Both the position numbers and the translations under genes were made by a program. A stretch of 24,234 nucleotides of DNA from a virus, in IMG/VR virus record IMGVR_UViG_3300034198_000611, positions 1 through 24,234 of that record; one strand, given 5' to 3'. Every line of letters starts with the position of its first letter. The stretch's first letter is position 1. Under the pieces are notes generated by a model. That model saw only the letters and a list, made by a program, of their open reading frames with translations, was not told the origin of the DNA and ran no database searches. Shown here piece after piece: positions 1-24,234 of the stretch.

Positions 1-67
1 GATCTATAGTTTGCACACTACCGCAGTTCAAACCATTTTAGGGTTATGCTTGTACAAAGGAGTGTGT

Positions 68-514
68 ATGCCAAATCCACCGAAGCCGATTGAGCAGAAG
101 CGTTTGACGGGTAATCCTGGTAAGCGGGCTATGCCTAAGGATGGGCAACTTGTGGTGATGCCTCAGGTTGATAACCCGTTGCCGTTGCGCCCGTTGGGTG
201 AGACTGGGCTTGCTTTTTGGGATGAGGCTTGGGGTAAGGGTCAGTTGTGGTTGGGTCGTACTGATAAGTGGTTGGTGCAGTTGACGGCTGAGATGTTGGA
301 TGAGCGTGAGTCGCTGCGTTTGTCGGTTATGGCTAATGCGGATGCTGAGGATTCGTGGCGTGACCGTAGGCAGTTGCGTGACCTTGAGCGTTCTATTGTG
401 TCTAATCTGTCTTTGTTGGCTTGGACTCCTGTTGACCGTTCTCGTTATGGGTTGGCTGAGGTGAAGGCTAAGTCGAAGTTGGCAGAGTTCATGGAGAAGC
501 ATGGCAACGGCTAA
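68..514 (+). CDS. Terminase small subunit (P27-like)
   Basis: This 148-aa protein would recognise phage DNA and recruit the large terminase to begin packaging. The N-terminus carries the LTGNPGKR motif near residues 12-19, a known mark of the P27 family of small terminases, followed by a mostly helical, charged body. The ATG at 68 is chosen over an in-frame TTG at 11 because AAAGGAG lies just upstream (56-62) and the family motif then sits at the usual distance from the start. The gene overlaps the large terminase by 14 nt, as expected for a co-translated pair. Only about 60 bases of upstream sequence are present, so a cos site or promoter cannot be judged. Confidence 0.88.
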   Translation: MPNPPKPIEQKRLTGNPGKRAMPKDGQLVVMPQVDNPLPLRPLGETGLAFWDEAWGKGQLWLGRTDKWLVQLTAEMLDERESLRLSVMANADAEDSWRDRRQLRDLERSIVSNLSLLAWTPVDRSRYGLAEVKAKSKLAEFMEKHGNG

Positions 515-2027
515 TGCTTGGCCTCCTGCTTGGTTGACTCCTGTTCCTGAACCTGCGATTCTGTCGGGTAAGGGCGAGTCGGTCATTGATTTTGCTGAGA
601 TTTTCGGCATTATCACGAAGGATTCGATTGCGGGTCGTGCAGGTTCGCAGTTGGTGTTGCGTGAGTGGCAGAAGGAACTGTTGCGTCACGTTTTCGCTAA
701 GGATGATGATGGCGGGTTGCGTCATCGTATCAACCTAATCGGTATGCCCCGTAAACAGGGCAAGTCGGCCCTTGCATCTACCCTCGGCGTGTACAGTTTG
801 TACGCTGCTGGTATCAAGGGTGCTGAGGTTTATTCCTGTGCTGCTGACCGTGACCAGGCTCGTATCGTGTTTGCTGACGCTAAACGCATGGTTGAAGCGT
901 CTCCTGATTTGATGTCTATGGCGAAACTGTACCGTGACGCTATCGAGATTCCTGAAACTAACTCTGTCTACCGTGTGCTGTCGTCTGAGGCGTTCACGAA
1001 GGAAGGTTTGTCACCGACTACCGTAATCTTTGACGAGTTACACGCACAGCCGAACCGTGAACTGTTTGACGTTATGTCGCTCGCTCAGGGTGCTAGAGGT
1101 TCGATGGCGAACCTGATTGCGATTACTACTGCTGGTGTCAAAACAGACTCCACAGGCAAGGACTCTATTTGCTACTCGCTTTACCAGTACGGTCAGCGTG
1201 TCGCTCGTGGAGAAGTTGACGACCCGACATTCTTTATGGCTTGGTGGGAAGCACCGCAAGAAGCAGACCACAGGTTGCAGGAAACGTGGGAAATCGCTAA
1301 CCCTGGCATTAGTGACATTTGTGCGCTATCGGACTTTGTGTCGTCTGTGCGCAGAACCCCAGAGGCAGAGTTCCGCACTAAACGCTGTAACCAGTGGGTG
1401 TCGTCTCAACTGTCTTGGCTACCGACAGGTGCGTGGGATGCTTGCGAAACTGTGGAAGAACTAGACCCTGACGCTGACTATGTTCTCGGTTTTGACGGCT
1501 CGTTCAACGGTGACACGACTGTAATCGTTGGTTGTAGGTTGCCTCGTGACTCTGAAGATAAACCTCACCTGTTCTTGGTTAAGGCGTGGGAGAAACCTGC
1601 CGATAGTGACGATTCTTGGCGAGTGGACATTCAAGACGCTGAGAACGCTATTCTCAACTTTTGTGGGCGTTACACGGTGCGTGAGGTTGCTTGTGACCCG
1701 TTCCGTTGGCAACGTTCTATGGAAGTGTTGCAAGATGCTGGTGTTCCGATTGTGGAATGGCCGTCAACGTCTGCTAAACGTATGGTTGTGGCTTGTGCCA
1801 AGTTTTATGACGCTGTTATGGAGAAACGTGTCACGCATGACGGCGACCCGCTACTAGCCCGTCACTTGGATAACGCTGTGGTCAAGGTTGACAATCTTGG
1901 TCCTCGTATCGTGAAAGAGAACCGTGCATCCAATCGGCGCATTGACGCTGCCGTTGCATCAGTGATAGCGTATGACCGTTCAGGGTCTACAATAGAAGAA
2001 GCAATAATACCAGGATTTTTTATTTAG
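501..2027 (+). CDS. Terminase large subunit
   Basis: This 508-aa packaging motor has an N-terminal ATPase and a C-terminal nuclease. A Walker A-type loop GMPRKQGKS lies at residues 81-89, a Walker B TVIFDE at 174-179, and a coupling motif ITTAG near 208-212. The nuclease domain starts at VLGFDGS (Asp332) with further acidic positions at Asp399 (ACDP) and Asp482 (RRIDAAVA), the usual spacing of an RNase H-fold terminase nuclease. Length is normal for the family. The first ATG overlaps the small terminase by 14 nt. The 3' end is followed directly by a small membrane-protein gene and the portal gene, which fixes the packaging-to-head order. Confidence 0.95.
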   Translation: MATANAWPPAWLTPVPEPAILSGKGESVIDFAEIFGIITKDSIAGRAGSQLVLREWQKELLRHVFAKDDDGGLRHRINLIGMPRKQGKSALASTLGVYSLYAAGIKGAEVYSCAADRDQARIVFADAKRMVEASPDLMSMAKLYRDAIEIPETNSVYRVLSSEAFTKEGLSPTTVIFDELHAQPNRELFDVMSLAQGARGSMANLIAITTAGVKTDSTGKDSICYSLYQYGQRVARGEVDDPTFFMAWWEAPQEADHRLQETWEIANPGISDICALSDFVSSVRRTPEAEFRTKRCNQWVSSQLSWLPTGAWDACETVEELDPDADYVLGFDGSFNGDTTVIVGCRLPRDSEDKPHLFLVKAWEKPADSDDSWRVDIQDAENAILNFCGRYTVREVACDPFRWQRSMEVLQDAGVPIVEWPSTSAKRMVVACAKFYDAVMEKRVTHDGDPLLARHLDNAVVKVDNLGPRIVKENRASNRRIDAAVASVIAYDRSGSTIEEAIIPGFFI

Positions 2028-2035
2028 GTGGTCAG

Positions 2036-2173
2036 TTGATTGCAACAATAATTCAGGCGGTTGGTATCGCTGTACTGTCAATAGGGGTTGGCATGGCTTG
2101 GCTGCCTGCTGGTGTGGTTGTCGCTGGTCTTGGGCTGGTTTTGTTTGGTTTGGCTTTGGAACGGAGTAAGTAA
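2036..2173 (+). CDS. Small membrane protein between terminase and portal
   Basis: This is a 45-aa ORF starting at TTG with AGGTGG a few bases upstream. It begins MIATIIQAVGIAVL and consists of two hydrophobic segments (about residues 3-19 and 23-40) separated by WLPAG, ending in a charged LERSK tail. That suggests a two-span membrane hairpin. The stop TAA overlaps the portal start in a TAATG junction, which indicates translational coupling. Small two-span proteins at this position occur in other siphophages of actinobacteria, but the role is unknown. It fills an otherwise unexplained 145-bp gap, and its spacing and coupling make it a real gene rather than chance. Confidence 0.68.
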   Translation: MIATIIQAVGIAVLSIGVGMAWLPAGVVVAGLGLVLFGLALERSK

Positions 2174-3513
2174 TGCTCGGAAATCTTTTTGGTGAAGAGA
2201 GAACATTGTCTTACCAACAGGTCTTTGCTAACGGTGAGGACTTTGTTACTCAGACTGAGGCTGGTGTCACAATCAACTCGGACACTGCGTTTAAGATTGT
2301 TGCGTTCTTCTCTGCCGTGTCGCTCTATTCGGACACTATCTCAACTTTGCCTGTTGACGCTTTTATTCGCCTTGACGGAGACCGTAAGCCTTACCGCCCG
2401 AAGCCGACTTGGATTGACCAACCTGACGTTGACCTGCCACGTCAAGCACACTATGGTCAGGTCGTTACCTCGCTGCTAGTGAACGGCAACTCGTACACTC
2501 GTGTCTACCGTGACCGTAACGGTGACGTTGTAAACCTTGTAGTCATTGACCCGCTAAAAGTCAAAGTTGAACGTTCTGCACTTGGTCGCAAAGTGTTTAT
2601 CATTCAGGGCGAACCCGCACCTCTAACTAGCAAAGAAGTTTTGCACATTATTGACTTGGCTATCCCAGGGTCGCTGTACGGTGTGAGCCGTGTAGAGAAA
2701 CTGAAGGATGCGCTTGGTGTGGCTACTGCGTTGCAGAACTTTGCTGCACGTTTCTTTCAGCAGGGCGCAACCACTAACGGTGTTATTGAGTTTCCTGGCA
2801 ACTTGATTCCTGAACAGTTGAAAGCCATTCAAGAAGGTTTCGATAGCCGTCACCGTGGCTGGCGCAGAGCGCACAAGACAGGCGTACTATTCGGCGGCGC
2901 AACCTACAAAGAGACTAGCGTTCCAAACGACAAAGCACAGTTCCTAGAGTCACGCCGTTTCGCTGTTGAGGAAATGGCCCGTGCGTTCAACGTACCACTA
3001 CACATGATGGGTATTCCAGGCACTAACACTTACGCCTCTGTGGAACAGAACAACTTGCAGTGGATTAGCCACTCGCTACGCCCTATCTTGGAAAAGATTG
3101 AATGGGCTTATTCACAGTTACTCCCAGGCAACGCTTTCATCAAGTTTAACTTTAACGCTCTACTGCGTGGAGACCTACAATCTCGTGCTACTGCTTACAG
3201 CATCATGCTTCAGCAGGGCGCACAAACCATCAACGAGGTTCGCAGGTTTGAAGACTTGCCACCTGTTGAGGGCGGTGACACTCCTCGTGTACCTCTAGCG
3301 AACGTCAGCCTATCTGCTGCTAACTTGCAAGAAACCCAGTTGCGTGTAAACATGGCTGACACTCTTATCAAGGATGGCTTTGACCCGTCATCTGTGCTTG
3401 AGGTGTTGAACCTGCCACAGATTGAGTATGCAGAAACCCCAGAGGTTGAGATGCAAGAGGGCGAAATGGATAGCCCTGACGATGAAACGATGCAAGAAGA
3501 CGAGGTTCAGTAA
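2173..3513 (+). CDS. Portal protein (HK97 family)
   Basis: This 446-aa protein forms the dodecameric ring at the capsid vertex through which DNA enters and leaves. The sequence is of the HK97-type portal class: an N-terminal segment with FKIVAFFSAVSLYSDTIS, a central LLVNGNSYTRVYRDRNGDV strand pair, GVSRVEKLKDAL, and the region LESRRFAVEEMARAFNVP followed by MMGIPG, a typical portal signature. The C-terminus is acidic and low complexity (about residues 423-446). The ATG overlaps the preceding stop (TAATG) and its own stop overlaps the next ATG. Position between terminase and prohead protease supports the call. Confidence 0.93.
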   Translation: MLGNLFGEERTLSYQQVFANGEDFVTQTEAGVTINSDTAFKIVAFFSAVSLYSDTISTLPVDAFIRLDGDRKPYRPKPTWIDQPDVDLPRQAHYGQVVTSLLVNGNSYTRVYRDRNGDVVNLVVIDPLKVKVERSALGRKVFIIQGEPAPLTSKEVLHIIDLAIPGSLYGVSRVEKLKDALGVATALQNFAARFFQQGATTNGVIEFPGNLIPEQLKAIQEGFDSRHRGWRRAHKTGVLFGGATYKETSVPNDKAQFLESRRFAVEEMARAFNVPLHMMGIPGTNTYASVEQNNLQWISHSLRPILEKIEWAYSQLLPGNAFIKFNFNALLRGDLQSRATAYSIMLQQGAQTINEVRRFEDLPPVEGGDTPRVPLANVSLSAANLQETQLRVNMADTLIKDGFDPSSVLEVLNLPQIEYAETPEVEMQEGEMDSPDDETMQEDEVQ

Positions 3514-3773
3514 TGGCTATTAGTTCAGGCGTATTGACAGTAACCACTACTAAAGGGGTTGTAGATTCGTCAAGTGCCAATCCGTTTACTCTGATTATTC
3601 ACAACGAGTCAGCGACTAACAACATTCGCTTGGGTGGTTCTGATTTGACTGCATCAAACGGCATTGAGTTGCACAGCCATTCAACCATCACTATTCCTAT
3701 GAGTGCTGGCGACCAACTATTTGCAATCTCTACTTCAGGTTCTCACGACATTAGTTGGATAAAGATTTACTAA
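3513..3773 (+). CDS. Small beta-rich protein between portal and protease
   Basis: This 86-aa protein has no cysteines or hydrophobic helix. It alternates short hydrophobic and polar residues (VLTVTTTKGVV, FTLIIHNE, TITIPMSAGDQLFAI), the pattern of a small beta-sandwich. It is coupled on both sides by TAATG junctions to the portal and protease genes, so it is translated with the head genes. A head-decoration or portal-associated role is possible from shape and position, but I do not recognise the family and do not assign a function. Confidence 0.75.
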   Translation: MAISSGVLTVTTTKGVVDSSSANPFTLIIHNESATNNIRLGGSDLTASNGIELHSHSTITIPMSAGDQLFAISTSGSHDISWIKIY

Positions 3774-5080
3774 TGCCATACTTTATTACCGACACCGCTG
3801 AGGGTTGCTCTGGATGGGCAACTGTTAAAGATGATGGCGAAGTTATGGGTTGCCACACCACTAAGCAGGCTGCCGTTGACCAAATGGTTGCTATCTCTCT
3901 CGCTGAGGACATTGAACCTGGTGGCGAACGTTCTGAGATTCGTGCCATTGATGTAGCCCCACCGTCATACATGAGGGCTGCTGCTCGCCGTGGCTTGAAG
4001 TATTACGAAGAAGGCTTGGGTGGCGCAGGGCTTGTTCCTGCCACTATTCGTGAAGCCCGTGAGATGGCTGCTGGTCGTGTTTCTGCCGACAAATGGGTTC
4101 GCCTCTCTGCGTGGATTGCCCGCCACCTGCCAGACCTTGATGCCCCTAAAAATAAAAACGCTACCGACCCTGCCTACCCTGGTGCTGGTTTAGTGGCTCA
4201 TCTACTATGGGGTTCAGGGCCTACAAAGCGTCAAGCGTTGCGGGCTAAGGCATTTGCTGATTCTGCTGTTGCTAGGATTAAAGCATCTGATGAAAGAGAA
4301 ACTATGACTGAAATCAACGAACAGCGAACTAAGTGGCTTTCGGCTTCTTGGGCTATCAAGGCTCGCATTGAGGGCCTATCTGATGAGGCTCGTGCAATCG
4401 GTGGTAACGAGGTTCGTACCACGCCTACCGAGTTTGAGATTCGTGACGAGAACGATGGCATGACGATTAGTGGCTATGCTGCCGTGTTCAACAGCGAGAG
4501 CGAACCACTACCGTTCATTGAGCGTATCGCCCCTGGTGCGTTTACTCGTTCACTGAAGTCTCGCAACGAGATTAAACTGCTTTGGAATCACGACAGCGGT
4601 GAGCCTATGGCTTCGATGCGTGGTGGCAGTCTACGTCTTTGGGAAGATGACAAGGGCTTGGCTTACGAAGCGAAACTTGCTAACACTACTCGTGGTCGTG
4701 ACGTTGCTGAACTTATCCGCAGCAAAGTGATTGACGCTATGTCGTTTGGGTTCAATGTTATCAAGGACACTTGGGATGAGCGTGGAAACCGCACTCTTGA
4801 GTCTGTCAGAATCCACGAAATTTCAGTGGTGTCTTACCCTGCGTACACGGCTACGTCTGGCACTGTGCAGGTTCGTTCTGCTGAGGATGGCATTGACGCT
4901 GAGGCTCTTGCTGACGCTCTACTACGTTTAGAATCTGGTGAGGAACTGGAAAGCAACCACGCACAACTAATCAAAGACGTTGTTTCTAAACTGGAGAAAA
5001 CTCCAGAGGTCGAAGAAGTATCTGGCAACATCCTAGACTTGAAGCAGAAGCAACTTGACCTACTTATGAAACGAGTCTAA
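3773..5080 (+). CDS. Prohead protease with an N-terminal accessory domain
   Basis: This 435-aa protein has its HK97-type (S78 family) prohead protease in the C-terminal part, about residues 225-365: ISGYAAVFNSESE, IAPGAF, LLWNHD with candidate catalytic His273, AMSFGF with candidate Ser324, and EISVVSYPAY. It would cleave the scaffold domain of the capsid protein during maturation. Residues 1-175 form an extra region containing a GCSGWATVKDDGEVMGCHTT segment and a helical block SYMRAAARRGLKYYEEGLGG. Similar blocks are known fused to actinophage proteases but their role is undefined. The ATG at 3773 (TAATG coupling) is preferred to a TTG at 3755. An internal ATG at 4304 (Met178) after GAAAGAGAA could yield a protease-only form. 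Confidence 0.88.
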   Translation: MPYFITDTAEGCSGWATVKDDGEVMGCHTTKQAAVDQMVAISLAEDIEPGGERSEIRAIDVAPPSYMRAAARRGLKYYEEGLGGAGLVPATIREAREMAAGRVSADKWVRLSAWIARHLPDLDAPKNKNATDPAYPGAGLVAHLLWGSGPTKRQALRAKAFADSAVARIKASDERETMTEINEQRTKWLSASWAIKARIEGLSDEARAIGGNEVRTTPTEFEIRDENDGMTISGYAAVFNSESEPLPFIERIAPGAFTRSLKSRNEIKLLWNHDSGEPMASMRGGSLRLWEDDKGLAYEAKLANTTRGRDVAELIRSKVIDAMSFGFNVIKDTWDERGNRTLESVRIHEISVVSYPAYTATSGTVQVRSAEDGIDAEALADALLRLESGEELESNHAQLIKDVVSKLEKTPEVEEVSGNILDLKQKQLDLLMKRV

Positions 5081-5081
5081 A

Positions 5082-5252
5082 TTGGCTACTAAAGAACAGA
5101 TTATTGAAGCAATTTTGAAGGTCGCTGGTGAACCTACTGTCGGCCCGATTAAGGACATGGCAGGCGACTTTGCTGATGCCATTGTTGCCCTTGATGCACC
5201 AGTGCAAGAAGTTGAAGAAACTCGTGTAGTCAAGGCGAAAGAAACTCGCTAG
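5082..5252 (+). CDS. 56-aa hypothetical head-region protein
   Basis: This small ORF starts at TTG, two bases after the protease stop. It reads MATKEQIIEAILKVAGEPTV and onward, with a predicted amphipathic helix at the N-terminus and a charged tail ending ETRVVKAKETR. The AAATTG start context is shared with the TTG-started tail genes at 10581 and 11011. The only other substantial ORF here, on the opposite strand (5064-5264), looks like a shadow. The gene ends just before a strong terminator, so it appears to be the last gene of the packaging and protease operon. No family is recognised. Confidence 0.6.
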   Translation: MATKEQIIEAILKVAGEPTVGPIKDMAGDFADAIVALDAPVQEVEETRVVKAKETR

Positions 5253-5272
5253 TCCCCCTTCCAAGCGAGTTC

Positions 5273-5309
5273 ACCCCCACAGGTTTTCCCCTTTTCCCTG
5301 TGGGGGTTT
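5273..5309 (+). terminator. Hairpin terminator before the capsid gene
   Basis: An 11-bp perfect stem (ACCCCCACAGG at 5273-5283 with CCTGTGGGGGT at 5297-5307) closes a 13-nt pyrimidine loop and is followed by a short T-rich run (TTTCGCTTT). It lies 20 bases after the last upstream stop codon. The T tract is weaker than at the terminators at 6625 and 11420, so some read-through into the capsid gene is likely. Confidence 0.75.
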
Positions 5310-5313
5310 CGCT

Positions 5314-5343
5314 TTGTCTGGGGCGTGTATAAAACGTTATGTA
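5314..5343 (+). promoter_or_regulatory. Possible promoter for the major capsid gene
   Basis: TTGTCT at 5314-5319 and TATGTA at 5338-5343 are separated by 18 bp and lie between a terminator and the capsid start. The match to a housekeeping promoter is only moderate and TATAAA at 5328 is an alternative -10. The position makes a promoter here likely even if the exact hexamers are wrong. Confidence 0.3.
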
Positions 5344-5357
5344 AACTTTTAGTTGTG

Positions 5358-5403
5358 GTTGAGTGTTAGCACCGCTACCTTGTCTGTTGAGTGTCAGCAC
5401 CGC
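5358..5403 (+). repeat. Two 18-bp direct repeats in the capsid leader
   Basis: GTTGAGTGTTAGCACCGC at 5358-5375 recurs at 5386-5403 with one difference (T to C at the tenth base), a period of 28 bp. The repeats lie in the presumed 5' leader, 33 bp before the capsid ATG. They do not encode an obvious peptide. Operator, RNA-level control or a chance tandem duplication are all possible. Confidence 0.6.
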
Positions 5404-5435
5404 AGAATCATTGTTCATTTCTATTTAGGAGATTC

Positions 5436-6605
5436 ATGTCTGAATTTGCAAAATTTCAGTCTGAGGCTCGTGCTAAGGCTTGGGAAGCAGCAAAGGTCAT
5501 CCTTGACCGTGCAGCCACCGAGAAGCGTGACCTCACCGCTGAAGAGAACGTTCAATATGAACGTATTTCGGCTGAACTTGACGAGCGTGCTGCGCTTATC
5601 GAATCAGCAAACAACCTCGCTGCTCGTGAAGAACGTGCTGCTGAGGCTGCGTCTGCTTTCATCCCATCGAACACCCGTTCGCTAGATGACAGCGACATCC
5701 TTCGTGCTATCGCTATGGGCGAGCAGCGTGGACACGAGTTCATCTCGGAGAAGCGTACCCTCGTATCAAGCGACAACACTGTACCTAAGTCGTTCTACAA
5801 CCAGGTATTCCAGATTGCCCGCCTTGTCGGTCCAATGCTGGATGTTTCGGATGTTATCAACACCACCAGTGGTGAACAACTAACTATCCCAACCCTGACT
5901 GCACGTTCGACTGCAACCATCAAGGGCCAGGGAACGGCCATCTCAGAATCTGAGCCAACCTTCTCGTCAATCACTCTTGGTGCGTTCAAGTACTCGTTCC
6001 TTGTTCCAGTTGCTAACGAACTGCTAACTGACGCTGGTTTCGACCTGTCGGCACTTATCGCAGAGCAGGCTGGTAACGCTATTGGTTTTGCTGTGAACAA
6101 CGGTCTAACCAACGGTACTGGAACTGTTGAGCCTACTGGTATTCTTACCGCTGGTGCTTCGGCTGTTACTGGTGGAACTGGTGTATCTGGTGCTGCAACC
6201 TACGAGAACCTCGTAGACCTTGTTTACACACTTGATGGTCAGGCACGTCTACTTCCAGGCGTGGGCTTCCTCGCTGGCAAGTCGGCTATTGCCTCTATCC
6301 GCAAAATCAAGGATGGTGCAGGTAACTACATCTTCACCCCTGCTACTGCGGGTCAGCCAGACCAAATCCTCGGCTACCGTCTCATTGAGAACCCTGCCAT
6401 GCCTACTCTTGCTACTGGTGCGAAGTCGGTCCTATTCGGACACCTACCTTCGTACAAGGTTCGCTCGGCTGGCGGTATTCAGGTTGCTCAGTCTGGCGAC
6501 TACGCCTTCGACAAGGATGTAACTACCTTCCGTGTAACCATGCGTGTTGACGGAAACCTGACCCACTCGGCTCACGCTGTTTGGTTCAAGGGTGGCGCAA
6601 GTTAA
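5436..6605 (+). CDS. Major capsid protein (HK97 fold)
   Basis: This 389-aa protein builds the icosahedral shell. Residues 1 to about 80 are strongly helical and charged (FQSEARAKAWEAAKVILD, LTAEENVQYERISAELDERA), the delta or scaffold domain that the prohead protease removes. After a linker, the HK97 core is visible with an SEQLTIPTL-type strand region (GEQLTIPTLTARS), the E-loop and VSDVINTT region, an AIGFAVNNGLTNGTGTVEPTG segment and a C-terminal FRVTMRVDGNLTHSAHAVWF strand. The ATG at 5436 follows TTAGGAGA, a strong ribosome binding site, and is preferred to an in-frame GTG-type start at 5391. The gene is flanked by terminators, so its dosage may be controlled separately. Confidence 0.94.
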   Translation: MSEFAKFQSEARAKAWEAAKVILDRAATEKRDLTAEENVQYERISAELDERAALIESANNLAAREERAAEAASAFIPSNTRSLDDSDILRAIAMGEQRGHEFISEKRTLVSSDNTVPKSFYNQVFQIARLVGPMLDVSDVINTTSGEQLTIPTLTARSTATIKGQGTAISESEPTFSSITLGAFKYSFLVPVANELLTDAGFDLSALIAEQAGNAIGFAVNNGLTNGTGTVEPTGILTAGASAVTGGTGVSGAATYENLVDLVYTLDGQARLLPGVGFLAGKSAIASIRKIKDGAGNYIFTPATAGQPDQILGYRLIENPAMPTLATGAKSVLFGHLPSYKVRSAGGIQVAQSGDYAFDKDVTTFRVTMRVDGNLTHSAHAVWFKGGAS

Positions 6606-6624
6606 TCCTTAGCCGAATCAGGCT

Positions 6625-6668
6625 GAACACCCCTCAGAGTTGCGTAGGACTCTGGGGGGTGTTCTTTT
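6625..6668 (+). terminator. Strong intrinsic terminator after the capsid gene
   Basis: A 16-bp stem (GAACACCCCTCAGAGT at 6625-6640 with ACTCTGGGGGGTGTTC at 6649-6664, one G-T pair) has an 8-nt loop and is followed by TTTT. It sits 20 bp after the capsid stop and is the strongest terminator in the window. Confidence 0.88.
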
Positions 6669-6701
6669 GCTATTATGGAATTACTACGAAAGGTGTAATA
6701 A

Positions 6702-7883
6702 ATGGGTTCTAAAAAAGTTGTATCTGTTTGGTCCAACAGTCCGTATCAGCCAACAGGTTACGGTGTGCAGGCGGGTCATTTGGTTGACCGTTTAAAACGT
6801 GACGGGTATGAAGTTGCTGCTTTGTCTAACTATGGGCTTGAGGGCAACAATTCTACGTTGGAAACTCCGTATGGCACTATCCCTCATTATGCTCGTGGCA
6901 TGGAAGCGTACTCTAACGATGTAACGCCTATGCACCACTCTCACTGGTTGCAACAAAACCCTGGGGCTAAAGACTTGTTTATTAGCCTTTACGATGTGTG
7001 GGTTATGAAGGGTGCTGCTTGGGACAAGATGCGTAAGATTGCGTCTTGGACTCCACTTGACCACGTGACTATGCCACCGAAGGTTGAGGCCTGGTTGCGT
7101 AAACCTAACGTGACCCCGATTGCGATGTCGCCATTTGGTGTGAAGCAGATGAATGACAAGGGCATTGACTGTCTATACATTCCGCACGGTGTTGACACTA
7201 AAGTTATGAAACCAACTTATGAGATTAACGGTGTGCCTACTCGTGAGTATCTAGGATTTGACAAGGATGACTTTGTGGTGGGTATGGTTGCTGCAAACAA
7301 GTCTTCTGGCATGGTTCACCGTAAAGCGTTTAGCGAGAACATTCTGGCTTTCAGCATTTTCTTACAAACGCACCCTGACGCTAAGTTGTATCTGCACACT
7401 GACCCTATCGGTTCTGCTGGTGGTTGGAACTTGTTGAAACTGCTTGAGGCTTGCGGTATCCCTGACTCTGCTGTGCGTTTCCCTAATCTAGTTGATTACA
7501 AGTACGGTATTTCGCCTGAAATCTTGGCAGCCTTTATGACCACTATGGATGTGCTGCTTGCACCGTCTTATGGGGAAGGCTTTGGTGTGCCTCAGATGGA
7601 AGCGCAGGCTTGCGGTACTCGTGTGATTGGTTCTGATTGGGCTGCTGCGCCTGGCCTATTATCTGATGATTCGTTTTTGGTTGAGGGCCAACCAACTTGG
7701 GATTCTGGTCAGGACTCTTGGTGGATGACTCCGCTTGTGCCGTCTATCGTGTCTGCGCTTGAGGCTGCTTACGCTTTGCCTCGTGAACGTTCACAGGCGA
7801 GCATTGACTTTGCTGCCGACTTTGATGTTGATGTGGTGTGGGAGAAGTATTGGATTCCTGCGCTTGACGAGTTGTTTGCATGA
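6702..7883 (+). CDS. GT4-like (GT-B fold) glycosyltransferase
   Basis: This 393-aa enzyme is predicted to transfer a sugar from a nucleotide sugar to an unknown acceptor. The N-terminal half has the glycine-rich acceptor-side loop (SNSPYQPTGYGVQAGHL, residues 11-27) and YIPHGVDT near 159-166. The C-terminal half has the donor-binding signature APSYGEGFGVPQMEAQACG (287-305), with the E-x7-E pair at Glu292 and Glu300 typical of GT4. ATG at 6702 follows AAAGGTG. The gene is first in a possible carbohydrate cluster placed between the capsid and connector genes. Substrates in or on the virion are a reasonable inference, host cell-surface modification an alternative. Confidence 0.88.
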   Translation: MGSKKVVSVWSNSPYQPTGYGVQAGHLVDRLKRDGYEVAALSNYGLEGNNSTLETPYGTIPHYARGMEAYSNDVTPMHHSHWLQQNPGAKDLFISLYDVWVMKGAAWDKMRKIASWTPLDHVTMPPKVEAWLRKPNVTPIAMSPFGVKQMNDKGIDCLYIPHGVDTKVMKPTYEINGVPTREYLGFDKDDFVVGMVAANKSSGMVHRKAFSENILAFSIFLQTHPDAKLYLHTDPIGSAGGWNLLKLLEACGIPDSAVRFPNLVDYKYGISPEILAAFMTTMDVLLAPSYGEGFGVPQMEAQACGTRVIGSDWAAAPGLLSDDSFLVEGQPTWDSGQDSWWMTPLVPSIVSALEAAYALPRERSQASIDFAADFDVDVVWEKYWIPALDELFA

Positions 7884-8527
7884 TTCCTGTTGTTGGCTTT
7901 GCTACGGTAAACAGGTTTGACCTTGCTGACCGTTTAGTAAAGTCTATTGACTATCCTGTTGAGCATTTGGTCATTGTTGATAATTCTGGCACTGGCACTT
8001 ACTTACCACCTGAGAATGACTTTGTGCAGAACGTGTGGGTGTTGCCTATGCCGTTTGGTCTAGGTTTGGTGGGTGCATGGAATCTTATTGTAAAGTCCAC
8101 ACCTTATGCCCCGTATTGGGTATGCGTTAATGATGATGCTTGGTTTGCACCAGGCTCGTTAGAGAAGATTGCTGCCGAGGTTGACCCGTCAACTATCTGC
8201 TTCCCTGCCATTGTGCCTCACTGGTCATGTGCCATTTTTGGTGAGGGCATGATTGCTAAGGTTGGCCTTTATGACGAACGTTTCTATCCGTTGTACTTTG
8301 ATGACAATGACATGGAACGCCGTCTCAAACACGCAGGGTTTGAACCTAAATGGATTGACGCTAAAGTGAACCATGACAACAGTTCTACGTTGAACTCTGG
8401 TTTTCAGGAACAGAATGGTCGCACTTATGGAAAGAATCAAGCACTTCTTAATGACAAGATTGCGTCTGAGGACTTCTCCGAGGGCTTTTGGAGTTTGCAA
8501 GTGCGAAGGGACAACCGTTGGGACTAA
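7880..8527 (+). CDS. GT2-like (GT-A fold) glycosyltransferase
   Basis: This 215-aa protein overlaps the upstream glycosyltransferase by an ATGA junction. It starts with VVGFATVNRFDLADRLVKSI and HLVIVDNSG, the nucleotide-binding start of GT-A enzymes, and has VNDDAWFAPGSLEKI (residues 83-97) with the metal-binding Asp85-Asp86. Further on, FYPLYFDDNDMERRLKHAGF resembles the catalytic acidic region (xED-like). It is shorter than many GT2 enzymes but appears complete. Its final codons encode RWD followed by stop, and nearly the same DNA recurs at the end of the following endonuclease gene. That suggests the next gene was inserted here. Confidence 0.85.
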   Translation: MIPVVGFATVNRFDLADRLVKSIDYPVEHLVIVDNSGTGTYLPPENDFVQNVWVLPMPFGLGLVGAWNLIVKSTPYAPYWVCVNDDAWFAPGSLEKIAAEVDPSTICFPAIVPHWSCAIFGEGMIAKVGLYDERFYPLYFDDNDMERRLKHAGFEPKWIDAKVNHDNSSTLNSGFQEQNGRTYGKNQALLNDKIASEDFSEGFWSLQVRRDNRWD

Positions 8528-8547
8528 AGTGACCAGTATGCTATACT
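8518..8547 (+). promoter_or_regulatory. Promoter for the inserted endonuclease gene
   Basis: TTGGGA at 8518-8523 and TATACT at 8542-8547 are 18 bp apart and sit at the very end of the GT2 gene, 24 bp before the endonuclease ATG. The -10 matches the consensus well. A private promoter inside a co-oriented cluster fits a free-standing mobile gene. Confidence 0.45.
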
Positions 8548-8571
8548 TTATTTATAGCAGTAAGGACACCT

Positions 8572-9102
8572 ATGACAAAGCCAATAGTTAATATGCAGGG
8601 CAGGTCTCACGGCATTAGCGGATACAACTACGGTTGCAGATGTGATGTATGTAGAGAAGCAAAATCTGTAAAGCGTAAAGAATACGCATCAAGCAAGGCG
8701 TGGGAATACCAGAGAACGTATTTGCAACGTATGCGTGAGCAGAATCCAGAAAAATACGCAGAACTTCGTAAGCGCAATAATGAATTAAAGAAGCGTAAGT
8801 TTGCAGAAAACCCAGACCGTCATAGGTGGGCGGGGATTCATAAAAAATACAAACTAACTAAGCAAATGTATTTAGACATACTGGAACAGCAAGGTGGCGT
8901 GTGTGCAATTTGCAAAAATCCACCAACTCGCCTTTATCTATCAGTTGACCACGACCATTCATGCTGCCCTACAAGTAAGACCTGCGGAAATTGCATTAGA
9001 GGATTGCTATGTCAGCAATGCAACGCCTTTCTTGGCAGGATAAAAGATAACGGTGATACTCTTGTTAAGTATTTAGAGAAAGGGGGTCGCCAGTGGGACT
9101 GA
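8572..9102 (+). CDS. Endonuclease VII-type HNH nuclease, probably mobile
   Basis: This 176-aa protein contains the endonuclease VII core: CAIC (Cys111, Cys114), VDHDHSCC (residues 125-132) and GLLCQQCNAFLG (Cys147, Cys150). Together these form a His-Me finger active site held by a zinc. The N-terminus carries an extra CRCDVC cluster (Cys22, Cys24, Cys27) after GYNYG, also seen in phage HNH proteins. The middle is Lys/Arg-rich and likely binds DNA. ATG at 8572 follows TAAGGA. The gene is richer in A, uses AGA and AAA codons more than its neighbours, has its own promoter, and splits a carbohydrate cluster. These features suggest a free-standing homing-type nuclease, although a Holliday-junction resolvase role is possible. 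Confidence 0.85.
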   Translation: MTKPIVNMQGRSHGISGYNYGCRCDVCREAKSVKRKEYASSKAWEYQRTYLQRMREQNPEKYAELRKRNNELKKRKFAENPDRHRWAGIHKKYKLTKQMYLDILEQQGGVCAICKNPPTRLYLSVDHDHSCCPTSKTCGNCIRGLLCQQCNAFLGRIKDNGDTLVKYLEKGGRQWD

Positions 9103-9522
9103 AAGTTTATACGGGCGGTACGTTTTGATTTGTTCCACAGCGGTCATGTGGCGTTTCTGAGGAAATGTGCGCTAGTCGGCTTTGTGACTGTTTCGCTGAA
9201 CACTGACGAGTTTATTAAGAACTATAAGGGTACTGCGCCCGTGATGTCGTATGCAGAGCGTGAGGCCGTGCTGTTGGCTTGTCGTTATGTGGATATGGTT
9301 GTGCCTAATGTTGGTGGGGCTGATTCGACTACTGCTATTGAGTTGTCGCAACCTGACATAATAATTATTGGTTCTGACTGGGCTAGACGTGACTATTATT
9401 CACAAATGGGTTTCACTCAGGACTGGTTAGATGAACGTGGTATCGGCTTGGCTTACATCCCGTACACTAAAGGTATCTCTACGACTGAACTCAAGAAGCG
9501 TATTGCTGAGCGAGTAAAATAG
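9093..9522 (+). CDS. Cytidylyltransferase, TagD/RfaE-like, split by a +1 frameshift
   Basis: The active-site motif of this nucleotidyltransferase spans two frames. A GTG start at 9093, after AAAGGGGG (9080-9087), encodes VGLKVYTGGTF and then hits TGA at 9126. Skipping one T of the TTTT run gives DLFHSGHV from 9127, so the joined protein reads GGTFDLFHSGH, the essential nucleotide-binding motif, then LNTDEF and near the end ISTTELKKRI, the ISTT motif. The joined product is 142 aa, close to TagD length. Such enzymes make CDP-glycerol or activate sugar phosphates. TTT TGA allows tRNA-Phe to slip +1, as at the RF2 site, but mutation after the endonuclease insertion or a sequencing error would look the same. 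Confidence 0.75.
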
Positions 9523-9540
9523 GTTTGGTAAGGAGTTTTT

Positions 9541-10164
9541 GTGGCAATTACTAATGGATACGCAACTTTGACTGAGGTTAAGGCTGCTTTGCGTATTGTT
9601 GACACTGTTGACGATACGTTACTTGAGATTGCGATTGAGTCTGCGTCTCGTGCGATTGATACTTACACTGGTCGTTACTTTTACAACTCTGGCACTGCTA
9701 CTCGTGTGTTTGTTGCAGACAGCAACTTTTATACCGTGATTGATGACGCTATTACTATCACTGAGGTTGCCACTGCCGATGACATTGATGCAAACTTCAG
9801 CACTGTTTGGGATGCTACCGATTACCAAAAAGAACCGTTAAACGCTGTATCTGGTGGTATCACTGGATGGCCTACAACGGCTCTACGAGCCATTGACGAC
9901 AAAGTGTTTCCTACCTCTGGCACATTTGGTTGGAAGGGTCAAGAGGCTTGTGTGAGAGTCACTGGCACTTGGGGCTGGTCGGCTGTACCTATGGCTATCA
10001 AGAAGGCAACCATTTATCAGGCTGCACGTTTCTTTAAGCGTGACGAATCACCGCTAGGTGTTTTGTCTAGCCCTGACCTCGGCTTTATTCGTGTAGGCAC
10101 TAAGGTTGACCCTGACGTGGCTATGTTGATTGACCCTTACAGAACTATGAGGCAGTATTACTAA
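9541..10164 (+). CDS. Head-tail connector (gp6-like adaptor)
   Basis: This 207-aa protein starts at GTG with AAGGAG upstream. The N-terminus YATLTEVKAALRI, then DTLLEIAIESASRAIDTYTGRYFY, is the conserved helical start of HK97 gp6/SPP1 gp15-like connector proteins that sit beneath the portal. The C-terminal part (IKKATIYQAARFFKRDESPLG) is also typical. It overlaps the next gene by TAATG and starts the connector-tail module after the carbohydrate insert. Confidence 0.82.
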   Translation: MAITNGYATLTEVKAALRIVDTVDDTLLEIAIESASRAIDTYTGRYFYNSGTATRVFVADSNFYTVIDDAITITEVATADDIDANFSTVWDATDYQKEPLNAVSGGITGWPTTALRAIDDKVFPTSGTFGWKGQEACVRVTGTWGWSAVPMAIKKATIYQAARFFKRDESPLGVLSSPDLGFIRVGTKVDPDVAMLIDPYRTMRQYY

Positions 10165-10571
10165 TGGCAACTTTGTCGGAAATCCGTGACGGTATTGCCA
10201 CTAATCTTGCCACTATTACTGGCCTTCGCACAAAGGGCATTATTCCTGGGCAGGTCAATCCGCCTTATGCTGTGATTACCCCTGAAGGCATTGACTATCA
10301 CCGTTCGTTTAATAACGGGTTCAATACTTACAATTTTACGATTACTGTTGTAGTCGGACAGGCTGATTCACGTTCTGCTCAGAACACGCTAGACGCATAC
10401 TGTACACCTTCTGGTGCGTCAAGTATTAGGAGTGCGATAGAATCAGATAAGACGCTATCAGGTAAAGCATTTGACGTGATGGTGTCTGAAATGAGAAACT
10501 ACGGCTCAACAACCATTGGAGAAACAACCTATTTGGCAGCAGAGTTTACCTGTGCTGTTCAATCTACTTAA
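10164..10571 (+). CDS. Probable tail terminator / head-tail joining protein
   Basis: This 135-aa protein is coupled to the connector by TAATG. It shows LSEIRDGIATNLATITGLRT at the N-terminus, then PPYAVITPEGIDYH and a strand FTITVVVG, followed by a helix (SAIESD) and a paired strand at the end. This is the alternating alpha/beta order of tail terminator proteins. The place between connector and major tail protein matches. No single diagnostic motif exists, so the name is an inference from order and size. Confidence 0.65.
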   Translation: MATLSEIRDGIATNLATITGLRTKGIIPGQVNPPYAVITPEGIDYHRSFNNGFNTYNFTITVVVGQADSRSAQNTLDAYCTPSGASSIRSAIESDKTLSGKAFDVMVSEMRNYGSTTIGETTYLAAEFTCAVQST

Positions 10572-10580
10572 GGAGTCAAA

Positions 10581-10994
10581 TTGGCAGTTTATGCAGCCAC
10601 AGACCACAAGATTACCGTCAACGGAACGAACCTATCGAACGTTCTTCAGTCGGTAAGCCTTGACCTATCATCAGACGAACTTGAAACCACTGCTTTTGGT
10701 GGCGGATGGCGCACCCGTGTTGCTGGCTTGAAGTCGGGTTCTGTAACCCTAAACTTCTTCCAAGACTTCGCTGCTGCTGCTGTTGATGCAACGCTATACC
10801 CGCTTTACAACACTGGCTCATACGCTACTGTTGTAATCACCCCAACCAGCACCGCAGTATCGGCAACTAACCCTGCCTACACTGCTGTATGCTTGGTTTC
10901 GCAGTACCAGCCATTCGCTTCGTCAGTTGGCGACATCGCCACTCTGTCGGTTACTTGGATGACTAACGGTACTGTATCTCGTGCCACAGCCTAA
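10581..10994 (+). CDS. Major tail protein
   Basis: This 137-aa protein starts at TTG after AAGGAG with the context AAGGAGTCAAATTG. It begins MAVYAATDHKITVNGTNLSN and continues LSSDELETTAFGGGWRT and SGSVTLNFFQDFA, a motif set shared by actinophage tail-tube subunits. The ELETTAFG region is especially characteristic. The remainder is beta-rich. It is followed directly by the tail assembly chaperone, as in nearly all siphophages. Confidence 0.85.
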   Translation: MAVYAATDHKITVNGTNLSNVLQSVSLDLSSDELETTAFGGGWRTRVAGLKSGSVTLNFFQDFAAAAVDATLYPLYNTGSYATVVITPTSTAVSATNPAYTAVCLVSQYQPFASSVGDIATLSVTWMTNGTVSRATA

Positions 10995-11010
10995 TAACTA
11001 AGGACTAAAA

Positions 11011-11414
11011 TTGAAAATCAACCTACGTATTGAGTTCCTCAGTGGTGAGAGCAAAGAAGTTATTTGTTCTGCTGCTGACCTTGTAAAGTTCGAGTCGAAG
11101 TTCGACATCAGTATCGCAACTTTGGAATCTGGTCTGAAGTACACTTACCTGTGCTTCTTGGCTTACAGTTCTGAAGTTCGCACTAAGGCTACTGACTTAG
11201 ACTTCGATGCTTGGATGGAAACAATTTCATCAGTTGGAACGAGTGACAAAGACCCAAAATAACTGGGTTGGGCGATGAGTCTGCTCATTGGTACATCGCC
11301 TCGCTTGCTTGCGAGACTGGCATCAGTCCTCGTGAGTTGATGATGCTAGATGACAGAATGTTATGGACTTTAGGTCGGTATCTTATCTGGCGCAATCAGA
11401 AGCAATCAATGTAG
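11011..11414 (+). CDS. Tail assembly chaperone with -1 frameshift
   Basis: The short form is 83 aa (11011-11262, TTG start, AAGGA upstream). A -1 shift on C CCA AAA at 11253-11259 avoids the TAA at 11260 and adds 51 residues, giving a 134-aa product ending at TAG 11412-11414. The added part reads ITGLGDESAHWYIASLACET then ISPRELMMLDDRMLWTLGRYL, typical of the long chaperone (lambda gpGT-like). A stem GGCGATG (11271-11277) with CATCGCC (11294-11300) lies 11 nt downstream of the slip site. The short and long forms would coat the tape measure protein and recruit tail subunits. Lying between major tail protein and tape measure, this is the expected position. Confidence 0.88.
11253..11300 (+). promoter_or_regulatory. 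Programmed -1 frameshift signal (tail chaperone)
   Basis: The slippery heptamer C CCA AAA is in phase at 11253-11259 and is followed immediately by the zero-frame stop TAA. A 7-bp perfect stem (11271-11277 with 11294-11300) lies 11 nt further. The reading frame opened by the slip encodes a recognisable chaperone C-terminus, which supports function. Confidence 0.85.
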
Positions 11415-11419
11415 GGAAG

Positions 11420-11446
11420 CCCTCTGCCGTAAGGTAGGGGGTTTTT
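11420..11446 (+). terminator. Intrinsic terminator inside the tail cluster
   Basis: The stem CCCTCTGCC (11420-11428) pairs with GGTAGGGGG (11433-11441), 9 bp with two G-T pairs, around a GTAA tetraloop of GNRA type, and is followed by TTTTT. It lies 5 bp after the end of the frameshifted chaperone and before the tape-measure operon. It would lower transcription of downstream tail genes relative to the major tail protein. Confidence 0.88.
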
Positions 11447-11455
11447 CTCATTGGG

Positions 11456-11461
11456 TAGAAT
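11456..11461 (+). promoter_or_regulatory. -10-like hexamer, possible leaderless start
   Basis: TAGAAT lies 7 nt before the ATG at 11469 and directly after a terminator. No good -35 is visible. With the usual spacing, transcription would begin at about the A of the ATG, giving a leaderless mRNA, which is common in actinobacteria. The same hexamer stands at the same kind of distance before the endolysin gene. Confidence 0.4.
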
Positions 11462-11468
11462 GGTTGTT

Positions 11469-12158
11469 ATGGTTCAGTACATTTCTCGTGGTCAGCGTGA
11501 CGGTGTGTCTATTCCTGACTATCGTGATTTGGTTAAGACTATGCGTCAGGTTGAGCCTATGCTTTTGTTGCAGATGAAGCGTGATTTTCGTGCTGTTGCT
11601 AAACCTCTTGTGCAAAGCGTTAAGAGTGGTATTCCTAAGCAGCCACCTACTCGTGGTATTCACATTAGTCGCCCGCAACGTACACCGTCTGGTTTTAATC
11701 CTCGTGTTGTGCCTGGTCGTTTGACTTGGGGTGCTAACGAACAGAACCGCAATAAGCGTGTTGATTCTGTGTTGGCTAAGACTCCTCGTGTGCGTACTAA
11801 GTTGCGTAATGGGGCTACTGAAACTTCTATTGCTCGTGTGCAGGTTGAGAACGCTGCTGTTGTTATGGCTGACATGGCTGGTAAGTCTGGTGCGTGGATT
11901 GGTAAACGGTCTGTTACTAGACCGTACCGTTATAGTCGTGGAAACGTTTTTAGGGCTACTGGTAACGGTGTAGAGCAGTTGCGTCAGCACCGCATTAATG
12001 GTCAGGGCCGTGCCATGATTGAGGCTTTGAACCGTAAGGGCAGAGGGTCTAGGTTTGTTTATCCTGCTGCTGAAAGTTCGTTGCCTGCTGTTAGAAGTCA
12101 GGCATTGAATGTGCTTAAGGGTGGTTTTGCTAAGGTCAATATGAAGTTGAGGAGTTAA
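11469..12158 (+). CDS. Basic tail-completion-like virion protein (HK97 gp10-like)
   Basis: This protein of about 229 aa is very rich in Arg and Lys. The N-terminal part DYRDLVKTMRQVEPMLLLQM and AKPLVQSVKSGIPKQPPTRG resembles the start of HK97 gp10-like tail-completion proteins. The remainder (NRKGRGSRFVYPAAESSLPAV) is also in keeping with that group. Its position after the tail chaperone, rather than before the major tail protein, is unusual for that family. ATG at 11460 is an alternative start; 11469 is favoured because of the TAGAAT hexamer, as neither has a clear ribosome binding site. A minus-strand ORF covering the same bases looks like a shadow. Confidence 0.75.
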   Translation: MVQYISRGQRDGVSIPDYRDLVKTMRQVEPMLLLQMKRDFRAVAKPLVQSVKSGIPKQPPTRGIHISRPQRTPSGFNPRVVPGRLTWGANEQNRNKRVDSVLAKTPRVRTKLRNGATETSIARVQVENAAVVMADMAGKSGAWIGKRSVTRPYRYSRGNVFRATGNGVEQLRQHRINGQGRAMIEALNRKGRGSRFVYPAAESSLPAVRSQALNVLKGGFAKVNMKLRS

Positions 12159-12159
12159 C

Positions 12160-14640
12160 GTGGCTGGAAGAATTTTCATTCCGATTGTTACAGCGTTTCA
12201 GTCGCAGGGTATCAAGGATGCTGTTAGCCAGTTGGACAAACTGGGTGGCAAGATAAAGTCCACTAGCCTTCTTGGTGGCGGTTTGGCCCGCAGCCTATCT
12301 GTTGGTGCTATTGGTGCTGGTGCTTTCCAGTTTTTTAAGGGTGCTATTACTGAGGCTCGTAACTATGAGCGTGAGTTAAAGGCTCTTGAAACCATTTTTG
12401 GTTCGTCTGCACCGCAAATGCAGGAATTCGCTAAGGGTGCTGCTGACATTGGTTTGAGTACGTCTCAGGCTGCTAAAGCGTCTACCTTCTTGGGTTCGGT
12501 TCTAAAACAATCTGGTATGCCTATGGAAGATGTTATTGGCAACACTCAAACTCTTGTTGGTCTTGCGTCTGACTTGGCAACTGTTTATGGTTATGACGTT
12601 CAAGAAGCGTTGACTGGTATGACTGCTTTGTTCCGTGGTGAGTATGACCCGATTGAGAAGTTCGGTGTCGCTATGAAGCAGGTTGAGGTTAATCAACTTT
12701 TGGTTGAACGTGGTCAGGCACGTTTGACTGGTCAGGCTAAGTTGTATGCTCAACAAGTTGCTCGTCTTGACTTGCTTATGCAACGTTCTGCCGATGCTCA
12801 GGGTGCGTTTGCTCGTGGTCAGGGAACATTGTTTGTTGAGCAGCAGAACTTAAATGTTGCGTTTAAGAACTTTCAAGCCATTATTGCCCAGGCCGTTATT
12901 CCACCTTTGGCGAAACTTATGGGCATTTTGTCTGACCTCGTTACATCTAACCAACAGGCTCTTGTCAAGATTTTTGAGGATTTGGCTCAATTTGCTGGAG
13001 AGTTTATTGACGCACTCATCAAAAACAAAGATGACATTGGCAAAATAGTTGAATTGTTGGGAACAATTTTTAATCTGGCTAAAGAGGGTGCTGTTTTCTT
13101 ACTGAAATACGGTAAGGCTATTTTCTACACTGTGGCTGGTTTTAAGGCTGCTCAGTTTGTGATGAAGGCTTGGGTTGCGTTGCAACCTATTCTTGTCGCT
13201 GCTACTTATGCTACTGAAGGGGCTATGGTTGCGCTTGGTTACGCTGCTGATGTCGCTAAATTGAAGGTTGCTGCTGCAACTTTGGGCCTCAGCCTTATTA
13301 TTGCTGGCATTGTACAAATTGGTCTTGAACTTCCTGGCCAGATTAAAAAGTTTGAGGATGCTACTACCGCCCTTAAAGAGTATGGCAAAACTGCTAGTGA
13401 TGTTTTGTTTGGTGAGGGTTCGGGCAACAACGTATTTAGTTTGCAGGGTGGTAATCAGCAACTAGAGGTTCTGAATAAAGAACTTAGGTTCTTGAAGCAG
13501 GTTAATGCTGAGTATCGTATGCGAGCCATTTTGCGTGGTAGGGCTAAGGATGTTAAGGAGGCGGATGAGGCTGCTGCTGCTCAGAAACAGGCCGATGCTG
13601 TTGATGAGTTGTTGAAGAAACTCGCATCGTTCAAACAGAAGATGACTGAGTTGTTGGCTGCTACTGTGCCTGCTAGTTTGGTTACTCGTCAGTTGGGTGT
13701 TTTTGAGAAGGCTGTTGTTGATGCTTTTGATGCTATTACTAAGCAGGTCAACGAGGGCATTGCGGACAAACTTATCACTAAGAGTGCTGGTAAGGCCCTA
13801 AAAGACTATGCAAGCCTTGTCAAAACTCAGTTGGCTCAAATTGCTTCTCAACGTGACAAGTTGGCTAACAAGTTCCAACTTGGTAAGGCTTTGATTGCTG
13901 ACACTAAAAAGGCCGTTATTGAGTTTGCTAACTTGGCAAGCATCATGTCTGGTGTGGGTGAAGAGGTTACTCGCACCACGTCTTACATGGTTGACGAGTT
14001 TATGATTACGACTACTGAAACTGTGAAGTCGTTGGCTAATGCTGAGACGATTATTAGTAAGTATCGTGACATTCTTGGTCAGACTCGTGCGTTTGCTGAT
14101 AACTTGGGTAAGTTGAAGGCTATGGGCATTTCTGGTGAGTTGTATTCGCAGATTCTTGCTGGTGGTCTTGAGCAGGGTGCTGCGATTGCTGAGTCGCTTG
14201 TTGCTGGTGGTAAGGCTTCAGTTGATGAGTTAAATGGTTTGTTTGGTGAACTTGCTGCTGAGGGTGGCAAGTTGGGTGAGCAGGCTGCACAGGTCATGTA
14301 TGGTGCTGGTGTTGACTTGTCTAATGGCCTCATTAAAGGTTTGATGTCTGCCGATGATAAGTTGAAACTGGCTGCTGAAAAGTTGGCTAAGTCATTCCGT
14401 ACCGCTTTCAATGGTGCTATTACTGGCAAGAAGGTCACTAGCGGGTTTATTGCCCCGAAGGTTGATGCCGAGTATGCTACAAATGCTATAAATAGTTCTC
14501 GTGCGCCTGCGCCTACAATAATTAACATGACTGTTAATGCTGGTTTAGGCACGAATGGTGCATCTTTAGGTAAGGACATTGTGGATGCTATTGAGAAGTA
14601 CCAGCGTGGCTCTGGTCGTGTTTACATGAAGGCGTACTAA
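12160..14640 (+). CDS. Tape measure protein
   Basis: This is the longest gene of the window, 826 aa. The protein spans the tail lumen, sets tail length and is ejected with the DNA. The N-terminus (IPIVTAFQSQGIKDAVSQLDKL, then a Gly-rich hydrophobic stretch) and LKALETIFGSSAPQMQEFAKGAADIGLSTSQAAKASTFLG are typical of tape measures, as is LASDLATVYGYDVQEALTGM. A hydrophobic region at about residues 310-390 holds several membrane-capable helices. Long alpha-helical coiled coil follows. At the usual 1.5 A per residue the tail would be about 120 nm (inference). The GTG start follows GAGGAG and the 3' end is coupled to the next gene by TAATG. Confidence 0.93.
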   Translation: MAGRIFIPIVTAFQSQGIKDAVSQLDKLGGKIKSTSLLGGGLARSLSVGAIGAGAFQFFKGAITEARNYERELKALETIFGSSAPQMQEFAKGAADIGLSTSQAAKASTFLGSVLKQSGMPMEDVIGNTQTLVGLASDLATVYGYDVQEALTGMTALFRGEYDPIEKFGVAMKQVEVNQLLVERGQARLTGQAKLYAQQVARLDLLMQRSADAQGAFARGQGTLFVEQQNLNVAFKNFQAIIAQAVIPPLAKLMGILSDLVTSNQQALVKIFEDLAQFAGEFIDALIKNKDDIGKIVELLGTIFNLAKEGAVFLLKYGKAIFYTVAGFKAAQFVMKAWVALQPILVAATYATEGAMVALGYAADVAKLKVAAATLGLSLIIAGIVQIGLELPGQIKKFEDATTALKEYGKTASDVLFGEGSGNNVFSLQGGNQQLEVLNKELRFLKQVNAEYRMRAILRGRAKDVKEADEAAAAQKQADAVDELLKKLASFKQKMTELLAATVPASLVTRQLGVFEKAVVDAFDAITKQVNEGIADKLITKSAGKALKDYASLVKTQLAQIASQRDKLANKFQLGKALIADTKKAVIEFANLASIMSGVGEEVTRTTSYMVDEFMITTTETVKSLANAETIISKYRDILGQTRAFADNLGKLKAMGISGELYSQILAGGLEQGAAIAESLVAGGKASVDELNGLFGELAAEGGKLGEQAAQVMYGAGVDLSNGLIKGLMSADDKLKLAAEKLAKSFRTAFNGAITGKKVTSGFIAPKVDAEYATNAINSSRAPAPTIINMTVNAGLGTNGASLGKDIVDAIEKYQRGSGRVYMKAY

Positions 14641-15794
14641 TGGCTGTTCCTTCAACTGAAGTTCTTTTGGTCAGCGTTGATGGGTTTTCTACTTATGATG
14701 TAACTTCTTATGTAAAGTCTATTTCGGTTGACCGTGGTCGTAGCCGTGAGTTGGATAAGTTCGAGGCTGGCACGTTTAGTATTGCGTTTGAGAACCGTGA
14801 ACGTGTTTTTGACCCTTTAAACACTTCTTCTCCTTTCAACGGCCAGATTGTGCCTAATGTGGGTATTTATGTTACAACTGAAGGTTATGAACGAATTTGG
14901 GGCTTCGTCAAGGACTGGAATTTAATGTATGACGTGAGTGGCGAGTCTACGGCTGTCGCTACTGGTGCTGACGCGTTTTCGTTCCTAGCAAATCAAACAA
15001 CCTCGTCATCTTTGTCTCCTGCCGAACAAACTGCGGGTAACCGTATTGGTTACGTTTTGGGCCAGCCTGAAGTTGAGTGGCCTTATGGTGGGCCTAACTG
15101 GTCTCTTGATACTACTGGCACTTCATTGGTGCAGTCTCACACGATTGATGCTGGAACTAACATTCTTGAGTATGCACAGTTAGTTGAACGCACTGAGGGC
15201 GGTTTCTTTTTTGTTAATCATGGCGGAGTTATAGAGTTTCAAAAAAATGGCTACGATACCTTAAGTACGGTTGTATTCACGGATGATGGTACGGACATTC
15301 CCTATCAGGGCGTTGAGATTATTTATGGTTCTGAACTTTTGTATAACACTGTCAGTTTGACTCGCTTGGGTGGCGCAAAGCAAACAGTGACTAGACCTGC
15401 CTCTATTGCTGCGTATGGTAACTCTGCGTACGAGGATGATGGCCTGCTGTACGTTGACGATACTGCTACATTGGCTGCTGCCGAGAATTTGGCTATGAAG
15501 TATTCCGTGCCTGAGTATCGTTTTGATTCGGTGACAGTATTCCTGAATCCTTTGTCTAACGCTAACCAGCAACGTGTTCTTGCTCTTGATTTGGCTAGGG
15601 TTGTGCAAGCCAAATTGACCCCTAACGGTGTCGGTTCTGCTATTACCAAGTATGTTCGCATTATTGGTATTAGCGAAAAGATTGACATTGATGGTCACAC
15701 TATTACGTTCAAGTTGGCAACGATTGAGAACGAGGGCTTCATCTTAGATAGCGATGTCTTTGGTTTGCTAGACTATAACGTATTGGGTTTCTAG
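14640..15794 (+). CDS. Minor tail protein (distal tail / tail-tip)
   Basis: This 384-aa protein is coupled to the tape measure by TAATG. The N-terminal region (VSVDGFSTYDVTSYVKSISV, then FEAGTFSIAFENRERVFDPL) resembles the distal-tail domain that forms the hub under the tape measure. The central region carries LEYAQLVERTEGGFFFVNHGG, similar to the hub part of tail-associated proteins, and the end is beta-rich. It may combine distal tail and hub roles, since no separate gene for either is seen. The order tape measure, this gene, then receptor-binding proteins supports the call. No lytic domain is visible. Confidence 0.8.
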   Translation: MAVPSTEVLLVSVDGFSTYDVTSYVKSISVDRGRSRELDKFEAGTFSIAFENRERVFDPLNTSSPFNGQIVPNVGIYVTTEGYERIWGFVKDWNLMYDVSGESTAVATGADAFSFLANQTTSSSLSPAEQTAGNRIGYVLGQPEVEWPYGGPNWSLDTTGTSLVQSHTIDAGTNILEYAQLVERTEGGFFFVNHGGVIEFQKNGYDTLSTVVFTDDGTDIPYQGVEIIYGSELLYNTVSLTRLGGAKQTVTRPASIAAYGNSAYEDDGLLYVDDTATLAAAENLAMKYSVPEYRFDSVTVFLNPLSNANQQRVLALDLARVVQAKLTPNGVGSAITKYVRIIGISEKIDIDGHTITFKLATIENEGFILDSDVFGLLDYNVLGF

Positions 15795-15803
15795 GAGTTT
15801 ATT

Positions 15804-16424
15804 TTGGCTGGTGCTGGTTACAAATCTTTCGCAGTAGGTGAAAAACTTACTGCTTCCAACGTGAACACTTATTTGATGCAACAGTCGGTTATGACTTTCG
15901 CTACTACTGCTGCTCGTGATGCTGCTATTACTTCGCCATCTGAGGGGATGTTTGCGTATAGCCTTGCGGATAACGCCTACTATGTGTATTCTGGCTCGGC
16001 GTGGATTCCTTACGACATCGCTTGGGTTGCTTATACGCCTACATTTACTAACTACACGCAGGGTTCAGGTGGCACTACTCAGGCTTTCTATGCTCGCATA
16101 GGTAAGACGGTTGTAGTTCAGGTTTACATTGTGTCTGGTACTGCTTCTAGCGTTACTGGTCAGATTCAGGTTTCGCTACCTGTTGACCACGCTTCATCTA
16201 ACCGTTCTAGCGTTGTTGGTCAGGTTTTTATGCGTGACGTTTCTGCTCCTGCGTCATACATTGGTAACGTGGCTTTGTCGGGTTCTGCACCTGGTAAGGC
16301 TCTTTTGCAAGCCTTGAACTCATCTGCTACTTATTTGACTGCGACTAGCGTGAGCGCAACTGTGCCGTTTACTTGGGCCGATACCGATTATTTCTCTTTC
16401 ACCATTGTTTATCAGGGAGTCTAA
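15804..16424 (+). CDS. Minor tail protein / tail-tip fibre
   Basis: This 206-aa protein starts at TTG after AGGAG (15793-15797). The N-terminus YKSFAVGEKLTASNVNTYLM then QQSVMTFATTAARDAAITSP is a conserved tail-attachment module in actinophage tip proteins, followed by EGMFAYSLADNAYYVYSGSAW. From residue 75 onward it is a beta-rich domain with no catalytic motif, a likely host-binding or tip beta-sandwich. It is coupled to the next gene by TAATG. Confidence 0.78.
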   Translation: MAGAGYKSFAVGEKLTASNVNTYLMQQSVMTFATTAARDAAITSPSEGMFAYSLADNAYYVYSGSAWIPYDIAWVAYTPTFTNYTQGSGGTTQAFYARIGKTVVVQVYIVSGTASSVTGQIQVSLPVDHASSNRSSVVGQVFMRDVSAPASYIGNVALSGSAPGKALLQALNSSATYLTATSVSATVPFTWADTDYFSFTIVYQGV

Positions 16425-16543
16425 TGAGCGTTTTTATTTGCGATTTGGCAGGATGCCCTAATGAGGGTGTTGAATACAACTTTGGTGAAGATGGCCCTGA
16501 ATGGGCTATGTGTGGCGGTTGTGGTGCAAGGCTGGTTGCTTAA
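16424..16543 (+). CDS. 39-aa zinc-ribbon protein
   Basis: This tiny ORF lies between two tail genes, with TAATG overlaps at both ends. It holds two cysteine pairs, Cys6/Cys11 (CDLAGC) and Cys30/Cys33 (CGGC), as in a rubredoxin-like zinc knuckle. Both junctions being exact and the cysteine spacing make it a genuine gene. Function is unknown; a small virion or host-directed zinc protein is possible. Confidence 0.65.
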   Translation: MSVFICDLAGCPNEGVEYNFGEDGPEWAMCGGCGARLVA

Positions 16544-16758
16544 TGGGTGACGAGAGACATCCAACTAATCAAGCCTTACTGCTTCGTATTGAGAGTAGGT
16601 TAACTGGCATTGAGTCTAAGATTGATACTCTTGCTGACCATGAGGATAGGTTGCGTGAGTTGGAGAAGGCTCGTTATCAGTCGGCTTGGATTACTTCTAT
16701 TTTGTCTTCTGCTATGGCATCTGCTATTGTTTATGTGATTGTGAAGGTGTTTGTATGA
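16543..16758 (+). CDS. Coiled-coil membrane protein (XhlA-like)
   Basis: This 71-aa protein has a polar start (MGDERHPTNQ), a heptad coiled coil at about residues 12-44 (LLLRIESRLTGIESKIDTLA) and one C-terminal membrane span (about 48-70, ending VIVKVFV). This architecture matches XhlA-like proteins, which can assist holins. Other single-span tail-region proteins share the shape, so the assignment is tentative. TAATG couples it to the zinc-ribbon gene and ATGA to the next. Confidence 0.65.
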   Translation: MGDERHPTNQALLLRIESRLTGIESKIDTLADHEDRLRELEKARYQSAWITSILSSAMASAIVYVIVKVFV

Positions 16759-17105
16759 TAAGTCCTGGAAATTACAACATTGTTTGCCCGCAGGGTGCAA
16801 CTTTTGACAGCACTTTCACTTTGACTGTTGGTGGGACTGCACAAAACTTTACGGGTTACACGGCTGCTATGCAAGTTCGTGATTCTGCTGGTGCTGCGAC
16901 AGCGTTGCTAAATTTGACGACTTCTAATGGCGGTATTACTTTGGGTGGTACTGCTGGAACTATTTTGGTGACGATTGCTGGTTCGGCAACTTCAGCGTTG
17001 ACTGCTGGTTCGTATTCTTACGATTTGGAACTTTATTCTGGGTCTGTAACTACTAGGCTTTTGCAAGGTTCCTTTAATTTGACTGGTGAGGTTACTCGTG
17101 CCTGA
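16755..17105 (+). CDS. BppU-like N-terminal fibre-domain protein
   Basis: This 116-aa protein is coupled by ATGA. It starts [20 protein letters not shown] and reads [20 protein letters not shown], then [21 protein letters not shown] and [20 protein letters not shown]. This is the form of the beta-sandwich domain found at the N-terminus of some baseplate or tail-fibre proteins (BppU-like), here as a separate protein. It overlaps the fibre gene that follows by 8 bp, so the two are probably made together, perhaps as a base and shaft. Confidence 0.68.
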
Positions 17106-17946
17106 TGTTGTTGTAACGGTTAGTGAAACTAACGCTACTGTTTCTTTGGGAACTGCTGGTTTGCAAGGGCTTAAGGGTGACACTGGTGCTACTGGCGCAC
17201 AGGGCGCAACTGGTTCTCAGGGTGCGACAGGCGCACAAGGCGCAACAGGCCCTAAGGGTGATACTGGTGCAACTGGTGCTCAAGGCGCTACTGGCGCTAC
17301 TGGCGCACAAGGCCCTCAGGGTATTCAAGGCGTAAAAGGTGACAAAGGTGACACTGGTGATACGGGTGCAACTGGTGCTCAAGGTGCAACTGGCGCTACT
17401 GGCGCTAACGGTCAAGGTGTTCCTGCTGGTGGCACTGCGGGGCAGTTGCTTTCTAAAATTGACGGCACAAACTACAACACGCAATGGACTACTTCCATTG
17501 CTCAATCGCAGGTGACGGGATTGACCACTTCACTATCTGGCAAAGCCGATAACGTCAACTCGCAAATAAACGGCACATACGGCAACGTCTCACTAAACGT
17601 AAATGGTAATAACGACTTCGATGCACCAGAGCCAATATTTCAAGTTCAACTGGATGGCACTAAAGTTCACGCAGTTGAATACAACGGCATAACAAATATG
17701 TATGAGGCTAAAACAGGTAAAATCTGGTCGCCTAACGACGTTAGCACCATACGCTTAGAGGTAAACAACTTAGGTTTACTAACCTCCTCTGGTAGTTACG
17801 GCGGTGGTGCTAGGGTCATCTTTATCGGTAACAGACAAACAGCCCCAACTTCAAACCCTTCAGGTGGCGGTATTCTTTACGTTGAATCTGGCGCGCTAAA
17901 GTATCGCGGGTCATCGGGCACTATCACAACCATCGCTAACGCATAA
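17098..17946 (+). CDS. Collagen-like tail fibre
   Basis: This 282-aa protein has a GTG start at 17098 inside the preceding gene's end. Residues from about 20 to 107 are an almost unbroken Gly-X-Y run ([36 protein letters not shown]), which would form a collagen-type triple helix. A conserved linker [19 protein letters not shown] follows, then a C-terminal beta-rich tip (about 150-282) ending [19 protein letters not shown]. The tip would make host contact and trimerise the fibre. Base use changes near 17500: the tip is richer in A and in AAC/AAA codons than the shaft, which suggests exchange of the tip by recombination. An in-frame ATG at 17086 is less likely. Confidence 0.85.
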
Positions 17947-18006
17947 TGATAGCGACTAACTAACAACAAAAAGACCATTCCTACGCACTTACCTGATTGG
18001 ATAATG

Positions 18007-19452
18007 ATGCGTAGATTCGCTCTTTTGTTTGTGTTTGTTTTGGCATTTACTTTGCCTGTTTCTGGTATGGCCTTTGCGAATTCAACTTCTGACTATAACA
18101 ATAAGGTTGCTGCTGCTAAGGCTAAGGTTGCCACTGCTGAAACTAATTTGGTTGCTGTTGAGGCACAGTTGGATGCTTTAAAAGTTTCGTCTAGTGGTGA
18201 TGCTGAGTTGTTGGCTGCTGCTCAAACTGCGGTGACTGTTGCTGAGGATGAACTTGATTTGGCTAATGCTGCTTATTTGTCGAATCGTGATGTTTATGAT
18301 GCTGCGTTGGTCAATGTTGAGAACGCTGTTGATGACGTTAATGATGCTGGTTTAGTTGTGTCTGATGCTGCTGATGTGGTTGATTCGGCTTATACAGATT
18401 ATGAGGCTGCTCAGGTTGCTACTGATGCTGCGTTGTCTGCGGTTGATTCGGCACAGTTAGCGTATGACGCTTCGGCTACGACTGTTGGTGGTCAGGCTTC
18501 TCCTGGTTTGACTATGCGTGTCTATAACGGTATTCAGTCTTACGGTAATCCACCGCAACGTTCTGATTCGTTTTACACACTTTGTAAAACTGCAACGGTG
18601 ACGCATATTGCTGATAACTGGGGCAATAGTTCGGTTGCTGGCTGTAACAGCGAGTATGTGATGATTCACTACACGGGTTACATTACTTATCCTGAGGCTA
18701 AGTCTGTCTATTTCTTTGCTCAGGCTGATGACGGTTTCTACATGACTATCAATGGTCAGCCTATTGTAAATGACTGGTCGTTGAAGGGTTGTAGCGGTAA
18801 TTCTGCTGGCTTGTTCACTTTTGAGGCTAACAAATCGTATGCGGTTGATGCATGGTTTTATGAGTGGACTGGTGGGGCTTGTTCGACTTTGTTTTATCAG
18901 CCTGTCGGTTCGGGCCAATGGTCTGTAACTCCTGCGTCTATGTTCTCTACAACGCCTGTAGCGGTCACATCTAAAGACCCTGCACTAAAGGCGGTGCTTG
19001 ACCAGAAAACAGCCCTCTATGTGGCTGCTGTGGCTGCTGAAGAGTCTTTGCAGGTCGCTTACTTTGATGCTGTAAATGTTTATGATGATGCTGTATCTGT
19101 GTTTGATGCTGCAACGTCAGTTCTTGACGATAAAGAGTTTGTTTTGGGTGAGGCTGAGTTTGTTTTGTCTGTTGTTGAGGCTGATTGGCAAAGTAAGTCT
19201 GACGTGTATTCTGATGCACAGTCAGCGTATTTGGCTCGTAAGCAACAGTTTGAGGTTTTGTTTAATCAGTTGAAAGCGAAGTCGCTTGAGGTTGATAATG
19301 CTCGTTTAGCGTTGGAGTCGGCTAAGGCTGCTTTGGCTGCTATTCCTAAGCCTGTTGCCCCTAATAAGGTTACTAAAAAACCTGTTGTGAAGCCTGCGCC
19401 GTCAGTGAAGCCTACGCCGAAGCAGGTGTTTGTGCCTGACCCAAAAAAGTAA
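18007..19452 (+). CDS. Exported PA14-domain coiled-coil protein
   Basis: This protein is about 481 aa (482 from the ATG at 18004). The N-terminus MRRFALLFVFVLAFTLPVSG is a signal peptide, with a likely cut near AFANS, which is rare for a phage virion gene. Residues 28-160 form an Ala/Val-rich heptad coiled coil, 165-310 a PA14 domain with the hallmark AQADDGFYMTINGQPIVNDW and four cysteines (194, 214, 263, 292) fit for disulfides. Residues 325-447 are a second coiled coil and the end is Pro/Lys-rich. PA14 domains often bind glycans. It may be exported to the host envelope, or be a host-like surface protein. It ends with a -1 frameshift signal. Confidence 0.85.
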   Translation: MRRFALLFVFVLAFTLPVSGMAFANSTSDYNNKVAAAKAKVATAETNLVAVEAQLDALKVSSSGDAELLAAAQTAVTVAEDELDLANAAYLSNRDVYDAALVNVENAVDDVNDAGLVVSDAADVVDSAYTDYEAAQVATDAALSAVDSAQLAYDASATTVGGQASPGLTMRVYNGIQSYGNPPQRSDSFYTLCKTATVTHIADNWGNSSVAGCNSEYVMIHYTGYITYPEAKSVYFFAQADDGFYMTINGQPIVNDWSLKGCSGNSAGLFTFEANKSYAVDAWFYEWTGGACSTLFYQPVGSGQWSVTPASMFSTTPVAVTSKDPALKAVLDQKTALYVAAVAAEESLQVAYFDAVNVYDDAVSVFDAATSVLDDKEFVLGEAEFVLSVVEADWQSKSDVYSDAQSAYLARKQQFEVLFNQLKAKSLEVDNARLALESAKAALAAIPKPVAPNKVTKKPVVKPAPSVKPTPKQVFVPDPKK

Positions 19453-19499
19453 CCCAACCAGAGGCAGCCGAAGGGTTGTTTGCTGTTCCTGTGTTGGGT
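19440..19499 (+). promoter_or_regulatory. Programmed -1 frameshift signal (PA14 gene)
   Basis: GAC CCA AAA AAG TAA offers two in-phase heptamers: C CCA AAA (19440-19446) and A AAA AAG (19443-19449), followed by the stop TAA. A 16-bp stem follows at once: 19452-19458 with 19493-19499 (ACCCAAC/GTTGGGT), 19459-19461 with 19489-19491, and 19463-19468 with 19482-19487, broken by one bulge and one mismatch. The same C CCA AAA heptamer, in the same phase, is used by the tail chaperone. The -1 frame stays open to 19667. Confidence 0.8.
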
Positions 19500-19667
19500 G
19501 CAATCTTTGAGGGTCTTGCAGAGTTTTTTGATGGCTTGAGTCAGATTGGTGCTGACTTGCCACCAGAGGTTCGTGAGAAGGCTCAACAGGTTGTTGTTTC
19601 TGCGATTATTGTTACACAGGTGGCGGGTACTGCTGCTCAGGTTGCTAGTGCTAGGAGAGTAAAGTGA
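19449..19667 (+). CDS. Frameshift extension of the PA14 protein (C-terminal anchor)
   Basis: Read in -1 from the slip site, this adds 72 residues: VTQPEAAEGLFAVPVLGAIF and onward, a hydrophobic stretch, a Pro-rich LPPEVREKAQQ helix, a second hydrophobic segment VVVSAIIVTQVAGTAAQVA and the basic end SARRVK. A hydrophobic segment followed by basic residues is what a C-terminal membrane anchor or sorting signal looks like. The product would be 554 aa in the long form, while the short form lacks an anchor. The other reading is a free 63-aa protein from TTG at 19476, but the AAGGG there is too close to the start. The gene ends in a GTGA overlap with the next ORF. Confidence 0.65.
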   Translation, partial: VTQPEAAEGLFAVPVLGAIFEGLAEFFDGLSQIGADLPPEVREKAQQVVVSAIIVTQVAGTAAQVASARRVK

Positions 19668-19828
19668 AGTTTTTGAAAGACCTTGTAGACCAGTTGTGGA
19701 CTTTGCTAGGTATGTTTGTTGCTTGGGTGGTTCTTGAGGGTTCTGCTAAGGATGTTGTGGGTTGGTGCATTTTGGGGTCGTTGGCTTTGTGGATGGTCAC
19801 TTTTCCGTTGCGTAATCGTGACGAATAA
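19664..19828 (+). CDS. 54-aa membrane protein
   Basis: This short ORF has a GTG start overlapping the previous stop (GTGA) and an AGGAGAG ribosome site (19653-19659). It has an amphipathic beginning (KFLKDLVDQLW), two hydrophobic segments (about residues 13-24 and 32-46, WCILGSLALWMVTF) and a charged end (RNRDE). Placed just before the endolysin and holin, it may be a second holin-type or anti-holin protein, but size and topology are the only evidence. Confidence 0.6.
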   Translation: MKFLKDLVDQLWTLLGMFVAWVVLEGSAKDVVGWCILGSLALWMVTFPLRNRDE

Positions 19829-19839
19829 TTTTCAAAAGT

Positions 19840-19845
19840 TAGAAT
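19840..19845 (+). promoter_or_regulatory. -10-like hexamer before the endolysin gene
   Basis: TAGAAT lies 6 nt before the ATG at 19852, so the transcript could start at the ATG and be leaderless. No clear -35 is found. It is the same hexamer as at 11456, at nearly the same distance from a start codon. The endolysin ATG has no obvious ribosome binding site, which supports leaderless translation. Confidence 0.4.
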
Positions 19846-19851
19846 AGTGCT

Positions 19852-20292
19852 ATGACTGTATTTAAAGAGCCTTTTGATAAGAAACTTCGTAATGACGAGT
19901 TTGGTAATCTTGCCCCTTACCGTAATGGTCGCCCTCACCGTGGTCAGGACTGGTCTCCGAAGGAACTAGCACCGCTTATCGCTATTTGTGACGCTAAGGT
20001 TCATAACGTTTTTTGGACTGATGTTCTTGGTTGGGTTATTGAACTTTGGGTGCAGGAAGAAAAGGTTTTTGTGCAGTATGCTCACGTTGCGCCTGACACT
20101 GTTGCTGTCAAGAAGGGTGACATGGTGAAACTTGGTCAGGTTATTGGCAAGGTTGGTGGCGGTAAAAAAACGCCTAGCGGTTCTGCCTCTACTGGCGCAC
20201 ATCTACATATGCAAGTTTCTAAGAAGGTAAACGGCCACTTGGCTGCTTACAGCGACCTTATTGACCCTTTAACCCTGTTTGGAAAGAAATAA
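19852..20292 (+). CDS. M23 (LytM-like) peptidase endolysin
   Basis: This 146-aa zinc peptidase is expected to cut peptidoglycan cross-bridges or stems at lysis. The M23 residues are complete: HRGQDW (His29, Asp33), YAH (His78) and HLHMQV (His117, His119). This gives the zinc ligands His29, Asp33 and His119 and a catalytic His pair. KKGDMVKLGQVIGKVGG (about 87-103) is the usual strand-turn region, and DPLTLF at the end is also standard. The enzyme is only the catalytic domain, with no signal peptide and no cell-wall-binding repeat, so export depends on the adjacent holin. A tail-linked role is less likely because of the holin next door (ATG overlap at 20292). Confidence 0.88.
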   Translation: MTVFKEPFDKKLRNDEFGNLAPYRNGRPHRGQDWSPKELAPLIAICDAKVHNVFWTDVLGWVIELWVQEEKVFVQYAHVAPDTVAVKKGDMVKLGQVIGKVGGGKKTPSGSASTGAHLHMQVSKKVNGHLAAYSDLIDPLTLFGKK

Positions 20293-20567
20293 TGAAGATA
20301 ACTTTTAATGTTGTTCTCCGCATACTTGCTACTTTTGTGGCTTCTGCTCTTGGTGTTATCGGTGCTGGTGCTATCGGTGGTGTGCCTGTTTGGGTTGCTG
20401 CCACTATGGGTGGTATTTTGGCTGTTGCAAAAGTTATTGAGCGTTTGAGTATTGCGTTCCTAGAGGATGGCAAACTTACTGAGCGTGAAATTAACTTAGC
20501 GTTCCAGCAGTCGGTCAAACTTCGTGATGATGGCATCCCTGTTGTAGAAGCCCCTAAAAAGAAGTAA
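20292..20567 (+). CDS. Holin
   Basis: This 91-aa protein is coupled to the endolysin by TAATG. It has two membrane segments, about residues 8-31 (ILATFVASALGVIGAGAI) and 33-48 (VPVWVAATMGGILAVA), then a soluble helix with REINLAFQQSVKLRDDG and a Lys-rich end (APKKK). This is the topology of a class II-like holin. Many actinophages have a similar protein beside the endolysin. It would form the pore that releases the peptidase and thereby set lysis timing. Confidence 0.78.
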   Translation: MKITFNVVLRILATFVASALGVIGAGAIGGVPVWVAATMGGILAVAKVIERLSIAFLEDGKLTEREINLAFQQSVKLRDDGIPVVEAPKKK

Positions 20568-20573
20568 AGATTG

Positions 20574-20605
20574 CCCCTGCTAGTTGCGGGGGTTTTCTTT
20601 TTCTT
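20574..20605 (+). terminator. Terminator between holin and WhiB genes
   Basis: CCCCTGC (20574-20580) pairs with GCGGGGG (20586-20592) across the loop TAGTT, followed by TTTTCTTTTTCTT. It lies just after the holin stop and its loop contains the WhiB stop codon, so it can end rightward transcription and sits at the end of the converging leftward WhiB gene. Confidence 0.82.
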
Positions 20606-20906
20606 GCTGGTATTTGTCTCTCCGTCTGGCTCGTTTGTCTGTTTCTAGTATCCACTTGCGGTCTTCTGCGGTCATTCCGCCCCAAATTCCGTATTCTTCT
20701 TGTGCTACTAGCGCATAGTCTAGGCAGATTTGTTTGAGGGGGCAACTATCGCAAATGAACTTTGCCATTCGGATTGAAAGCCTGTTATCTGGTTCTGCGT
20801 AGAACTCCTCAGTGTATCCGTCACAGGGCGCACCGTGTTGTTGGATTCCTTCGTTTAGTAGTCGTTGTGCTTCTTGCACTCTTGCACTTTGTCGTAGGGT
20901 TGTCAT
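20580..20906 (-). CDS. WhiB-family iron-sulfur regulator
   Basis: This 108-aa protein has the four cysteines that hold the [4Fe-4S] cluster, Cys28, Cys52, Cys55 and Cys61 (C-x23-CxxC-x5-C), followed by the turn GIWGG at 73-77 and a basic tail (KRARRRDKYQQEK) that contacts DNA. WhiB proteins bind the main sigma factor and are restricted to actinobacteria and their phages, which identifies the host group. In mycobacteriophage TM4 the WhiB protein acts as a dominant negative of host WhiB2, so host takeover or exclusion is possible here too. It is the only leftward gene of the window and is transcribed apart from the late genes. Confidence 0.9.
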   Translation of the reverse strand: MTTLRQSARVQEAQRLLNEGIQQHGAPCDGYTEEFYAEPDNRLSIRMAKFICDSCPLKQICLDYALVAQEEYGIWGGMTAEDRKWILETDKRARRRDKYQQEKENPRN

Positions 20907-20912
20907 ACACTT

Positions 20913-20942
20913 ACTTTACAAACAAATGTTTGGTAAATGCAA
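20913..20942 (-). promoter_or_regulatory. Likely WhiB promoter (leaderless)
   Basis: On the minus strand, TTGCAT (20937-20942) and TAAAGT (20913-20918) are 18 bp apart and the -10 ends 6 nt before the WhiB ATG. The mRNA would therefore begin at or very near the start codon. The 14-bp palindrome at 20919-20932 fills most of the spacer. Confidence 0.45.
20919..20932. promoter_or_regulatory. Palindromic operator candidate in divergent gap
   Basis: CAAACAAATGTTTG is an inverted repeat (arms CAAACA/TGTTTG around AA) between the divergent WhiB and exonuclease genes, and lies inside the WhiB promoter spacer. A protein bound here could control both operons. No binding protein is identified. Confidence 0.45.
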
Positions 20943-20955
20943 ATCGGGAGAGATT

Positions 20956-21831
20956 ATGAATAAATGGGAAATCACTGAGTTGCCGTCAGCAAGGCTGATT
21001 GGTGAGTTTGAGAATGGGTCTGAGGAGTGGCATAAGTTACGTTCTCAGGGTGTGGGCGGTTCGCAGGTTGGTACTTGTCTCGGCCTGAATCCGTGGGAGT
21101 CTGCGTTTAGTGCATGGGCTAGGGCTGTTAGTGCGTTTGAACCTAAAGAGTCATCTTTGGCTATGCGTTTGGGTAACTTGTTTGAACCTGTGATTAAGCA
21201 GGCTTGGTTGTCTGAGAACCCTGGCTGGACTATTTATGAGACTGGTACTTGGCAGTCGTCTAAACCTGGCTTTGAGTGGTGTCACGCTAACCCTGACGGC
21301 ATCATGGTTGATGAGAATGGCGAGTTGCACATCCTTGAGGTAAAGATGTCTCGTTATCCGTGGGATGTTGTGCCTGCTCATTATCGGGCGCAAGTGTTGT
21401 GGTACATGAACATTCTTGATATTCACAAGGCTAAGTTGGTTGCTTTGTTTGGCGGTAATGACATTCAAACGTTTGACATTGAGTGGTCTGAGTTTGAGGC
21501 CGAAACCAATGTGATGTTGGTGAAGCGTTGGTGGGATTGTGTACTTGAGGAACGTCAGCCTGAGTGGGATGGTTCTACGTCTACTTATGAGATGGTGCGC
21601 TTTTTGCATCCTGACATTGACCCTGATGCTTCTGTTGAGTTGGGGCAGTTGGGTGTAGAGTTGTCGTTGGCTCAGACAGAATTTGACAAGGCGGACACTT
21701 TTCTGAGAGAGTTGAAGTCTCGGACTTTGGATGCTATGGGGTCTGCGAAAACGGGAACTGTTGATGGTTTGACAGTTGCTACGAGGTCTGCTCGTGGTGG
21801 CGGTTTGCCTTATTTGACGATTAAAAAGTAA
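20956..21831 (+). CDS. YqaJ-type recombination exonuclease
   Basis: This 291-aa protein is predicted to be a 5'-3' double-strand exonuclease of the YqaJ/lambda-exo group, acting with a single-strand annealing protein. Motifs are in order: GVGGSQVGTCLGLNPWES (residues 32-49), GNLFEP (Glu77), NPDG (Asp114) and EVKM (Glu128, Lys130), with AQVLWYM (145-151) after. The last 60 residues are a helical region with TRSARGGGLPYLTIKK. ATG at 20956 is preferred over upstream starts because GGGAGAG sits just before it and the motif spacing is then normal. It starts the rightward DNA-metabolism operon. Confidence 0.88.
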   Translation: MNKWEITELPSARLIGEFENGSEEWHKLRSQGVGGSQVGTCLGLNPWESAFSAWARAVSAFEPKESSLAMRLGNLFEPVIKQAWLSENPGWTIYETGTWQSSKPGFEWCHANPDGIMVDENGELHILEVKMSRYPWDVVPAHYRAQVLWYMNILDIHKAKLVALFGGNDIQTFDIEWSEFEAETNVMLVKRWWDCVLEERQPEWDGSTSTYEMVRFLHPDIDPDASVELGQLGVELSLAQTEFDKADTFLRELKSRTLDAMGSAKTGTVDGLTVATRSARGGGLPYLTIKK

Positions 21832-21844
21832 AAGGAGAAGTAAA

Positions 21845-22360
21845 GTGGCTCAGTTTAATTTGAACGATTATGAAACTGTTGAGGAACGTCACGCTAGGGC
21901 TTTAGCGTTGCATCCTGATTTGCGTTGTGTGACTATTAATCACACGACTGCTCAGGATAGAGCGTCTGGTGTCTGGGTTGTTGAGGCTCGTGTCTATTTG
22001 GATGCTGCTGACCAAGAAGGTAACTTGCCTAAGGCGACTGATTGGGCGTTTGAGGTTGATGGTCAGGGCATGGCTAACAAAACAAGTGCGCTTGAGAACG
22101 CAAGCACTTCGGCTCTTGGCCGTGCGCTTAGGTGGGCTTTGGGTGGCTCTAAAGGCCCTAGTCAAACTGAGATGGCTAAGGTTGCGACTGGTGTTACGCC
22201 TAAGCCTGCTCGTGCGTGGGAGTCTGAGGCTGAACAGTTAGCGTTGGCTTACAACATTGATGCTTTGCGGGCTTTGTATTCTGAGGCTCGTATTGCTGGT
22301 GTCAAGGCTGACGTGTTGAAGGCGATTGAGGGTTGGGCTAATGTCGCTGGAAAGTCCTGA
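21845..22360 (+). CDS. Probable single-strand DNA annealing or binding protein
   Basis: This 171-aa protein has a GTG start with AAAAGGAGAAG just upstream. It contains RVYLDAADQ, then ENASTSALGRALRWALGG (about residues 84-101), similar to the TSAIGRAL-type motif of Erf/RecT-like annealing proteins in phages. Its place right after the exonuclease strengthens the link, as such pairs form recombination systems. The C-terminal half is helical and Ala-rich. The family cannot be settled from sequence by eye: SSB, Erf or another annealing type are all possible. Confidence 0.68.
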   Translation: MAQFNLNDYETVEERHARALALHPDLRCVTINHTTAQDRASGVWVVEARVYLDAADQEGNLPKATDWAFEVDGQGMANKTSALENASTSALGRALRWALGGSKGPSQTEMAKVATGVTPKPARAWESEAEQLALAYNIDALRALYSEARIAGVKADVLKAIEGWANVAGKS

Positions 22361-22679
22361 TGCAATCATCAGTCGTCTAAAAACGATTATTGAGGAGTCC
22401 GCTAAGGGTGCTGACGCTCTCTACAATGCTGAGGTGAACTTGGCAGAGTTAGAGATGAAACTTGATACGGCTTATCAGCAAAAGTTTATTGAGGCTGGCG
22501 GTACGGTTGCTGACCGTCAGGCTGTGGCTCGTTTACAAACGGCAGAGTTACGTTTTGAGGTTGATGTGGCTAAAGCACAGGTAAACCGTGTAAAGACTAA
22601 GATTCGGCAGTTGTCGGATTCGGGTACTTTGACTGCTGTTATGGCGAAGCAACTTGAGTTGACTTGGAAGCACGCATGA
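22341..22679 (+). CDS. Coiled-coil hypothetical protein
   Basis: This 112-aa protein overlaps the preceding gene by 20 bp and the next by ATGA. It is almost wholly alpha-helical with heptad runs (NAEVNLAELEMKLDTAYQQK; VAKAQVNRVKTKIRQL). No catalytic motif or membrane segment is visible. Its place among recombination genes suggests a helper in DNA metabolism, but the family is not recognised. ATG at 22341 is chosen over a TTG at 22326, with GAGGG upstream. Confidence 0.68.
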   Translation: MSLESPDAIISRLKTIIEESAKGADALYNAEVNLAELEMKLDTAYQQKFIEAGGTVADRQAVARLQTAELRFEVDVAKAQVNRVKTKIRQLSDSGTLTAVMAKQLELTWKHA

Positions 22680-22993
22680 CCCCTAAGCAGTTTCGTAAGT
22701 ACCTTGACCGTGACGGTGGCTGTTGGCATTGTGGGGACGATACAACGGCTGTACCGCATCACAGGGTAAATCGTGGCATGGGTGGCTCAAAAGCCCGTGA
22801 CGAGCCTTCTAACGTGATTGTGATGTGTTCTATGGTGAATGGTTTGATGGAGTCTGACCCGATTATGGCTGAGATGGCTAGAGAATTTGGTTGGAAGTTA
22901 GAGTCTTGGCAAAATCCAGTTGATGTTCCAATCTTTGAGGCAACTTCTGGTGTATGGTATTTCCTACGAGGTTATGAAAAGGTGATGAAATGA
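22676..22993 (+). CDS. HNH nuclease-like protein
   Basis: This 105-aa protein has the HNH layout: a zinc pair CWHCG (Cys16, Cys19), VPHHRVNRGMGGS (His28-His29, Asn32) and PSNVIVMCSMVN (Asn46, Cys51). The second zinc site is incomplete, with one Cys in place of a CxxC. A missing ligand is common in small HNH proteins but leaves activity uncertain. ATG at 22676 overlaps the previous stop. In phages such proteins often aid packaging or recombination. Confidence 0.78.
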   Translation: MTPKQFRKYLDRDGGCWHCGDDTTAVPHHRVNRGMGGSKARDEPSNVIVMCSMVNGLMESDPIMAEMAREFGWKLESWQNPVDVPIFEATSGVWYFLRGYEKVMK

Positions 22994-23220
22994 ATTTTGA
23001 TGAATGGCTACGTTTTGGTTACGAAAATGGTTGGTGTGGGCCTGATGTGTGTTACGCACATGACGGTCTTCCAACTACTGCCCAAGAGGATGCTTCTTGG
23101 GATGATGGCGGAGACCCCTGTGTTCACGTTATTCGCCTATATGAGGATTTGACCATGAAGGCTGCTGTTGAGGCAAATCACAGCCCGTCTGAATGGCGAG
23201 CCTCTAACAAGGGCTGGTAG
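22990..23220 (+). CDS. Conserved-looking 76-aa actinophage protein
   Basis: This small acidic protein is coupled by ATGA to the HNH gene. It starts MNFDEWLRFGYENGWCGPDV, then CYAHDGLPTTAQEDASWDDG, DPCVHVIRLYED and EANHSPSEWR. The Cys/His spacing (Cys16, Cys21, Cys43 with nearby His) could bind a metal. From memory I associate this pattern with small uncharacterised actinophage proteins, but I cannot check that here. No function is known. Confidence 0.7.
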   Translation: MNFDEWLRFGYENGWCGPDVCYAHDGLPTTAQEDASWDDGGDPCVHVIRLYEDLTMKAAVEANHSPSEWRASNKGW

Positions 23221-23231
23221 AAGAGGGTTTT

Positions 23232-24059
23232 ATGTCTATTGAGGCTATGACCTTAGTTTTGCATCATTCGCAAGCGTCTGGGGCTGCTCAAATGGTTTTG
23301 ATGGGTATTGCTAACCATCAGGGCGATGGTGGTGCTTGGCCGTCTATCGCTACTTTGGCTAAGTATGGCAAAGTGTCTGAACGCCGTGTGCAACAGATTA
23401 TTCGTCAACTTGAGGCGACTGGTGAGTTAGTTGTTCACACTATGGCTGGTGCTGTTACTGCGACTGGCGCAACTAACTTGTATTTCGTAAATTTGGCTTG
23501 CCCTGCTGATTGTGATGGCACTACTAACCATAAGCAAGGGGTGAAATCTGGTGCAGATAGGGGTGAAACCCACTTCACCCCAGGGGTGAAACCCACTTCA
23601 CCCAAACCGTCAATAGAACCGTCAGTTAAACCTAATATATACTCAGATTTCCAAAACTTCTACAATTCGTATCCTCGCAAGGTTGGCAAACAAACTGCGT
23701 TGAAGGCGTTTATGAAAGCGTTGGAGATTGCTTCTGTTGACGAAATACTCTCTGGCACTATCAGGTTTGCTCACGACCCGAACTTGCCTGTGGAACAGTT
23801 CATTCCGCATCCTGCTACTTGGTTGAACGCTGGCAGGTGGGAAGATGGGCCGTTGCCTGAACGTCAAGTGACTCCTGAGGAACGTGAGGCTCGTCAACTT
23901 GCTGAGTTAGAGCGTAGGCGTGAACGTGACCGTAGGCACTCTGAGGAGTTGCGTGAGCAGGAACGTCAGGCTCGTGCTAATGCTGAGGCTGCACCTCGTT
24001 GCGAACATGGTCGTATTATTGCTGCGTGTATGCCGTGCATCAAAGCGGGAAAAGTTTAG
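23232..24059 (+). CDS. Replication initiator-like protein with winged helix
   Basis: This 275-aa protein has an N-terminal winged helix (about residues 30-75, GAWPSIATLAKYGKVSERRV, QQIIRQLEATGELVV), as in phage replication initiators. A low-complexity linker (about 95-135) is encoded by an iteron array. The C-terminal domain holds FQNFYNSYPRKVGKQTALKA and FIPHPATWLNAGRWEDG, the usual replisome-organiser motifs, then an Arg/Glu-rich helix and a Cys/His end (CEHGRIIAACMPCI). The arrangement of binding domain, origin-encoding linker and C-terminal domain mirrors lambda O. AGAGGG stands before the ATG at 23232. Confidence 0.82.
   Translation: MSIEAMTLVLHHSQASGAAQMVLMGIANHQGDGGAWPSIATLAKYGKVSERRVQQIIRQLEATGELVVHTMAGAVTATGATNLYFVNLACPADCDGTTNHKQGVKSGADRGETHFTPGVKPTSPKPSIEPSVKPNIYSDFQNFYNSYPRKVGKQTALKAFMKALEIASVDEILSGTIRFAHDPNLPVEQFIPHPATWLNAGRWEDGPLPERQVTPEEREARQLAELERRRERDRRHSEELREQERQARANAEAAPRCEHGRIIAACMPCIKAGKV
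23537..23624. repeat. Iteron array, candidate replication origin
   Basis: AGGGGTGAAA occurs at 23537, 23559 and 23582, a period of 22-23 bp, all in the same direction. Copies two and three are each followed by the inverse TTCACCC, so a 23-bp unit is duplicated. AACCGTCA follows twice (23605 and 23617, period 12), then the AT-rich run AATATATA at about 23634. The array sits in the initiator's linker region, as the lambda origin sits in gene O. Confidence 0.65.
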
Positions 24060-24072
24060 GTAGTCTTAGTAT

Positions 24073-24234
24073 GTGGATGACAACAAGATTATTTGTGAGC
24101 GTTGTGGGTCGTCTTGGGCGGTTAATCAAGAGAAACGTCACAGGACTGACTTGCAGTGCGCTTCGTGCCGTGCGAAGCCGTCTATTGTCATTCAGTATGG
24201 GTCTTTACGTTGTTTACCGTGGAAGATCGGAAGA
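24073..24234 (+). CDS. Zinc-ribbon protein, truncated at contig end
   Basis: This is a partial gene of about 54 residues with start GTG at 24073. It has CERCGSSW and QCASCRAKPS, two CxxC zinc pairs spaced as in small actinophage zinc-ribbon proteins. The expected end, a PWxG-type segment, stops at CLPW, after which the last four codons (KIGR) derive from the adapter-like bases at 24224-24234. An overlapping frame starting at ATG 24071 gives no recognisable protein. Confidence 0.6.
   Translation, partial: MDDNKIICERCGSSWAVNQEKRHRTDLQCASCRAKPSIVIQYGSLRCLPWKIGR
24224..24234. other. Illumina adapter-like sequence at contig end
   Basis: AGATCGGAAGA equals the first 11 bases of the common TruSeq adapter. 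It lies at the very end of the window, and the protein pattern of the last gene breaks exactly where it begins, so it is probably an assembly artefact. The first five bases of the window (GATCT) also equal the last five of the opposite adapter end, but five bases alone could be chance. Confidence 0.8.

Follow-up and report, generated by a model that had tools for sequence, protein, structure and literature searches.

How does the PA14 gene of this phage end, and what would be gained if some ribosomes did not stop there? The window, meaning the whole stretch of DNA that was analysed, was a phage contig of 24,234 bases. Its terminase and capsid were nearest to those of Pontimonas phage phiPsal1, the host of which, Pontimonas salivibrio, is an actinobacterium. 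In the window the PA14 gene was flanked by a collagen-like tail fibre gene and lysis genes. The features on which the argument rests were the following.

11011-11262, + strand: tail assembly chaperone gene, separate from the PA14 gene
11254-11260, + strand: chaperone slippery site C CCA AAA, then TAA (codons GAC CCA AAA TAA, 11251-11262)
18004-19452, + strand: PA14 gene (open reading frame), zero-frame product of 482 aa
19440-19446, + strand: slippery heptamer C CCA AAA (X XXY YYZ), in phase in the window and conserved in relatives
19443-19449, + strand: overlapping second heptamer A AAA AAG, in phase; among the listed sequences, in the window only
19447-19451, + strand: 5-nt spacer between heptamer and stem, AAG plus the initial TA of the TAA stop (19450-19452)
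19452-19499, + strand: predicted stimulatory hairpin, outer stem ACCCAAC/GTTGGGT (RNA folding)
19446-19667, + strand: coding region in the -1 frame, C-terminal domain "D", 73 codons added after slippage
19664-19828, + strand: two-TM protein of 54 aa (WTLLGMFVAWVVLEGSAK...), the GTG start of which overlaps the D stop (GTGA)

The slippery site at the end of the PA14 gene

The zero-frame codons at the end of the PA14 gene were GAC CCA AAA AAG TAA (19438-19452). The first-pass annotation, made without database searches, had claimed that C CCA AAA and A AAA AAG lie in phase before the TAA, that the -1 frame stays open for 72 codons, that a stem occupies 19452-19499, and that the chaperone near 11253 has C CCA AAA in the corresponding phase, immediately followed by a stop. 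These claims held: the sequence, phase and coordinates of the heptamers were as described, the -1 frame was open from 19449 to the TGA at 19665-19667, the stem was recovered by RNA folding, and the chaperone agreed in site, phase and stop. The objection that a spacer of 2 nt counts against a frameshift failed, because it had been measured from A AAA AAG, whereas CCCAAAA is the heptamer conserved in relatives; from CCCAAAA the true spacer was 5 nt and was therefore inside the usual range of 5-9 nt. The stem also started about 5 nt past the heptamer in most relatives, which carried TAATA where the window has AAGTA. As inferred from sequence alone, slippage at A AAA AAG would yield the same product as slippage at C CCA AAA.

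IMG/VR was searched with the PA14 protein, which gave 14 loci, and with the -1 frame product, which gave 46 loci; an alignment-based search reported 297 relatives, and the best 80 of the 297 were kept. Removal of duplicates left 51 distinct frameshift-form sequences (50 related ones and the window). Wherever the PA14 gene was out of frame with the downstream domain, the domain was in the -1 frame, and an in-phase X XXY YYZ heptamer was present in all 51 distinct frameshift-form PA14 genes. The heptamer was CCCAAAA in 31, TTTAAAA in 19 and AAAAAAA in one; the stop came directly after it in 44 sequences and was one codon further on in 7. The frameshift form made up one group on a tree of the upstream protein, and on this tree the heptamer type had switched three times (C, T and A forms) with the X XXY YYZ rule retained; Pro-Lys and Leu-Lys endings had therefore replaced each other while the site stayed slippery. 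A chance heptamer was ruled out by 1324 other open-frame ends (frames of at least 70 codons, first 60 loci), which were scored for an in-phase CCCAAAA or TTTAAAA in the last three codons. Only 2 of the 1324 were positive, and both were explained, one being the tail chaperone of the window and the other a further PA14 homologue (L008). The frameshift signal was shown by comparison; that the PA14 gene ends in a programmed -1 ribosomal frameshift is nearly certain on this comparative evidence, with no expression data. One relative, L077 (4950-5010), was the sole frameshift-form sequence that had A AAA AAA and in which no hairpin could be detected, for which a different stimulator or a lower efficiency is possible.

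Transcriptional slippage on the A run, producing a fused message, is a rival to ribosomal slippage, and the run of six A in the window (19443-19448) speaks for it. Four A are short for polymerase slippage, and only four were present in most relatives (CCCAAAA or TTTAAAA, then T). The phase rule and the hairpin at 5 nt also fit tandem tRNA slippage, and the transcriptional rival is regarded as very unlikely.

The tail assembly chaperone served as a positive control. Its C CCA AAA was kept in 51 of 62 other listed relatives, and A AAA AAA was found in most of the rest. In the chaperones of L152, L155-L157, L159-L161 and L165 the C CCA AAA had given way to A AAA AAA, a swap of the same kind as that seen in one PA14 gene. 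That the PA14 gene might itself be the tail assembly chaperone (G/GT) was ruled out, as it lay between the collagen-like fibre and lysis genes, and not between the tail tube and tape measure genes as a chaperone would, and the chaperone was separate at 11011.

The downstream hairpin and the -1 frame

None of 520 control 60-nt windows in the same gene region matched the stability of the hairpin. Because the arms of the stem lie inside coding sequence, the native fold was compared with protein-preserving recodings built from the codons of the same genes. The window gave p=0.015, and p was at most 0.05 in 48 of the 51 sequences, meaning that the native sequence folded better than at least 95% of its recodings; L002 (p 0.085), L061 (p 0.15) and L077 (no stem, p 0.7, heptamer present) were not significant. 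A simple perfect-helix test was weaker, with a median p of 0.04. The Gly of the PxLG motif in the 3' arm was encoded by GGG in 40 of 50 cases, against 86 of 1619 Gly codons elsewhere (5%), and CCC was used for 46 of the 88 prolines encoded in the 5' arm, against 54 of 917 elsewhere (6%). The check on stem conservation was thus passed, and the hairpin is under selection at the RNA level, with the codon choice in both arms explained by pairing. RNAalifold, applied to the mixed alignment with its column-wise covariation, did not recover a stem shared by all, since the arms pair in different registers from clade to clade (ACCCAAC/GTTGGGT versus CCCCCAA/TTGGGGG), and the covariation analysis was replaced by the codon-choice and recoding tests. 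The usual 3' arm was lost near the PA14 stop of L042-L044 (TTAGGAGC); their 5' arm GCCCC was able to pair with GGGGC farther downstream, and the stem was possibly rewired.

Slippage would give a predicted fusion product of 554 aa with the junction peptide ...VPDPKKVTQPE..., also given as ...VPDPKKVTQPEAAEGLFAVPVLG..., whereas the 482-aa product ends in ...VPDPKK. The D domain of the window read IGAD..R..A..VVVSAIIVTQVA...RRVK, and the consensus of the D alignment was IGAD(L/M)xPxxRxxAxxVVxSAIIVTQVA...RRK. Of the substitutions in the D core, 75% were at third positions when the codons were read in the -1 frame.

A second rival takes D as a separate small gene, either with its own start or translated by ribosomes that re-initiate once they have passed the PA14 stop. 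In favour of this reading, AGAGG and GAAGGG lie upstream of a TTG at 19476 in the window. When the downstream frame was checked for a start of its own, the rival was not borne out: no ATG, GTG or TTG stood in the D frame ahead of the conserved core in 43 of 51 relatives, no ATG stood there in any of the 51, and none of the candidate starts had a Shine-Dalgarno-like motif at the tested spacing. A separate gene would also leave the invariant in-phase heptamer, the stem and the fused homologues unexplained, and this rival is again very unlikely. A coding -1 frame was shown by comparison, and D is very likely translated in that frame, with no expression data to hand.

The PA14 protein, domain D and the two-TM partner

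The 482-aa product was divided into the following parts.

N-terminus: signal peptide, likely cleavage after GMAFA
Residues 28-155: long helix
Residues ~159-323: PA14 domain
Residues 326-445: long helix
C-terminus: disordered Pro/Lys-rich tail

Signal-peptide-like N-termini were also found in the PA14 homologues. Pfam PA14 matched the window protein with E=7e-5 and 23.1 bits, just under the gathering cut-off of 24, and was found at E<=0.001 in 9 of 14 relatives; PHROGs gave no match for the PA14 protein. In the AlphaFold models of the 482-aa protein of the window (mean pLDDT 82.8) and of a natural single-frame fusion, L048 (mean pLDDT 78.6), the PA14 domain was flanked by two long helices. As predicted by the models, the protein is likely to be a hairpin stalk with the PA14 domain at its tip. 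Foldseek aligned the PA14 part with the PA14 domain of MpAFP (E about 5e-9, target TM about 0.70), and the structure matches were to the sugar-binding PA14 domains of MpAFP and yeast flocculins, in agreement with the PA14 beta-sandwich fold. An Asp-Asp-Gly motif was invariant in the PA14 alignment and aligned with FhLap. Sugar binding by the PA14 head is inferred by analogy, without ligand data.

Domain D contained one 19-residue segment with a mean Kyte-Doolittle value of 1.55-2.4, borderline for a TM helix, and its C-terminus was basic, with an RRK end. It was predicted to be all helical at low model confidence and matched nothing in Pfam or PHROGs; an immunoglobulin fold was not seen in this prediction or by Pfam. 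An LPXTG-type sortase motif was absent from the D alignment, in which the conserved motif was instead IGAD(L/M)xPxxR. No match was found in the annotated phage collection, nor did a single scan of cellular genomes (84,980, bacterial and archaeal) give a convincing copy. D is likely to be a C-terminal domain found in phages only. The sole match of the cellular scan, a weak one of 26 residues in an Opitutaceae MAG (L060), was treated as unrelated.

Homologues fused in a single frame were searched for and were found in other phages, with PA14 and with other exported ectodomains; the fused homologues were shown by comparison. D and PA14 were in one frame in L013, L045, L046, L048, L081, L084, L086, L090, L092-L094, L096, L098, L117 and L123, and D was joined in one frame to other or unassigned ectodomains in L050-L058, L082, L085, L087-L089, L091, L099, L102, L125, L128, L130, L142 and L145. 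The single-frame fusions with the N-terminus present had a signal-peptide-like start, and a Pro-rich stalk preceded D in most. The D frame of L095 and L103 was broken by a stop in the Pro-rich stalk without a slippery heptamer there, which may reflect an assembly error or decay.

The gene after D encoded a two-TM protein of about 53-60 aa, and its start lay -1 to +5 nt from the D stop in 46 of the 51 frameshift loci. This gene was found in 105 of 108 D loci and in no locus without D, with the caveat that most of these loci had been fetched through D. An unbiased set of 25 loci of at least 12 kb, found via the chaperone or phiPsal1, contained 6 loci with both D and the two-TM gene and 19 with neither. 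The conservation of the module was shown by comparison. The two-TM protein carried the highly conserved motif WTLLGMFVAWxVLEGSA and had no match in Pfam, PHROGs or the annotated phage collection; it is possibly holin-like or an anchoring partner of D. A bolder reading, towards which the evidence leans slightly, is a widespread phage module for surface display, in which D and its constant two-TM partner carry exported ectodomains that can be swapped; in one lineage, -1 frameshifting would let the stalked lectin be made in a secreted and in a membrane-held form.

The sister phage L107, the chaperone of which was ~98% identical to that of the window, lacked the collagen-like, PA14, D and two-TM genes altogether. 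There (L107, 15378-15710) the counterpart of the 85-aa gene found at 16501-16758 in the window directly adjoined the M23 gene, with none of these genes between the two. The block present in the window (about 3 kb, 16759-19851, compared with L107 15378-15710) comprised a 139-aa gene, the collagen-like fibre, PA14-D and the two-TM gene. Because so close a sister phage is without it, the block looks like an exchangeable cassette and is therefore accessory. Further along, a short hydrophobic protein (20292-20567) matched PHROG 26427, named "nuclease" (E 4e-24), and also weakly matched a holin family; the name is doubtful because the protein looks membrane-type.

The first-pass annotation had also claimed that hydrophobic segments and a basic tail form a membrane anchor. 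This was partly upheld, as one borderline helix, the RRK end and a two-TM partner were found and not several clear TM segments. D is likely to be a membrane anchor, an inference drawn from the borderline hydrophobic helix, the RRK end, the signal-peptide-like N-termini and the two-TM partner. A third rival accepts the frameshift and takes D as a docking or assembly domain, for example to the virion or a cell-wall component. In its favour, the hydrophobic segment is only borderline, the PA14 gene adjoins the collagen-like tail fibre gene, and most of the frameshift extensions known in phages decorate the virion (PMC5009743, PMC6669499). However, the signal peptides on the frameshifted and fused proteins speak against cytoplasmic virion assembly, D is constantly paired with the two-TM gene, and the whole block, missing from the sister phage whose chaperone is nearly identical, is thus not a core virion part. 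The docking rival is considered unlikely.

Proposed mechanism and place among known systems

Under the anchor reading, a ribosome close to the PA14 stop would read CCA AAA, and the hairpin 5 nt downstream together with the nearby stop would favour a simultaneous slip of tRNA-Pro and tRNA-Lys one base back, onto CCC AAA. Most ribosomes would stop at the TAA and release the 482-aa exported protein, with its PA14 lectin-like head, coiled-coil hairpin and disordered basic tail. A fraction would go on for 73 codons and add D, giving the 554-aa protein. D would most likely tether the stalk by its base in or at the cytoplasmic membrane of the host, with one helix followed by RRK inside, and the two-TM protein encoded immediately downstream would probably join D in anchoring. 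The frameshift would fix the ratio of released to anchored lectin; slippage would also take a share of the ribosomes to the two-TM start codon and may set the dose of the two-TM protein. As a whole, this explanation, in which -1 frameshifting determines the relative amounts of lectin that are secreted and held in the membrane, is likely, with efficiency, topology, sugar binding and purpose all inferred. As to purpose, likewise inferred, the lectin may coat or alter the infected cell surface, or it may cap receptors late in infection; such roles fit because the product is late, accessory and lectin-like.

A fourth rival, compatible with this explanation, holds that the main purpose is regulatory: ribosomes reading D end on the two-TM start and re-initiate, so that slippage sets the dose. 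The start of the two-TM gene does overlap or nearly touch the D stop in 46 of the 51 frameshift loci. However, the D sequence is strongly conserved, and the single-frame fusions keep the same overlap without a frameshift. As the main purpose, regulation is unlikely.

In the literature searched, frameshifting in phages was known mostly for tail chaperones and virion decorations: the tail chaperone itself, Ig-like or carbohydrate-binding extensions on capsid or tail proteins, and a few further cases (PMC5009743, PMC6669499, PMC10885494). Capsid and tail proteins of phages gain C-terminal domains by frameshifting, and a given domain can be in frame in some phages and out of frame in others (PMC5009743; also PMC6669499). 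The PA14 gene resembles the lambda-type G/GT chaperone (window copy at 11254) in the C CCA AAA, its phase and the stop directly after, and in being a late gene with a ratio of short to extended product. It differs in encoding an exported PA14 lectin, in lying before the lysis genes and in its clear conserved hairpin; PA14-D is dispensable for tails, because the sister phage is without it. Like the Ig-like and carbohydrate-binding extensions of T3, A2, SPP1 and lactococcal 936 TpeX (PMC5009743, PMC6669499), D is a modular C-terminal domain that is added by frameshifting or fused in frame. Unlike in those extensions, the sugar-binding part is in both forms, the added domain is helical and phage-only, a signal peptide is present and the protein is probably not part of the virion. 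The PA14 domain shares its predicted fold and conserved Asp-Asp-Gly motif with those of bacterial adhesins and yeast flocculins (MpAFP, FhLap, Flo5, Epa1), whereas in the phage it lies between the two long helices of a stalk protein. The superinfection-exclusion lipoprotein Ltp of Streptococcus thermophilus prophages (PMC3952083) is likewise a phage protein displayed on the host surface; no sequence relation to it was shown, and PA14-D differs in its PA14 stalk and its frameshift-made anchor, the anchor being inferred.

No report of a PA14-D protein or of frameshift-made membrane tails in phages was found in the open-access literature searched, which fits the earlier claim of a new use of this signal in phages. 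The principle of a frameshift-added C-terminal domain is shared with known cases, and what is likely new is its use on an exported, probably non-virion protein with a different kind of domain. A deeply conserved signal would decide if a phage protein that is exported and non-core receives its probable membrane tail. The analysis also revealed an unnamed module of D and a two-TM protein in aquatic phages, the nearest isolated relative of which infects an actinobacterium, and the role of this module may be to remodel or shield the surface of the infected cell.
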